Below, piece by piece: positions 1-64,000 of a stretch of 64,000 nt of DNA (positions within the stretch are counted from its first letter, which is position 1; every line of letters begins with the position of its first letter). A model generated the notes under the pieces. That model was not told the origin of the DNA, searched no databases, and saw nothing but the letters and a program-made list of their open reading frames with translations. This stretch comes from Sphingopyxis soli. Its GTDB lineage: Bacteria; Pseudomonadota; Alphaproteobacteria; Sphingomonadales; Sphingomonadaceae. A program made the position numbers and the translations under genes. The stretch covers positions 1 through 64,000 of the forward strand of contig NZ_JAFMTR010000079.1 in NCBI RefSeq assembly GCF_018682675.1, given 5' to 3'.

Positions 1-12
1 CAGGGGAGGGGT

Positions 13-672
13 TCAGTGACCGCCTTCGGAGGCGCCGAACATCGTCTTGGCATAGGTGATGCCGATGCCGTAGGCGCCGCCCCATTTGCGGGCGATGCCG
101 GTGGTGAGGTTATAGGTGTCGGCGCGCGCCCAGTCGCGCTGCAGTTCGAGCAGATATTGAAGGGCGGTCATCGGACGCGCACCCGCCTGGATCATGCGCT
201 CGACCGCACGTTCGTGCGCTTCGGTCGAAATGTCGCCGCTTGCGTCGGTAATCACATAGACCTCATAGCCCTGTTCGAGTGCCGACAGCGTCGGGCCGAC
301 GATGCAGACCGAGGTCCACAGGCCGGCGAAAACCAGCCGGTCCTTGCCGATGCGATTGACCTCCTCGATTACACCGGCATCTTCCCAGGTGTTCATCGAC
401 GTGCGGTCGAGCAGCTTCTGCCCGGGGAAGGGATCGGTGACCTCGTTGAACATCGGGCCCGAGAAGCTCTTTTCGGCAACGGTGGTCAGGATCGTCGGAA
501 CCTTGAAGCCCGCGGCGCCGTTGGCGATCAGCGCGGCGTTGTTGCGGAGCAGTTCGGGGGCGATCGATTTGGTGGCAAAGGCCATCTGCGACTGATAGTC
601 GATCAGGATGAGCGCGTGGTTGCTCGGGTCGAGCAGAGCTTTGGCGGGGGTCGGGGTGGCTTTGATGGACAT
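13..672 (-). CDS. isochorismatase-family cysteine hydrolase
   Basis: 219 aa, the usual size for a single-domain isochorismatase/nicotinamidase-like hydrolase. The fold signature is visible: an N-terminal strand ending in the catalytic Asp (ALILIDYQ, about residue 25), and the strand-plus-nucleophile block GLWTSVCIVG with the catalytic Cys near residue 123, followed by LEQGYEVYVITDASGD. Family members hydrolyse amides or vinyl ethers. The sequence suggests the YcaC-like hydrolase branch rather than a true pyrazinamidase, but the substrate cannot be read. The start is supported by AAGGAG about 9 nt upstream. It is divergent from the FNR-type regulator and nothing else in the window gives pathway context. 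Confidence 0.85.
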   Translation of the reverse strand: MSIKATPTPAKALLDPSNHALILIDYQSQMAFATKSIAPELLRNNAALIANGAAGFKVPTILTTVAEKSFSGPMFNEVTDPFPGQKLLDRTSMNTWEDAGVIEEVNRIGKDRLVFAGLWTSVCIVGPTLSALEQGYEVYVITDASGDISTEAHERAVERMIQAGARPMTALQYLLELQRDWARADTYNLTTGIARKWGGAYGIGITYAKTMFGASEGGH

Positions 673-768
673 GGCTGAAACTCCTTGTTTAAAAGCGCGG
701 GCCCCGATCCGTCCGGGGTGGCCATGGTTTAGGCAGTTTCATTTGTGCGAAATAGACATATAAAATCG

Positions 769-792
769 TTCTATCTATTCGATAAAATAGAA
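769..792. promoter_or_regulatory. AT-rich inverted repeat upstream of the hydrolase gene
   Basis: The 360-bp gap between the hydrolase and the regulator holds no convincing gene. It has an AT-rich patch with TTCTAT (769-774) mirrored by ATAGAA (787-792), about 100 bp upstream of the hydrolase start. This could be an operator for a regulator encoded elsewhere. I did not find a canonical FNR box (TTGAT-N4-ATCAA) in the gap. Confidence 0.3.
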
Positions 793-1032
793 ATGCTGGC
801 AAAGCCCCGCGGTCCTGCTCCTTTCGTTCGAATTCCGAATCCGGTCGTGCGGGGTGCATCCGGGCGAGCGCAAGATAATTGTATGACAACATTGCCGCAA
901 CGATCAAATCGCCGCCGTTCGCAGGCGTGAGCCTCTGTCCCGTCGAGACGGGGACGCCATTGCCGCCGCCCCAGCGCCAGGGTGCGACCCGCTGCGCTTT
1001 GCAAACGGGCTTCCGTCCTGTAAGGCGGGCCG

Positions 1033-1722
1033 GTGACCGATTGTGCGACCTGCGTTGTCCGAAACCGTGCGATTTGTGCGAGCCTCAACCCGGCGGAGCT
1101 TGCCGCGCTGGGCAAGATGGGACGCCGGCAAAAGGTGCGGGCCGGACAGACCCTGCTTTGGGAAGGCGACGGCGCGCCCGTCGTCGCGAACGTCCTCGAA
1201 GGCGTGCTGAAACTGGTGGTGTCGACCGCCGATGGGCGCGAGCAGATCGTGGGAGTGGTCTTTCCGTCTGACTTCATCGGACGCCCGTTCGGCAAGCAAA
1301 GTCCCTACTGCGTCACCGCGATGACCGATGCCGAGGTTTGCATCTTCAATCGCGGCAGTTTCGAAGAGTTCGCGGGCAACCACCCCGACCTCCAGCAGAA
1401 ATTGCTTCGCCGCACGCTCGACGAACTCGACCGCGCGCGGCACTGGATGATGCTGCTCGGTCGCAAGTCGGCGTCGGAGAAGGTGGCGTCCTTCCTGCTT
1501 GAAATGTCGGAACGGTTAGCGGGGCAGGGGTGTCACACCGACACGCAGGCCGGGTTCGAGCTGCCCTTCGGCCGGCAACAGATCGCCGACATATTGGGCC
1601 TGACGATCGAGACGACGAGCCGCCAACTCACCAAAATGCGCGCCGACGGCCTGCTCGACCTGCCATCTCGCCGCGAAATCGTGATCAACGACCGCGCGGC
1701 GATGGAAATGATGGCGGGCTGA
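1033..1722 (+). CDS. fnrL: FNR-type oxygen-sensing transcriptional regulator (Crp/Fnr family)
   Basis: 229 aa with a cyclic-nucleotide-binding-type beta-roll followed by a C-terminal winged helix. Cys4, Cys7 and Cys15 form the CX2CX7C spacing of alphaproteobacterial FnrL, and Cys93 (or Cys103) can supply the fourth ligand of an oxygen-labile [4Fe-4S] cluster. The recognition helix contains ETTSR, the E..SR pattern that reads TTGAT half-sites in FNR, inside FGRQQIADILGL...TSRQLTKM. Expected role: activation of microaerobic or anaerobic genes when oxygen falls. Start GTG. It is the last core gene before the island insertion point. The FNR assignment is solid; the regulon cannot be seen here. 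Confidence 0.88.
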   Translation: MTDCATCVVRNRAICASLNPAELAALGKMGRRQKVRAGQTLLWEGDGAPVVANVLEGVLKLVVSTADGREQIVGVVFPSDFIGRPFGKQSPYCVTAMTDAEVCIFNRGSFEEFAGNHPDLQQKLLRRTLDELDRARHWMMLLGRKSASEKVASFLLEMSERLAGQGCHTDTQAGFELPFGRQQIADILGLTIETTSRQLTKMRADGLLDLPSRREIVINDRAAMEMMAG

Positions 1723-1873
1723 CCGGCCGCCGACGTCAGTTCGGGGAAGACGGGCAAAGTGCCCGGATTTCCTCCCTTTCCTCCCCGACCGGGCCGTCAG
1801 CAACAATGGCTTTGGTAATCCTTGGGGGAGGGCAGCGTGATTGTGCCGAAAAACACAACAAATTCGACATTGA

Positions 1874-1898
1874 ATGGCGGAGCGGGAGGGATTCGAAC
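1874..1898 (-). repeat. attL: remnant of tRNA-Ser 3' end
   Basis: 25 bases identical to 20523-20547, covering the CCA end, acceptor strand and T-loop side of tRNA-Ser on the minus strand. Identity stops abruptly on both sides. No tRNA body is attached here, so this is the distal attachment-site copy. Confidence 0.9.
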
Positions 1899-1939
1899 GC
1901 GGTAGGTATGATGCTGTTATATATGGATAATATCTTCAA

Positions 1940-1957
1940 TTGGGGCTTCGACCCCAA
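1940..1957 (-). terminator. short hairpin after the first island gene
   Basis: TTGGGG-CTTCGA-CCCCAA stem-loop, just downstream of the minus-strand ORF ending at 1975. There is no clear U-run on either strand, so terminator function is only suggested by position. Confidence 0.35.
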
Positions 1958-1974
1958 GAAGGGCCCTAAGGCGT

Positions 1975-2265
1975 CTACGATCGACCTTCAAACCAAGCAA
2001 TATAGTATCGTTCGAAGCCCGAAAGCTCTTCTCCCCGCTCGCGTTTCGCATACGCTTCAGTTGCCCTGCGTTCGAAATCCTCGGCGAGGCGACGTGCATC
2101 CGCCTCCTCTAGCTTCAGTTTCTGCTGCTCCCTGCGATCTCGCGCACGTTGTTCGCGCTCTCGCGGCGACGTCCAGCAGCTAGGTCGGTGAAACTCGCGG
2201 TCTACATCAACATGCGCCGCGTCGCGAACATAGACCTTTGCCTTATTCCAATTGAGCTTCGACAC
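1975..2265 (-). CDS. hypothetical charged protein at island left end
   Basis: 96 aa, GTG start at 2265 with a purine-rich GGGAGA stretch upstream. The middle is a run of Arg/Glu/Lys-rich helix (about residues 35-80, e.g. REREQRARDRREQQKLKLEE) likely to form a coiled coil, and the C-terminus is aromatic (FERYYIAWFEGRS). I recognise no domain. It is the first gene inside attL, divergent from the restriction-like operon. The biased but orderly composition favours a real gene, but it could be a chance ORF. Confidence 0.5.
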   Translation of the reverse strand: MSKLNWNKAKVYVRDAAHVDVDREFHRPSCWTSPREREQRARDRREQQKLKLEEADARRLAEDFERRATEAYAKRERGEELSGFERYYIAWFEGRS

Positions 2266-2502
2266 GCGAGGTCTCCCAAATGTTGGGCAAACTTATGAGT
2301 GATCGAGGGAAGCTGCAAGGATTGGCAAGTCCCATTTTTGGCCAGTACAATTCCCGTTCAAATGCGGCTGCATTTTCCGGCGCAATCCTAAATTCTAACG
2401 GGCCGCTAACTTGTCGATCGAATTGATCGCACCGCATTGACATCATTACCCGTTGCCGAGATCGCGCCGCTTGCTTAGTCGTGGAAAGCATAGGGGGAAC
2501 TG

Positions 2503-5500
2503 ATGCCGAAGCGGAATAGTGCACGAACTGGAAGCGAGCTTTTCATCGTCGATAACAGCGACGAGGATTGGAAGGCGCAGCGGTATCTGCACGACTGGTG
2601 CGGCCTGTCCAAAAGCATCGACGTAGCCACTGCCTATTGGGAGATCGGTTCGCTTCTCTCACTCGAGAATGAATGGCAAAAGGTCGATGGCTTTCGCATC
2701 CTCATGGGTGACGAAGTAAGTCGTCGAACCAAGAATGCGTTTCAGCGCGCTCTCAGTGAGCGGATCGCCCGGCTTGATGACAGCTTGGAAGCCGAAAAGG
2801 AGAAGAATGATTTCCTGAAGGGCGTTCCAGCGATCGCGGCTGCCCTACGCGAGGGCAAGATCCAGGCCCGAGTTTACCGCAAGGCCAAGTTCCATGCGAA
2901 AGCCTATATCACGCACGCTCGGCAGGAGGTGGTGGGGGCTGCCGCGCTAGTCGGCTCGTCAAACTTTACGCGGCCAGGGCTTACCCAGAATATCGAACTC
3001 AACGTTCAGATCACGGGGCAGCCGGTTAGCGTGTTGCAAGAATGGTATGACGAGCATTGGGAGGAGGCTGAAGACGTTACCGCCGAAATGCTGCAAACGG
3101 TCGAGCGGCACATCCAGGAATTTTCACCTTTCGACGTCTATGCGCGCTCGCTCTGGGAATATTTCAGTCACAAAGAGCTGACCGCCGGCGAGTGGGAGAA
3201 GCATGACTCGGTAATCTGGCCGAAGCTCGATGGCTATCAGCGCGAGGGCTATGGGGCGCTGATGAAGATCGCACGTCGATACGGCGGTGCATTTCTTTGC
3301 GACGGTGTCGGTCTCGGGAAGACCTTTGTCGGCCTGATGGTTCTCGAACGCTTGGTGCAGCACGAGCGAAAAAAGGTTCTTCTGCTCGTTCCCAAATCCG
3401 CGCGCGAGTCGGTTTGGATGGCAAATCTCCGGAAGTTCCTGCCGCGACTCGCCGACGGCGTCTTCAGCAATCTGAAGGTGCTCAATCACACCGATCTCAG
3501 CCGCGAGAGCTTGAGTGAAGAACTCAAGCAGGTCGCGGAGCAGGCCGATGCCATCATTATCGATGAGGCTCACAACTTCCGTAACCCAGGCGTTGCGGGT
3601 GAAGGGCAGCGCCGCGAGTCGCGCTATCGGACCTTGCAGCGGATCGCGCAGGGCAAGGAGATGTATCTTCTCACCGCAACGCCCGTGAACAACAGCATCC
3701 TCGATCTTATGCACCTGATCGAGCTTTTTGCCGGCGATGGCGAGAAGCTTAAGCGCGCGCCGCTCGGCATCCACTCATTGCAAGGGCATTTCCGATCGCT
3801 CGAGAAGAAAATACGCCAAGCGAGCGGCGAGGATACCAGCGAAGCGCAGGGCGACCTGTTTTCAGTCGACGAGAATGTCGGGAGCGGCGAGGCACACGAA
3901 ATCTTTGCACTCGATCCGGCCGTCAGCGAGCTGGTCGTTCAGCGTAGCCGCGCCTACGTCAAGACAAGTCAGCGCCAGGAGGCCAAGGGTGAAGCGATCT
4001 TCCCTGTCCGGGAAGACCCCGTGGTCGCCAACTATCGCAGCAGCAAGCTTCAGACGAAGCTGCTCGATCTGGTGGAAGAGGCTTTTGCTCGCACCCGGCC
4101 ATTGTTGTCGCTGGCCATTTACAATCCCGATGATTTCCCACGAGGCGGCGGTGACACGTCGGTCACGGACTTTGATCGCGGCCGTCGAAAGCAGGTCGTC
4201 CGTCTGATCCGCGTCGGCCTCTTGAAGAAACTCGAAAGTTCGACCGTCGCCTTCGACCACAGCTGTCAGCGGCTTTTCACCAAGCTCCTCGCTTGGGCCG
4301 AAGCGCATGTGGAAACTGACGAGGAAAAGCGAAGGCTCGAACGAGAGAAATCCCGGCATGCCGAGATCATCGAGTTCATCGCGGCGCGCCAAGCCGCGTG
4401 GCGTGACGAAGAGCGCGAGGAGGGCGAAGATCTCATCACACCGGAAATGCTGCTTTCGGTCCAGAACCTTGAGCGGAAGCTATATGATGTCGAAGCCATC
4501 CTCGATGAGACCTACAATGATCTCTTCCAGCTTTCCCGCTTCATCCATGAGTTGAAAGAGTTTTCGCCAGATCAGGATGGCAAGCTTGGCGCGTTGATCA
4601 AGCTGCTCAAGACGGACCCGGTTCTCCGCGAACACAAGGTCCTAATCTTCACGGAATATATGACCACGGCACGTTTCCTCCGCGATGAGCTCAGGAAGGC
4701 GGGCATCGAGGGCGTCGAGGAGGTCGACTCCGCGACGAAGACCGACCGCGGCGAAGTCATCAAACGCTTCGCACCTTATTATAATGGGTCGTCGAGCCAG
4801 GAGCTCGCGGATCGCAAGGCGCCAGAAACGCGCGTCCTGATCTCCACGGACGTGCTGTCTGAGGGCCTCAACCTCCAGGATGCAACGCGCCTGATCAACT
4901 ACGACCTCCACTGGAACCCCGTGCGACTGATGCAGCGGATCGGTCGCGTCGATCGCCGAATGAACCCTGAAATCGAAGAGCGGTTGGTCCGCGACCATCC
5001 CGAAGTCGAGAAACAGCGTGGACGGGTTGTATATTGGAACTTCCTGCCGCCAGAGGATCTCGAGCGCCTGCTCAACCTATACAACCGTGTGGCAGGGAAG
5101 ACCCTGCGAATTTCCAAGCTGTTTGGGATCGAAGGACGAAAGCTCCTCACCGAAAGTGACGATTACGACGATCTTCGTGATCTCAACCAAGCGATGGAAG
5201 GCGAAGAAACGGCCGAAGAAAAGTTGCGCAATGAACTAAGGGAACTGTTGCTCGCGCATCCTGAAATGGAAGCGCGTTTGATCGGCCTGCCGAACCGCGT
5301 TTTCAGTGGTCGGGAACGGATTACCGGAGCGGCAAAGGGTGTGTTTTTCTGCTGGGCACTCCCCGGTCGCAAACCCGAACCAGATCCGGACGCCGATGAA
5401 ATCGAGAACTGGACTGACGCTGATGGTCGAGCTGCATGGTATTATTATGACCTCGCGACAGGACAGGTCGCGGACTCCGCGACCCAGATCGCCGAGTTGA

Positions 5501-5664
5501 TCCGCAGCGCCCCGGAAACTGCACGTCGCTTGTCTACACCCGAAGATGCACTTCGCGCGGCCCGCGAAGCCATGGAGCGGCATATCGGCAACTCGTATTT
5601 GAAACAGGTTCAGGCCCCGGCTGGCGTCAAGCCGATCCTGAAAGCGTGGATGGAATTGAACTAA
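2503..5664 (+). CDS. PLD-domain SNF2-like DEAD/DEAH helicase of a restriction-like system
   Basis: 1053 aa. N-terminal phospholipase-D-type half-site: HAK at about residue 131 and GSSNFT at 151, the HxK...GSxN arrangement of PLD nucleases, with no second copy, so a dimer would be needed. It is followed by a superfamily 2 motor: Walker A GVGLGKT (Lys273), IIDEAH (Asp354), LLTATPVNN, and motif VI QRIGRVDRR (about 811). A charged insertion (about 600-680) separates the RecA lobes. Such proteins translocate on DNA and are typical partners of defence methyltransferases. Its stop overlaps the next gene's start (TAATG), implying translational coupling. Predicted role: ATP-driven translocation plus DNA cleavage of unmodified DNA. 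The nuclease role is inference. Confidence 0.85.
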   Translation: MPKRNSARTGSELFIVDNSDEDWKAQRYLHDWCGLSKSIDVATAYWEIGSLLSLENEWQKVDGFRILMGDEVSRRTKNAFQRALSERIARLDDSLEAEKEKNDFLKGVPAIAAALREGKIQARVYRKAKFHAKAYITHARQEVVGAAALVGSSNFTRPGLTQNIELNVQITGQPVSVLQEWYDEHWEEAEDVTAEMLQTVERHIQEFSPFDVYARSLWEYFSHKELTAGEWEKHDSVIWPKLDGYQREGYGALMKIARRYGGAFLCDGVGLGKTFVGLMVLERLVQHERKKVLLLVPKSARESVWMANLRKFLPRLADGVFSNLKVLNHTDLSRESLSEELKQVAEQADAIIIDEAHNFRNPGVAGEGQRRESRYRTLQRIAQGKEMYLLTATPVNNSILDLMHLIELFAGDGEKLKRAPLGIHSLQGHFRSLEKKIRQASGEDTSEAQGDLFSVDENVGSGEAHEIFALDPAVSELVVQRSRAYVKTSQRQEAKGEAIFPVREDPVVANYRSSKLQTKLLDLVEEAFARTRPLLSLAIYNPDDFPRGGGDTSVTDFDRGRRKQVVRLIRVGLLKKLESSTVAFDHSCQRLFTKLLAWAEAHVETDEEKRRLEREKSRHAEIIEFIAARQAAWRDEEREEGEDLITPEMLLSVQNLERKLYDVEAILDETYNDLFQLSRFIHELKEFSPDQDGKLGALIKLLKTDPVLREHKVLIFTEYMTTARFLRDELRKAGIEGVEEVDSATKTDRGEVIKRFAPYYNGSSSQELADRKAPETRVLISTDVLSEGLNLQDATRLINYDLHWNPVRLMQRIGRVDRRMNPEIEERLVRDHPEVEKQRGRVVYWNFLPPEDLERLLNLYNRVAGKTLRISKLFGIEGRKLLTESDDYDDLRDLNQAMEGEETAEEKLRNELRELLLAHPEMEARLIGLPNRVFSGRERITGAAKGVFFCWALPGRKPEPDPDADEIENWTDADGRAAWYYYDLATGQVADSATQIAELIRSAPETARRLSTPEDALRAAREAMERHIGNSYLKQVQAPAGVKPILKAWMELN

Positions 5665-8600
5665 TGCTCGACAAAGGCGGCCTCGACAAAATCACGACCT
5701 TTGGATCGTTGATCGAATATCTGCGCGACGAGCTCGATTGGCCGATCGAGGAGATGAGTTTCGATGACCTGACCTACGAATGGGACCCCAGGGAGTTCGG
5801 CCTGAAGGCCGATGAAGTCGCCGGCCAGGTCGAGATCAAGCAGCTCCGTCCGATCGAGCGCGAACCGTGGGGTATCTTCTTTCTCAGCCTCCCGCATCGC
5901 AAGATACCCGTCACGGTTCTGCGCCGCATCCTCGGTTCGCTGGCGCCGAAAAAGCGCGCGTCGGCAAATCCGGGCGGTCGCGCGGTCTGGGCCAAGACCG
6001 ACCTTCTGTTCATTGCAGCCCACGGCGAAGGCGCGGAGCGCGGGCTCGCCTTCGCCCATTTCCATGAGGACAAATCGCACGGCGATCTTCCTACCCTGAA
6101 ACTGCTGGGATGGGATGGCGCGGACACCGTTCGCCGACTTTCGGCAACGCATGACACGCTCAAGAAGCAACTGCACTGGCGCGACGGGGGCGAGACTGAT
6201 GATGCTTGGCGCTTGCGTTGGAACGATGCATTCCGCGAGAAGGCGGGTGAGGTTGTCGCCACGTCCAAGGCGATGGCGAAGGAGTTGGCCAGCCTCGCTC
6301 GTGAAATTCGCCGCCGCGCCAATGAACTTCTAGTCGAGGAAAATGATCAGGGTCCGCTGCGAAAGCTGCATACGGCATTCAAAGAGGCGCTGATCCACGA
6401 TCTCGAGTTCGACGATTTTGCCGACATGTATGCGCAAACTATCGCTTACGGTTTATTGTCGGCACGGATCAGTCGCGAGTCCGGCGCGCTCGTGGCCGAC
6501 AATGCCGCCGATCTGGCGCCGCCGACCAATCCGTTCCTGAAGGAATTGCTCGAAACCTTCCTTCAGGCGGGCGGCCGCAAAGGCGGGATGGATTTCGACG
6601 AGCTGGGCGTGAATGACGTCATCGAGCTGTTACGCCGCGCGAACATGGAAGCGGTTCTTCGCGATTTCGACGACCGCAATCCCAACGAAGATCCGGTCAT
6701 CCACTTCTATGAGCTGTTCCTCAAGGAATATGACGCGCAGAAACGGATGCAACGCGGCGTCTTCTACACCCCGCGTCCGGTGGTCGGCTTCATCGTCCGT
6801 TCGGTCGACGAAGTGCTGCGCGACCAGTTCGGGCTGGAAGACGGCCTCGCCTCGACCGCGACCTGGGGTGAGGTCATCGCGGCGAAGCCGGAGATCGTTC
6901 TTCCCGAGGGCGCGAAGGCGAGCGATCCCTTCGTTCGCATCCTCGACCCCGCTACCGGAACCGGCACCTTCCTGGTCGAGACGATCGACCTGATCTGGAA
7001 CCAGATGCGCGACAAGTGGCGCAAAGCTGGCAAGCGCGATGCTGAGATCACCGCGCTGTGGAACGATTATGTCCCCAACCACCTGCTGCCGCGCCTCTAC
7101 GGTTTCGAACTGATGATGGCGCCCTATGCCATCGCGCATATGAAGCTTGGGCTGAAGCTCCACGAGACCGGCTACCGTTTCGGCAGCGACGAGCGGGCGC
7201 GGATTTATCTAACCAACGCGCTGGAGCCGGCGCAAGATTTCGACATGCAGTTGCGCTTTATGAGCGAAGCGCTGGCGCATGAAGCGCAGGCGGCCAATGC
7301 GGCGAAGGACGTGCGGTTTACGGTAGTGGTGGGGAACCCGCCGTATGCGGGCCACTCCACTAATAACAGTATCAAGTCGATTGTCGACAAGGTGCATGAC
7401 TACAAGAGAGATTGGCCGGATTTGCTCAAACCTGGCCAAGGGAAGTGGCTTCAGGATGACTACGTCAAGTTTATCCGCCTATCGCAGTCGTGTTTGGATT
7501 TAACCTCGACGGGCGTTTTTGGGTTTATCACGAACAATAGTTGGCTCGACAATCCAACTTTCAAGGGGATGAGAGAGAGAATATTAGCCAGCTTTTCGTT
7601 CCTGAGGGTGATCGACCTGCATGGGAACTATAAACGCGGGAGGTCCCCAAATGGGGAGAAAGACGAGAATGTATTCGAAGATGTGGCGCAGGGCGTAGCA
7701 ATCACGATCGGCCGCGCTGAAGTTAGCTCGGACAATCGTGAGGTCGGGCGGACAGATATTTTGGGTACAGTGGAGGCCAAGTTGGAGTGGCTCAGCGGCA
7801 CCGTAATGAGCAAAGCTACGAGCACGATGTTCGAGGTTCTGGCACCGGAGAATCTCTTCGTAATTCTGGACGCCCAATCGCGAGAGGAGTTTCGTCTGTT
7901 TCCGTCTCTTCGAGAAGTAATAAATCAATATGGCGACCCAGCACCAGGTATCGTGACGACCCATGATGAGTTCGCCGTCTCATTCGATCGCGACGAGCAG
8001 ATAGCAAAGGTTCGTTCGCTGGTCGCGTCCACTGACGAGGCGCGCGCGAGAGAGAAATTTCGACTCTGCACGCAGGACCAGTGGAATTATGAAGCCGCGA
8101 AGACGCGATTGGCGAGCGAAACTTGGCTTCAGGACATAGGACCTATCGGCTACCGCCCATTCGACGCTCGCGTCTCGGTGTTCAATAGCGATGTTGCGGT
8201 GCACCTCAGGAACCGTGCCACAGCTCATATGCGCGACTTCGAGAACGTGGCGCTCGTCACCACGAGGCAACGGTCTCAGGATGCTGGTCCTTGGCCAAAT
8301 GTGTTCGTTTCCGATTTGCCGATTGAGAGCACGGCCATCTCCAACAAGACAAAAGAAATAAACTACATCTTCCCGCTATGGCTAAAACCAAACGGTTCCG
8401 AAACCCGCGCCCTTCCGAATATTGCTCCAGATTTTTCGGCGCGTCTCGCAAAGCTCACCGGCCTCACCTGGGACGACTGCATCGATGCCCCGCGCCAAGT
8501 CGAACTCGCCGGCGTTCTGCCGACGAAGCCCGAGCAGACCGCGATGTTTGCGACCCGTCGCGAGCGTGGCGACCTCGTCGGCAGCTTCGGCCCCCGCGAC

Positions 8601-9155
8601 GTGTTCGACTGGATCTACGCCGTCCTCCATTCGCCCGCCTATCGCGCGCGCTATGCCGATTATCTGAAGAGCGACTTCGCTCGCATCCCGCTGCCCACAT
8701 CGCGCGAATTGTTTCAAGCGCTGGTGCCGCTCGGCACCGAGCTGGTGGCGCTGCACCTGCTCGACAGCGCCGCGGCGCCGGCGCTCAAGGACCCGCAAGC
8801 CGTCCGCTTTGCCGGCCACGGCGAGGCGCGCGTCGAGCAGGCGGGCGTGTGGACGCCGCCAAGCGGCGGCCGCGTTACCATTTCCGACCACCGCTGGTTC
8901 GAAGGCGTTCCTGCGCGGGTGTGGAATTTTCACATCGGCGGCTATCAGCCCGCGCAGAAATGGCTCAAGGACCGCGCGAAGAAGGGCGGCAAGAAGGCCA
9001 GCCCCGGCCGCGTGCTCACCGCGGAAGACCAGCTCCACTACCGCCGCATGATCGCAGCGATGGACCGAACGATCGACCTGATGGCCGAAATCGACCGTGT
9101 GATCGACAAACACGGGGGCTGGCCGGGAGCGTTCAAGGGAACGCCCAATGAGTGA
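5664..9155 (+). CDS. type ISP-like N6-adenine DNA methyltransferase
   Basis: 1163 aa. SAM-binding motif I DPATGTGTF at about residue 428 and catalytic motif IV NPPY at about 558 identify a gamma-class N6-adenine methyltransferase. HFYELFLKEYD...RGVFYTPRPVV before motif I is the usual helical entry segment. The C-terminal part (about 930-1070, e.g. DVFDWIYAVLHSPAYRARY) resembles the specificity domain of single-chain type ISP enzymes. No helicase is present in this chain; the preceding gene supplies one. I see no clear PD-(D/E)XK nuclease motif in the N-terminal 200 residues. ATG at 5664 overlaps the helicase stop; an in-frame ATG at 5646 is an alternative. Bases about 7350-8400 look less GC-rich than the flanks, in the presumed target-recognition region. 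Confidence 0.88.
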   Translation: MLDKGGLDKITTFGSLIEYLRDELDWPIEEMSFDDLTYEWDPREFGLKADEVAGQVEIKQLRPIEREPWGIFFLSLPHRKIPVTVLRRILGSLAPKKRASANPGGRAVWAKTDLLFIAAHGEGAERGLAFAHFHEDKSHGDLPTLKLLGWDGADTVRRLSATHDTLKKQLHWRDGGETDDAWRLRWNDAFREKAGEVVATSKAMAKELASLAREIRRRANELLVEENDQGPLRKLHTAFKEALIHDLEFDDFADMYAQTIAYGLLSARISRESGALVADNAADLAPPTNPFLKELLETFLQAGGRKGGMDFDELGVNDVIELLRRANMEAVLRDFDDRNPNEDPVIHFYELFLKEYDAQKRMQRGVFYTPRPVVGFIVRSVDEVLRDQFGLEDGLASTATWGEVIAAKPEIVLPEGAKASDPFVRILDPATGTGTFLVETIDLIWNQMRDKWRKAGKRDAEITALWNDYVPNHLLPRLYGFELMMAPYAIAHMKLGLKLHETGYRFGSDERARIYLTNALEPAQDFDMQLRFMSEALAHEAQAANAAKDVRFTVVVGNPPYAGHSTNNSIKSIVDKVHDYKRDWPDLLKPGQGKWLQDDYVKFIRLSQSCLDLTSTGVFGFITNNSWLDNPTFKGMRERILASFSFLRVIDLHGNYKRGRSPNGEKDENVFEDVAQGVAITIGRAEVSSDNREVGRTDILGTVEAKLEWLSGTVMSKATSTMFEVLAPENLFVILDAQSREEFRLFPSLREVINQYGDPAPGIVTTHDEFAVSFDRDEQIAKVRSLVASTDEARAREKFRLCTQDQWNYEAAKTRLASETWLQDIGPIGYRPFDARVSVFNSDVAVHLRNRATAHMRDFENVALVTTRQRSQDAGPWPNVFVSDLPIESTAISNKTKEINYIFPLWLKPNGSETRALPNIAPDFSARLAKLTGLTWDDCIDAPRQVELAGVLPTKPEQTAMFATRRERGDLVGSFGPRDVFDWIYAVLHSPAYRARYADYLKSDFARIPLPTSRELFQALVPLGTELVALHLLDSAAAPALKDPQAVRFAGHGEARVEQAGVWTPPSGGRVTISDHRWFEGVPARVWNFHIGGYQPAQKWLKDRAKKGGKKASPGRVLTAEDQLHYRRMIAAMDRTIDLMAEIDRVIDKHGGWPGAFKGTPNE

Positions 9156-9463
9156 GATCGACGCGAACGCATTTAGTTGGGGAGCCCAAATTGCATAGGT
9201 CGAAGCGTAGCGTGCGCCTTCACGCTTTCGTCAGTCGGGGAGACAACGCTGGAAAGCTCTTGTTTCCACACGAGCATGAGGATGGCGAGTTTGTGGTTTC
9301 AAAGACACGGTTTGAACGCGACTATATTCGCGTTGCGAACGCTGATGAAATTCTCGGTTGGCTCGAGCAGGGATATGGCTTGCGCATGTCAAACCCCGAC
9401 GCGGGAGTTCCTGGCCCCAGTTTGATCAAGCCAGCATCGATTTATCGCCCGGTGCTTCCTTGA
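9152..9463 (+). CDS. small uncharacterised protein in restriction-like operon
   Basis: 103 aa, GTG start overlapping the methyltransferase stop by 4 bases. Readable core from about residue 15: RLHAFVSRGDNAGKLLFPHEHEDGEFVVSK, then EILGWLEQGYGLRMSN. No known domain recognised. A competing ATG at 9148 has better spacing to AAGGGA but runs only 16 codons to a stop. The tight overlap with genes on both sides places it in the same operon as the helicase and methyltransferase; a role as accessory or specificity factor is only contextual. Confidence 0.65.
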   Translation: MRSTRTHLVGEPKLHRSKRSVRLHAFVSRGDNAGKLLFPHEHEDGEFVVSKTRFERDYIRVANADEILGWLEQGYGLRMSNPDAGVPGPSLIKPASIYRPVLP

Positions 9464-10191
9464 CATCAGCTGACCAAAAGGCGGCCAACAAGCGAGCAAT
9501 ACGTCGGCAGCGGCGCAAAACCAAAGCAAAGCAGGCGACGCCAAAGGTCGTTGCGGCTATCGCTCCCCGGCAGCGGACGCCACCAAAGCCGGTTAATCTG
9601 GCAGTCGATCGAATGATCGCGTTGCTTCCCAAAAGCTCGATGTATGAGCTTCGGCAGCAATGGCTGAATGTCCTCCGGCTCAGAAAAGCTGGAGCGTCGG
9701 CGGGTCTTTCCAAGTTTCAAGCGGCACTGATCGGAGAGTGGGATCGGCGACTGAGGCAGGCTCTTTCCGACCCGGGTCGATTTCGTTGGCCGACCACAGA
9801 GGCCAATCGCGGCGATGGAAAACTCAACGGCGCGGAGTGGCATTCCGAGGGCGTGCTCGGCTTCCTCGGCTATCGTGTAGGGATCACGCAGGGCGAGCAC
9901 GATCAAACTCGGCGTAGAATACTCGATGTTACCTTCTCTTCGCCGCTCCCGCCAATTAATGGTGCAGCGTACATGAGGGAGTGGTCCGACCCAGGTTCGG
10001 CAGCGCGTCTAAGGAAGGTCGCGGAAACGCTCGCAGCCTTTGTCCGGAACGCGAAGCGAAAGCGCGGTGGCTCAATGGATAGTGCGATCGCCGATTGGGA
10101 GCGCGATCTCGACTATCTCTTCCATACCTATTACGTGGGGAAATTCGCGTTCGCTTGGCCGAGTTTGGACGTCGAACCGAGCTATCGGTGA
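9460..10191 (+). CDS. uncharacterised basic protein, last gene of restriction-like operon
   Basis: 243 aa from a TTG start whose bases overlap the previous stop (TTGA). The reading frame extends upstream to 9358, but that part lies in the coding sequence of the preceding gene. The N-terminus is very basic (RAIRRQRRKTKAKQ, residues 8-21), suggesting nucleic-acid contact. The rest looks folded and helical: ALIGEWDRRLRQAL near the middle, then FLGYRVGITQG, ILDVTF and a C-terminal block AIADWERDLDYLFHTYY. I believe similar C-terminal blocks occur in uncharacterised proteins but cannot name a family. Gene order makes it a candidate fourth subunit. Confidence 0.68.
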   Translation: MTSADQKAANKRAIRRQRRKTKAKQATPKVVAAIAPRQRTPPKPVNLAVDRMIALLPKSSMYELRQQWLNVLRLRKAGASAGLSKFQAALIGEWDRRLRQALSDPGRFRWPTTEANRGDGKLNGAEWHSEGVLGFLGYRVGITQGEHDQTRRRILDVTFSSPLPPINGAAYMREWSDPGSAARLRKVAETLAAFVRNAKRKRGGSMDSAIADWERDLDYLFHTYYVGKFAFAWPSLDVEPSYR

Positions 10192-10196
10192 GGAAG

Positions 10197-10225
10197 CAGG
10201 GCCGACCTTAGCCGAGCCGGCCCTG
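10197..10225. terminator. bidirectional hairpin between convergent operons
   Basis: CAGGGCCG (10197-10204) pairs perfectly with CGGCCCTG (10218-10225) across a 13-nt loop, in the 40-bp gap between the rightward restriction-like operon and the leftward AIPR-like operon. There is no strong U-run, so efficiency is uncertain. Confidence 0.5.
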
Positions 10226-10232
10226 GCCTTCG

Positions 10233-10531
10233 TCAGCTATATCGTTTGACTATGGCTTCGGCCTTGGCGAGGGCCGATTGCGCCTGGGCAAGCGCCTCCA
10301 GCACAATCGTCGCCTCTCGTCCGGTCGGGTAAGGACCGGGGGAGGGAGGTTCGCTATCGCCTCGGGCGGGACGGCGCGGAACTTCTGCCCACTCGCAATT
10401 TCGCCGATCCGTCCGCCGTTGACGCCGAACCATGCCGCGATGTCGTGTTGGCGATCTCCGCGCGCGATCATGGCCTTCGCCACGGCCGCGTCGCGCGAAG
10501 TCAATCTGATGCCGCTGTTTGCTGCTCGCAT
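10233..10531 (-). pseudogene. small HTH-like protein gene with a 1-nt frameshift
   Basis: The start ATG at 10531 has a good RBS (GGGAGG) and lies 10 bp after the AIPR-like gene. The first about 65 codons read as a plausible DNA-binding protein: AVAKAMIARGDRQHDIAAWFG, VNGGRIGEIASGQKF. After ANLPPP the frame becomes Arg-rich nonsense ending at 10250. The other minus-strand frame continues sensibly as GPYPTGREATIVLEALAQ to a stop at 10233. The break coincides with a CCCCC run (10338-10342, minus strand); one extra C restores a 99-residue protein. It may be a real mutation, a phase-variable tract or a sequencing error. As it stands the product would be 93 aa with a scrambled tail. Confidence 0.65.
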
Positions 10532-10541
10532 CACACCCTCC

Positions 10542-11897
10542 CTATGCCGCCTGGCGCCGCTTGAGCAGCTCGGTCTCAAACGCGTCATATGCCAGCGAGT
10601 AGCTGCCCTCATTCTTGCCGATCTTCTGTGCATCGCCACCGAACGCCTGGATCAGCACCTTATACTTGCGGACGATTTCATCGAGGTGGTGAACTAGGAA
10701 CAAGGTCGGCTCGTCCTTCCACCGCAGCTTGCCGTTGGCATCCGTTTCTAGGAGCGCCTTCAGGCCATAGATCAGCGGGATGATGAACCCATCGGGATAG
10801 CGATAGGCGGCCGCGTTCTTGCCGTATGGCGTTACCGGTTTGGTCCGCAGATCCTTCGCCGTAGTTACGGCCCTCAACAAGCCGAAGCTTCCGCCTGTCC
10901 GGTTGTAAGATTGCGGAAACTCGTTGTAGATCAGGTCGATAAGCTCTGGGAACTTGCCCGCGATTGTCAGAGCACTGGCAATCGTGCCGTTGTGGAGTTC
11001 GTGCGTGCCGTCAGAAGTCCTGGTCGAAACGTCGGGATGCTCCATCAGCGCGTCAAACGCCGTCGAGCACTTGCCCTTGCCGCTGTAGATGTCGGCCGGC
11101 CGCGGCGCAGATACGCCGGACGGCAGTTCGACGGCGGACAACGGCACCCACGAAAAGGCGACAAGGTCGCGCACCTTGATGTCCCCGCCGTCATTGGATT
11201 TCCATTCGACACGCTTCGCAATATGTGCAGGCACATGCTTGCGAAGCTCGTCATAAAGACCCTTCTTGTTGGCCTTTGCCTCGTCCGCAAGCTGGCGGTT
11301 GTTGTTTCGGGCCGCGCAAATCTCGAACAACGAGCTGGTGAATGCCTCAAGCGCGATCGGGTCCTCGGCGTTGCTCGGGACCAGAATTTCGACCGGGACG
11401 AGGAAGTCCAAAGGCCCACCGTTGCCGGAAGGGTTGGCGGATTTGAGCGCAGCGATTTCTCCGGAAGACGCCGTCCAGGCCGCCTTGAAGTCGGGCCAAG
11501 TTTTGATCTTCTTGATTGCCTTCGGATCGCCGTGAGCCGCGGAAAGAATGTGCGTCCCGATGGCGAGGGTATTGTGACCGCCGTCGAGAATGCCCTCTAT
11601 GTCAGAGTTTTCGAACGTCATGTGGTAGCGTCGACGCTCGAGCTCGCGGCAATTGGCTGACGCAACGAGGATGCCCTTCGTTTTGAAGGGAAATAGTTCC
11701 GGCGTCTTTTCGATCGACTCGACGATGTCTGCGGTGATCGGGCCAACCTTGGCGGTGCGCGGGTTGGCTTCTAGATCTGCTCCGTCGAGTAGCGGCAGGA
11801 GGTTGCGCGCGCGGACGAAGCCGACAAGACGTGTCACCGGACCTTCGGCCTGGCGATCAACGGTTTCAAAGCGGATGATAAGTTCATTCGGGTTCAT
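10542..11897 (-). CDS. AIPR-like (abortive phage infection) protein
   Basis: 451 aa from ATG at 11897, chosen over an upstream in-frame start because AAGGAAG lies about 9 nt before it. The order of blocks resembles AIPR-family proteins: PFKTKGILVASANC, ILDGGHNTLAIGTHIL (like the family's IVNGGQxT segment), then SLFEICAARNNNRQL with the Asn-rich motif and a DELRKHV helix. The C-terminal 200 residues have no recognisable motif. AIPR proteins are linked to phage-induced growth arrest, so a defence role fits the location, but the match is by eye and the mechanism is unknown. It is followed 10 bp later by the frameshifted HTH gene. Confidence 0.62.
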   Translation of the reverse strand: MNPNELIIRFETVDRQAEGPVTRLVGFVRARNLLPLLDGADLEANPRTAKVGPITADIVESIEKTPELFPFKTKGILVASANCRELERRRYHMTFENSDIEGILDGGHNTLAIGTHILSAAHGDPKAIKKIKTWPDFKAAWTASSGEIAALKSANPSGNGGPLDFLVPVEILVPSNAEDPIALEAFTSSLFEICAARNNNRQLADEAKANKKGLYDELRKHVPAHIAKRVEWKSNDGGDIKVRDLVAFSWVPLSAVELPSGVSAPRPADIYSGKGKCSTAFDALMEHPDVSTRTSDGTHELHNGTIASALTIAGKFPELIDLIYNEFPQSYNRTGGSFGLLRAVTTAKDLRTKPVTPYGKNAAAYRYPDGFIIPLIYGLKALLETDANGKLRWKDEPTLFLVHHLDEIVRKYKVLIQAFGGDAQKIGKNEGSYSLAYDAFETELLKRRQAA

Positions 11898-12010
11898 AGT
11901 CTCAGTCTTCCTTACCAGGAGGACCGGATCTAGATGGCGTCGACCTTGAGCCAACGGCTTACACGGCGGGTAGTCCATGCACCGTCGCAATCCAGCGACA
12001 ACCCCATCCA

Positions 12011-12026
12011 GAACCTGTCCAGGTTC
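12011..12026. promoter_or_regulatory. palindrome upstream of AIPR-like gene
   Basis: GAACCTG-TC-CAGGTTC, 7-bp perfect arms, about 114 bp before the AIPR-like start. It shares the AGGTT core with the CTAGGTTT motif found elsewhere in the island but is not the same site. Plausible repressor operator. The surrounding stretch 11898-12178 has no supported gene. Confidence 0.35.
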
Positions 12027-12178
12027 ATATCCGACTCACCTCCGGCGAGTCGGGGAGAAAGTGACGTGGATCGGATCATCCGTCAATTGCCCGAATATCT
12101 GAGCCGCTGCGGCATGTGCCAATCAGGGAATTTTAGTAGTTTAGCCGCGAGGAACTTGGATTGGCGAACTGCACGATC

Positions 12179-12349
12179 TCAAAGGGCCTCAGCTGCTTCG
12201 ATCGGCAAAGAAGCCCATCCCTCCGCGAGCTCCGCCGCTTCGTCCCGCCCTTCGGCACGGAAGTCTTCGGCGAGCCCGATGAGGTATTCGCTCAAAAATT
12301 CGAGGTCGGCAATGAGAACGTCTTTCGGCTTACTTCCGCTGCGCGCCAA
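12179..12349 (-). CDS. small acidic hypothetical protein (TTG start)
   Basis: 56 aa, TTG start at 12349 preceded by AAAGGA about 9 nt upstream; an in-frame stop six codons upstream rules out a longer form. After a short basic N-terminus it is acidic and helical: PKDVLIADLEFLSEYLIGLA and DEAAELAEGWASLPIEAAEAL. No family recognised. It lies between the XRE gene and the AIPR-like operon on the same strand. The even, low-complexity-free composition argues for a real gene. Confidence 0.6.
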   Translation of the reverse strand: MARSGSKPKDVLIADLEFLSEYLIGLAEDFRAEGRDEAAELAEGWASLPIEAAEAL

Positions 12350-12424
12350 CCTGGAGTTCCTTTCTTAAGCTGTTGTGCTCGCGCTCAAAAATTGAGCTTC
12401 AATTCTCGCGGCCTTTAGGTCCAG

Positions 12425-12462
12425 ACCAACGCGACGGTCAAGCGTAGCATCGGCGCGTTGGT
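12425..12462. promoter_or_regulatory. 9-bp-arm inverted repeat in 327-bp gene-free stretch
   Basis: ACCAACGCG (12425-12433) and CGCGTTGGT (12454-12462) are perfect complements around a 20-nt loop. The stretch 12350-12676 between the small ORF and the XRE gene has no other feature I can support. It could be a terminator for the XRE transcript or a protein-binding site. Confidence 0.4.
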
Positions 12463-12676
12463 TCCAAATCGCTCCTATCTTGGACGACAGCTTAATCGAT
12501 ACCCGTCGAAAATGGCCAAATTTGGATCGCGGTAGATTGGGCAGGGGTAGACAAATAAGGCCCCCATACCCCCGTTCAAAAGCATGCTACCCTTCCTGGC
12601 GACGCATGACGGCTCCCGGACTGCGCCCCGCGGTTGTTTCAAAACTTGCTGTCGCTGGGGAGCGCAAATCGCCAGC

Positions 12677-12928
12677 TTAATCGCCGGACGATGCCATCAG
12701 CAGGGCCGCTTTGACCCCCAGCGCATCACTAATCCGGCCGATATTGTCGATTGAGATATTGGTCTCGGCGCGCTCCACAGCTCCAACGAAGGTGCGGTGA
12801 ACTTGCGCCCTGTCGGCCAACTCCTCTTGACTGATCCCGAGGCGCTTGCGCTCAGTGCGGACGCGCTGGGCAAATACTCTTCGGAGTGGCGAAGGCGGAG
12901 CAGATGGCACATCTGCGACGTCTCCCAA
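12677..12928 (-). CDS. XRE-family HTH regulator (controller-like)
   Basis: 83 aa, almost entirely one lambda-repressor-type HTH domain: FAQRVRTERKRLGISQEEL, DRAQVHRTFVGAVERAETN, ISIDNIGRISDALGV. Size and the VHRTFVGAVERAETNIS block resemble restriction-modification controller proteins and small phage repressors. A CTAGGTTT site lies 23 bp upstream of its start, suggesting autoregulation. It is divergent from the gene at 13040. Which island genes it controls is inferred, not shown. Confidence 0.85.
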   Translation of the reverse strand: MGDVADVPSAPPSPLRRVFAQRVRTERKRLGISQEELADRAQVHRTFVGAVERAETNISIDNIGRISDALGVKAALLMASSGD

Positions 12929-12950
12929 TGATGCCTTTGCATCTACAGCC

Positions 12951-12958
12951 TAAACCTA
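12951..12958 (-). promoter_or_regulatory. CTAGGTTT motif, site 1
   Basis: Minus-strand CTAGGTTT in the 111-bp gap between the divergent XRE gene and the gene at 13040. One of five identical 8-mers, all in intergenic gaps of the island backbone (others at 15245, 17847, 17957, 18916). Confidence 0.5.
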
Positions 12959-13039
12959 GCATTTTCTTTTGGTCCGTGCGAATGGCCCCGCAGATGCCGG
13001 ATCTATTTCGGTTCACTTCCGCTCTCAAATGGATGCCAT

Positions 13040-13381
13040 ATGCAGATCGACTATGTGCTTACAACTTTCTCGCCGGCCATGTTCGGCGAACGTGCAACCG
13101 CTCATATTCGAGCGATCCCCGTCGAAGAAGTGCAGGCGCTGGTGACATCGAAAACCAAGATCGCGGCAACGCGCATCAGTCACGAGCGGTTCGCTCGGGA
13201 GACGTTCCCGAACGCAAACCCTGAGGTTCGTCGCTATGCCACGCTCAATACTGGCGCTAATGCCGTATTGCTTCACTACCGCGGCCCCCCGATGGGTGAA
13301 GATGGCGTAATCCCTACCGGCGGCTTGGTCACCTGCTACCTGATCGAGACGGACGTTTATCAGGACGACGAAGAAGGCTGA
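13040..13381 (+). CDS. hypothetical protein, possibly DUF1874 / STIV B116-like
   Basis: 113 aa. The order of segments recalls the DUF1874 fold: an N-terminal strand YVLTTFSPAMF, then IRAIPVEEVQALV, a His-containing turn AATRISHERFA, and a C-terminal sheet with GGLVTCYLIETDV. In that family this layout includes AcrIII-1-type ring nucleases, where a His in the GHE-like turn is catalytic; here the turn reads SHE. The middle is longer than typical members. The similarity is my reading by eye and is weak. No cyclic-oligoadenylate system is in the window. It is divergent from the XRE gene and likely under the same control region. Confidence 0.55.
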   Translation: MQIDYVLTTFSPAMFGERATAHIRAIPVEEVQALVTSKTKIAATRISHERFARETFPNANPEVRRYATLNTGANAVLLHYRGPPMGEDGVIPTGGLVTCYLIETDVYQDDEEG

Positions 13382-13440
13382 TTATTGGAAATAGCTACGT
13401 CGGCCTCGACGATTTGGCTGCGCGCACGCCGCGATTGGGA

Positions 13441-14103
13441 TCAAAGGAGACGTGGCGGGCCAAGCTTTTGGCGCGTCAGCGTCCAAGGCTCGGCGGTGTG
13501 ATCCGTAATGAGAGCGCCAGCGGGATACTGCGTGACCAGCGTCACTGCTTCCTCCGCCGGCGCACGCAGCCATCGCTCATGATCCGCCGGATGCAGGATC
13601 ACCGGCATCCGATCGTGAATGTCGAGCATCTCCGCCACGGCATCGACCATCACCATCGTGTAACTGTCGCCCCATTCGTCGGTCGGGCGCCAGAGCCCGG
13701 CACATGCAGCGAGCGGCTGGTCGGCGATGCTGATCCAGGTTCGGGTCATCTGTCCGGGCGGACCGACCGCTTCGGCGAAGGCGCTGAGCGGGATGAGGCA
13801 GCGGTGCGCCGGCTGGAGGAACCACTCGCGCCACATATTATAGGGTGACATCAGCTTGTCATCGCGCGCGTTGTTGACGTGCGTCGGCTTGTTCGGCTGC
13901 CCCGTCCGCTTGTTCAGAGAGTGACGAGGAAAGCCCCAGACCATCGCGTCGACCTGGCGTGCCCCCGCGACTTCGCGGACGACGAACCCCGTTCCGCCCT
14001 TCCAGACATCGCCGGGGCTCGCGTTCGTCGGCTTCGGCCGGCGGGCCTTGAAGTGGGAGGCAACCTCATCGACCGAGGCTTTGAGGGTGATCAGGTTGCA
14101 CAT
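13441..14103 (-). CDS. SRAP-domain DNA-protein crosslink repair protein (YedK/HMCES family)
   Basis: 220 aa beginning Met-Cys, so Cys2 becomes the N-terminal nucleophile that bonds abasic sites in ssDNA. Other family residues are present: Asn in THVNNARDDK, the Glu of AFAEAVG in the position of GFYEW, and the His of DIHDRMPVIL. The start was placed at 14103 because Cys2 must follow Met; upstream codons lie in the preceding gene. It is last in a leftward operon starting at 15165. SRAP genes are common on phages and plasmids, where protecting ssDNA during replication fits the PrimPol-helicase next door. Confidence 0.9.
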   Translation of the reverse strand: MCNLITLKASVDEVASHFKARRPKPTNASPGDVWKGGTGFVVREVAGARQVDAMVWGFPRHSLNKRTGQPNKPTHVNNARDDKLMSPYNMWREWFLQPAHRCLIPLSAFAEAVGPPGQMTRTWISIADQPLAACAGLWRPTDEWGDSYTMVMVDAVAEMLDIHDRMPVILHPADHERWLRAPAEEAVTLVTQYPAGALITDHTAEPWTLTRQKLGPPRLL

Positions 14104-14116
14104 CCACGGCTCCGGT

Positions 14117-14632
14117 TCAGGCGGCGCCGAGTAGCCCCTCGAGGCTATGCTGCATCGGCGGCATGATCGTGAAGCTACCTTCCGGGAACGGGCGAAGGAT
14201 GTCCAGCGCCGGCCGCTCCTGCAGGAGCCAGTCGAACCAGTCGTCGGGATCGACGACCGCAACATGCCGATCCTTGTGCATGGCGAGATCGGGATAGGCC
14301 GACACGGTCAGCGCCGCAAAGGCGTGAGGGTAATCCCGTGTGCCACGCTGCCAAACGCCCGCGATGCAGAAGAAGGGAACGTCGGTGTTGAGGCTCGCCG
14401 CGTAGAGCGTCTTGCCATCGCGCTTGATGCCGAACTCGTTCGCGAGGATCAGGCAGGGGTTCTCGATGCGGGCGGTCTCCGATTTCAGGAGCGGGACCTG
14501 CCCGATCTCTGGATCGCGCGACCGCAGACCCCAATGGGCCTCAATCTGGCGCTCTTGCTCACCGTCCCAGATCATGATCCGGTGACCGCCTTTGCCGAGC
14601 CCCCGCAGCGTGTCATCGAAATCTTGGTCCAT
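14117..14632 (-). CDS. degenerate SRAP-like paralogue lacking the catalytic Cys
   Basis: 171 aa, 13 bp upstream of the active SRAP gene. It keeps the family's block order: HWGLRS, the SETARIENPCLILANEFG stretch, a strand FFCIAGVWQRGT, then DYPHAFAALTVSAYPDL and HKDRHVAVVDPDDWFDWL. The N-terminus is Met-Asp instead of Met-Cys, and the HDRMP His is replaced by HKDRH. It therefore probably cannot form the abasic-site crosslink and may act as a partner or regulator of the active copy. The relationship is inferred from block order. Confidence 0.65.
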   Translation of the reverse strand: MDQDFDDTLRGLGKGGHRIMIWDGEQERQIEAHWGLRSRDPEIGQVPLLKSETARIENPCLILANEFGIKRDGKTLYAASLNTDVPFFCIAGVWQRGTRDYPHAFAALTVSAYPDLAMHKDRHVAVVDPDDWFDWLLQERPALDILRPFPEGSFTIMPPMQHSLEGLLGAA

Positions 14633-14642
14633 GACTTACCTC

Positions 14643-14972
14643 CTAGCTACGGTAGCGGCTGATCGCGCGTTTCCATTCGCGCTCGTCGACCAATTCGTTG
14701 AGCCGGATCGCGTCCTTGTCCCAATCAACAATCTCGAGCCGAAGAGGCTGGACACGGCGACCTGATTTCCACGCGCATTGTCGACACCAAAAATGGCGAC
14801 ATGCCGCACGGAGGTTGTCGTCCCACCCCTTACGGTGGAAGCGATACCAGACGAGCCCCGCGTCGAACTTGACGCTGTGACCGCAGCGGCACACGGGCCG
14901 GACCGCATAGTGCCAGATCGCCGCCTCGAAGATGTGCGTGGCCCGCGGGATGCCCGATTTCGTATGGCGCAC
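14643..14972 (-). CDS. hypothetical protein with zinc-ribbon-like cysteines
   Basis: 109 aa, GTG start one base after the preceding stop (TGAcGTG), so translationally coupled. Four cysteines are paired as CRCGHSVKF and CRHFWCRQC across an aromatic linker, a plausible zinc-binding ribbon. The C-terminus is a charged helix (IRLNELVDEREWKRAI). No family name recognised. It belongs to the four-gene SRAP operon. Confidence 0.72.
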   Translation of the reverse strand: MRHTKSGIPRATHIFEAAIWHYAVRPVCRCGHSVKFDAGLVWYRFHRKGWDDNLRAACRHFWCRQCAWKSGRRVQPLRLEIVDWDKDAIRLNELVDEREWKRAISRYRS

Positions 14973-14973
14973 G

Positions 14974-15165
14974 TCACAGCGCCAGCACCAACTGGTTCGG
15001 GTCGATCGCCGAGGGGCGCTCGCCGAACATTTTCGTGATCGTCAGCGCGAGCTCCTGCGCCGCAGCCTCGCGCGTGCTCTCCTTCGGGGCCGAGATGCCG
15101 ACGCGGGCCCAGCCCGGCGCTGCAAGGATCGCTTTCGCGACTCGGTTCTCGTCAATCTCGTCCAT
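14974..15165 (-). CDS. small hypothetical protein, first gene of SRAP operon
   Basis: 63 aa, ATG at 15165. Sequence of the type VAKAILAAPGWARVGISAPK followed by REAAAQELALTITKMFGE, one compact helical unit. No domain recognised. It is divergent from the PrimPol gene; the 173-bp gap between them holds a CTAGGTTT site at 15245. Its stop abuts the next gene's GTG start. Confidence 0.7.
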   Translation of the reverse strand: MDEIDENRVAKAILAAPGWARVGISAPKESTREAAAQELALTITKMFGERPSAIDPNQLVLAL

Positions 15166-15244
15166 GGTGACATGAGAACAAAAAGAGAACTAATCGTCAA
15201 GAGGTCGGTCGCGGTCAGCGACCCTGTGGCAATCGACATCGAAG

Positions 15245-15252
15245 CTAGGTTT
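15245..15252 (+). promoter_or_regulatory. CTAGGTTT motif, site 2
   Basis: In the divergent gap between the SRAP operon and the PrimPol gene. The surrounding 14 bases AAGCTAGGTTTCGA are identical to those at 17954-17967. Confidence 0.5.
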
Positions 15253-15338
15253 CGATTTGCGCGCTGCGAGACGGAAAGCTGCGGACCAGCCTAGAGGCCC
15301 TCTTCTCGGGGGGCACCCGAATTAAGAAAGAAAGCAAT

Positions 15339-17777
15339 TTGAACGAGCAAATTTTCAAGAACCATGCGCCGACCTATTGGGCTGCCGGCCTGCCGGTCAT
15401 TCCGCTTCGTCCGCGGAACAAGATGCCCGACATCATGCAGTGGTCGACCTACGGCTCGCAAATGCCGACCGAGCTCGAGATGCAGCACTGGCTGGCATCG
15501 TTCCCCCGTGGCAACATCGGCCTGCCTCTGGGGCCGGCGTCGGGTGTAGCGATGATCGACATCGACACCGAAGATCAGGATCTGATCGACGCAATCATGG
15601 ACATTCTCCCGCCGAGCCCTTGGGTTCGCGTCGGTAAGAAGGGCATGGGGCTCGCCTATCGCTTCGAGGGTCAGAAGAACTTCAAGCTCCGCGGCGCTGA
15701 CGGCGGAATGATCATGGAGTTCCTCGGCCTCGGTAACCAGATGGTCATGCCTCCGTCGATCCATCCCGAGACGCAGCAACCCTATACGTCAAACACCAAT
15801 CTCTGGGACGTCCTCGACAAGCTGCCGTATCTGGGCGAGGACATTGAGGACAAGCTCCGCGCGCTGCTCGACAAGAAGGGCTTCTCGATTGGGGCCGGTG
15901 GTCGTTCGTCGCCGATCGACCTCGTGCCGGCCGGTGAGCGCGACGTGCAGATGGTCCGTCATGCGGGCTATCTCGCGCGCGTCGTGCTCGGGATCGACAA
16001 GTCGACCAGCTTCTCGCTCATGGAGGCGGTTGCTCACTTGCACCATTGGGTGACCACCTACACCGCAAAAATTCAGGGTGACGCGCTGGACCCCGAAAAG
16101 GGTGTTGCCAAGCTGCTCGAGTTCCTCGTGAAAGACGTCGAGAAGGGGCGCACTCTGCCGGACGGCTGGGACAACGGCCTCACTGATGAATTGCGAGAGC
16201 AGTCGCAAATCAGCCGGCTTGTTGAGCTCAATGGCACGATGAAGTGGTCTCTCGAGGAGGCCAAACTATGGTTCGCAGAAAAGACCAAGACCGAGGGATG
16301 GAACGACCGCATGCTGGCCAGCGTGATCGACGAAATGGTTGAGCGGATCGCGCGGGACGAGACCTTTGACGAAACTCAGGCATGGCTGTTGTTCGGCTTT
16401 GTTCGCGAGCGTTGCCCCGCTGCCAAAAGGTTTACGGCGCGCATGCTCGAGACGAAAGTTCGTCATCTCCGCAACGGCAAAGAAAGCGGCGCGGGTGCCG
16501 AAAGTCACGTGGCGTTCGCGAAGGTGGTGCTCAGCGAATTGGGACGCGATGGTGAGCTGCGGTTCGACCATGGGCAGTTCTGGCAGTGGACTGGCTCCCG
16601 CTTCAATCAGCTTGAGGACACCGAGATCTACGTAAGGGTCGCCGAACTTGCTGACGCTTCTCCTTTGGTGCGCCGTGACTCGGATTACCGTGCCATCGTT
16701 CAGGTCCTCGAGCGCCTTTGCGCGAAGCCGTTGGTGCAGGAGCACACGGCCGGGATCAACTTCGCTAACGGATTTGTCTCAAAGGATCTGACGGTGATGG
16801 ACCACGACCCGAAGTTCGGCGCGACTTTCACGTTACCTTTCGAATATCACCGCGACAAAGCGTCGCGCTGCCCGAAATTCATGGAGTTTCTCGCCAGCTG
16901 CTGGGGCCACGAGCCGGATTACCGGGAAAGGGTCATGGCTCTGCAGGAGATGTTCGCGGTAACCATGTTCAAATTGGCTCCTCGTTACCAGCGCGCATTT
17001 CTCCTGTTTGGCCGCGCCGGAACCGGGAAGACTGTCTTGCTCAACATTCTCCGGTCGCTGTTGCCCTCCGAGGCGATTGGGCAGTTGGGACCTCAGCTGT
17101 GGGGGGAACGCTTCCGCCTCACCAGCTTGGTCGGCAAGGCCGCAAATATCGTGGGCGAGCTTCCGGAAAGGGGAATGATCATCGGAAGCGTGTTCAAGGA
17201 GGTTGTCGAAGGCAGTCCTCAGGACACGGAGTATAAGGGCAAGGACCCCTTCAGTTTCGTCCCGCTTTGCGCACATTGGTTTGCGTCAAATCACCTGCCG
17301 ATGTCGCGCGACACGACGCGCGGCTTTACGCGGCGCTGGCTCATTCTCGACTTTAATCGGCCGGTGGCGGAGGAGGACAAAATCGAGAACTTGGCTGAGA
17401 TCATTGTTGCTGAGGAGAGGGCTGCGATCGCAGCATGGGCAGTTGAGGGGATCGGTCGCATTCTGGGAAACCGGAGGTATACGGAGCCGGCGTGCCATGA
17501 TCGCCGTATTTCGAAAGTTCGCCGCATGAATAATTCTGTGCAGGCGTTTCTGGAAGATGCGCCTACTATCGAATGCGGCTCAGGGACGACTAAGGTCCAG
17601 GATCTCTTCGATATGTATGTGGAGCACCTGCGGACCTATCGCCGCGGCCGTTCGGTGCCATTCGAGCAGTTCATTCAGATGCTCGAAGACCTCAACTTTG
17701 ACGTGAGCCGCGATCTCGTTGGCGATTATGTCGTTCACGGCATCCGCAAGATCGAACGGTCGGTCGTCGCCAATTAG
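15339..17777 (+). CDS. bifunctional primase-polymerase / SF3 helicase replication protein
   Basis: 812 aa. Residues about 8-165 form an archaeo-eukaryotic PrimPol domain: WAAGLPVIPLRPRNK, the metal-binding MIDIDTED (Asp74, Asp76), and GLGNQMVMPPSIHP. The C-terminal half is a D5/P4-type superfamily 3 helicase with Walker A FGRAGTGKTVLL near residue 560, then PERGMIIGSVFKEVVEG, and FASNHLPMSRD as the sensor region. Such proteins start and unwind replication of satellites, phages and plasmids. TTG start at 15339 after a weak purine-rich stretch. This is the best evidence that the island can replicate autonomously after excision; no iteron-type origin was identified. Confidence 0.88.
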   Translation: MNEQIFKNHAPTYWAAGLPVIPLRPRNKMPDIMQWSTYGSQMPTELEMQHWLASFPRGNIGLPLGPASGVAMIDIDTEDQDLIDAIMDILPPSPWVRVGKKGMGLAYRFEGQKNFKLRGADGGMIMEFLGLGNQMVMPPSIHPETQQPYTSNTNLWDVLDKLPYLGEDIEDKLRALLDKKGFSIGAGGRSSPIDLVPAGERDVQMVRHAGYLARVVLGIDKSTSFSLMEAVAHLHHWVTTYTAKIQGDALDPEKGVAKLLEFLVKDVEKGRTLPDGWDNGLTDELREQSQISRLVELNGTMKWSLEEAKLWFAEKTKTEGWNDRMLASVIDEMVERIARDETFDETQAWLLFGFVRERCPAAKRFTARMLETKVRHLRNGKESGAGAESHVAFAKVVLSELGRDGELRFDHGQFWQWTGSRFNQLEDTEIYVRVAELADASPLVRRDSDYRAIVQVLERLCAKPLVQEHTAGINFANGFVSKDLTVMDHDPKFGATFTLPFEYHRDKASRCPKFMEFLASCWGHEPDYRERVMALQEMFAVTMFKLAPRYQRAFLLFGRAGTGKTVLLNILRSLLPSEAIGQLGPQLWGERFRLTSLVGKAANIVGELPERGMIIGSVFKEVVEGSPQDTEYKGKDPFSFVPLCAHWFASNHLPMSRDTTRGFTRRWLILDFNRPVAEEDKIENLAEIIVAEERAAIAAWAVEGIGRILGNRRYTEPACHDRRISKVRRMNNSVQAFLEDAPTIECGSGTTKVQDLFDMYVEHLRTYRRGRSVPFEQFIQMLEDLNFDVSRDLVGDYVVHGIRKIERSVVAN

Positions 17778-17846
17778 GTCGAGGATAATTCTGCGAAATT
17801 GACTATAACATAGTTTGCTCATGTAGGGACCGACCCAAGTGATAAT

Positions 17847-17854
17847 AAACCTAG
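17847..17854 (-). promoter_or_regulatory. CTAGGTTT motif, site 3
   Basis: Minus-strand copy. Its extended form CATAACTAGGTTTA is identical over 14 bases to site 5 at 18911-18924. Confidence 0.5.
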
Positions 17855-17956
17855 TTATGGTCGATTTCGCATTATTCTCGGCGGAGGTGTCCAACTGTTA
17901 TTGCGGTCCGAAACCGGACTTTTCATAACATGCCTATGCTTAGGCCACTATCAAAG

Positions 17957-17964
17957 CTAGGTTT
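17957..17964 (+). promoter_or_regulatory. CTAGGTTT motif, site 4
   Basis: 103 bp after site 3 in the opposite orientation; extended 14-mer shared with site 2. It lies about 130 bp before the 18093 gene. Confidence 0.5.
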
Positions 17965-18092
17965 CGAAAGATTTTTCTTTGCCTCACTATTGACCCCGGT
18001 CTCCCGGACTCTTAGCTGAAAGGCGGAACCGAACGCGGCGGCAACCGCGCCCGGCTCCTAACACACCAACCGATCGAGAAAGGATCGAGTCG

Positions 18093-18404
18093 ATGGCTAC
18101 CGAAGCCCTTAATGCCTCCGCCGCAGCGTGGAAGGCCGCAATTGAAAAATACCGTGAACTGAGCCTGAGCCTGAGCCTGAACCAGGCTCCGGCCAACAAG
18201 GCTGATGCGATCGAGATTGAGATCGTTAAGCAGGAAGAGCTGCTGCTGGGCCTCGAAGCGCCTTCCCTCGCCGCCGTCCTCCAGAAGCTCGAAATCATCT
18301 TCGAGACCGATCTCGAAAAGCCCGATCGTGATGGCGCTGAGAAGCGGCTGATCATCGACGATCTTTGCCGTTTGCACGACGAAGCCGAACTGCTCGTCGG
18401 CTAA
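18093..18404 (+). CDS. hypothetical helical protein of island backbone
   Basis: 103 aa, ATG with AAAGGA upstream. Predicted all-helical: AAAWKAAIEKYRELSLSLSL, then ADAIEIEIVKQEELLLGLEA and an acidic C-terminus. A short GAGCCT triplication (about 18160-18180) encodes the SLSLSL run. No known family. It lies between the replication gene and the AlpA-integrase pair. Confidence 0.7.
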   Translation: MATEALNASAAAWKAAIEKYRELSLSLSLNQAPANKADAIEIEIVKQEELLLGLEAPSLAAVLQKLEIIFETDLEKPDRDGAEKRLIIDDLCRLHDEAELLVG

Positions 18405-18435
18405 CTGCCACCCTCCAAAAAACTGAACAACGAGA

Positions 18436-18453
18436 CCGCTGCTTCGGCAGCGG
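18436..18453 (+). promoter_or_regulatory. UUCG-tetraloop hairpin between island genes
   Basis: CCGCTGC-TTCG-GCAGCGG, a perfect 7-bp stem with the very stable UUCG loop, 30 bases before the 18484 gene. No U-run follows, so it is more likely an mRNA stability or processing element than a terminator. Confidence 0.45.
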
Positions 18454-18483
18454 GCCTCCCATCGCGCACGCGAAAGGAATTTC

Positions 18484-18915
18484 ATGCTTCCCGATTTCAT
18501 TAAGCACGCCATCATGCAGGAGCTGCCCAAGGCCCAGCTCGATCGCCTCGTTCGCAAGGCCGGGTTCAATCCCGACAACCTGATCCCGCCTCTGGAACAC
18601 GACCTGCCGTTCGAGCTGTCCTATTCGGGCGAGCTCGATTTCAACCTCACCGTCGGCGCCTTCGGCGAAAGCCATATGGTGCCGTGCCGCACGGTCTGGA
18701 CCGCGGACTTGATCGACGACCCTGACACCGGAAAGCGCGTCATGGGCCGTATCCAGTGCAAGGTTTACAAGCTCGTCCCGGCTGAAGATGGCGACAGGCT
18801 CGTATGGACTGCCCTCGATTTCGACCTGCTGCCTCGCTCGGCGTTCGAAGCCATGGATGCACAGATTGAGGCTCAGGCACTGAGGATGGAGCTCGACGAG
18901 AAATCACCCTCATAA
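18484..18915 (+). CDS. hypothetical protein of island backbone
   Basis: 143 aa, ATG with AAAGGA 8 nt upstream. N-terminal helices (FIKHAIMQELPKAQLDRLVRKAG) lead into a beta-rich middle (ELSYSGELDFNLTVGAFGES, RIQCKVYKLV) and an acidic tail. No family recognised. Same strand and neighbourhood as the 18093 gene, probably co-expressed. Confidence 0.7.
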   Translation: MLPDFIKHAIMQELPKAQLDRLVRKAGFNPDNLIPPLEHDLPFELSYSGELDFNLTVGAFGESHMVPCRTVWTADLIDDPDTGKRVMGRIQCKVYKLVPAEDGDRLVWTALDFDLLPRSAFEAMDAQIEAQALRMELDEKSPS

Positions 18916-18923
18916 CTAGGTTT
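18916..18923 (+). promoter_or_regulatory. CTAGGTTT motif, site 5
   Basis: Starts one base after the stop codon of the 18484 gene and 75 bp before the AlpA-like gene, so it may control excision and integration. Confidence 0.5.
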
Positions 18924-18972
18924 AGGTGCGCGGGCAGGGTGGCCCAACCCGCGTCCGCCCTACTAATAGGCC

Positions 18973-18992
18973 ACTCCTCAAAATGAAGGAGT
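18973..18992 (+). promoter_or_regulatory. hairpin covering the alpA ribosome binding site
   Basis: ACTCCT (18973-18978) is the exact complement of AGGAGT (18987-18992), the Shine-Dalgarno of the AlpA-like gene whose ATG is at 18998. The 8-nt loop makes a 6-bp hairpin that would hide the ribosome binding site. It suggests translation is held low unless the helix is opened. Confidence 0.5.
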
Positions 18993-18997
18993 AACAG

Positions 18998-19183
18998 ATG
19001 ATTGAGAAGCTTACCTACACCGTCAATGAAGCGACCGAGGCATTGGGCATCGGCCGCACGACCATCTACGAATTGATCAAGGGCGGTGAACTGGCTGTGG
19101 TCAAGATCGGCTCGCGCACCATCATCCGTCGTAAGGATCTTGATGCACTTCTGGATCGCAATACCCGTCATCTGGCAGCGTGA
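18998..19183 (+). CDS. alpA: AlpA/excisionase-family DNA-binding protein
   Basis: 61 aa, a single MerR-like winged HTH of the AlpA/Xis type: YTVNEATEALGIGRTTIYEL, then KIGSRTIIRRKDLDALLD. These small proteins act as excision directionality factors or activate integrase transcription in satellites such as P4. It is followed 4 bp later by the integrase, so the two are one transcription unit. The Shine-Dalgarno AGGAGT lies in a local hairpin. Confidence 0.85.
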   Translation: MIEKLTYTVNEATEALGIGRTTIYELIKGGELAVVKIGSRTIIRRKDLDALLDRNTRHLAA

Positions 19184-19187
19184 CCGG

Positions 19188-20417
19188 ATGGCTCGTAGTA
19201 TCAACCGGCTGAACGCGCGTCAGGTTGCGACCATCACCGAACCAAACCGCTACGCGGATGGGAACTGCCTCTATCTCAACGTCTCGGAAACGGGCGCCAA
19301 GTCGTGGTGCCTGATCTACAATTTCAAGACCAAGCGTCGCGAGCTCGGGCTGGGGGCATTCCCGGCCGTCTCCCTGGCGCAGGCAAGGGAGAAGGCACTC
19401 GAAGCGAGTCGCCTGAGGGCGGAAGGCATTGATCCGATCGCCGCGCGTCGGGCAGCGGAAGCTCCGGAATTGACCTTCGGGGACGTGGCTACGGAGTTCA
19501 TCGACGGCGCGGAGGAAGGTTGGAAGAACAGGAAGCACCGGCAGCAATGGCGTAATACGCTCACGACCTACGCCAAAGCGATATGGACGAAGCCTGTCGC
19601 CGATGTCGATGTCGAAGATGTTCTGAAGATCCTGCGCCCAATCTGGTCAACCAAGCCTGAAACAGCGAGCCGTGTTCGTGGGAGGATTGAGCGCGTCCTT
19701 GACGTCGCAAAGGCCCGGAAGCTGAGGGCCGGCGAAAACCCTGCAGCCTGGCGGGGAAATCTTGCGGTAATCCTGCCTCCCCGGAAGAAGGGGCCGAAGC
19801 GGCACCATCCTGCGATGCCATATGGCGAAGTAGCCGGCTTCATGTTGAAGCTGGGCCAGCGGCCGGCCCTCGCGGCGCGCGCGCTGGAACTCACGATCCT
19901 GACAGCTTGTCGCACGGGCGAAATCCTGGGGGCGCGGTGGTCGGAAATCGACTTGGACGCCAAGTTGTGGACTATCCCGGCCGAACGGATGAAGGCAGGA
20001 AAGGAGCATCGCGTTCCGCTGCCTGAACCGGCAGTGGACCTGCTGCGGTCGCTGGGACGGATGGACGATTTCGTCTTCCCGGGCTTCAAATCCGGAAAGT
20101 CGCTTTCCAACATGGCGATGGAGATGGTTCTCCGGCGCATGGACGTCGCCGGCGTCACTGTGCATGGGTTCCGTTCGAGCTTCCGCGATTGGTGTGGGGA
20201 TGAGGCAACGCAGTTCCCGCGCGAAATTGCGGAGCAGGCACTTGCCCACACGGTTGGGAACGAGGTCGAGCGTGCGTATCGGCGGGGAGATGCGCTGGAA
20301 AGGCGGCGTGAACTGATGGATCTGTGGGCAGCCTATGTTTGCGCGGGCAGCGGAGCGGAGCCCGGATCATCACCCACCGACCCCAACTCCGACCCTAAAG
20401 CTGACCCTAAAGACTGA
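19188..20417 (+). CDS. int: P4-type tyrosine integrase
   Basis: 409 aa from ATG 19188; the frame extends upstream through alpA, but the start after the alpA stop fits family length. N-terminal DUF4102-type domain (LNARQVATI...YLNVSETGAKSW), SAM-like core-binding domain, then the catalytic domain with Arg in TACRTGEIL, HGFRSSFRDW (HxxR), and the final His and Tyr in LAHTVGNEVERAYRRGD. P4-type integrases insert into tRNA 3' ends, matching the duplicated tRNA-Ser segment 106 bp downstream. The C-terminus ends in DPK repeats encoded by a short tandem repeat (GACCCTAAAG). Confidence 0.95.
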   Translation: MARSINRLNARQVATITEPNRYADGNCLYLNVSETGAKSWCLIYNFKTKRRELGLGAFPAVSLAQAREKALEASRLRAEGIDPIAARRAAEAPELTFGDVATEFIDGAEEGWKNRKHRQQWRNTLTTYAKAIWTKPVADVDVEDVLKILRPIWSTKPETASRVRGRIERVLDVAKARKLRAGENPAAWRGNLAVILPPRKKGPKRHHPAMPYGEVAGFMLKLGQRPALAARALELTILTACRTGEILGARWSEIDLDAKLWTIPAERMKAGKEHRVPLPEPAVDLLRSLGRMDDFVFPGFKSGKSLSNMAMEMVLRRMDVAGVTVHGFRSSFRDWCGDEATQFPREIAEQALAHTVGNEVERAYRRGDALERRRELMDLWAAYVCAGSGAEPGSSPTDPNSDPKADPKD

Positions 20418-20457
20418 CCCGGATTGGCGGGTGCTACGACGAACTTCTGTGAACCAG

Positions 20458-20496
20458 GACCGAGAAAAGTACCAGTATTTCTGGGCTTTCTCGGTC
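20458..20496 (+). terminator. extended hairpin between integrase and attR
   Basis: GACCGAGAAA (20458-20467) pairs perfectly with TTTCTCGGTC (20487-20496), and a nested CCAG-TATTT-CTGG extends the stem. It may terminate integrase transcription before the tRNA gene or serve as an integrase arm site. Confidence 0.5.
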
Positions 20497-20522
20497 GGTC
20501 GCGAATTTCAACGATCAGGAAT

Positions 20523-20547
20523 ATGGCGGAGCGGGAGGGATTCGAAC
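20523..20547 (-). repeat. attR: crossover region inside tRNA-Ser
   Basis: 25-bp match to attL (1874-1898), overlapping the 3' end of the intact tRNA-Ser gene. Precise excision between the repeats would leave one functional tRNA. Confidence 0.9.
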
Positions 20548-20614
20548 CCTCGATACGCTTTTGACGTATACTCACTTTCCAGGCGAGCGCCTTCGACCAC
20601 TCGGCCACCGCTCC
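20524..20614 (-). tRNA. tRNA-Ser(GGA)
   Basis: Starts GGAGCGG, pairs with CCGCTCC, has a long variable arm typical of serine tRNAs and an encoded CCA. Anticodon stem CTCGC/GTGAG with loop CTGGAAA gives anticodon GGA. It hosts the island at its 3' end. Confidence 0.95.
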
Positions 20615-20741
20615 GCTGCACCCGGTCGTTTCGTGCGAAGCACGGAGCGTGAATCGGGTGCGATCCAATTCGCACTGGAACGCGCGCCCTAATCGCTTGG
20701 CGGGTCTTTCGCAAGCCGATTGGGCGTGGCAGACACGCCGC

Positions 20742-21764
20742 ATGAGACACCTGCTTCTGGCCGCCGCCGCTTCGCTCGTCCTTCCCGCTTATGCCGAGGA
20801 ACCCGCGCCGATCCCGTCGCCTGGCGAAATCGCGGCCGCCGCGCCTGCGAAGGACTGGATTGCCATCGCAGCTTCCGATCTGCTCGTGATGGATCTTGCC
20901 CCCGATGCGAAGGGCAAGCCGCGACGCGTCGTCATCCAGCTCATGCCCGCGCCGTTCAGCCAGGGCTGGATCGGCAATATCCGCAAGCTCGCCGCCGCGC
21001 ATTGGTGGGACGGGACGAGCGTCAACCGGGTGCAGGACAATTATGTCGTGCAATGGGGTGACGCGACCGAGAAGAAGGCCTTGCCCTCAGGTTTGGCGAC
21101 GGTGCCCGAGAGCGAATATGTTGTTTCCGACCCCGCCAGCAAAGAGATGACGAGCGGCGGAAAGCCGGCCATGGTCCTGTCGAAGGACGAAGCGGCGCGG
21201 CGGGCAGGAAGGACGGATGGAGACCAAGGGCTCGACATATACGGAAGCGGCTTCGAACCGGCGGCTGACGCCTATGCGCCGAGAGTGACATTCGAATCGG
21301 GTTGGCCGATCAGTCTCGACGATCGCAATCTGCCCGGTCAACGGTGGCCGCTGCACTGCTACGGCATGGTCGGCGTGGGCCGCAATATGTCTCCCGATAC
21401 CGGGTCGGGTGCCGAACTCTATGTGGTCATCGGGCAAGCACCCCGCCATCTCGACCGCAATATTGCGCTGGTCGGACGCGTTGTTCACGGGATCGAGCAT
21501 TTGTCGAGCCTGCCCCGCGGGACTGGCGGGCTGGGCTTCTACGAGACCGAGGCCGAGCGGGCGCCGATCATGTCGATCCGCGCGGCGACCGAATTGCCTG
21601 TCGCCGAACGGCCGCGGTTCGAGTATCTGTCGACCGACAGCGAAAGCTTTCGACGCTATGCGGACGCACGCGCCAACCGGCGCGACCCGTTCTTCATTCG
21701 TCCGGCGGGCGGAGCAGATATCTGCAACATCCCCGTTCCGATCCGGCCGGTCGAAGCGAAATAG
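20742..21764 (+). CDS. secreted cyclophilin-type peptidyl-prolyl isomerase
   Basis: 340 aa from ATG 20742, which opens a clean signal peptide (MRHLLLAAAASLVLPAYA). Cyclophilin-like blocks: RVVIQLMPAPFSQGWIGNIRKLA, WWDGTSVNRVQDNYVVQWGD, and later PLHCYGMVGVGRN with AELYVVIGQAPRHLDRNIALVGRVVHGIE. The domain is interrupted by an about 100-residue insertion compared with small cyclophilins. Likely periplasmic proline isomerisation. It is the first chromosomal gene right of the island. Confidence 0.85.
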   Translation: MRHLLLAAAASLVLPAYAEEPAPIPSPGEIAAAAPAKDWIAIAASDLLVMDLAPDAKGKPRRVVIQLMPAPFSQGWIGNIRKLAAAHWWDGTSVNRVQDNYVVQWGDATEKKALPSGLATVPESEYVVSDPASKEMTSGGKPAMVLSKDEAARRAGRTDGDQGLDIYGSGFEPAADAYAPRVTFESGWPISLDDRNLPGQRWPLHCYGMVGVGRNMSPDTGSGAELYVVIGQAPRHLDRNIALVGRVVHGIEHLSSLPRGTGGLGFYETEAERAPIMSIRAATELPVAERPRFEYLSTDSESFRRYADARANRRDPFFIRPAGGADICNIPVPIRPVEAK

Positions 21765-21769
21765 CCGCT

Positions 21770-22084
21770 TTGGAGGATTTTACCGTCACGACGCCGCTGT
21801 GGCGCTGGCAGTCGGCGACCGCGCCCGCGGCGTGGTTTTTCCTTACTATCTCGGGCGACGCGGCGGACGGAATCAGGCTCGCGGCGATCGGCGGGCAATG
21901 GCTCGATGGCCGCAAGGGTTTCGGATCGGCGAAGGTACACGCGGCGATCGGCGATACGAACTGGAGCACGTCGGTGTTCCCGCACAAGGAGAGCGGTGGT
22001 TGGCTGCTCCCGGTGAAGGCCGCGGTGCGCAAGGCCGAAGGGATCGCAGAGGGCGACGATGTGACCGTGACGGTCAGTCTTTAG
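21770..22084 (+). CDS. DUF1905-domain protein
   Basis: 104 aa. Matches the DUF1905 layout: PLWRWQSATAPAAWFFLTI, KGFGSAKVHAAIGDTNWSTS, VFPHKESGGWLLPVKAAVRK, GDDVTVTVSL. No ATG in frame fits, so TTG 21770 is proposed; it lies 5 bases after the isomerase stop. Function of the family is unknown. Confidence 0.75.
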   Translation: MEDFTVTTPLWRWQSATAPAAWFFLTISGDAADGIRLAAIGGQWLDGRKGFGSAKVHAAIGDTNWSTSVFPHKESGGWLLPVKAAVRKAEGIAEGDDVTVTVSL

Positions 22085-22202
22085 ACGGCGTTTCGTCTTT
22101 GGCTTCGCGCGCCTGCGCCTTGCGTTTGCGCAGGTTGGCGCGGAGCGCCTCGGCGAGGCGGCGCTCGCGCTCGATGTCAGCGGGGGAGGGCGGCTTGCTC
22201 AC
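22074..22202 (-). CDS. small charged hypothetical protein
   Basis: 42 aa from GTG 22202: a single charged helix rich in Arg, Ala and Lys (ERERRLAEALRANLRKRKAQ). Its 3' end overlaps the convergent DUF1905 gene by 11 bases. I recall similar short proteins in sphingomonad genomes but know no function. Confidence 0.5.
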   Translation of the reverse strand: MSKPPSPADIERERRLAEALRANLRKRKAQAREAKDETPSKD

Positions 22203-22318
22203 GCCGCGGCGATGCGGCGAAATCGACCCGGCGTCAAGTCTCGCACCTTGACAGGCGAAGGCCGCCCCGCCATAGGCCGCGCCTGCCCCGCGAACAGGCG
22301 TTCCCGGGCGCCCCGGAC

Positions 22319-22393
22319 GCTGCTGTAGCTCAGTGGTAGAGCGCACCCTTGGTAAGGGTGAGGTCGAGAGTTCAATCCTCTCCAGCAGCACCA
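22319..22393 (+). tRNA. tRNA-Thr(GGT)
   Basis: Acceptor GCTGCTG/CAGCAGC, anticodon stem CACCC/GGGTG with loop TTGGTAA giving GGT, T-arm GAGAG-TTCAATC-CTCTC, encoded CCA. Confidence 0.95.
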
Positions 22394-22482
22394 TTTTTCC
22401 GCCTTCGTTTCCGACTTTACCGGGGCTCGCCCCGCGGTCTAGGATTGCGGTACGCCGCGCGCGGCAACCGAGGGGACAAGTG

Positions 22483-23553
22483 GTGAGCGACGGCAGAGGA
22501 GCGAGGGCGAGCGGCTATTGGGCGTTCCTGGTCGTGCTGACCGGCGTCTCGCTGGCTTTCGCCGCAATTCTGCTGCCCTATTTCGCCGCGATTCTGTGGG
22601 CGGTCATCGTCGCGATCCTGTTCGAGCCCGCCTATCGCCGCCTGCTGGCTGCCATGCCGGCCCGGCGTAACGGCGCGGCCCTGCTTACCCTGCTGATGAT
22701 TCTGGCGATCGTCGTGCTGCCCGCCGCATTGCTGACCGTCGCACTGATCAATGAGGCCGCGTCGGTTTACCAGCGGATCCAGTCGGGCAGTCTTGATCCC
22801 GAACAAATCCTCGTTGCGTTCGAATCGGCAATTCCGGCGTGGCTGTCCGATGCGCTCGACCGGCTCGGGATCGGCAATCTTGCCGCCGCGAAAGACATGT
22901 TCGGCGGCGGCGCCGCGGCCGGGGTGCGCGCGGTGCTCGGGCAGGCGCTGTCGATCGGGCAGGGGGTTTTCGACCTGTTCATCAAGCTGATGGTGATGCT
23001 CTACCTCGCTTTCTTCCTCATTCGCGACGGAGAGGCGATCGAGAAGCGCGTCGGCGCCGCGATACCCTTGCAGGCCGACCATCTGCAGCTTCTGGTCGAC
23101 CGGTTCATCGTGGTGGTGCGCGCGACGATCAAGGGGAGCATCGTCGTCGCCATCCTGCAGGGCCTGATCGGCGGTGTCGTCCTCTGGGCGCTGGGGATCG
23201 AGGCGGCGTTGCTGTGGGGCGTCCTGATGGGCGCGGCTTCGCTGCTTCCCGCCGTGGGCACGGGGCTGGTGTGGGTGCCGATGGCGCTCTATCTGTTCCT
23301 GTCTGGATCGATCTGGCAGGGCGTCGTGCTCGTATTCTGCGGCCTGTTCGTGATCGGGATGGTCGACAATGTGGTGCGGCCGGTGCTCGTCGGACGCGAA
23401 ACGCGCATTCCCGATTATGTCGTGCTGATCACGACGCTCGGCGGGCTCCAGCTTTTCGGCCTGCACGGCATCGTGATCGGCCCCGTCATCGCCGCGATGT
23501 TCATCGCGGTATGGGATATCGCAGCGACGATGCGGACACAGGCGGCGGCTTGA
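22483..23553 (+). CDS. AI-2E transporter-family membrane permease
   Basis: 356 aa, about eight hydrophobic segments in the PerM/TqsA arrangement: two close N-terminal helices (FLVVLTGVSLAFAAILLPYF, AAILWAVIVAILF), a soluble stretch, a helix at LFIKLMVMLYLAFFLIRDG, then the C-terminal group with AASLLPAVGTGLVWVP and VDNVVRPVLVG characteristic of the family. Members export small molecules or act as ion antiporters; the substrate is not readable. GTG 22483 follows GAGGGGA; GTG 22480 is equally possible. Immediately downstream of tRNA-Thr. Confidence 0.85.
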   Translation: MSDGRGARASGYWAFLVVLTGVSLAFAAILLPYFAAILWAVIVAILFEPAYRRLLAAMPARRNGAALLTLLMILAIVVLPAALLTVALINEAASVYQRIQSGSLDPEQILVAFESAIPAWLSDALDRLGIGNLAAAKDMFGGGAAAGVRAVLGQALSIGQGVFDLFIKLMVMLYLAFFLIRDGEAIEKRVGAAIPLQADHLQLLVDRFIVVVRATIKGSIVVAILQGLIGGVVLWALGIEAALLWGVLMGAASLLPAVGTGLVWVPMALYLFLSGSIWQGVVLVFCGLFVIGMVDNVVRPVLVGRETRIPDYVVLITTLGGLQLFGLHGIVIGPVIAAMFIAVWDIAATMRTQAAA

Positions 23554-23559
23554 CGCCGA

Positions 23560-24438
23560 TCAGATCCGGGCGCCGAGCAACCAGTCGTGGAACAGCTTGA
23601 CCGCCGGCTGGCGCAGCGCGCGCGGGCGGCAGACGAACCAATAGCTGTAGGGGCTGTCGACGTCGAAATCGAAGAGGCGGACAAGGCGCGGATCATGGGC
23701 GTCGTCGAAATGGTGGCCGTGCATGAAGGCGACACCGATCCCCTGCGCGGCCGCTTCGAGCATCAGCGGGCCTGAATCGAAGAAGTCGATCCCGGCGGGT
23801 TCGAGATAGGGCATCCCGATCGCCTTTTTCCATTCGGCGAAGGTTTCCGGCATCTCACGGTGGAGCAGGATCGTCTGGCGCTGTAGCTGTTCGGGCACGG
23901 TGATCGCGCGGCCCCCGTCGGTCAACGTCCGGGCAGCGATCGGGAACACCTTGTCCTGGTCGAGGCGCGCCGCATAGAGCAGGGGATCGATCGATCGGGC
24001 GAGCGCGATGGCGACGTCGATCCCTTCGCCGAGCCGCGCTTCGGCGTGCGACATGGTGTCGATATCGATATGCAGTTCGGGATGGTCGCGCCTCAGTTCG
24101 GGCAGGCGCGGGAACAGCCGTTGCTGTGCAAAGAGCGGCAGGACATTGAGATGGAGGCGGAGCGACGCGTCGGGGCTGCCCGCCTTTTCGATCACGCCGC
24201 GGAGTTCGTCGAGGATCGGCGAGAGCTGATCCTGCATCTCGCGACCCGTTTCGGTGAGCCGGAGACCATGGTGATGGCGGTTGAACAGCGGCCGCCCCAC
24301 GGCATGTTCCAGCGTCTGGATGCGCCGCGACAATGCGGGCATCGACAAGCCGAGCTCGCTGGCCGCGGCTTTGACCGTGCCATGGCGGGCGACCTCCAGA
24401 AAGGCCTCCATGCTGCTGAGGGGAGGAAGGCGTGGCAT
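23560..24438 (-). CDS. LysR-family transcriptional regulator (GcvA/AmpR-like)
   Basis: 292 aa from ATG 24438. N-terminal winged HTH: SMEAFLEVARHGTVKAAASE, LSMPALSRRIQTLEHAVGR, LFNRHHHGLRLTETG, then a two-lobed effector-binding domain ending in FHDWLLGARI. The ALSRRI...LFxR pattern places it near the GcvA/AmpR branch. It converges with the AI-2E transporter gene and is divergent from the CDC48-like gene. The coinducer and targets are unknown. Confidence 0.88.
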   Translation of the reverse strand: MPRLPPLSSMEAFLEVARHGTVKAAASELGLSMPALSRRIQTLEHAVGRPLFNRHHHGLRLTETGREMQDQLSPILDELRGVIEKAGSPDASLRLHLNVLPLFAQQRLFPRLPELRRDHPELHIDIDTMSHAEARLGEGIDVAIALARSIDPLLYAARLDQDKVFPIAARTLTDGGRAITVPEQLQRQTILLHREMPETFAEWKKAIGMPYLEPAGIDFFDSGPLMLEAAAQGIGVAFMHGHHFDDAHDPRLVRLFDFDVDSPYSYWFVCRPRALRQPAVKLFHDWLLGARI

Positions 24439-24598
24439 GTGCGTCTCTGGGCGGATGATGGCATGGCGATATCGGACATGCCAGACAATTTGTGCAGTGC
24501 GGTATAGTATCGTTCGGGGATTACGCGCTCTCGGGGCTCGAAAATCCGGAACGATCGCCCTATCTTGCGCCTTCTGACTTTTTTGCGGGAGATACGCC

Positions 24599-26926
24599 TT
24601 GGCCGACGTGGCAATAAAGGAAAAGCAGGTCAAACTGCAGGTGGCGACGTTGCGGGCCGAGGAAAGCGGCGCCGGCATCGCGCGCATCCCGCGCAGCGCG
24701 ATGGCCGAACTGGGCCTGACCGAGGGCGATGTCGTGCAGATCAGCGCCAAGCGCGACACCGCGGCGCGGGTTGTTGCCCCCTATCCCGAGGACGAGGGGC
24801 TGGAGGTTATTCGTCTCGATGGCCTGCAACGCGCCAATGCGGGCGCAGGCGCGGGTGATATGGTGGCGCTGAGCCGTGCCGAAATGCGCCCCGCGACGCG
24901 GGTGACCTTTGCACCGGCGCAGGAAAATCTGCGCCTTCAAGGCTCGGCGATGGCGCTGAAACGCAGCTTTTTCGGCCGGCCGCTCGTCGCCGGCGACACG
25001 GTGGCGACCGCGGGGCAGCAGCGACTTCCGGCGGGCGACATGCCGCCGCAGCTGCGCCAGATGCTCAACGCCCCGGCGTATGCGCTTGCCGAGGTGCGCC
25101 TGATCGTCGTGTCGGCGAATCCGAAGGGCATCGTCTATATCGACGAGAATACCGAAGTCGAACTGCTCGCCGAATATCAGGAGCCGCAGGACGCGCGGCG
25201 TACCGACGTCACTTATGACGATCTCGGCGGGCTTGGCGACACGATCAACCAGCTCCGCGAGATGGTCGAATTGCCGCTCCGTTACCCCGAGCTGTTCCAG
25301 CGCCTCGGGGTCGATCCGCCGCGCGGCGTTTTGCTGCACGGCCCGCCGGGCACCGGCAAAACGCGGCTCGCGCGGGCCGTCGCCAACGAAAGCGACGCGC
25401 AATTCTTCCTGATCAACGGCCCCGAGATCATGGGCAGCGCCTATGGCGAATCCGAAAAGCGGTTGCGCGAGATTTTCGAGCAGGCGACCAAGTCGGCGCC
25501 GTCGATCCTGTTTATCGACGAGATCGATTCGATCGCGCCCAAACGCGGACAGGTGACCGGCGAGGCGGAAAAGCGCATCGTCGCGCAGTTGCTCACGTTG
25601 ATGGACGGGCTCGAGCCGCGGACGAACCTTGTCGTCATCGCCGCGACCAATCGGCCCGATGCGATCGACGAAGCGCTGCGGCGCCCCGGCCGTTTCGACC
25701 GCGAAATCGTGATCGGCGTGCCCGACGAGAAGGGCAGGCGCGAGATCCTGGGTATCCACACGCGCGGTATGCCGCTGGGTGACGACGTCGACCTCGACGA
25801 ACTCGCGCGCACGACCTTCGGCTTCGTTGGCGCCGACATGGCGGCGCTGACACGTGAGGCCGCGATCGAGGCGGTGCGGCGGATCATGCCCAAGATCGAC
25901 CTTGAGGAAGGAACGATTCCGCCCGAGGTGCTCGAAGGTGTCCGCGTTACGCGGGACGATTTTCTGGGCGCACTGAAACGCGTCCAGCCCTCGGCGATGC
26001 GCGAGGTGATGGTGCAGGCGCCGAATACGCGCTGGAGCGACATCGGCGGGCTCGACGCGGCGCGCGACAAGATGATCGAGGGGATCGAACTGCCGCTCAA
26101 GCATCCCGATGCGTTCCGGCGGCTCGGCATTCGCCCCGCCAAGGGATTCCTGCTCTATGGCCCACCGGGGACGGGCAAGACGTTGCTTGCCAAGGCGGCG
26201 GCGCGCGAGTCCGACGCCAATTTCATCGCGATCAAATCGTCCGATCTTCTGTCCAAATGGTACGGCGAGAGCGAGCAGCAGATCGCGCGCCTGTTCGCGC
26301 GGGCACGGGCGGTGGCGCCGACGATCATCTTCATCGACGAACTCGACAGCCTGGTGCCCGCGCGCGGCAGCGGCACGTCGGGCGAGCCGCAGGTGACCGA
26401 ACGCGTCGTCAACACGATCCTCGCCGAGATGGACGGAATCGAGGAAATGCAATCGGTTGTCGTGATCGGCGCGACGAACCGCCCGAACCTGATCGATCCC
26501 GCGCTGCTCCGCCCGGGACGGCTCGACGAACTCATCTATGTGTCGGTGCCGAACGCCGAGGGGCGGAAGCGCATCCTTGAAATCCATACGTCGCGGATGC
26601 CGCTCGCGAAGGATGTCGATCTGGCGGCGCTTGCCGAAAAGGCCGATCGCTTCACGGGCGCCGACCTGGAGGATCTGGTGCGCCGCGCGGGTCTCGCGGC
26701 GCTCAAGCGTTCGATCGACAGCGATCTCGTCACGCTGGAGGACTTCGAGGCGGCGCTCAAGGACACGCGCGCCTCGGTGACCGAGGCGATGGAAAAGGAT
26801 TATGAAAAGATCCAGGGCGAAATCAAGCAGCAGGCAATGAGCGTCGACCCGATCGGCTTCTTCGCGCCGGGGATGCTGAAGCCCGTTCGCGAGCAAAAGC
26901 ACGCGGAAGAGCCTACGAAGGACTAG
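24599..26926 (+). CDS. CDC48/p97-like AAA ATPase with two AAA modules
   Basis: 775 aa, TTG start after CGGGAGA. N-terminal double-psi barrel ([20 protein letters not shown]), then two AAA modules: [13 protein letters not shown] near residue 248 with [14 protein letters not shown], and [13 protein letters not shown] near 522 with [14 protein letters not shown]. Each has arginine-finger [18 protein letters not shown] motifs. CDC48-type unfoldases extract and unfold proteins; in bacteria the substrates are mostly unknown. It is divergent from the LysR gene and overlaps by 4 bases the convergent MFS gene's 3' end. Confidence 0.92.
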
Positions 26927-28224
26927 GGGTTTGCGGGCTGGTCCTGCCCGAGCGCGGACCAGCCCCACACCATCAGCCAGACGCAGAAGGCCGCCATCAG
27001 CCCGTAAGCGACCATCGGGTGCCAGTTGTAGAGCAGCACGCCGATCGCGGGTGAGATGATATAGGCCGATCCGTTGATCGACGCGGTCATGCCCGCGACC
27101 GCGCCCTGGTCGCGGCGCGGCACCGAAAGCGATGCGCCGGCCGTGAAGCCGGGCCGGAACAGGCCAAAGCCGAGCGATGCCGACGCGAAACCGATGACGA
27201 TGGCGTGCAGATTCTGCGCAAGCCCGGTCATCAGGATGCCTAGCGTGGCGAGGGCGGCGCCGGCGAGCACGGTCGGGCGCGGCGTCAGCTTGAGGATCGG
27301 GATCAGGCCCCATTGCGCGAGCAAGGTTGCGAAGGCGCCGGCCATCAGCACGATACCGGTGATCGCCGCGCCCTCATCGGGTTTCAGTCGCAGGTGCAGC
27401 CGGTCGAGAATCAGGAAGCCGACGACGCCCAGCATCATTGCCTGCGCCTGACCGCCGAAAAAGCCCGCGAGCAGCCAGGGGCGGACGCGGCGGTCGCGCC
27501 AGTGAAGCGGTTCCTGTTCGGCCGGGTCGCGCTCATTTTCCTCTTCTGCCGTTGGTTCGGGCGGGCCCGCCGACAGGGGGTAGGGCGCAATGGCGCCGCG
27601 CGCCGCGAAGCGCGGCATGTCGTCAGGCAGGCGCCAGCGCAACATGACGAGCACGATCAGGCCGATTAGCGCAAAGACGAGCAGGGGGCCGGCGAGACCG
27701 ACCATGGGCAGGATGAAAAAAGGCGCGATCGCGGGTCCGATCACCGTACCCAGCCCGAAGGAGGAGGAGACTAGCGACAGCGCCTGCGTCCGCTGTTCGG
27801 GGTCGGTGCGCGAGGCGACATAGGCCTGCACCGCGGGGGGAGATGCCGATCCCAACCCGCCATAAAGGCTACGAAAGATTGCGAAGACAATGAAAGTGAA
27901 ACCGGCAGCCAGATAGCCCTCGAGTCCTGCCCACAAGGTCAGCCCGCACAGTGCCATCGACGAAAAGAAGCCGATGACGCCGAGCGCCATCAGAGCTTTG
28001 CGCCCGCGCTTGTCCGATTGCCGCGCCCAATGCGGTGCGGTCAGCACCCAGAGCAAAGCCGACCAGCTGAACGCCAGGCTGACCCATACGTCGGGGATGT
28101 GGAGTTTGGCGCCGATGGCGGGGAGGATCGACTGCATCGCGGTATTGCCCGCCGCGGCCACGAGCATGATCGCGAACAGCACGGCCATGCGGTCGGCTGG
28201 AATCGATCGCGATGCGGCAGTCAC
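26923..28224 (-). CDS. MFS transporter
   Basis: 433 aa, GTG start at 28224 with AGGGG 8 nt upstream; a longer frame exists but runs into the divergent PmtA-like gene. Twelve hydrophobic segments in two halves with a charged central loop (EEENERDPAEQEPLHWRDRRVR, about residues 195-215). The loop after helix 2 contains WARQSDKRGRK, the MFS signature D-x2-G-R-x2. Likely a drug or metabolite exporter; substrate unknown. Confidence 0.85.
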   Translation of the reverse strand: MTAASRSIPADRMAVLFAIMLVAAAGNTAMQSILPAIGAKLHIPDVWVSLAFSWSALLWVLTAPHWARQSDKRGRKALMALGVIGFFSSMALCGLTLWAGLEGYLAAGFTFIVFAIFRSLYGGLGSASPPAVQAYVASRTDPEQRTQALSLVSSSFGLGTVIGPAIAPFFILPMVGLAGPLLVFALIGLIVLVMLRWRLPDDMPRFAARGAIAPYPLSAGPPEPTAEEENERDPAEQEPLHWRDRRVRPWLLAGFFGGQAQAMMLGVVGFLILDRLHLRLKPDEGAAITGIVLMAGAFATLLAQWGLIPILKLTPRPTVLAGAALATLGILMTGLAQNLHAIVIGFASASLGFGLFRPGFTAGASLSVPRRDQGAVAGMTASINGSAYIISPAIGVLLYNWHPMVAYGLMAAFCVWLMVWGWSALGQDQPANP

Positions 28225-28375
28225 TTTGTCCCCTTTTTGCGCCTGATCCGTTGCGGGCTGCCCACCCCCCGTACATCGGGTTGCGTTTCTGTCCAGTGTC
28301 AAGACTGACTCTTTTGTTGCGCGAGCGTCACGATTTTGCCACGCATTCGGTAACCGCAACAACGCGAAAGCCATC

Positions 28376-29011
28376 ATGACCAATCCGCGGGCGCACGCCC
28401 AATCGAATGTCTCGCCGATCCGCAAGATCCGCGAGAAACTGAAGCGCTTTTTCGGCCCCTGGGGCATGTTCGTAAAGGGCTTCATCAAGCATCCGGTCAT
28501 GGTGGGATCGATCGTTCCGTCCTCGCCCACGCTGATCCGCCATATGCTGCGGCCGGTGGACTGGAAAAATACGAAGCTGTTCGTCGAATATGGTCCCGGC
28601 GTCGGCACCTTCTGTCGTCCCGTCCTCGAAAGAATGGCGGGCGACGCGACCCTGATCGCGATCGACACCAACGAGGATTTCATCGACTATCTGCGCAAGG
28701 ATATTCGCGACAGTCGCTTCGTCGCCGTTCATGGCTCGGCCGCCGATGTCGAGGAGATCGTCCGCGCACATGGGTTCGAGCAGGCCGACTATGTGCTGTC
28801 GGGCCTGCCTTTCTCGACCCTTCCTTCGGGTGTCGGTCCGGCGATCGCCGCTGCCACGCATCGCGTGCTGCGGCCGGGCGGCGCTTTCCTCGTCTATCAG
28901 TTCCGCGCCCGCGCGCGCGATTTCCTCGCGGTACATTTCAGGCGCATCGACAATGCGTTCGAGTGGGTGAACATCCCGCCCTGCTTCCTGTTCTGGGGCT
29001 GGAAGGAATAG
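28376..29011 (+). CDS. pmtA: PmtA-like phospholipid N-methyltransferase
   Basis: 211 aa class I SAM-dependent methyltransferase. N-terminal amphipathic part (FFGPWGMFVKGFIKHPVMVG, SIVPSS) typical of membrane-docking PmtA proteins, SAM motif VEYGPGVGTF, DTNEDF at the ribose-binding strand, and SGLPFSTLP, matching the PmtA active-site segment. It probably converts phosphatidylethanolamine toward phosphatidylcholine. Divergent from the MFS gene with a 151-bp gap. Confidence 0.8.
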   Translation: MTNPRAHAQSNVSPIRKIREKLKRFFGPWGMFVKGFIKHPVMVGSIVPSSPTLIRHMLRPVDWKNTKLFVEYGPGVGTFCRPVLERMAGDATLIAIDTNEDFIDYLRKDIRDSRFVAVHGSAADVEEIVRAHGFEQADYVLSGLPFSTLPSGVGPAIAAATHRVLRPGGAFLVYQFRARARDFLAVHFRRIDNAFEWVNIPPCFLFWGWKE

Positions 29012-29024
29012 GTGGCGTTTACAT

Positions 29025-29201
29025 TCAGGCGCAGCATTTGAGAGCTGCCACGAGCTTGAGCAAGCCAGCGTGGTTTCGGGCGAGTTTGTCGCAGCGCGTC
29101 GTGATGCGCCTGAAGTGTTCGATCCCGCTGAAGAAGCGTTCGAATAGGTTGCGGTCTTTGAAGATTGTGGCGTCGACACTGCCAGCATCGGGTGCGTTCA
29201 T
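29025..29201 (-). pseudogene. C-terminal fragment of an IS5-family transposase
   Basis: About 58 codons survive: DATIFKDRNLFERFFSGIEH followed by FRRITTRCDKLARN and a LAALK-type end, the conserved C-terminal helix of IS5-type DDE transposases with the catalytic Glu of ERFF. The DD part upstream is absent and no inverted repeats were found, so this is a decayed remnant between pmtA and tRNA-Lys. Confidence 0.78.
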
Positions 29202-29333
29202 GATATGACATCGCCGAAGCGGGTTCGAAAGGCCGACGAGAATTATGTCACAAAATCCCCTGCAAAAGCCGATGCCGATAGGCTGAGGCTGGCGGCATAT
29301 CTGACGCAACTATCTGAAAAATAAGAAAGAAAA

Positions 29334-29409
<76 letters not shown>

Positions 29410-29521
29410 ACATGCCGGTTTCGGCATTCTTCGGCGGGGCCGGGAAACTCCCTGTCTCGCGAAGAGAGCGCGCCGCTATCATGGTGTTTCGGGCTTGGCA
29501 ATGCCCAATTGCAGATTTTCT

Positions 29522-30628
29522 TCAATGAAAGCGGCGCGTCCCGGTTTTGCTGTCGTTTTCGATCGCCAGGATGATGCCGACGCACGTCATGATCGTCAGC
29601 ATCGACGAACCGCCGTAGGAAAAGAGCGGCAGCGGGATGCCGACGACGGGCGCCATGCCCATCACCATCGACAGGTTGATCGCGATGTAGAAAAAGATCG
29701 TCATCGTAAGCCCCGCCGCGGTGAGCTGGCCGAAGCGCGTCCGGGCGCGGAGCGCGACGCGCGTGCCCCAGCGCAGCAGCAGGAAGAAGGCGAAAAGCAG
29801 CGCCAGGCCACCGATCAGTCCCCATTCCTCCGCCATCGTCGCAAAGATGAAGTCGGTGTGGCCTTCGGGGAGATAGTCGAGATGGCTCTGCGACCCGTTA
29901 AGGAAACCCTTGCCGCCAATCCCGCCCGAACCGATCGCGATCTTGGACTGGCTGATATGATAGCCAGCGCCCAGCGGGTCGCTTTCGGGATCGAGGAAGA
30001 TCAGGACGCGCTTCTGCTGATAGTCATGCAGCATCGAGAAGAGGATGGGCAGCGCCGCGACGCCGGCGCCTGCTGCGCTGCCGAACCACCAGAAGGGGAG
30101 GCCCGCGACGAACATCACCACGACGCCGCCGATCGAGATCGCGAGTGCGGTGCCGAGGTCGGGCTGGAGCATGACGAGTGCGGCCGGAACCCCGATCGCG
30201 AGGAGCGCTGGCCAGAGCGCGGTGAAGGTGCGCGTGTTGCCCGGGGGCAATTGCGTATAGAAGCGCGCAAGCGCGATCACGATCGCGACTTTCATCAACT
30301 CGGATGGCTGGAGGTTCATGAAGCCGAGGTTCAGCCATCGCTGGCTGCCGCCGCCGACGAAACCGAGCAGTTCGACCGCCATCAGCAGCGCAAGCACCCC
30401 GATGTAGCCGATATAGGCGAAATCCTCGAAGAGACGGAGCGGAAGGCGTCCGATCACGAGCGCGAGACCCAGGAAGACGAGGAAGCGCACACCCTGTTGC
30501 CACGCCCATGGCGACAAGTTGCCGCCCGCCGCCGAATAGAGGACGAGCAGGCCGAAGCCGCAGATGGCCGTCAAAAGCGCCATGAGTTTCCAGGGGAAGC
30601 GCTGGATCGCGGGTGGGACCGGGATCAT
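29522..30628 (-). CDS. rodA: rod-shape-determining peptidoglycan glycosyltransferase RodA
   Basis: 368 aa SEDS-family membrane enzyme with about ten helices. Signature segments: GFMNLQPSELMKVAIVIALA, LVMLQPDLGTALA, YHISQSKIAIGSGGIGGKGF and LPEGHTDFIFATMAEEWG, ending in PLPLFSYGGSSM. It polymerises glycan strands of the lateral wall together with PBP2. ATG overlaps the mrdA stop (ATGA), so the two are coupled, and it is the last gene of the five-gene cell-shape operon. Confidence 0.95.
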   Translation of the reverse strand: MIPVPPAIQRFPWKLMALLTAICGFGLLVLYSAAGGNLSPWAWQQGVRFLVFLGLALVIGRLPLRLFEDFAYIGYIGVLALLMAVELLGFVGGGSQRWLNLGFMNLQPSELMKVAIVIALARFYTQLPPGNTRTFTALWPALLAIGVPAALVMLQPDLGTALAISIGGVVVMFVAGLPFWWFGSAAGAGVAALPILFSMLHDYQQKRVLIFLDPESDPLGAGYHISQSKIAIGSGGIGGKGFLNGSQSHLDYLPEGHTDFIFATMAEEWGLIGGLALLFAFFLLLRWGTRVALRARTRFGQLTAAGLTMTIFFYIAINLSMVMGMAPVVGIPLPLFSYGGSSMLTIMTCVGIILAIENDSKTGTRRFH

Positions 30629-32532
30629 TGCGCAAGCCCCGGATCGGGCGCCGCGATGCCGGCCTTCCAGGCGGCGTAGTTGCGGTCCATGCGTTCCTTG
30701 ATCGTGCCGCCCCAGCCGGCCTCGAAGGTTTCGAGCGCCTCCATCCCCTTTTCGCGATCGTAGATGAAGGTGAAGACGTCCTTCGCGACCGGCGCCGCGG
30801 CGCGGCTGCCGCCCATGCCATGCTCGATGATGACCGAAATGGCGTAGCGGGGATTGTCGACCGGTGCGAAGCCGATGAACAGGCCGTGGTCGCGAAAGCG
30901 CCACGTCCCCCCCTTGCCGTTGCCGGTGTTGAGCCCGCGCACCTGTGCGGTGCCGGTCTTGCCTGCCATCGCGATGCCGTCGAGCGGCAGGCGGCTGCGC
31001 CCGGCGGTGCCGCCCGGCCCGTTGACGACGAGGTCCATGCCTTCGCGCGCGGTGGCCAGCGCCTCGGCAGAGAAGGGGAGGGCCTCGTTCGCGAACTGGC
31101 GGTTGACGAGGCGCGGATAGAGGCGGCGGCCGGACGCGATGCGCGATGCCATGACGGCGAGCTGGAGCGGGTTCACGCTGACATAGCCCTGACCGATGAC
31201 CGCGTTCAGCGAGTCCGATGCCGACCATGGCTGGTTATATTTCTTCATCTTCCAGGCGCTGTCGGGGATCGTCCCGAACCGCTGGTTGCTGCCCGCGAGC
31301 TGGAATTCCTCGCCGAGACCCATCATCTTCGCCGTCGGCGCGATCGCGTCGTAACCCAGCCGGTGCGCGACCCAATAGAAATAGCTGTTGCAGCTCTTCA
31401 TGATCGCGTGCGGCATGTCGAGGCTGCCATGCGTGCCAAGGCAGCGGAAGAAGCGGCTGCCGAGACGGTAGCCGCCGATGCAGGTGTGGCGTTCGCCGGG
31501 GTCGATGCCATGCTCGATCGCGGCGATCGCGGCCATCGGCTTCAGGGTCGATCCCGGCGGATAGAGGCCGCGCGTCGCCTTGTTGATCAGCGGCTGGTGA
31601 TCGTCGGCGCGCAGCCAGCTATATTCCGAATTGCTGATCCCGTCCGAAAAGCTGTTCGGGTCGAAGCTCGGCATCGAGACGAAGGCGAGGATGTCGCCGG
31701 TATGCGTGTCGATCACCACCGCCGCGCCGGATTCGGGCCCCATGCGGCGCGCGACATAGTCCTGCAGGTCGGCGTCGATGGTCAGGTGAACGGTTTTGCC
31801 CTGCACGTCGGGCTGGGTGGAAAGCTCGCGCACGACCTTGCCGCGCGCGGTGACCTCGACGCGTTTGGCGCCGGGCTTGCCGCGCAGCATCTGCTGGAAA
31901 TATTTCTCGAGCCCGTCCTTGCCGGTCTTGTAGCCGGGAGTGATGTAGAGCGGGTCCTTCGCCTTCTCATATTCCTCGGCGGTCGGCGCGCCGACATAGC
32001 CGATCAGGTGGCCGACGGCGGCGCCGGTCGGATAGTTGCGCGCGAAGCCGCGCTGCGGCGCGACGCCGGGCAGTTCGGGCAGGTGGACGAGGATCGACGA
32101 ATATTCCTGCTCGGTCATATCCTCGGCAACGGCGACCGGCTGAAAGCCCGATGCGGCCTTCAGGTCGCGCTCGATCCGTTCCATCGCGTCCTTGTCGAGG
32201 CGGAGCAGCGTGCGGAGCTGCCCGAGGACATTCTCCTTGTTGTGCAGCCGGTCGGGGATGATGTCGACCCGCAAGGACACGCGATTGTTCGCAAGCGCCT
32301 TGCCGTTCCGGTCGACAATCCAGCCGCGGCGCGGCGGGACGAGCGTCAGGTTGACGCGGTTGCTTTCCGATTCAAGCACATAGCGTTCGTTGTCGATCAC
32401 CGAAATATAGGCCATGCGCGCGGCGAGCGCGACCCCGACCGCCGCCTGCGCGCCGCCGACGACGAGCGCGCGGCGGGTGAAGGTGAAGCCGCGCCAGGCT
32501 TCGGTGATCGGGGGACTCTTTTTGCCAAACAT
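30625..32532 (-). CDS. mrdA: penicillin-binding protein 2 (transpeptidase MrdA)
   Basis: 635 aa. N-terminal membrane anchor, dimerisation domain, then the transpeptidase with STLK nucleophile motif (PPGSTLKPMAAIAAIEHG), SCN (MKSCNSYFYW) and KTG (MAGKTGTAQV). It crosslinks peptidoglycan during elongation with RodA and MreBCD. The C-terminal tail after KTG is about 95 residues and ends in Pro-rich DPGLAQ. Confidence 0.95.
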   Translation of the reverse strand: MFGKKSPPITEAWRGFTFTRRALVVGGAQAAVGVALAARMAYISVIDNERYVLESESNRVNLTLVPPRRGWIVDRNGKALANNRVSLRVDIIPDRLHNKENVLGQLRTLLRLDKDAMERIERDLKAASGFQPVAVAEDMTEQEYSSILVHLPELPGVAPQRGFARNYPTGAAVGHLIGYVGAPTAEEYEKAKDPLYITPGYKTGKDGLEKYFQQMLRGKPGAKRVEVTARGKVVRELSTQPDVQGKTVHLTIDADLQDYVARRMGPESGAAVVIDTHTGDILAFVSMPSFDPNSFSDGISNSEYSWLRADDHQPLINKATRGLYPPGSTLKPMAAIAAIEHGIDPGERHTCIGGYRLGSRFFRCLGTHGSLDMPHAIMKSCNSYFYWVAHRLGYDAIAPTAKMMGLGEEFQLAGSNQRFGTIPDSAWKMKKYNQPWSASDSLNAVIGQGYVSVNPLQLAVMASRIASGRRLYPRLVNRQFANEALPFSAEALATAREGMDLVVNGPGGTAGRSRLPLDGIAMAGKTGTAQVRGLNTGNGKGGTWRFRDHGLFIGFAPVDNPRYAISVIIEHGMGGSRAAAPVAKDVFTFIYDREKGMEALETFEAGWGGTIKERMDRNYAAWKAGIAAPDPGLAQ

Positions 32533-32543
32533 GAAGGGGGGTT

Positions 32544-33065
32544 TTATCGACGTTTCAGGCGGAAATTGTCAAACTTGCCGGTGAGGCGAAGAAAGAGCGG
32601 AAGAAGCAGGATCGAGACGATGATTTGCGGTGCGACAAGGCCCAAAACGCGTCCGGTCTCCGCGTGCGGGTGGGTAAGCAGCGCGGCGATCGACTGGACG
32701 ATCGCCACGAGCAGAGCGCCGATCGCCCAGTCGTGGAAAAAGCCGCGCCAATAGATGCGCTGCGACAGATAGGCGATCGCGATGCTCGCCGCGGTCCAGA
32801 GGAATATGGCGGTGCCGATCGGCGCGCCGCTGAACAGATCGTCCCACAGGCCGAGGGGCAGGCCGATCCACACCGGCCACATCTCGGTCCGCAGCAGCTG
32901 CCAGCACAGGAAGAAGAGCAGGCCGAGCGGCGGCAACACCGGCGAACTCGCGACCAGCGGCAGCATCAGCGGCAGCGCCGATGCGATCATCACCGTGGCG
33001 ACCGGCACCGCGCGCATCCGCCAGAGCGATGCCGGTTCGCCGAGACGCGGCCCTTTCTGGTTCAT
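32544..33065 (-). CDS. mreD: rod-shape-determining protein MreD
   Basis: 173 aa, five or six hydrophobic helices, with the conserved GLPLGLWDDLFSGAPIGTAI region typical of MreD. Small inner-membrane partner of MreC. Its ATG overlaps the mreC stop (ATGA), consistent with operon order mreB-mreC-mreD-mrdA-rodA. Confidence 0.92.
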   Translation of the reverse strand: MNQKGPRLGEPASLWRMRAVPVATVMIASALPLMLPLVASSPVLPPLGLLFFLCWQLLRTEMWPVWIGLPLGLWDDLFSGAPIGTAIFLWTAASIAIAYLSQRIYWRGFFHDWAIGALLVAIVQSIAALLTHPHAETGRVLGLVAPQIIVSILLLPLFLRLTGKFDNFRLKRR

Positions 33066-33967
33066 GGCGCCTTCGGAACCTCCGGCACCGCGTCGGCGTC
33101 GGGCTTCAGCAGCGCCTCGGCATTGTCGGGCGTATAGGGGCGCAGCACCGATACCGCGTCGACCTTTGCCGGGTCGGCGAGCGGCCGGGCGAGGGCGCCA
33201 TCGTCCTGGCGGCGGATGACGATCGCGACCGGGATGTTCGGCGGATAGAGGCCGCCGGTCCCCGAGGTGACGAGGATATCGCCGGGCTTGAACGGATTGT
33301 TCGCGATATTGAGCGTGCGGATGTCGAGATCGCCGTTGCCGCGGCCATAGGCGAGCGCGGGCAGGCCGTCGCGCGCGCGGCGGACGGGGACGATATTGTC
33401 GATATCGGTGATCAGCAGCACCTGCGACACGGACGGCCCCGAGCCGAGGATGCGGCCGATCAGGCCGTCGGCGCCGCGCACCGGCTGCCCCGCTGCGACA
33501 CCCAGGTTGCGTCCGATGCTGAGCAGCGCGATGCGCTTGCTGCTCGTCGAGGTCGAGGTGAGCAGATAGCCGTTGGCGATCGCCGTCTTGTCGGCTTCCT
33601 GCAGCTTGAGCAGCGCCTTCAATTGGCGATTCTCTTCCTGGAGCGAGCTGGTCGCGACGAGCTGGCGCCGCGTCGCGGCGAGTTCCTTGCGCAGCCGCCG
33701 GTTCTGCGACCCCGCGCCGACATAGGCCGACACCGCGTCATCGATGCCCGAGATCGAACCGATGACCGACCGGCTGGCGCGTGCGATCGGCGCCGTGACC
33801 TCGTGGCTGGCGACGCGCAGCGCGGCGAAGCCGACGGGATCGACGACCGACAGCACAGCCAGCAGCAAGCCCGCCACTGCCCCTGTCACCGCAATGACAT
33901 AGGCAACGAACAGGCTGTACTGGGCCTTTCGGGATTGCCCCGGACGCCGATGTGCCGGGCGGACCAT
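33062..33967 (-). CDS. mreC: rod-shape-determining protein MreC
   Basis: 301 aa. One N-terminal membrane helix (YVIAVTGAVAGLLLAVLS), a coiled coil (RRLRKELAATRRQLVATSSL), then the beta-barrel periplasmic domain with GADGLIGRILGSG and LVTSGTGGLYPPNIPV. It links MreB to the wall synthases. The C-terminal tail is Pro/Asp-rich. Confidence 0.94.
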   Translation of the reverse strand: MVRPAHRRPGQSRKAQYSLFVAYVIAVTGAVAGLLLAVLSVVDPVGFAALRVASHEVTAPIARASRSVIGSISGIDDAVSAYVGAGSQNRRLRKELAATRRQLVATSSLQEENRQLKALLKLQEADKTAIANGYLLTSTSTSSKRIALLSIGRNLGVAAGQPVRGADGLIGRILGSGPSVSQVLLITDIDNIVPVRRARDGLPALAYGRGNGDLDIRTLNIANNPFKPGDILVTSGTGGLYPPNIPVAIVIRRQDDGALARPLADPAKVDAVSVLRPYTPDNAEALLKPDADAVPEVPKAP

Positions 33968-33984
33968 GGTGCGACGTTACCCGA

Positions 33985-35031
<1,047 letters not shown>

Positions 35032-35226
35032 CTATACTGCTTCCTGTCATCGGCGCCGCCGGTCCAGGATGGACCGCGCCCCCGTAGAATTTTGACTCCG
35101 CATGTCCCGCCGTCAACAGCAGCAATCAGGGGGAGAGTCCGGCCTGTCCGAACGGATGGCTGGATAAAATGATCAGGCTGTGCGGATGGGTCGCGATTTG
35201 CGTCCGACTGCGCTAGGAGAGCTTCC

Positions 35227-37047
35227 ATGTCAATACGCCGCCTGCCGGAAAAGCTCGTAAATCGGATCGCGGCCGGTGAAGTGGTTGAAAGACCGGCCGC
35301 GGCGCTCAAGGAGCTGGTTGAAAACGCCATCGACGCGGGCGCGACTCGCATTTCGGTGCGAATCGCCGAGGGCGGGATGGCGCGGCTGGAGGTCGAGGAC
35401 GACGGTTGCGGAATGACCGCTGCCGAGATGGCGCTGGCCCTCGAACGCCATGCGACCTCGAAGCTGCCGACCGATGCGATCGAGGACGTCACGACGATGG
35501 GTTTTCGGGGCGAAGCCTTGCCCTCGATCGCCAGCGTTGCGCGGCTTACGCTCGAAAGCCGCGTTGCGGGAGGCGACGGGTGGCGTCGCGTCGTCGACAA
35601 TGGCGCGGTGGCCGCCGAAGGACCGGCGGCGCTGGCGAAAGGGACTCATGTTGTCGTCGAGGACCTGTTCGCGCGGGTTCCGGCACGGCGCAAATTCCTG
35701 CGCAGCCCTCGCAGCGAATATGCCGCCTGCCTCGACGTCGTGAAGCGGCTCGCGATGGCGCGCCCCGACATCGCCTTCGTCGTCGAACATGACGGGCGCC
35801 GCGTCCTCGACGTGCAAGGCGGACAGGATCGGCTGTCGCGGGTCGCCGCGCTCACCCAGCGCGAGCTGGCGGCGAACAGCATCGGCGTCGATGTGGAACG
35901 CGGCGAGGCGCGGCTGGGCGGCGTTATCAGCCTGCCCACCTACAATCGTGGCATCGCCGACCATCAATATCTGTTCGTCAACGGTCGCCCGGTGAAGGAC
36001 AGGCTGCTCGTGGGGGCACTTCGCGGCGCCTATGCCGACCTTCTCGCGCGTGATCGCCATCCGGTCGTGGCGCTGTTCCTCGATATTCCGACCAGCGAGG
36101 TGGACGTCAACGTCCATCCCGCGAAGACCGAAGTGCGGTTCCGCGACCCGCAGCTTATTCGCGGGATGATCGTCGGCGGCCTTCGCCGGGCGCTCGACGA
36201 GCATGGGTTCCGCAGCGTGCAGCGCCCCGCCGAGGCGGCGCTGTCGGCGTGGCAGCAGGAGCCTGTGCCGTCGCCCGAGCCCGCGACGGGGTTCCTCTTC
36301 GGTCGCCGTACCGAGCCCGCCGTCCACCTGTTCGGCGCCGACATCACGCCGCCGGGCGAGGATGTCGCGCGCGTCTATGACCGGCTCGTCCCCTTTGCGT
36401 CGGCGGCGCCCGCGCCGCCTTCGGGACGCGCCGAGGTCGCCGTCGCGCCGCCGCCGATGGCCGACGAGTACCCGCTCGGCATCGCGCGCGGCCAGATCGC
36501 CAACACCTATATCGTCGCCGAGGCCGAGGACGGCCTCGTCATCGTCGATCAGCATGCGGCGCACGAACGGCTTGTGCTGGAACAGCTCCGCCACGGCATG
36601 GCGGGGCGCGCCGTGCCGTCGCAGGGCTTGCTGTTGCCCGAAGTGGTCGAACTCGACGAACCCGCGTGCGACCGGCTCGAAGCCGCCGCGCCGCAGCTCG
36701 CCGCGCTCGGCGTCGAACTCGAACGCTTCGGTCCGGCCGCGGTGATGGTCCGCGCCACGCCGGCGATGCTCGGCGCGATCGATACCCAGAAGCTGGTCAA
36801 CGACATCGCCGACGATCTCGCGGGCTATGACGCGGCGCTCGGCCTCTCCGAAAAGCTCGAACTCGTTGCCGCGACCATGGCGTGCCACGGCTCGGTGCGA
36901 GCCGGACGGACCCTCAGCGTGCCAGAGATGAACGCGCTGCTCCGCCAGATGGAGGTGACGCCGCATTCGGGCCAGTGCAACCACGGCCGCCCGACCTGGG
37001 TGAAGCTTGCGATGCACGATGTGGAACGGCTGTTCGGGCGGAAATAG
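35227..37047 (+). CDS. mutL: DNA mismatch repair protein MutL
   Basis: 606 aa. N-terminal GHKL ATPase: AAGEVVERPAAALKELVENA, DDGCGM, TMGFRGEALPSIASVARL; then NGRPVKDRLL and DVNVHPAKTEVRF. The C-terminal dimerisation domain has the DQHAAHERLVLEQL and ATMACHGSVRAG motifs of the MutL endonuclease class, and CNHGRPTW near the end. It couples MutS mismatch recognition to strand repair. Divergent from mreB. Confidence 0.95.
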   Translation: MSIRRLPEKLVNRIAAGEVVERPAAALKELVENAIDAGATRISVRIAEGGMARLEVEDDGCGMTAAEMALALERHATSKLPTDAIEDVTTMGFRGEALPSIASVARLTLESRVAGGDGWRRVVDNGAVAAEGPAALAKGTHVVVEDLFARVPARRKFLRSPRSEYAACLDVVKRLAMARPDIAFVVEHDGRRVLDVQGGQDRLSRVAALTQRELAANSIGVDVERGEARLGGVISLPTYNRGIADHQYLFVNGRPVKDRLLVGALRGAYADLLARDRHPVVALFLDIPTSEVDVNVHPAKTEVRFRDPQLIRGMIVGGLRRALDEHGFRSVQRPAEAALSAWQQEPVPSPEPATGFLFGRRTEPAVHLFGADITPPGEDVARVYDRLVPFASAAPAPPSGRAEVAVAPPPMADEYPLGIARGQIANTYIVAEAEDGLVIVDQHAAHERLVLEQLRHGMAGRAVPSQGLLLPEVVELDEPACDRLEAAAPQLAALGVELERFGPAAVMVRATPAMLGAIDTQKLVNDIADDLAGYDAALGLSEKLELVAATMACHGSVRAGRTLSVPEMNALLRQMEVTPHSGQCNHGRPTWVKLAMHDVERLFGRK

Positions 37048-37209
37048 CCTGTCTCGCAATGGGACAGGGCGAGGCAAACCGGACCTGCAATAAACCTAAC
37101 AAATTGCTAAGTAACTTTACATGATACGAGTCGTTTTTGCAGCGGCTCGGTGCGTTTTGGACGGAAGGTCGCGCCGTTCGAAAGCTGATTGGTTGGGGAG
37201 GCGACGTAA

Positions 37210-37842
37210 ATGTTTAGGGCTGCAAAATTTTTTCTGGCTGCCGTAGTGGCGCTGGTTTCCGTTTCGCCGGCAAGCGCCGCCGTGACAATCTGCCTGGGCG
37301 GCGGCTGCGCGGGCGGCAACCCCGCGTCGAATGTCCTCTTCAGCGATAATCTGACCGGCACGTCGATCAACGCCACGCTGAACAATGCGCCGGGCATCGT
37401 GAATTTTTCCTCGCTGGAGGCGCTTAAAACACAGGCCAATGGGCAGGCGCGTATTTTCGCGGCGGACGGAACGCTCAACAACCCCTTCACCATCAGCTAT
37501 GTCGATGGCCTGATCAGCAAGCTCGAGCTCAACATCGATGCGAAGACGGCGGGCAACGTCAGCTTCGCGTTCACAGGCGGCGACAGCAACGGGCTGGTGC
37601 TCACGCCTTATGCGATCGGCGCGAATGGCGCGAACTTCTACAATGCCTTCAACGGCACCTTCAAGAGTGTGACCATATCCTTTCTTGATGGCGCGACGGC
37701 GAGCGATGTCAGCCAGGTTCGTGTGACGGCCATCCCGGCCGTTCCCGAACCCGCAACCTGGGCCATGATGTTGCTCGGTCTCGGCGCGGTCGGCGCCTCG
37801 CTCCGGCGGCGCACCCGGAACGCCGGTCCCGCCCTGGCCTAG
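37210..37842 (+). CDS. PEP-CTERM secreted protein
   Basis: 210 aa. N-terminal signal peptide (FRAAKFFLAAVVALVSVSPASA), a Gly/Asn-rich beta domain, and the C-terminal sorting tag AVPEPATWAMMLLGLGAVGA followed by basic RRRTR. The PEPATW-hydrophobic-basic tail is the PEPxxWA variant recognised by an exosortase, not encoded in this window. The mature function is unknown; such proteins often relate to exopolysaccharide and the cell surface. Confidence 0.88.
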   Translation: MFRAAKFFLAAVVALVSVSPASAAVTICLGGGCAGGNPASNVLFSDNLTGTSINATLNNAPGIVNFSSLEALKTQANGQARIFAADGTLNNPFTISYVDGLISKLELNIDAKTAGNVSFAFTGGDSNGLVLTPYAIGANGANFYNAFNGTFKSVTISFLDGATASDVSQVRVTAIPAVPEPATWAMMLLGLGAVGASLRRRTRNAGPALA

Positions 37843-37870
37843 TGCCGAACCGGACTTGTGTGTAATGAAG

Positions 37871-37897
37871 AGGCGCCGGTCGATCCGGCGCCTTTTT
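37871..37897 (+). terminator. rho-independent terminator after PEP-CTERM gene
   Basis: AGGCGCCGG (37871-37879), 5-nt loop, CCGGCGCCT (37885-37893), then TTTTT: perfect 9-bp GC-rich stem with a U-run. Confidence 0.88.
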
Positions 37898-37946
37898 CGT
37901 TGAGGTCTCACCGGGCTCGCGCGGTGCGGAAGGGGAGGATGGGCGG

Positions 37947-38483
37947 TTGCGTTTTCATTTGATGGCCATTGGCGCGGCTTGCATCGCCGCCCTGTCAGCG
38001 GCCGGTCCGGCTGCGGCCGCCGCGACGGCAAAGAAGGCTTCGTGCCCCGCCAAGCCCGTCCTGCCGCCCGAGCTGTCCGGCTGGGCGCGGAGCAGTTCAA
38101 ACAAGACGATCTATGGCTATGGCGACGCGCGCGCGGCGGACTGGCCGCCGCTGGCGGCGGCGCGCACCGGGTTGGCGCTCCACCGTTACGAAAGCCTCAG
38201 CTACTGGATCGCGCCAGCGCGCGCGCCCGATCCGTTCAAGTTCGGCGGCATGGTGCCGATCGTCGTCAAGCAGCCCGGCCGCCTGACCGTCGCGCTCGAC
38301 GAGGGCGCGTGGATCGACCTTGTGCGCGACGGTAAGATTGTGCGGTCGGTCAGCCACGATCATGGCCCCGCTTGCTCGGGAATCCGCAAGATGGTCGACT
38401 TCGACGTGACCGAGGGCCGTTACCTGCTCCAGATCGTCAATGCGCCGAACGCCTCGATCCGCGCGATGGCGGTGGTGCGCTGA
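37947..38483 (+). CDS. secreted protein of unknown function
   Basis: 178 aa with a signal peptide (MRFHLMAIGAACIAALSAAG, cleavage near AAA). The mature part reads PELSGWARSSS, LSYWIAPARAPDPFKFGG and VDFDVTEGRYLLQIVNAPNA, a beta-sandwich-like pattern. Two Cys (about 34 and 142) could form a disulfide. I recognise no enzyme motif. It converges with the MaoC gene; the two stop codons are adjacent. Confidence 0.75.
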   Translation: MRFHLMAIGAACIAALSAAGPAAAAATAKKASCPAKPVLPPELSGWARSSSNKTIYGYGDARAADWPPLAAARTGLALHRYESLSYWIAPARAPDPFKFGGMVPIVVKQPGRLTVALDEGAWIDLVRDGKIVRSVSHDHGPACSGIRKMVDFDVTEGRYLLQIVNAPNASIRAMAVVR

Positions 38484-38942
38484 TCAGTCGGTTCCCGCCT
38501 GGTCGCGGACGCGGATCAGCCCGGTCGAGACCATCGTCATCACCGGCGCGTCATGCTGGTTGAAAACGGTCAGCCTTGATTTGAACAGGCCCATTTCCGG
38601 GCGGCTTGCCGACCGGCGCTTTTCCAGCACCTCGGTTTCGCAGCGGAGCGTGTCGCCGGGATAGACAGGCGTCAGCCAGCGCAGATCCTCAATCCCGGGC
38701 GACCCGAGCCCGGCCTGCTCGTGCTCCTTCATATTGTCGACCATCATCCGCATCGCCATCGATCCGGTGTGCCAACCGCTCGCCGAGAGTCGGCCGAAAT
38801 GGGTGTTCGCGGCGGCTTCGTCGTCGAGGTGAAAGGGCTGCGGATCGTACTTGCCCGCAAAGTCGATCACTTCTTCGCGCGTGACCTGCTTGCTGCCGAA
38901 GCGGCGGACGACGCCGACCTCGATGTCCTCGTAATAGAGCAA
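38484..38942 (-). CDS. MaoC-family (R)-hydratase/dehydratase
   Basis: 152 aa, TTG start at 38942 after GGGGGAAAG; no nearby ATG gives the right length. Hot-dog fold hydratase motif FAGKYDPQPFHLDDEAA with catalytic Asp and His, then LSASGWHTGSMAMRMM and LRWLTPVYPGDTL. Acts on enoyl-CoA-type substrates. It follows phoD by 14 bp and is probably co-transcribed, though no functional link is evident. Confidence 0.85.
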   Translation of the reverse strand: MLYYEDIEVGVVRRFGSKQVTREEVIDFAGKYDPQPFHLDDEAAANTHFGRLSASGWHTGSMAMRMMVDNMKEHEQAGLGSPGIEDLRWLTPVYPGDTLRCETEVLEKRRSASRPEMGLFKSRLTVFNQHDAPVMTMVSTGLIRVRDQAGTD

Positions 38943-38956
38943 TGTCTTTCCCCCGG

Positions 38957-40525
38957 TCAGGCCATCTTGAGCCCGGCGACGTCGCGTTCGACCACCGCGG
39001 TCGCCCGCTTCGACAGCGTGTTCGTCGGCGTCGTCACCTTGTCGACGACCATGAAGTGCGATTGCCACGCCTCCTTGCCGACCTCGCACACGACATAGCC
39101 GCGTTGGTCGTTCGCGAATTTGAGCTCGGGGTTGAGCTTCAGGAACACGTCGGTGCCCTTGCGCTGGTCGCTGCCGTCGCCGCCGCTCGTTATCGAAGTC
39201 GCGACGATTTCGGCGGCCACGATCTTGTCCCTGTGGACCAGATTGCCACAGAAATTCTGATGCTCGTCGCCGGTCAGCACGACGGTGTTCCTGAGCCCCG
39301 CGAAACGCGAGAGGATGCGCTCGCGCGGCGCATCATAGCCCGGCCAGCTGTCGAGATTGAGGATTTTCTCGGGTTCATCCTCGCGGCGGCGGCGGTCGAG
39401 CGCCATCATCGTCACCTGCTGCGCGATGCCGTTCCACGTCGCGCCGCCTTCGCCGAGATTCTTCGCGAGCCAATCCTCCTGTGCCTTGCCGAGAACCTGC
39501 GCATCCTTGGCGAACACCTCGGGGCACGTCGGCTTGAAGCCATCGCCGCACGGTTGATTGCTGCGATACTGCCGCGTGTCGAGTATCTGCATCGCCATCA
39601 GATTGCCGTAACGAAGCTCGCGGTTCGCGGCGATGAACCCGCCGCGCGGGAGCAGCGCCTTGCGCACGGGCATATGTTCGTACCAGGCCTGAAAGGCTGC
39701 CTGGCGGCGCAGCATGAACACCTCGGGCGGCGGCGCGTCGGGGTCGTTGCCGTCATAGTCGAGCTTCCAGTCGTCATAGACCGAGACCCAGTCGTTGCGG
39801 ATCTCGTGATCGTCGAAGCTGGAGATAAACGCGTGCTGCGACCGCGCCGCCTGCATGTCGATGTCGAACAATGTCTGCGAATAAGCGGTGCGGAAATCGC
39901 CGAGATCCTGCAGTCCGCGCATCGCATATTTGCGGACAGGGCGGACGGGGAGGCCGTCGGGGAAGAGGTAATCCTGCTGATATTCGTAGATGAAGTCGCC
40001 ATAGTGATAGACGAAGGCGATGTCCTCGCGGGCAAGGTGGCGATAGGCGCCATAGAAGCCCGATTCATAATGCTGGCAGCCGCACACCCCGAACTTCAGC
40101 GCGTCGACATTCGCGCCGGCGACGGGGAGCGTCTTCGCCCGGCCGCGCAGGCTGCGCTCGCCCCCCGCGGTGAAGCGATAATAATAGGGGCGGTTCGGCT
40201 GGAGTCCCGCGACCTCGACATGGACGCTGTGGCCGAGCTCGGGGCGTGCGAGTTCGGTGCCCTTGGCGGCGATCTCCTTGAACCCGCTATCGGGCGAGAC
40301 TTCCCATTCGACCGGCACGGTGGCGAGCGGCATCCCGCCGTGCGGTTCCATGGGCGCAGGCGCCAGGCGCGTCCAGATGACGAACCCGTCGCTGGCCGGG
40401 TCGCCGGCCGCAACGCCGAGGCTGAAAGGGAAGTCGCGGAAAATACCGGCCTCCGCGCGCAGGATCGCGGGCGCCGACAGCCCGGCGAGGGTCGCGGTGG
40501 CAAGGAAATGGCGACGGTTCAGCAT
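38957..40525 (-). CDS. phoD: Tat-exported PhoD-type alkaline phosphatase
   Basis: 522 aa from ATG 40525. Twin-arginine signal MLNRRHFLATATLAGLSAPA. PhoD N-terminal domain with SLGVAAGDPASDGFVIWTRL, Cys-containing FGVCGCQHYESGFYGAYRHL, metal ligands in HYGDFIYEYQ, SSFDDHEIRNDW and VLTGDEHQNF. It is a periplasmic or extracellular phosphodiesterase/phosphomonoesterase using Fe and Ca. A PhoB box could not be confidently seen upstream. Confidence 0.92.
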   Translation of the reverse strand: MLNRRHFLATATLAGLSAPAILRAEAGIFRDFPFSLGVAAGDPASDGFVIWTRLAPAPMEPHGGMPLATVPVEWEVSPDSGFKEIAAKGTELARPELGHSVHVEVAGLQPNRPYYYRFTAGGERSLRGRAKTLPVAGANVDALKFGVCGCQHYESGFYGAYRHLAREDIAFVYHYGDFIYEYQQDYLFPDGLPVRPVRKYAMRGLQDLGDFRTAYSQTLFDIDMQAARSQHAFISSFDDHEIRNDWVSVYDDWKLDYDGNDPDAPPPEVFMLRRQAAFQAWYEHMPVRKALLPRGGFIAANRELRYGNLMAMQILDTRQYRSNQPCGDGFKPTCPEVFAKDAQVLGKAQEDWLAKNLGEGGATWNGIAQQVTMMALDRRRREDEPEKILNLDSWPGYDAPRERILSRFAGLRNTVVLTGDEHQNFCGNLVHRDKIVAAEIVATSITSGGDGSDQRKGTDVFLKLNPELKFANDQRGYVVCEVGKEAWQSHFMVVDKVTTPTNTLSKRATAVVERDVAGLKMA

Positions 40526-40669
40526 GGCGGCTCCGAAAGCGAGATGGCGACTCAGCGCCAGCGGCATAGCCCAGCCGCGCGCACATTCCCATGCGCCGCT
40601 TTGGTTCTTTTGCCGCTTGCCAGTCTGTACCAGGTTTGAGACAGACCGGTGATCAACCGGGGGGGCATC

Positions 40670-41674
40670 ATGAGCAGAATATCGAACAAGTGCAGCGCAT
40701 TGGCTTTGGCGGGGGCGCTCGTGATCGTGTCCGCACCGGTGGGCGCCCCGCCTGTTGCGGCAGCGACGACCGCGGCCGCGGCTGCGTCCGATCCGATAGC
40801 GGCGCAGCAACGCGCGGCGGCCGAGAAATTGCTGAAGGAACTGGATCGCCAAACGGGGACGATCCCGATCCCGGCGGCGAAGGCCGACCTCAACCTCGGC
40901 GACCGATATTATTTTGTCGGGCCCGAACAATCGCGCACGATTCTGGTCGACATCTGGCGCAACCCGCCCGCGGCGGCGAACGGTGTGCTCGGCATGGTGT
41001 TTCCCAAGGGCAAGAGCTTCGTCGACGACACCTGGTCGGCGGTGATCACCTATGAAGACACCGGCTATGTATCCGACGACGATGCCAAGACGATCGATTA
41101 CAACGAGATGCTCGCCAACATGAAGGCAAGCGACGAGGCACAGGCGCCAGATATCCGCGCGCAGGGCTATCCCGCGGGCATTCTCCAGCGCTGGGCGCAG
41201 GCGCCGACCTACGACGCCGGCAAGCATTCGCTCGTCTGGGCGCGCGACATCAAATTCGACGATGCGCCCGAAGATACGCTCAACTACGACATCCGCTTGC
41301 TCGGACGCGAGGGTGTGCTGAGCATGAACATCCTCGCGGGCATCAGCCAGCTCGACGAAGTGCGCGAGGCGGCCAAGACCTTCGCCAGCGTTGGCAGCTT
41401 CCGGGACGGCGCGCGCTATGCCGACTATGATCCCGCGACCGACAAAAAGGCCGAATACGGGATCGCCGGGCTGATCGCCGCGGGCGGCGCGGCGGCGGTT
41501 GCGAAAAAGGTGGGCCTGCTCGCGATTCTTGCGAAGTTCGGCAAATTCCTGCTGATCGGCGTCGTGGCGCTGTTTGCGGCCTTCCGCAATTTCATCGGCG
41601 GGCTGTTCGGCCGCAAGGCCGCGAGGGACGCCGCCGAATGGGAAGCGCCCGCCGATGAGGACAGGCGCGACTGA
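40670..41674 (+). CDS. DUF2167 membrane protein
   Basis: 334 aa from ATG 40670; GTG 40649 is possible but gives a poor signal peptide. Signal sequence, then the DUF2167 core: LNLGDRYYFVGPEQS, FVDDTWSAVITYEDTGYVSD, DYNEMLANMKA, and a C-terminal transmembrane segment FGKFLLIGVVALFAAF with a charged tail. Unknown function; the family is predicted to be membrane-anchored with a large periplasmic part. Confidence 0.85.
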   Translation: MSRISNKCSALALAGALVIVSAPVGAPPVAAATTAAAAASDPIAAQQRAAAEKLLKELDRQTGTIPIPAAKADLNLGDRYYFVGPEQSRTILVDIWRNPPAAANGVLGMVFPKGKSFVDDTWSAVITYEDTGYVSDDDAKTIDYNEMLANMKASDEAQAPDIRAQGYPAGILQRWAQAPTYDAGKHSLVWARDIKFDDAPEDTLNYDIRLLGREGVLSMNILAGISQLDEVREAAKTFASVGSFRDGARYADYDPATDKKAEYGIAGLIAAGGAAAVAKKVGLLAILAKFGKFLLIGVVALFAAFRNFIGGLFGRKAARDAAEWEAPADEDRRD

Positions 41675-41678
41675 CCTT

Positions 41679-41781
41679 CCTCGTCATGCCGGACCCTTCG
41701 ACAGGCTCAGGACAGGCTTGATCCGGCATCCACCGTCGCGCTCGACCGCTTGGACCCCGGATCGAGTCCGGGGTGACGAGG
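41679..41781. repeat. sphingomonad-type palindromic intergenic repeat
   Basis: CCTCGTCA at the left end mirrors TGACGAGG at the right; internal units TGCCGGA...TCCGGCA and GGACCCCGGATCGAGTCCGGGG are themselves near-palindromes, and CCCTTCGACAGGCTCAGGAC is inserted in the left unit. The same CTCGTCATG...GGGTGACGAG frame recurs inside glyS at 56562. Confidence 0.75.
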
Positions 41782-41801
41782 CAAGGAAAGTTGGGCGATA
41801 G

Positions 41802-43109
41802 CTACCGCCCGATACTGAGCCGCGCGAACATGGTAGCGCCGATCGGATTCTTGCCATAGGCGGCATCGAGCAGCCGCGGCTTGTCGAACGCCGCGACGCT
41901 GCCGCCCAGCGCGAGGTTCAGCGGGCCGGCCAGGGGGATGCGATAGGCATAGCCGGCCTGGAACTTGGTCACGCGGAACGGCACATCGTGAAGCGGATCG
42001 TCATGGTCCGAAAACAGCTCGTCATTCTTCACATTCTCGATGCGGCCGAACAGCGAGTGATGATCGTCGATGTCCCAGTTCACCTCGGCGAGATACGCCG
42101 TCAGCGTGTCGCCCGGATCGCGGTTCTTGGCGCTGAATGCCGCGGTTGCCGACAGGCCCCTGCCATTCGCATATTGGACGCTCGCGGTGGTGCGATGCTC
42201 GTTCTCGCCCGGATGCTGCGCCTCGGGTTCTTTCAGGCGCGCATGGCTGACCTGTAGTGCCCAGGCCGGTGTCGGTGTCCACGTCCCGCGCACGCTCCAG
42301 CTGTCGAAGCGCGGCGTTTCGATGTTCCAGCGCTTTTCGTCGGGCTCACGTCCCGTGAAGAGCGAGCCCTCGAGTTGAAACGTCCGCGTCTGATAACCCA
42401 GCGTCGCGACGCCATAGGTGATGTGCGTCGAATCGAACCAGTGGTGGGTGATCGGCGCCTCGGGATTATAGCGCGCGCTGCCGCGGTGCATGAAGGCGCT
42501 CGGGCCGATTGCCGGCTCGCCGACGGGACCGACGTAGAGAAACAGGCGCTCGCCGTTTTCGCCGACATTGATGTCGACGCGCGCGGCGAGTTCCATGAAC
42601 AGGTCGTGCGGATGCTGGCGGTCGACCAGCGGTTCGCCGCCCGCGGTCTCGCCGGTCGCGAACAGGTTGGGGTAGCCGCGGTTCGACATCAGTGGCTCGA
42701 GGCTCATCATCGATTTGAGCTGGATGCGGCCCCAGCCCGTGTCTTTTTCGCCGGACAGCATCAGCATCGACTGGACATAGGCCTTGTCGTCGCCGCGCGG
42801 GCCGGACTGGTCCGAATAGACGCCCCAGGCAAAACCGTGCGCCATGACCATCCAGTCGTCACCGGCGTCGATGTGGAGGCCGCTATGGCCGCCTTCGTTG
42901 GCGGGAAGGCGCGCGGTTCCCGACCCCTCGGCAGGGCTCGCCACATCGCCATGGCCCATTGCCGAATGATCCATCCTCGAATGATCCATGGCTTCGTCGT
43001 CCGAGGGCGCTCCGGCGGACCGGTCATGTCCGCCATGATCCTGCGCGGCTGTGGACGGGGAAAGGAAGGCAAGCGCCGCGGCGCCCGCCAGAAAAGGCAG
43101 TTTCGACAT
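41802..43109 (-). CDS. metal-responsive outer-membrane-like protein with His/Met-rich N-terminus
   Basis: 435 aa with a signal peptide. Residues about 23-52 are a His/Met/Asp-rich stretch (DHSRMDHSAMGHGD) able to bind soft metals. The rest is a beta-rich barrel-like protein with alternating aromatic strands (HGFAWGVYSDQSGPRG, LFMELAARVDINVGENG, HHWFDSTHITYGVATLGYQ) ending ATMFARLSIGR. It is the third gene of the MerR-controlled leftward operon, so a heavy-metal role is likely but the metal is unknown. Confidence 0.68.
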   Translation of the reverse strand: MSKLPFLAGAAALAFLSPSTAAQDHGGHDRSAGAPSDDEAMDHSRMDHSAMGHGDVASPAEGSGTARLPANEGGHSGLHIDAGDDWMVMAHGFAWGVYSDQSGPRGDDKAYVQSMLMLSGEKDTGWGRIQLKSMMSLEPLMSNRGYPNLFATGETAGGEPLVDRQHPHDLFMELAARVDINVGENGERLFLYVGPVGEPAIGPSAFMHRGSARYNPEAPITHHWFDSTHITYGVATLGYQTRTFQLEGSLFTGREPDEKRWNIETPRFDSWSVRGTWTPTPAWALQVSHARLKEPEAQHPGENEHRTTASVQYANGRGLSATAAFSAKNRDPGDTLTAYLAEVNWDIDDHHSLFGRIENVKNDELFSDHDDPLHDVPFRVTKFQAGYAYRIPLAGPLNLALGGSVAAFDKPRLLDAAYGKNPIGATMFARLSIGR

Positions 43110-43153
43110 ATGAATTTCCTGACAAAGAAGGGGAATGGAGTTTTCCGTCTTCG

Positions 43154-43447
43154 TCAGGCGCGGGGTGGCGGGGTGCCCGGCGGCGCATTAGCGCCCGCGA
43201 GCGCCGTCATCGACTGCGCAACGGGTGCGGCGGGGGGAAGGGGAAGCGGCGCTTCCACGACCGGCAGCGCCGGATGGGCGACGCAGCCGATGCAGAAATG
43301 TCCCATCTTTCCGGCGTCGCCGTCGGGCTTGTGCGTCGGCGGTGCGCCGTGACAATCGACCGGCGCGCTCTCTCCGTGCGCCGACATGGCCATCGCGGGC
43401 AACGACAGGCCGATCAGGAACAGCGCGAGGAGCAAATGCCGCAACAT
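43154..43447 (-). CDS. small secreted Cys/His-rich protein of the metal module
   Basis: 97 aa from ATG 43447 (AAGGG upstream) giving a clean signal peptide MLRHLLLALFLIGLSLPAMA; an ATG at 43495 overlapping the preceding stop is an alternative. The mature part has VDCHGAPPTHK and GKMGHFCIGCVAHP, potential metal ligands, then a Pro/Ala-rich end. It resembles short proteins next to copper or mercury resistance genes. Function unknown. Confidence 0.65.
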   Translation of the reverse strand: MLRHLLLALFLIGLSLPAMAMSAHGESAPVDCHGAPPTHKPDGDAGKMGHFCIGCVAHPALPVVEAPLPLPPAAPVAQSMTALAGANAPPGTPPPRA

Positions 43448-43494
43448 CCCGCCGCCCTTAGCACGGCCGGCCGGGAAGGGAAAAGGCCGGGGCA

Positions 43495-44232
43495 TCAAAA
43501 CCACATCCTCGCCATCCACAGCGCCATCGCGACCATCATCACATTTTCGGTCAGCGAAACGAAGCCCAGCGGCACCTTGCTACTGCCGCCGACGCACGCG
43601 CATTTGATGTCGCGTCTGTCGATATAGACGGCTTTGACCACGGATGCCGCGCCGATGCCGCCGATGAAAAGCGCGATCGGGATCGACAGCCAAGCCAGCG
43701 CGTGCGCGGTCATCAGCACACCAGCGAGGCCTTCGGCAAACGGATAGAGGCTGGCATAGGGAACCCAGCGCCTGGCGAGCAGGTCGTAGTTCAGAAACAT
43801 CGTCGCAAACCGGTCGACGTCCTGCAGCTTGAGCAGCGCCAGCACGACCATGCTGAACGAGATAAACCATTCGGCGGCGCGGAGCGTGAAGGCGCTTCCC
43901 TCGACAGCGTAGCTCGCCGCCAGCGCCATCAGCGCGGTCATCGTGAACAGCGCGACGACGGGGGTATAGCTGGTGGCGCTCGCGTCGGCGACTTTCAGTC
44001 CGAAATGATGACGGAGATCGTCGTAGCCCCCGATGCGGACGCCATCGATGAAGATTTGCGGCGTCGTCTTGACGCCATGCTTCGCCTTGAAAGCGTCGGT
44101 TTCTGCGCGCGTCGTCAGCCAGCGGTCATCGACGGTATAGCCCCGGCGTTCGAGTAGATGCTTCGCCTTCAGGCCAAAGGGGCAGATATGGTCGGGAAAG
44201 ACCATGCGATGGAGGGTTGCTTGTTTCGTCAT
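43495..44232 (-). CDS. glutaredoxin-MauE/DoxX-like membrane fusion protein
   Basis: 245 aa. Residues 1-80 are glutaredoxin-like (FPDHICPFGLKAKHLLERRG, GVKTTPQIFIDGVRIGGYDD), with a single active-site Cys (CPFG). Residues about 95-245 are four or five membrane helices of the MauE/DoxX type (PFAEGLAGVLMTAHALAW) with a CACVGG loop. Such fusions may pass reducing power across the membrane. First gene under the MerR-type promoter; ATG 44232 lies where transcription is predicted to start, so the mRNA may be leaderless. An in-frame ATG at 44241 lies inside the -10 box and is unlikely. Confidence 0.78.
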   Translation of the reverse strand: MTKQATLHRMVFPDHICPFGLKAKHLLERRGYTVDDRWLTTRAETDAFKAKHGVKTTPQIFIDGVRIGGYDDLRHHFGLKVADASATSYTPVVALFTMTALMALAASYAVEGSAFTLRAAEWFISFSMVVLALLKLQDVDRFATMFLNYDLLARRWVPYASLYPFAEGLAGVLMTAHALAWLSIPIALFIGGIGAASVVKAVYIDRRDIKCACVGGSSKVPLGFVSLTENVMMVAMALWMARMWF

Positions 44233-44239
44233 GCGACCC

Positions 44240-44270
44240 ATATAGCTTCCGTACCATGGTACGGAGTCAA
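44240..44270 (-). promoter_or_regulatory. MerR-type promoter with 18-bp operator palindrome
   Basis: Minus strand: -35 TTGACT (44270-44265), a 19-bp spacer, -10 CTATAT (44245-44240). The spacer holds TCCGTACCATGGTACGGA (44248-44265), a perfect 18-bp palindrome. The overlong spacer with a dyad between the boxes is the defining layout of MerR-activated promoters and closely matches the mer operator. The MerR gene start (44274) is 4 bp beyond on the other strand, so autoregulation is likely. Confidence 0.9.
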
Positions 44271-44273
44271 GCG

Positions 44274-44678
44274 ATGCAACTGACGATCGGTAAATTGGCC
44301 GCTGCGGGCGGCGTCGGCGTCGAAACGATCCGCTATTATCAGCGGCGCGGGCTGATGGGCACGCCCGCGCGCAGCGGCGGCGACGGCTGGGGTGGCGGCA
44401 TCAGGCGCTACGATGCGGACGATGTGCGCCGCCTTAAGTTCATCCGCTCGGCGCAGACCTCGGGCTTCACGCTCGACGAGATTTCCGAGCTGCTCGAGCT
44501 CGATCAGAGCGACGATCGGCCGCGCGTGCGTGCGCTGGCGCGCCAGCGGATCGAGATGCTCGACGAGAAGATTTCGCAAATGACCGAAACCCGCGCCGCC
44601 CTCGCGCGCCTCGCCGATCAATGCGCGGCGAGCGACAAGGGGCCGTGCCCGATTCTGGCCGCGTTCGACCCGGCCTAG
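44274..44678 (+). CDS. MerR-family metal regulator lacking one mercury-ligand Cys
   Basis: 134 aa. N-terminal winged HTH LTIGKLAAAGGVGVETIRYY and RRYDADDVRRLKFIRSAQ, then the long dimer helix and QCAASDKGPCPILAAF with two Cys matching Cys117 and Cys126 of MerR. The position of Cys82 in MerR is replaced (LELDQSDDRPRVRAL). It should therefore not bind Hg(II) in the classic three-Cys way and may sense another thiophilic cue. RBS ACGGAG overlaps the operator. Its 3' end overlaps ychF by 4 bases. Confidence 0.88.
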   Translation: MQLTIGKLAAAGGVGVETIRYYQRRGLMGTPARSGGDGWGGGIRRYDADDVRRLKFIRSAQTSGFTLDEISELLELDQSDDRPRVRALARQRIEMLDEKISQMTETRAALARLADQCAASDKGPCPILAAFDPA

Positions 44679-45772
44679 CTGTGCAGGAAGTGCATGACGT
44701 CGCCGTCGTGCACGACATAGGCTTTGCCCTCGGCGCGCAGCTTGCCCGCTTCGCGCGCCTTTGCTTCGCCGCCCAGCGTGACATAGTCGTCATAGGCGAT
44801 CGTTTCGGCGCGGATGAAGCCCTTCTGGAAATCGCTGTGGATCTCGCCCGCGGCCTCGGGTGCGGTCGCGCCGGCGTGGACGGTCCATGCGCGTGCTTCC
44901 TGCGGGCCGACGGTGAAGAAGGTGATGAGGTGCAGCAACGCGTATCCCGCGCGGATGACGCGGGCGAGGCCGGTTTCGTGGAGGCCCATCTCTTCGAGGA
45001 ATTCGAGCCGGTCGGCCATGTCCATCGTCACCAGCTCGCTCTCGATCGCCGCCGAGACGACAACCGCCTGCGCGCCCTCGGCCGCGGCCTTGGCGAAGAC
45101 CTTTTCCGAAAAGGCGTTGCCGTTCGCCGCGCTGCCTTCGTCGACGTTGCAGACGTACAGGACGGGTTTGGAGGTCAGGAGCTGCGCGGTGCGCAGCACG
45201 CGCGCTTCCTCATCGTCGCCGGGTTCGACCAGCCGCGCGGGCTTGCCGTCGCGCAGCAGGTCGAGCGCCTGGCCCAGGACCGACGCGGCGATCTTCGCTT
45301 CCTTGTCACCCTGTGCGGCCTTCTTGGCAAAGGCGGGAACGCGCTTTTCGAGGCTTTCGAGGTCGGCGAGCAGCAGTTCGGTCTCGACCGTCTCGGCGTC
45401 GGCGACGGGATCGACGCGGTTTTCGACATGCTGGATGTCGTCATCCTCGAAACAGCGCAGCACATGGACGATCGCATCGACCTCGCGGATGTTGCCGAGG
45501 AACTGGTTGCCGAGCCCTTCGCCTTTCGACGCGCCGCGTACCAGCCCGGCGATGTCGACGAAGGCGAGCTGCGTCGCGATGATCTTCTTGCTGTTCGCGA
45601 CCGCGGCCAGCTTTTCCAGCCGGTCGTCGGGCACCGCGACATTGCCGATGTTCGGCTCGATCGTGCAGAAGGGATAGTTCGCCGCCTGTGCAGCGGCCGT
45701 CTCGGTCAGCGCGTTGAAGAGGGTGGACTTGCCGACGTTGGGCAGGCCGACGATCCCGCATTTGAAACCCAT
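44675..45772 (-). CDS. ychF: ribosome-binding ATPase YchF
   Basis: 365 aa. Obg-type G domain with P-loop GLPNVGKSTLFNALTET, the ATP-specifying variation after it, VDIAGLVRGASKGEGLGNQF, and the C-terminal TGS domain FFTVGPQEARAWTVHAGATAPEAAG. Universal ATPase that associates with ribosomes and the stress response. Convergent with the merR gene. Confidence 0.95.
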   Translation of the reverse strand: MGFKCGIVGLPNVGKSTLFNALTETAAAQAANYPFCTIEPNIGNVAVPDDRLEKLAAVANSKKIIATQLAFVDIAGLVRGASKGEGLGNQFLGNIREVDAIVHVLRCFEDDDIQHVENRVDPVADAETVETELLLADLESLEKRVPAFAKKAAQGDKEAKIAASVLGQALDLLRDGKPARLVEPGDDEEARVLRTAQLLTSKPVLYVCNVDEGSAANGNAFSEKVFAKAAAEGAQAVVVSAAIESELVTMDMADRLEFLEEMGLHETGLARVIRAGYALLHLITFFTVGPQEARAWTVHAGATAPEAAGEIHSDFQKGFIRAETIAYDDYVTLGGEAKAREAGKLRAEGKAYVVHDGDVMHFLHS

Positions 45773-46007
45773 AAAAACTCCGTGAGCTTTGGCCCCCTGC
45801 TGGACGGGACGCCATGTCTTGCCCGCGCCCCTAGCGCCAAGTCGCGCCCGATGCCAGCCATATGGCGCGCTGGACCGGGCGGAGGCCGATGCGGGTGACC
45901 CCGCGACGATCGAGTTCGCGGTACAACGGCGCGTGGGTGCGCCGAATCGAACAAGGGACCGTGCGAAAGTTGCGGGACATTCAGACGCGGTGCGCTACGT
46001 CCGGCCT

Positions 46008-46658
46008 ATGCGAAACCGATTCCTGATCGCGGGACTGGCTGCAATGGCGATGTCGGCCGCGGCCTTGGCGGCGCCCTCCGGGTTCGAGGCGGCGGTGTTC
46101 GAGGACCTCAATCATTTTCGCGACGATCCGGCGGCCTATGCCGACGACCTGACCGGTTATCGCGACCGCTTCGACGGCAAGCTGCTGATTGCCGAAGAGG
46201 GCGAGGATATCGACATCATGACCAACGAGGGCGTCGCGGCGGTCAACGAGGCGATCCGGGCGTTGCGATCGGAGGCGCCGAGACCGGCCTTCGTCTGGAG
46301 CGACATGCTTCAGCGTGCGGCCGCCGACCATGTCGCGGTTCAATCGCGGTCGGGCGCGGTCGGCCATTATTCACCCAACAGCGATCCGGGTATCCGGATG
46401 CGCGCGCGGGGCGGCGGTCCCTATGTCAGCGAAGTCATTACCTATGGCCATCAGACGCCGCCGGGGGTCATCCACCAGTTGCTGATCGACGACGGCGTCC
46501 CGGGGCGGGGGCACCGCTTCAGCCTGCTGCGCAGCGACTTGCGTTACGCCGGGGTCGCCTGCGGCCCGCATCCGCACTATCGCCTGATGTGCGTGATCCT
46601 GATGTCGCCGACGCGCGACGGCACCGCACCCCCGCCGCCGCAGCGATCGACGCCATAG
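46008..46658 (+). CDS. secreted CAP-domain (SCP-like) protein
   Basis: 216 aa from ATG 46008 with a signal peptide (LIAGLAAMAMSAAALA). CAP domain features: DLNHFRDDPAAYADDL, SDMLQRAAADHVAVQS, GAVGHYSPNSDPGIRMR, VSEVITYGHQTPPGVIHQLL and GRGHRFSLL. Members bind sterols, lipids or act as proteases; the precise role in bacteria is unknown. The Pro-rich tail ends PPPPQRSTP. Confidence 0.85.
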   Translation: MRNRFLIAGLAAMAMSAAALAAPSGFEAAVFEDLNHFRDDPAAYADDLTGYRDRFDGKLLIAEEGEDIDIMTNEGVAAVNEAIRALRSEAPRPAFVWSDMLQRAAADHVAVQSRSGAVGHYSPNSDPGIRMRARGGGPYVSEVITYGHQTPPGVIHQLLIDDGVPGRGHRFSLLRSDLRYAGVACGPHPHYRLMCVILMSPTRDGTAPPPPQRSTP

Positions 46659-46685
46659 CCACCGCGCCGGCCGCGACGGCGCTCT

Positions 46686-47255
46686 TCACCCGTTCAGGCG
46701 CAGCGCAAGGTCGCTCTGAAAGCGGGCGTCGTCGCCGTCGGCGAGCCATGCCGCCTCGGCCGAAATCGCGCCGAGCAGGTCGGTCAGCGGTTCGATCTCG
46801 CTCTTGTGATAATTGCCGAGGACATGGCCGGTGACGCGGTCCTTGTGCCCCGGATGGCCGATGCCGATGCGCACGCGGCGGAAATCGTCGCCGATATGCT
46901 GGATCATGCTGCGGATGCCGTTGTGGCCCGCTGCGCCGCCGCCCTGTTTTACCTTCACCTTCATCGGCGCGAGGTCGAGTTCGTCGTAGAAGACGGTGAC
47001 GTCCTGCGGCGTCAGCTTGTAGAAATCGATCGCGGCGCGCACGCTGCGACCGCTTTCGTTCATGAAGGTGCCGGGTTTCAGGAGCAGGATGCGGTGCCGT
47101 CCGATGCGGCCGTCCTGCAGCCAGCCCTGGAATTTTTTCGCCGGGGCCGGAAAGCCATGCATGTCGGCGATGACGTCGACGGCCATGAAGCCGACATTAT
47201 GGCGATGCATCGCATATTGGGGCCCGGGATTGCCGAGGCCGACCCAGAGCTGCAT
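46686..47255 (-). CDS. pth: peptidyl-tRNA hydrolase
   Basis: 189 aa. LWVGLGNPGPQYAMHRHNVG with the catalytic His, LLKPGTFMNESGRSVRA, VFYDELDLAP with the key Asp, and GGGAAGHNGIRSMIQHIG. It releases peptidyl-tRNAs that drop off ribosomes. Downstream of rplY on the same strand with a hairpin between, the common rplY-pth order. Confidence 0.96.
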   Translation of the reverse strand: MQLWVGLGNPGPQYAMHRHNVGFMAVDVIADMHGFPAPAKKFQGWLQDGRIGRHRILLLKPGTFMNESGRSVRAAIDFYKLTPQDVTVFYDELDLAPMKVKVKQGGGAAGHNGIRSMIQHIGDDFRRVRIGIGHPGHKDRVTGHVLGNYHKSEIEPLTDLLGAISAEAAWLADGDDARFQSDLALRLNG

Positions 47256-47282
47256 GGCGCTGACTTTCTGGGGAAAGAAGGA

Positions 47283-47307
47283 GCGCCCCTCCCATCGGGA
47301 AGGGCGC
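47283..47307 (-). terminator. hairpin between rplY and pth
   Basis: GCGCCCCTCCC (47283-47293) and GGGAAGGGCGC (47297-47307) pair with two mismatches; on the minus strand the stem is followed by TTCTTT. It may attenuate read-through from rplY into pth. Confidence 0.55.
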
Positions 47308-47320
47308 CCCCCGAAAGGGC

Positions 47321-47947
47321 TTAGGCTTCAGCCGTCGCTTCGCCGTCGTCCTTCGTCGTATCGCCGTCGCTCGACTTGAGCGCCGACGGGGCGACGATGG
47401 TTGCGATGGTGAAATCGCGGTCGGTGATCGCGCTTTCGACACCCTTGGGCAGGGTGACGTTGCTGATGTGGATCGAATCGCCGACGTCGAAGCCGGTGAC
47501 GTCGACCGAGATTTCGTCGGGGATCTTGTCCGCGTCGCAAACCAGTTCCAGTTCGTGACGGACGATGTTCAGCACGCCGCCGCGCTTCAGGCCCGGCGAG
47601 GCGTCTTCGTTCGCGAACACGACCGGCACTTCGACATGGACCTTGGCGTCCTTCGCGATGCGCAGGAAGTCGGCGTGGATCGGACGATCCTTGACCGGGT
47701 GGAACGCAACGTCCTTGGGCAGGGTGCGAATGGTCTTGCCGCCAACTTCGATCATCACGACCGAGTTCATGAAGTGACCCGTCATCAGCTGCTTCATCAG
47801 CAGCTTTTCTTCGACGTGGATCATCAGGGGTTCTTCCTTGCCGCCATAGACGACGGCGGGGACGCGGCCATTGCGACGCAGGTCACGCGAGGCTCCCTTG
47901 CCTCCGCGTTCGCGCGTCTCGGCCGTCAGCGTCAGCTGATCGCTCAT
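47321..47947 (-). CDS. rplY: 50S ribosomal protein L25 (Ctc form)
   Basis: 208 aa from ATG 47947. N-terminal L25 domain [28 protein letters not shown], then HFLR-type DFLRI, and the C-terminal Ctc extension with [18 protein letters not shown] and acidic tail. Binds 5S rRNA; the long form is also a general stress protein. First gene of the rplY-pth unit. Confidence 0.95.
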
Positions 47948-48056
47948 AGTTTTTCTCCGAGTACGGTTACACAGTTCCGCCACGCCTCCAGGGATGACCA
48001 TGGCGGAAGCGCGGGCGCATAGCGGGGAAACGGCGGAAATGCAAGCGCCGCGGCGG

Positions 48057-48950
48057 CTATTGCACGCGGCTGACCTTGTAGCCCTGCGCTTCGAGCATTG
48101 CGGGAACGCTGTCGCTGCCCACCAGATGCCCCGCGCCCACCGCCATCAGCACCGTGCCCGGCCGCTCCATCCGCCTTTGGATCCACGCGCTCCAGCGCCG
48201 GTTGCGGTCGGTGAGGATCGCCTGGCGCGCGGCAGGCACGCGGTCGACGTCCTCGTTGACGATCTTTGCCAGCGCGTCGACGTCGCCGCGCGACCAGTCG
48301 GCCGCCATCGCCTTCACATCGCGGACGGCGTCGCCCGCATGGTCGGCCGCGCGGACGAGCATCGCGCGTTGCGCGGCGGGATCGAGGGTTTCGAACAGCA
48401 TCAGTTGGCCCTCGGCGCTTTCGAGCCCCGATATCGGCTTGTCCGCCTTGCGGAACGCGGCCGTCAACCCCGCCTCGACGCCGTCGGAGGGCGAGAGTCC
48501 GGCCTCCTCGGCTACGCGCTGTCCCATGAGGACGAGGATGGCCCAGTCGTCGAGCGCGTCGCCGCCGAAGTCGCGCCCGGCTTCGAGCTTGCGGTAAGCC
48601 GCGAGCGCAGTGGGGGGCAGCCGAGCCTCCATCGCGAGCGGCTTTTCGCGTGGCGCCAGTTCGCGGAAGACCCGCCCCGCCTCCGCGAGTTGCCGCGGCG
48701 AAAGCTCGAGCATCAGTTCGTCCGCCGCCGCGACGGCCGTTGCGACCTTGCCGCCGTCCCAGTCGGTCCCGGCGGGCAGCGCGTGCATCGTGCCGAGCAT
48801 ATAGACATGCGTGTCGTCGTCCTCGACGAGCCACATCGCCGGACGAGCATCGACAGCCGGCTGGCTGCCGCACGCCGCGAGCAGCAACGGCAAAAGGGCC
48901 GCCGCGATGCAGCGACCCCCGTGGCGGAAGGGGATGGCCCCGGCCCGCAT
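48057..48950 (-). CDS. TraB/GumN-family lipoprotein
   Basis: 297 aa. Signal peptide ending in lipobox LLAAC, so probably lipid-anchored. TraB/GumN block pattern: [48 protein letters not shown] and C-terminal [18 protein letters not shown] with the conserved GAGH His. Its ATG overlaps the stop of the next gene upstream by one base, giving a coupled pair of paralogues. Members are likely metalloprotease-like; substrate unknown. Confidence 0.82.
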
Positions 48951-49876
48951 CACTGGATGCGCTGCGCCTTGAGCCCGCGCTCTGCCAGATAGTCCTGCAC
49001 GCTCTTCTCGCCCGCGAGATGACCCGCGCCGACCGCGACGAACACCGTGCCCGGCTTGTCCATCCGCGTCTTGATCTGGTCGGCCCAACGCGCATTGCGG
49101 TCGAACAGCAGCGTCTTGGCGAGTTCGGGCGTCGCTTCCATGCTCTCGTTCATCGTCACGGCCAGCCCGTCGGGATCGCCCTTGCCCCAGAGCAGGACCA
49201 TCTTGTCGAGTTGCGGCCCCAGCTTGTCGATGTCCTTGACGACCGACTTCAGGAAGCTGACCTGCTCGACCTCGGGCAGCGTATCGAAAAAGCCGAGCTG
49301 TTCGGTGAGCGTCTCGAAACCCGAAATCGGCTTGGCCCCCGCCTTCGCCTTTGCCGTGAGCTGCTTTTCGACGCCCTGATTGGGGTCGTAGCCGTGCTTG
49401 GTCAGCGGCAGCACCGACAGGGTGACCCCCGCGAACCAGGGTTCGAAGGCGTCGAAGGCATTGGCGGGCAGGCCGAGCCCGGTGAGCGTCGCCTGATAGG
49501 CCGCGAGCGTTTCGGGATCGAGCTTCTGCGGCAGCGGCTTGCCGCTCTGGTCCATCGCCATCGGCAGCGTGACTTTGGCAACCTCGGTCTGGTCGTCGGG
49601 CAGGACGAGTTCGAGCACCAGCTCGTCGGAGGTGTCGAACGCCTTTTGCACCGCGCCGTCGAACCAGCTGAGGCCGGGTTTCAGGACGTGGACGGTTCCG
49701 AACAGATAGACGGTGGTGTCGGCATCCTTCACCGCCCACAGGGCGGGCTTGACCTTGACGGTCGTTTCGGCGGCGGCGGGCTCCTTGGCCAGCGCGACGC
49801 TTGCGGGCTGCGCGGCATAGAAGGCGACGGGCAGGATCGCACAGGTCGCGGCAAGCGTCTTGAACCAGGTCTTCAT
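48950..49876 (-). CDS. TraB/GumN-family secreted protein
   Basis: 308 aa from ATG 49876, chosen for AAAGG 8 nt upstream; GTG 49885 is in frame. Signal peptide MKTWFKTLAATCAILPVAFY. Same fold as its neighbour: ALWAVKDADTTVYLFGTVHV, LVLELVLPDD and GTVFVAVGAGHLAGEKSV. Tandem duplication with divergent processing (soluble versus lipoprotein) suggests different locations for the two. Confidence 0.82.
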   Translation of the reverse strand: MKTWFKTLAATCAILPVAFYAAQPASVALAKEPAAAETTVKVKPALWAVKDADTTVYLFGTVHVLKPGLSWFDGAVQKAFDTSDELVLELVLPDDQTEVAKVTLPMAMDQSGKPLPQKLDPETLAAYQATLTGLGLPANAFDAFEPWFAGVTLSVLPLTKHGYDPNQGVEKQLTAKAKAGAKPISGFETLTEQLGFFDTLPEVEQVSFLKSVVKDIDKLGPQLDKMVLLWGKGDPDGLAVTMNESMEATPELAKTLLFDRNARWADQIKTRMDKPGTVFVAVGAGHLAGEKSVQDYLAERGLKAQRIQ

Positions 49877-49937
49877 CGAAAGCACCTTTCTTGATGGGCC
49901 TTATGGCCGGGGGAGTTGGGGAAGGGGAGAGGGGAAG

Positions 49938-50375
49938 TCAGAGATATTTGAGCCAGATCCACACCAAAAGGTTGACCACGAGACTAACGGCAAAGACGAG
50001 CATGAGGTCGGGGGCGGGGGCGAGACTCGCGCGGTGGAGCACCCACCAAGTGGGAGCGGCGAGCGTGATCGTGTACCAGGCCGCGGTACCCGCCCACAGA
50101 TAGGCGCGCTCTTCATGATCATCGACCGATCGGTGATAGAGGGTCAGCGAAACGATCATGCCGACGACCCAGATGATCGACGCACCGATTGCGAAATCCG
50201 GGGGCAGGGGGGCATTGCTCAGCATCGCGAGGTCCATCGTCGAGGCGCTGCCCTGCGCGATCTGCATCCATGCCCCGAGTACGCCGCCGAACACCCCGGC
50301 GAGGCCGAGTGCGATCCAGTAGCGCTTGCGCCGCGGGGACATCGGCCGCTTTGGGGTCTTGTCCGCGTCACGCAT
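49938..50375 (-). CDS. small inner-membrane protein paired with an XRE regulator
   Basis: 145 aa from ATG 50375. Four hydrophobic helices: YWIALGLAGVFGGVLGAWMQ, FAIGASIIWVVGMIVSLTLY, AGTAAWYTITLAAPTWWVL and LVFAVSLVVNLLVWIWL. No family recognised. It overlaps the XRE gene by 8 bases, a common pairing in which the HTH protein controls a membrane protein. Confidence 0.72.
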   Translation of the reverse strand: MRDADKTPKRPMSPRRKRYWIALGLAGVFGGVLGAWMQIAQGSASTMDLAMLSNAPLPPDFAIGASIIWVVGMIVSLTLYHRSVDDHEERAYLWAGTAAWYTITLAAPTWWVLHRASLAPAPDLMLVFAVSLVVNLLVWIWLKYL

Positions 50376-50580
50376 CTTCCGCTCCCTTGAAACCGTCATC
50401 GAAAATCTCCTCGATCGGCATCTCGAACAACCGCGCGAGCTTGAAGGCGAGCGGCAGCGACGGGTCGTATTTTCCCGTTTCGATCGCGTTGACCGCCTGC
50501 CGCGAAACGTCGAGCCGGTCGGCCAGTTCGGCCTGGCTCCAGTTCCGCATCGCCCGAAGCACCTTGAGCCGGTTCTCCAT
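50368..50580 (-). CDS. small XRE-family HTH regulator
   Basis: 70 aa, all one HTH: RLKVLRAMRNWSQAELADRL, DVSRQAVNAIETGKYDPSLP, LAFKLARLFEMPIEEIF. This is the short repressor type often co-encoded with a small membrane protein. Its upstream region (50600-50657) has repeated TGTCA/TGACT elements that could be its operator. The IS1595 transposon is inserted only 85 bp upstream. Confidence 0.85.
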   Translation of the reverse strand: MENRLKVLRAMRNWSQAELADRLDVSRQAVNAIETGKYDPSLPLAFKLARLFEMPIEEIFDDGFKGAEDA

Positions 50581-50657
50581 GCATCACCTTTAGTCATCCA
50601 GACCCGACATTGTGTCAGGTGTTATTGACTAAATGACATGATTCGCTGACTGTGTCA

Positions 50658-50665
50658 ACAACGCC
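50658..50665. repeat. target-site duplication, left copy
   Basis: ACAACGCC immediately before the left inverted repeat; the same 8 bases follow the right inverted repeat at 53473-53480. Eight base pairs is the IS1595-family duplication length. Confidence 0.92.
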
Positions 50666-50692
50666 GGCGTTATTATACTTGACATACCCAAT
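50666..50692 (+). repeat. left terminal inverted repeat of IS1595 element
   Basis: 27 bp starting GGCGTTATTATACTTGAC; two mismatches to the reverse complement of 53446-53472. Confidence 0.92.
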
Positions 50693-50727
50693 GATGATAG
50701 CTAGAGGAGATTCATAAGGAGTTTCCA

Positions 50728-51663
50728 ATGGTTTCCGCGCTTTCTGCCCCTCATTTTCACAACGAAGAAGCGGCGTTCGCTTACGTCGAAGCTCGCGTAT
50801 GGCCGGAAGGCCCCATTTGCCCGCATTGCGGCGGCGTGGAGCGCATCGGCAAGATGGGCGGCAAGTCCACCCGCCTTGGCCTCTACAAGTGCTACCAGTG
50901 CCGCAAGCCCTTCACCGTTCGGATCGGGACCATCTTCGAAAGCAGCCACGTCGCCCTGCATATCTGGTTGCAGGCAATGTATCTGATCGCGGGCAGCAAG
51001 AAGGGCATTTCGAGCAACCAGCTTCACCGCACTCTTGGCGTCACCCTGAAAACCGCTTGGTTCATGTCGCACCGTATCCGCGAAGCCATGAAGTCCGACA
51101 CCCTTGGCGATTTTGGCGCTGGCGGCGGCGCGGTTGAAATGGACGAAACCTTCATCGGTCAAGACCCCGATGCACCGCCGAGCCGCATGGCCACCCGCAT
51201 GAAGATGCAGGTCGTAGCGCTGATCGACCGCACCACCGGACGCTCAACCAGCATGGTCTATACCGGCAACCTCAACGTCGCGGGTGTGACTGAAATCCTG
51301 CGCGCGAACGTGTCGCCGGAGGCCCATTTAATGACCGACGAAGCCCGCTTCTACCGCATCCCCGGCAAGGAATTTGCCGCTCACAGCCGCGTCATTCATG
51401 CCCGCGGCGAGTATGTCAGCAAGTTCGATCCCAACGCCCACACCAACACCATCGAAGGCTTTTTCAGCATCTTCAAGCGCGGGATGAAGGGCGTTTACCA
51501 GCACTGCCAGAAGAAGCATCTTCACCGCTATCTGGCCGAGTTTGACTTTCGCTACAGCAACCGTCAGGCTTTGGGCTGCAACGATGCTGACCGCGCTGAC
51601 CGCTTGTTGGCAGGTGTCGTTGGCAAGCGGCTTACCTATGAAACGACTGGTCGAGGGGCCTAA
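50728..51663 (+). CDS. tnp: IS1595-family transposase
   Basis: 311 aa. N-terminal zinc ribbon CPHCGGVERIG...YKCYQCRKPF, then a helical HTH (SSNQLHRTLGVTLKTAWFMS) and the DDE-type core with catalytic Asp in AVEMDETFIGQDP, a second Asp in HLMTDEARFYRI, and the Asn/Glu block NTIEGFFSIFKRGMKG. The YEVSKFDPNAHTN-type region fits the DDN(K) catalytic set of IS1595. Full length and apparently intact. Confidence 0.95.
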   Translation: MVSALSAPHFHNEEAAFAYVEARVWPEGPICPHCGGVERIGKMGGKSTRLGLYKCYQCRKPFTVRIGTIFESSHVALHIWLQAMYLIAGSKKGISSNQLHRTLGVTLKTAWFMSHRIREAMKSDTLGDFGAGGGAVEMDETFIGQDPDAPPSRMATRMKMQVVALIDRTTGRSTSMVYTGNLNVAGVTEILRANVSPEAHLMTDEARFYRIPGKEFAAHSRVIHARGEYVSKFDPNAHTNTIEGFFSIFKRGMKGVYQHCQKKHLHRYLAEFDFRYSNRQALGCNDADRADRLLAGVVGKRLTYETTGRGA

Positions 51664-51668
51664 GCGCC

Positions 51669-51827
51669 ATGCCAAAGAAGAAAAATCAGGAGACGCAAGC
51701 CGAGCAAAGCGAGCGGTTCAAAAAGGCCGTCCGCGAGTTAATCGACGCTGGCGAACTAAGCCCCACAGAGGCAGATAAAGCGTTAGACGCCCTCGTTCGC
51801 AAGAACGCCGCGGCGTCTAATTCTTGA
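51669..51827 (+). CDS. 52-aa accessory protein of IS1595 transposon
   Basis: Five bases after the transposase stop. Lys/Glu-rich N-terminus (MPKKKNQETQAEQSERFKK) then a helix-turn-helix-like helix pair (AVRELIDAGELSPTEADKAL). Its stop overlaps by 11 bp the end of the convergent passenger gene. Short ORFs of this type after IS1595 transposases are familiar to me, but I know no function. Confidence 0.68.
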   Translation: MPKKKNQETQAEQSERFKKAVRELIDAGELSPTEADKALDALVRKNAAASNS

Positions 51828-53394
51828 CTCCCGAATTGCAAAAAGGATGAGCGGGAGCAAGGTTAGCACCATCGTTGTTTCCGCCTTCTCTCCGTCTCTG
51901 CAAATGGTCAAATGTGATCGAATTGCTATGCACGGCGGCCTGACAAATCGGGCAGCGAACGGGGTTTGCCATTGCCTCTCGGATGAATGCCGCCGACTTG
52001 GACTCATGGGAAGCCCCCTTTTTACCCGGCAAAACCACTGCCCCCGGAGAGGGAATTTCCGCTTGTCTTAGGTGGACAAAATCCCCTTGCTTGACGAGTT
52101 CTGCCACGATTTCTTCGCCAGTATTCCCGGCTTCGAAGCCCTCAAACAGCGCCCAATAGAGGTCGGCGATCCTTTGCAGGCTTCGCGATCCGCTGCCCAA
52201 TCGAGTGATCGTGAGAGACACGAAAACCTTGTGGGCAAACAGGAAATCTTCAAAATCGCGACGTATTGAGGTGAAGGCCTTCTTCTTTTTATGATCGTGG
52301 AGTTTCTTCGCGAATTGTAGCGAAGCCAAAAAAGCGTTGGGAATGAAATTCCCAGATCGAGCATAAAAATAAACAAGAGGATGCAGACCGAGCGACCCAG
52401 ATGAGTTCGTGCTTATGGTCTCAATTCGCTCGTTAACCTTGGATAGCATCGCAAGAGTCTGCACCCCCTCAAGGTCAGGCTCCAAAGCCTCTATTTTCGC
52501 CGCGGGCGTTGCTGGGATGTTGATGCCGTTGCATAGGCTGACAAGATCAAACACAAATGGGAGCGAGTTATATCCCTGCCCCGCAATCGGCTGATCAGCG
52601 GAAGTGACCGGATTTTTGTGAGGGGGCTTGTAAAGGTCGGCGTGAATTTTCTCGCCCAGCTCCTCAATCTTCTTCCGCGTTTCATCGTCGAACGAAGCCC
52701 AATATTTGTGCCCCTGGCCCCCTCGAACGATGCAACGAGAGGCTATCGCATTGGGAGAGGTGCGACTCTGAAGAATGCGGCGCTCAACAGGGTCAATGGG
52801 TTGGGCAGCTTGATTGATTTTGAAGAATGATGCCTCTGCCGCCTCTGGTGTCGCCGCAGTCACCCACTGAATGATTAGGGACTCTTGACCAATTGACGCC
52901 AATCTCCGGGCCTTGCGGGGATCGGGAACGGTTTTGCCGATAAGGCCGTTAAATTCTGCGTAAGTCCCAATTTCCTTTTTCATCAGATCGCGAGTCTTTT
53001 TTGCAACTGCCCGCTGTTCATCTGTAAGGCCAGCGCCGAATAGGCGATTTGAATCTTCGCCGTCTCCGTAGTCATCGCGAACCCACGCGATCAACGCGCT
53101 TAGCCGGTGAGCGCCGTCGATCACAAAGACTTCATCGCCGCGCTGCCAAAGAATGACAGCCGGGATGAGATCTCGGTCGAGAAAAGCCTTAACTAGATCA
53201 ACGACCTTATTTGGCGTCCAGTATCCTGTTTCGCGCTGAAAGTCTGGCTTACGCAGGTTCGCTTGGAAAAAGCCCTGCCTGCCTAAATCTGAAAGGCTGA
53301 TGGTAGTTCTTGGACTACCACCCGCTTGCGCGATTTCACCAACGAAATCCTCCCTTGGAATCAAAGCATCTAGATTCACAGTCTTGGCAGGCAT
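51817..53394 (-). CDS. DUF262-HNH restriction-like nuclease carried by the transposon
   Basis: 525 aa from ATG 53394 (GGGGAG about 6 nt upstream; GTG 53427 possible). N-terminal DUF262/ParB-type nucleotide-handling domain with the FVIDGAHRLSALIAW motif near residue 90 in the place of DGQQR, preceded by NKVVDLVKAFLDRDLIPAVI. C-terminal HNH endonuclease: CPICQAAVHSNSITFDHLQR, then GGNNDGANLAPAHPFCNSG. This DUF262 plus HNH architecture is shared with GmrSD-like type IV restriction enzymes, which attack modified phage DNA. The gene is alone, so it is a candidate single-gene defence system. Confidence 0.82.
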   Translation of the reverse strand: MPAKTVNLDALIPREDFVGEIAQAGGSPRTTISLSDLGRQGFFQANLRKPDFQRETGYWTPNKVVDLVKAFLDRDLIPAVILWQRGDEVFVIDGAHRLSALIAWVRDDYGDGEDSNRLFGAGLTDEQRAVAKKTRDLMKKEIGTYAEFNGLIGKTVPDPRKARRLASIGQESLIIQWVTAATPEAAEASFFKINQAAQPIDPVERRILQSRTSPNAIASRCIVRGGQGHKYWASFDDETRKKIEELGEKIHADLYKPPHKNPVTSADQPIAGQGYNSLPFVFDLVSLCNGINIPATPAAKIEALEPDLEGVQTLAMLSKVNERIETISTNSSGSLGLHPLVYFYARSGNFIPNAFLASLQFAKKLHDHKKKKAFTSIRRDFEDFLFAHKVFVSLTITRLGSGSRSLQRIADLYWALFEGFEAGNTGEEIVAELVKQGDFVHLRQAEIPSPGAVVLPGKKGASHESKSAAFIREAMANPVRCPICQAAVHSNSITFDHLQRRREGGNNDGANLAPAHPFCNSGVKN

Positions 53395-53445
53395 TTTCCG
53401 CTCCCCAGCGAACTTAAGGCGCTTCACTTAGCACCCCCGATCCGG

Positions 53446-53472
53446 ATTGGGTATGGCAAATATAATAACGCC
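53446..53472 (-). repeat. right terminal inverted repeat of IS1595 element
   Basis: 27 bp, complement of the left repeat with two mismatches; followed directly by the ACAACGCC target duplication. Confidence 0.92.
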
Positions 53473-53480
53473 ACAACGCC
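53473..53480. repeat. target-site duplication, right copy
   Basis: ACAACGCC, identical to 50658-50665. Confidence 0.92.
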
Positions 53481-53600
53481 TTACATTTTGCAATGTGGGG
53501 GTGACATTGCCCCTATCATGGGCGCGCCGTCCCTTGACCCTGCGGCCCCGCTGCGCCAAGGGCGACGACACTTGTTGCACCTGCGAAAGACGGAAAAAAG

Positions 53601-54524
53601 GTGACCGAAGGGGCGGAAAAGAAAGTCCTGAGCTTTCAGGACATGATCCTGACGCTGCACGCCTATTGGAGCGCGCGCGGCTGCGCGATCCTGCAGCCCT
53701 ATGACATGCGCGTGGGGGCGGGCACCTTCCATCCCGCGACGACCTTGCGCAGCCTCGGGCCCGAGCCGTGGAACGTCGCCTATGTCCAGCCGAGCCGCCG
53801 CCCGACCGATGGCCGCTATGGCGAAAACCCCAACCGGCTGCAGCATTATTATCAATATCAGGTGATCCTGAAGCCGTCGCCCGCCGACCTGCAGGAACAA
53901 TATCTGGGCAGCCTCGCCGCGATCGGCATCGATCCGCTGCTCCACGACATCCGGTTCGTCGAGGACGACTGGGAATCGCCGACATTGGGCGCGTGGGGGC
54001 TGGGCTGGGAAGTCTGGTGCGACGGGATGGAGGTTACCCAGTTCACTTATTTCCAGCAGATGGGCGGCTTCGACTGCAAGCCCGTCGCGGGCGAGCTGAC
54101 TTACGGGCTCGAACGCCTCGCCATGTACATCCAGAATGTCGACAATGTGTACGACCTCAAATTCTCTGACGCGGTCGGCGATGTCTCGGCGGTCAGCTAT
54201 GGCGACGTGTTCCTCGAGAATGAACGCCAGTTTTCGAAATGGAACTTCGAGGTTGCGGACACCGATACGCTGTTCGCGGGTTTCAAGGCCGCCGAGGACG
54301 AGTGCAAGCGCGCGATCGAGGCGGGCGTGCCGCTCGCGGCCTACGATCAGGCGATCGAAGCGAGCCATCTGTTCAACCTCTTGCAGGCGCGCGGCGTGAT
54401 CAGCGTGCAGGAACGCGCCAATTACATGGCCCGCGTCCGCGACCTCGCAAAAGGCAGCTGCAAGGCGTGGATCGACAGCCAGTCCGAACGCTGGACCCAA
54501 AACTATCCGGGGTGGACGCTGTGA
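53601..54524 (+). CDS. glyQ: glycyl-tRNA synthetase alpha subunit
   Basis: 307 aa, GTG start after AAAGG. Class II core: [60 protein letters not shown], and [20 protein letters not shown]. Forms the alpha2beta2 synthetase with GlyS. The frame is coupled to glyS by a GTGA overlap. The IS1595 transposon ends 120 bp upstream, leaving a short promoter region. Confidence 0.96.
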
Positions 54525-56890
54525 CCGACTTTCTTCTCGAACTGCGCAGCGAGGAAATCCCGGCGCGGATGCAGGCCGGCGCGCGCGCCGAGCTTGAAAA
54601 ACTGTTCCGCGCGCAATTGAGCTCCGCGGGTCTCGAAACAGGCGAACTCACCATTTGGTCGACGCCGCGCCGTCTGGCGCTGATCGCGCGCGACTTGCCC
54701 GAGGCGACCGCTGCGGTGAGCGAAGAACTCAAGGGGCCGCGCAGCAGCGCGCCGCCGCAGGCGCTCGAAGGCTTCCTCCGCAAGACCGGCCTTCGCCAAG
54801 ACCAGCTCGAGGACCGCGACGGCGTGTATTTCGCGGTGATCGACAAGCCTGGCCGTGCGACCATCGAGGTGCTGGCCGAGGCGGTCCCCGCGATCGTCCG
54901 CGGCTTTGCGTGGCCCAAGTCGATGCGCTGGGGCAAGGAAAGCGCGAGCAGCGAAAGCCTGCGCTGGGTGCGCCCGCTGTCGGGCATCGTCGCGATCTTC
55001 GGCGAGGAATTGGTGCCGTGCGAAATCGGCGGCATCGCCAGCGGCTTCGCGACGCGCGGCCATCGCTTTCACTGCCCGGGCGAGATCACCATCGGCTCGG
55101 CGGCGGACTATGCCGAGAAGCTGCGCGCCTGCCACGTCATCGTCGATCATGAGGAGCGGCAGGCGATCATCCGCGACGGCGCCGCCAAGGCCGCGGCCGA
55201 CGCCGGGCTGGTGCTGGTCGCGGACGAGGGGCTGGTGATCGAGAATGCAGGCCTCACCGAATGGCCGGTGCCCTTGCTCGGCCGCTTCGACGAAGCGTTT
55301 CTGGAAGTGCCGCCCGAGGTCATCCAGCTCACCGCGCGCGTGAACCAGAAATATTTCGTCGTGAACGGCGCGGACGGGAAGCTCGCCAACGGCTTCGTCT
55401 GCACCGCGAACATCGACGCGAAGGACGGCGGCGCGGAGATCGTCGCGGGCAACCGCAAGGTGCTGGCGGCGCGACTTTCGGATGCGCGCTTCTTCTGGGA
55501 ACAGGACCGCAAGACGAAGCTGGAAGATCACGCGAAAAAGCTCAATCGCATCACCTTCCACGAAAAGCTGGGGACGGTTGCGGACAAGGTCGAGCGCGTT
55601 GCCAAGCTGGCGCGCTGGTTGGTGGAGGAAGGTATCGTCACTGATTCACCCCTCCCCTTCAGGGGAGGGGCCGGGGGTGGGGCCTTTCGTCCTGACGCTG
55701 CACGGACCGATAGGCCCCACCCCAACCCCTCCCCTGAAGGGGAGGGGCTTTCGCTCGCCGATCAGGCCGAACTCGCCGCACGCCTCGCCAAGGCCGACCT
55801 CGTCACCGAGATGGTCGGCGAATTTCCCGAATTGCAGGGTCTGATGGGCGGCTATTACGCCCGCGCCGAAGGCCTGCCCGACGCGGTCGCCGACGCGATC
55901 CGCGATCATTACAAGCCGGTCGGGCAGGGCGACGACGTCCCGACCGCGCCGGCGACGGTGGCTGTGGCGTTGGCGGATAAGCTGGATACGCTGGCCGCTT
56001 TTTTCGCCATCAACGAAAAGCCGACCGGTTCGCGTGACCCATTCGCACTTCGTCGTGCGGCCTTGGGAATCATTTCGATCATTCAGGCGAACGAACTCCG
56101 TCTGTCCGTTTCTATGCCGCTGGCTGCGGCGCTAGCAACGCTCGTCGGCAAATCGAGCGCGTCCGCGGATCGTTTCTCGTTCGAGGTTGGCGTTCAACAG
56201 CTTGAGGCCGCGGGTGTCCAATTTTCGGAGGAGACAGTTGATCGGCTCAGAGATGTGGCGTTGCAGAATGCGCTCGATCGAGCCTCGCCGATCTATGATC
56301 AGATAATCCAACCTTCGATTGTGAGTATCATTTTGTTCTTGGCCGACCGCCTCAAGGTCCAGCAGCGCGAAGCCGGTGTCCGTCACGACCTGATCGACGC
56401 GGTGTTCGCGCTCGGCGGCGAGGATGACCTTGTCCGCCTGCTCGCCCGCGTAAAGGCGTTGCAGGCGTTCATGGCGACCGAGGACGGCGCCAACCTGCTT
56501 GCGGGTTACAAGCGCGCGGCGAATATCCTGAAACAGGCGGGACAAGATGTGTCCTCCAATTCTCGTCATGCTGAACTTGTTTCAGCATCCACGGCCGGAC
56601 CATGGACCCTGAAACAAGTTCAGGGTGACGAGCGTTTGGGTGCGGCCGACGCTGCTCTGTTCGAGGCTCTGGATAGCGCCGAACCCGCCGCCTCCGCCGC
56701 GGTCGCCGAAGAACGCTTCACCGACGCGATGGCGGCACTGGCGTCGCTCCGCGCGCCGATCGACGCTTTCTTCGACGGCGTGATGGTCAACGATCCCGAC
56801 GAAGCAGTGCGCGCCTATCGCCTCGGTCTGTTGTCGCGCTTCACCGGCGCGGTGCATGGCGTCGCCGATTTCTCGAAGATCGAGGGCTGA
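54521..56890 (+). CDS. glyS: glycyl-tRNA synthetase beta subunit with two palindromic-repeat insertions
   Basis: 789 aa from GTG 54521, longer than a typical beta subunit (about 690). Conserved parts: [55 protein letters not shown] and [20 protein letters not shown], and the C-terminal anticodon-binding region with [12 protein letters not shown] and [19 protein letters not shown]. Two repeats are translated in frame: 55647-55750 ([13 protein letters not shown]...[10 protein letters not shown]) and 56562-56632 ([20 protein letters not shown]). A stretch at about 56090-56345 looks AT-richer and adds residues absent from typical GlyS. Confidence 0.93.
55647..55750. repeat. palindromic repeat inserted in frame in glyS
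   Basis: CACCCCTCCCCTTCAGGGGA... on the left is mirrored by the right-hand AACCCCTCCCCTGAAGGGGAGG stretch, forming a 100-bp foldback. It encodes about 35 extra residues between two conserved GlyS segments without breaking the frame. Confidence 0.85.
56562..56632. repeat. palindromic repeat inserted in frame in glyS (second)
   Basis: CTCGTCATGCTGAACTTGTT...AACAAGTTCAGGGTGACGAG, 71 bp, near-perfect inverted repeat. It shares its CTCGTCA/TGACGAG ends with the intergenic repeat at 41679. Encodes HAELVSAS...LKQVQGDE. Confidence 0.88.
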
Positions 56891-56992
56891 CCCTACGGCC
56901 CCTTTGAACGAACGAAGCAAAACTGAATCGACTAGGTGCGATTGCATACCTACCCAGCCGCAACCTCCTCCCCGGGGCAGCAGGAGTTAGAC

Positions 56993-59650
<2,658 letters not shown>

Positions 59651-59658
59651 TCGCCAAA

Positions 59659-59688
59659 AGGGGGTTGCGCGATTTTGCGCAGCCCCCT
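59659..59688 (+). terminator. hairpin after ppdK
   Basis: AGGGGGTTGCGC (59659-59670) and GCGCAGCCCCCT (59677-59688) form a 12-bp stem with one G-T pair and a 6-nt GATTTT loop. No long U-run follows, but position suggests termination before tRNA-Arg. Confidence 0.65.
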
Positions 59689-59704
59689 AAAGGCTCCCCT
59701 CCAC

Positions 59705-59781
59705 GCACCCGTAGCTCAGCTGGATAGAGCACCAGACTACGAATCTGGGGGTCGGACGTTCGAATCGTTCCGGGTGCGCCA
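59705..59781 (+). tRNA. tRNA-Arg(ACG)
   Basis: GCACCCG/CGGGTGC acceptor, anticodon stem CCAGA/TCTGG with loop CTACGAA giving ACG, T-loop TTCGAAT, encoded CCA. Confidence 0.95.
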
Positions 59782-59932
59782 TTTCCCTAAAATTGCCGGA
59801 TATCGAGCCCCTGCAGCGCTTGTGGTGCCGCGCCCGCGTTGACCCGGCGCATAGCTATGCCCTGTTGCATCGACACCGGGCGTGCGACATTGCTGCTGCA
59901 CACGACATTGCTGCCGCAGGCAAGGGAGAGGC

Positions 59933-60904
59933 ATGAGCGAAGCCATCGTCACGGTCGACATCGGCGGCACGCACGCGCGCTTTGCCATCGCAGAGATCGC
60001 GGGCGGACGGGTCGCCGCGCTCGGCGAAGCGACGACGCTCCATACGAAGGATCATGCGAGCTTTCAGACGGCTTGGCAGGATTTCGAGCAGCAGCAGGGC
60101 GGATCGTTGCCGCGCAGCGTTGCGATCGCGATTGCCGGACCGACGCGCGGCGACGTCATTCGCTTTACCAACAATCCCTGGATCATTCGTCCGGCGCTGA
60201 TCGGTGAGAAGCTGAACGTCGATCGCCATGTGCTGGTCAATGACTTCGAGGCGGTGGGCCATGCAGTGGCGCAGGCCGGTTCGGAATATTTCGAGCATCT
60301 GGCGGGCCCCGATGCGCCGCTGCCCGCGGACGGAACGATCAGCATAATCGGTCCCGGCACCGGGCTTGGCGTTGCGCATATCTGGCGCGGCGACGGCGGT
60401 TACCGTGTCCAGGCGACCGAGGGCGGGCACATCGATTTCGCACCGCTCGACAGCATCGAGGATGCGATCCTCGCGCGGCTGCGCAAGCGCCACCGCCGCG
60501 TGTCGATCGAGCGGATCGTGTCGGGACCCGGCATCGTCGACATCTACGAGACGCTCGCGAGCATGGAGGGGCGGGCGATCACGCCGCTCGACGACCGCAC
60601 GATCTGGACGAATGCGATGAGCGGCGAGGACGCGCTCGCCGCCGCAGCGGCGGATCGTTTCTGCCTGTCGCTCGGCAGCGTCGCGGGCGACCTCGCGCTG
60701 GCTCAGGGGGCGAGCGGGGTCGTGGTAGCAGGCGGGCTCGGCCTGCGCATACGCGACCAGCTTCTTCGTTCGGGCTTTCCCGAACGCTTCGTCGCCAAGG
60801 GACGGTTCGAGAATTTCATGGCGGCGATCCCGGTCAAGCTGATCACGCATCCGCAGCCCGGCCTGTTCGGTGCGGCAGCGGCGTTCGCGCGCCAGTATGC
60901 TTGA
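59933..60904 (+). CDS. glk: glucokinase
   Basis: 323 aa from ATG 59933 (GGGAGAGG upstream). Glk-family motifs: TVDIGGTHARFAIAEI, VLVNDFEAVGHAVAQ, IGPGTGLGVAHIWR, EGGHIDFAP and GVVVAGGLGLRIRDQLL. Phosphorylates glucose for the Entner-Doudoroff or pentose routes. Divergent neighbours and no sugar transporter nearby. Confidence 0.93.
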   Translation: MSEAIVTVDIGGTHARFAIAEIAGGRVAALGEATTLHTKDHASFQTAWQDFEQQQGGSLPRSVAIAIAGPTRGDVIRFTNNPWIIRPALIGEKLNVDRHVLVNDFEAVGHAVAQAGSEYFEHLAGPDAPLPADGTISIIGPGTGLGVAHIWRGDGGYRVQATEGGHIDFAPLDSIEDAILARLRKRHRRVSIERIVSGPGIVDIYETLASMEGRAITPLDDRTIWTNAMSGEDALAAAAADRFCLSLGSVAGDLALAQGASGVVVAGGLGLRIRDQLLRSGFPERFVAKGRFENFMAAIPVKLITHPQPGLFGAAAAFARQYA

Positions 60905-60947
60905 AATTTCGCTGGCGCACGGCGCCTAAAATCGGCAGCAAGAGGGC

Positions 60948-61688
60948 ATGTCCTCGCGCCCCGTCCTCGGCATCATTGCCTGCAACCGCACGGTCGGAAC
61001 CGAGATCGCGCAGGCGGTGATGAACCGCTATGCGATCGCGGCGATGCACCACGCCGATTGCGCCGCGCTGATCATTCCGTCGCTGCCCGAATATATGCGC
61101 GCGGACGAGATTGTCGGGCGGCTCGACGGGGTTCTGCTGACTGGTACGCCCTCGAACGTCGAACCGGCGCGCTATGGCGACGAGCGCGAAGGCGAGGGGC
61201 CGTTCGACCCCGAACGCGACCGGATGATGCTCGACCTGGTCGACGCGGTGATCGCTGCCCGCCGACCGCTCTTCGGCATCTGCCGCGGCTTTCAGGAGAT
61301 CAATGTCGCGCTCGGCGGGACGCTGCGGCGCGACACATCGGCCAGCGAGGCGCTGCTCGCGCATCACGCGCCTGACGGCACGGCGTTCGATGCGATGTTC
61401 GACCATCGTCACAAGGTCGATCTGGTTGCCGGCGGCTTGCTCGCCGCCGCCTATGAGACGCCGTCGCTCGACGTCAATTCGGTGCATTATCAGGGTATCG
61501 GCGAGCTCGCCGACGGGCTGGCGGTCGAGGCTCGCGCGCCCGACGGGCTGGTCGAGGCCTATAGCGCGCGGCCGAACGGTGCGCCGTTGCTCGCCGTGCA
61601 ATGGCATCCCGAATGGGCGACCGATGCGAACGCCCAGAGCCAGACCTATTTCCACCTGCTCGGGCGCGCGTTAAGAGGCGAATTATGA
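60948..61688 (+). CDS. puuD: gamma-glutamyl-GABA hydrolase-like class I amidotransferase
   Basis: 246 aa. Class I glutamine amidotransferase fold: ADEIVGRLDGVLLTGTPSNV, nucleophile Cys in LFGICRGFQEINVALGG, and the catalytic His-Glu of AVQWHPEWATD. PuuD enzymes hydrolyse gamma-glutamyl-GABA in putrescine breakdown. The aminotransferase 108 bp downstream supports an amine-catabolism role. Assignment is at family level. Confidence 0.82.
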   Translation: MSSRPVLGIIACNRTVGTEIAQAVMNRYAIAAMHHADCAALIIPSLPEYMRADEIVGRLDGVLLTGTPSNVEPARYGDEREGEGPFDPERDRMMLDLVDAVIAARRPLFGICRGFQEINVALGGTLRRDTSASEALLAHHAPDGTAFDAMFDHRHKVDLVAGGLLAAAYETPSLDVNSVHYQGIGELADGLAVEARAPDGLVEAYSARPNGAPLLAVQWHPEWATDANAQSQTYFHLLGRALRGEL

Positions 61689-61795
61689 ACCACCGCGTCA
61701 CCCGATATGATCGCTATCTCGCACGGATCAGCTTTTCGCCCTGATGTTCCGGAATCCGGTTTCTTTCCGTTTCCAGACAATCAGGAGTTTCATTA

Positions 61796-63169
61796 ATGCC
61801 CCGCAATCACGACATCGCCGAACTGCGCCGCCTCGACGTCGCGCACCATCTTCCCGCGCAGGCCGACTGGGCCGAAATCGAAAGGCTCGGCGGCAGCCGC
61901 ATCATCACCCATGCCGAGGGCTGCACCATCACCGACGGCGACGGCCACCGCATCCTCGACGGGATGGCGGGCCTGTGGTGCGTCAATGTCGGCTATGGCC
62001 GCGAGGAGCTGGTCGAGGCGGCGGCAGCCCAGATGCGCGAGCTGCCCTTCTACAACACCTTCTTCAAGACCGCGACGCCGCCGACGGTGACGCTGGCGGC
62101 GAAGATCGCCTCGCTCACCGGTAACCGCCTGCCGCATGTCTTCTTCAACGCCTCGGGCAGCGAAGCGAACGACACCGTCTTCCGCATGGTGCGCCACTAT
62201 TGGAAGCTCAAGGGCGAGCCCAAGCGCACGGTCTTCATCAGCCGCTGGAACGCCTATCACGGATCGACCGTCGCGGGCGTCTCGCTCGGCGGCATGAAGG
62301 CGATGCACGCGCAGGGGGACCTGCCGATCCCCGGCGTCGAGCATGTCCGCCAGCCCTATTATTTCGGCGAAGGCCAGGGGATGAGCCAGGAGGCGTTCAC
62401 CGACGCCTGCGTGCAGGCGATCGAGGACAAGATCCTCGAGGTCGGCCCCGAAAATTGCGCCGCCTTCATCGGCGAGCCGGTGCAGGGCGCGGGCGGCGTG
62501 ATCATCCCGCCCAAGGGCTATTGGCCGAAGGTCGAGGCGGTGGTGCGCAAATATGGCCTGTTGCTCGTCGCCGACGAAGTCATCTGCGGCTTCGGGCGCA
62601 CCGGCAAGATGTGGGGGCACGAGACGATGGGCTTCACGCCCGACCTGATGCCGATGGCAAAGGGGCTGTCGTCGGGCTACCTGCCGATTTCGGCGACCGC
62701 GGTCGCCGGCCATGTCGTAGATGTCCTCAAGACCGGCGGCGATTTCGTCCACGGCTTCACCTACTCGGGCCACCCGGTCGCAGCGGCGGTCGCGCTCAAG
62801 AATATCGAGATCATCGAACGCGAAGGCCTCGTCGAACGCACGGGCAGCGTCACGGGGCCGCATCTGGCGAAGGCGCTCGCGACGCTGAACGACCACCCGC
62901 TTGTCGGCGAGACGCGCTCGGTCGGCCTGCTCGGCGCGGTCGAGATCGTTGCGGACAAGGAAACCCGTGGGCGCTTTGGTGGCGCGGAAGGGACGGCGGG
63001 ACCGATGGCGCGCGACGGGTGCATCGCCAATGGCCTGATGGTGCGCGGCATCCGCGACAGCCTGGTCATGTGCCCGCCGCTGATCATCACCACCGAACAG
63101 ATCGACGAGATGGTTGCCATCATCCGCAAATCACTCGATGAGGTGATGCCGAAGCTCCGCGCGCTTTAA
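61796..63169 (+). CDS. class III PLP-dependent aminotransferase
   Basis: 457 aa. Fold type I omega-amine:pyruvate transaminase pattern: RILDGMAGLWCVNVGYGREE, VFFNASGSEANDTVFRMVRH, LLVADEVICGFGRTGKMWG and the PLP Lys in MPMAKGLSSGYLPISATAV. Likely substrates are putrescine, beta-alanine or related diamines. It follows the puuD-like gene and together they suggest polyamine or omega-amino-acid use. Exact specificity unknown. Confidence 0.9.
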   Translation: MPRNHDIAELRRLDVAHHLPAQADWAEIERLGGSRIITHAEGCTITDGDGHRILDGMAGLWCVNVGYGREELVEAAAAQMRELPFYNTFFKTATPPTVTLAAKIASLTGNRLPHVFFNASGSEANDTVFRMVRHYWKLKGEPKRTVFISRWNAYHGSTVAGVSLGGMKAMHAQGDLPIPGVEHVRQPYYFGEGQGMSQEAFTDACVQAIEDKILEVGPENCAAFIGEPVQGAGGVIIPPKGYWPKVEAVVRKYGLLLVADEVICGFGRTGKMWGHETMGFTPDLMPMAKGLSSGYLPISATAVAGHVVDVLKTGGDFVHGFTYSGHPVAAAVALKNIEIIEREGLVERTGSVTGPHLAKALATLNDHPLVGETRSVGLLGAVEIVADKETRGRFGGAEGTAGPMARDGCIANGLMVRGIRDSLVMCPPLIITTEQIDEMVAIIRKSLDEVMPKLRAL

Positions 63170-63189
63170 CAAAGGAAGAAATCTCTCCT

Positions 63190-64000
63190 ATGCCTTCCGG
63201 CCTGTTTGCCCTGCTCGACGACGTCGCCACTATCGCGAAGGTGGCGGCCGCGAGCATCGATGACGTGGGCGCCGCGGCGTCGAAGGCCGGGGTCAAGGCG
63301 GCGGGGGTCGTGGTCGACGATACCGCGGTGACGCCGCGCTATGTTACCGGCTTCACTCCCGACCGCGAACTGCCGATCATCTGGCGGATCACCAAGGGAT
63401 CGCTGTTCAACAAGCTGGTGCTGATCCTGCCGGCGCTGCTGCTGCTCTCGACCTTCCTGCCATGGGCGATCACGCCGCTACTGATGCTCGGCGGCGCTTA
63501 TCTCTGCTTCGAGGGCGCCGAAAAGGTGCTCCACTCGCTGCAGGAGGACAAGACTAGCCTCGAAGAAGACGCCGAGATCGTCGCCGACAAGGACCATGAG
63601 GAGATGATGGTGAAGGGCGCCGTGCGCACCGACTTCATTCTCTCGGCCGAGATCATGGTGATCGCGCTCAACGAGGTGCTCGACGAGCATCTGGTCATGC
63701 GCGGCGCGACGCTGGCGCTTGTCGCGGTGCTGATTACCGTTGCCGTCTATGGGGTCGTCGGACTGATCGTGAAGATGGACGACATCGGCCTCCATATGGC
63801 GAAGGAGGGCAACAAGGCGCGGCAGGCGATCGGGCGCGGGCTCGTGGCCCTGATGCCCAAGCTGCTCGCGGCGCTGGCGACGATCGGGACCGCCGCGATG
63901 CTCTGGGTCGGCGGGCAGATCGTGCTCCACGGCCTCGACGAATATCATATCGGCGGGATCGGCCACTGGCTGCACGACACGGCGCACGCGCTCGGCGGCG
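63190..64000 (+). CDS. DUF808 membrane protein, truncated by window end
   Basis: 270 codons are visible and the frame is open at base 64000. ATG 63190. DUF808 layout: MPSGLFALLDDVATIAKVAA, ASIDDVGAAASKAG, DRELPIIWRITKGSLFNKLV, LILPALLLLSTFLPW and GGAYLCFEGAEKVLHSLQ. Family members are polytopic inner-membrane proteins of unknown function. Confidence 0.9.
   Translation, partial: MPSGLFALLDDVATIAKVAAASIDDVGAAASKAGVKAAGVVVDDTAVTPRYVTGFTPDRELPIIWRITKGSLFNKLVLILPALLLLSTFLPWAITPLLMLGGAYLCFEGAEKVLHSLQEDKTSLEEDAEIVADKDHEEMMVKGAVRTDFILSAEIMVIALNEVLDEHLVMRGATLALVAVLITVAVYGVVGLIVKMDDIGLHMAKEGNKARQAIGRGLVALMPKLLAALATIGTAAMLWVGGQIVLHGLDEYHIGGIGHWLHDTAHALGG

Follow-up and report, generated by a model that had tools for sequence, protein, structure and literature searches.

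The window (the whole 64-kb stretch of DNA analysed here) carries an intact IS1595-family element of 2,807 bp, in which a transposase gene and a small open reading frame (ORF) are followed by a convergent passenger gene whose product joins an N-terminal DUF262 domain to a C-terminal HNH domain. The features of the locus are as follows.

50658–50665, no strand: target-site duplication, left copy, ACAACGCC; 8/8 identical to 53473–53480, with only one copy at the empty site of congener G076
50666–50692, plus strand: left terminal inverted repeat, 27 bp, 0 mismatches against the family tip
50728–51663, plus strand: IS1595-family transposase, 311 aa (Pfam and NCBIfam profiles)
51669–51827, plus strand: small ORF, 52 aa, second conserved gene of the clade (profile matches in the clade)
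51817–53394, minus strand: DUF262-HNH cargo protein, 525 aa, convergent; its 3′ end overlaps the small ORF by 11 bp
51829–51954, minus strand: HNH nuclease domain with Cys pairs, residues 481–522 (Pfam HNH, PF01844, 3.7e-6)
52795–53256, minus strand: DUF262 (ParB/Srx-like NTPase) domain, residues 47–200 (Pfam GmrSD_N; second-look fold matches to BrxU, Noc/ParB and SspE)
53104–53118, minus strand: DGAHR, predicted nucleotide-pocket motif (DGQQR in GmrSD); DG[AGS]HR in 17/17 homologues
53421–53472, no strand: right-end block, where homology with element L002 resumes after the exchanged cargo (85% over 52 bp; 94% over the last 49 bp with element L056)
53446–53472, minus strand: right terminal inverted repeat, 27 bp, 2 mismatches against the family tip
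53473–53480, no strand: target-site duplication, right copy, ACAACGCC, 8/8 match to the left copy

The two inverted ends are complementary at 25 of 27 positions (93%), and the family tip (≤3 mismatches) occurs within the 64-kb window only at both ends of the element (100 shuffles gave 0). When the window flanks were joined at one copy of the duplication, they aligned ungapped over 593 bp to G076 at 97% identity, and five further congener loci also carried the empty site (86–90%), so that all six loci aligned, out of 79 genomes with a flank match, were empty. The insertion is therefore real, with an exact empty site in a congener. The transposase matched Pfam DDE_Tnp_IS1595 (4.1e-27, 95.5 bits; cut-off 27), Pfam Zn_ribbon_IS1595 (1.7e-10, 41.1 bits; cut-off 25.4) and NCBIfam transpos_IS1595 (3e-51, 174.3 bits; cut-off 75), and had one match in the window's own genome. 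A DDE transposase with a zinc ribbon, together with inverted ends and an 8-bp duplication, places the element in the IS1595 family, and a gene unrelated to transposition inside the ends makes it a passenger-carrying IS (tIS). The original prediction of a complete IS1595-family transposon at 50666–53472, with the DUF262-HNH passenger inside it, was thus exact in its coordinates; the 52-aa ORF between transposase and passenger was absent from its description. Both element tips contain TATAAT-like boxes that face outward and possibly affect adjoining genes; a promoter and terminator scan returned no more than shuffles allow.

The element had also been predicted to lie apart from any defence island, and its immediate neighbours agree with this. 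Seven were scanned: five (glyQ, glyS, ppdK, ribosomal L25 and pth) are housekeeping genes, another encodes a small helix-turn-helix regulator (family matches below cut-offs), the last had no match, and none of the seven is a defence gene. The glyS frame (54521–56887) matched its family model in three stretches, and its two inserts resemble, by eye, mobile intragenic repeats.

Relatives of the transposase were drawn from four sources: a scan of genome contigs (80 of 205 loci kept), genomes of the order (396, of which 59 matched at 1e-70), genomes of the class (385, of which 22 matched at 1e-85) and viral contigs found through the cargo protein. Ends were accepted when ≥19/25 positions paired and the duplication matched at ≥7/8, or when ≥22 paired with a 6/8 duplication; two loci (L126 and L168) pass looser end rules and fail these. 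Paired ends were present at 102 of 172 transposase places, yielding 96 distinct elements (window included); six identical elements were dropped, 35 short-flank loci were replaced by longer ones, and L086 is identical to L002. Shuffled loci gave no false element ends (0/49), and we rejected chance pairing on this count. The duplication, itself part of the acceptance rule, was perfect (8/8) in 86 of the 96 elements, and these 86 duplications are AT-rich (73% versus 41% in flanks).

Element length ranged from 1,831 to 5,055 bp (median 2,475; n = 96), with at least 851 bp after the transposase, and no bare insertion sequence occurred among the 96 elements. For 69 loci without accepted ends, 48 had an inverted partner at ≥18/25 when a duplication was not required (46 once two duplicate loci are removed), and none of those 48 was a bare copy (partner 515–3,427 bp past the projected transposase end); another 20 lie at a contig edge or have no clear partner. 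A locus with a truncated transposase (L143, G376:C10), possibly a deletion derivative, has a candidate right end (17/25) 144 bp beyond the point where the transposase is projected to end. At two loci (L136 and L204) two IS1595 transposases of the clade lie close together; at L136 both belong to elements with ends, each flanked by AAGAGGCG.

By profile, 72 of 96 elements have the small ORF: it comes directly after the transposase in 40, and in the other 32 the distance exceeds 300 bp. In 23 of the 24 elements without it, the transposase is less than 57% identical to that of the window. About 60 bp running from the 3′ end of the transposase gene to the start of the small ORF (approximately 51600–51675) are near-identical in the window, L002 and L056, in DNA otherwise ~82% identical among the three, which may reflect recent gene conversion or a constrained site.

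Comparison of the window with its nearest relative, L002 (transposase 84% identical), located the exchanged segment: the two align at element positions 1–1100 and 2756–2807 and nowhere between, and the cargo differs, being DUF262-HNH in the window and a gene of the DUF3800 cluster in L002 (its own Pfam match is below cut-off, at 16.7 of 21 bits; other members of the cluster pass). The same slot recurs across the clade. For the three commonest minus-strand cargo families, 29 of 35 ORFs start 13–69 bp from the right end, and of the 33 accompanied by the small ORF, 25 reach to within 3 bp of it or run into it by ≤87 bp (mechanical ORF starts in both counts). Other copies with different passengers in this position, which the original prediction had proposed to look for, were readily found: at least 52 of the 96 elements carry toxin-, nuclease- or defence-like genes of the same or other kinds (DUF3800, HEPN-like, PIN, DUF262-HNH, RelA/SpoT, SocA, HNH or listed defence genes). 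DUF3800-type genes occupy at least 17 elements, and 12 others (L023, L026, L046, L050, L051, L053, L055, L063, L076, L089, L150 and L161) hold an unannotated family of ~270 aa that has a motif resembling RNxxxH and probably a HEPN fold. One element with mapped ends (L192, in genome G374) carries both genes, A and B, of PD-Lambda-5. The filling of one slot by such genes suggests a simple route by which single-gene immunity could spread.

These counts bear on whether the passengers are ordinary hitch-hikers, host genes caught at random with no functional theme. In favour of such a reading, the cargo is unassigned in 44 of 96 elements, and the family make-up is a plain tally. Against it, a few families recur (14, 12, 9 and 7 elements) on scattered branches of the transposase tree (one row of <240 aa left out), and none of the 23 Pfam families in 132 cargo proteins (E 0.001) is metabolic or antibiotic-resistance. 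Mapped on that tree, the four families require 17 changes (shuffled mean 22.4; 0/200 as low) and are therefore somewhat clustered, with PIN clustering most strongly (9 rows, 4 changes). We regard random capture as distinctly unlikely.

DUF262-HNH itself is the cargo of seven elements with mapped ends (window, L017, L018, L056, L200, L213 and L218). As the original prediction implied, its position is shared: in 7/7 the gene is convergent and lies ≤50 bp from the right end, with extra genes preceding it in L213 (an eighth IS1595 case, L215, has no clear duplication). The seven elements are scattered on the transposase tree (7 changes, 6 forced), and because all 500 shuffles were as low, cargo and transposase are uncoupled for this family. 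A tree of the DUF262-HNH proteins (27 rows, 8 in IS1595) left out L177 (in-frame stop), L229, L230 and L231 (short) and the duplicates L083, L232, L220 and L221. On this tree, supported branches force at least 5 changes of the IS1595 label, which is mildly clustered, since 23 of 500 shuffles were as low. A putative nuclease inside an element might be thought to aid transposition, by cutting or choosing the target, yet only 7 of 96 elements with ends carry it, the rest having other cargo with similar ends and duplications, and DUF262-HNH genes also occur with no IS1595 transposase in the surrounding DNA examined. We rejected a role in the transposition machinery on the 7/96 count and hold it to be very improbable.

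The cargo start (ATG at 53394) was chosen from an alignment of 17 homologues. The protein matches Pfam GmrSD_N (DUF262) just above the cut-off (2.4e-8, 34.8 bits; cut-off 33.2), and in the HNH domain C481, C484, H497, N511, H516 and C519 are invariant (17/17 homologues). Among PADLOC-listed systems (2023) it had no full-length match, with partial matches to NsnA (24.8 bits, residues 49–114) and PD-T4-2_A (11.6 bits). A PDB sequence search with the protein alone gave no match, and one with a profile gave a best E of 0.0058, the top four matches being HNH parts; Foldseek returned no match under E 0.001 for either model. The BrxU, SspE and DndI fold matches come from a second look only, in which BrxU was best.

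Resemblance to GmrSD-type enzymes, as originally predicted, holds in part. As in GmrSD, Eco94GmrSD and BrxU, a single chain joins a DUF262 ParB/Srx-like domain at its N-terminus to a nuclease at its C-terminus. PMC4619093 gives DGQQR and DUF1524 as the defining features of GmrSD, whereas here the motif is DG[AGS]HR and the C-terminus is a zinc HNH of PF01844, DUF1524 having no match up to E 1 (Pfam). We therefore rejected membership in GmrSD itself. The phosphorothioate-sensing effectors SspE and DndI likewise differ in their C-terminal family (SspE carries DUF1524, according to excerpts of PMC10952713), and no phosphorothioation genes lie inside the element. The legend of a figure in PMC11341870, seen in part, names DUF262 (PF03235) and HNH (PF01844) beside a defence module of KKP-linked prophages with portal, Ogr and methylase genes; the likeness is one of names.

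The gene also travels outside IS1595, with the transposase nearby at 3 of 20 viral loci that carry it. The closest relative of the window protein (67%) is on a viral contig, L212, from a P2-like prophage; genes for a D12 methylase, phage portal and gpP-like terminase adjoin it on one side and an integrase gene on the other. Phage KL3 has the gene between an EcoRII system and the portal gene, the latter one small ORF away; in P2, the portal-gene flank is the old/tin defence site. In Pf8 it is annotated as a putative repressor, with a putative toxin-antitoxin pair nearby, and on a Burkholderia glumae conjugative plasmid it lies beside DncV-like, ThiF and Mov34 genes, which we read as CBASS-like. 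Copies on Pantoea and Enterobacter plasmids, and one in G025 adjoining what by eye is a lepA-like gene, have no defence-type neighbours. Because of its neighbours in a phage (EcoRII) and on a plasmid (CBASS-like), a defence role is likely for DUF262-HNH.

Cargo of this kind could instead serve the element, as a selfish or addictive nuclease that attacks competing plasmids or mobile elements or penalises loss, and not as phage defence of the cell. PIN, SocA/Panacea and other toxin-antitoxin-like genes do occupy the same slot, and the transposase is present as a single copy in 53 of the 59 genomes with a match. We nonetheless consider this unlikely: six of the seven DUF262-HNH elements have no convincing partner ORF besides the small conserved one (L213 has other ORFs), and the gene moves without IS1595 too, in a phage beside restriction-modification genes and on a plasmid beside CBASS-like genes.

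We favour, at a probability of about 0.7, a passenger-rule IS1595 transposon with block-exchanged cargo, here a nucleotide-gated, type IV-like one-gene defence. Its core consists of the inverted ends, the transposase and, mostly, the small second gene; the cargo, frequently a single gene or a pair, fills the stretch from the transposase (or the small gene) to the right end and is swapped as a block between elements. The DUF262 (ParB/Srx) domain is predicted to bind and hydrolyse a nucleotide at the DG[AGS]HR pocket and may sense some property of the incoming DNA, possibly base modification. This would license the zinc HNH domain at the C-terminus to nick or cleave the DNA, giving a type IV-like defence in a single gene, directed at phages or other mobile DNA. 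The protein is probably GmrSD-like in action, as a nucleotide-gated nuclease against incoming DNA. The element, its insertion, the slot and its exchange, the domains and the conserved residues are observations, and nucleotide gating, the DNA target and antiphage activity are inferences.

Large islands, prophages and Tn7-like elements are the usual settings in discussions of mobile immunity. Passenger-carrying IS1595 elements are already known: PMC5704250 describes a DDE transposase, 25-bp inverted ends, an 8-bp duplication and passenger forms (tIS; MTnSag1/tISSag10 and tISCpe8, the last with lincomycin resistance, going by the title of a paper cited there). The present elements share this transposase type, ends, duplication and internal passenger, and differ in that every element found has a passenger, a small second gene is conserved and the slot is often nuclease-, toxin- or defence-like. 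Tn7-like transposons also carry defence cargo, moving defence genes and toxin-antitoxin modules between hosts (PMC8649781, in part); here, by contrast, elements are mostly 2–3 kb with one transposase and few cargo genes, and no Tn7-type accessory proteins were seen. Among the matches listed, in which subscription literature is thinly covered, we found no report of defence genes as IS1595 cargo, nor one describing a slot shared across the clade, its second gene or a nuclease/toxin theme.

A broader proposal, which we put forward tentatively and hold to be somewhat doubtful, is that this IS1595 clade in Alphaproteobacteria (some of its records bear beta- or gammaproteobacterial labels) is dedicated to carrying one- or two-gene immunity, with the passenger an obligatory, exchangeable cassette, phages and plasmids the pool of nuclease, toxin and defence genes, and the small gene a factor for transposition or cargo exchange. 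At mostly 2–3 kb, with one transposase and a replaceable slot, such elements would be a minimal vehicle for immunity. The slot could also serve as a search tool across genomes, yielding candidates for one-gene defence that island-based guilt-by-association would overlook; the candidates include the 12 HEPN-like, seven DUF262-HNH and at least 17 DUF3800-type elements.
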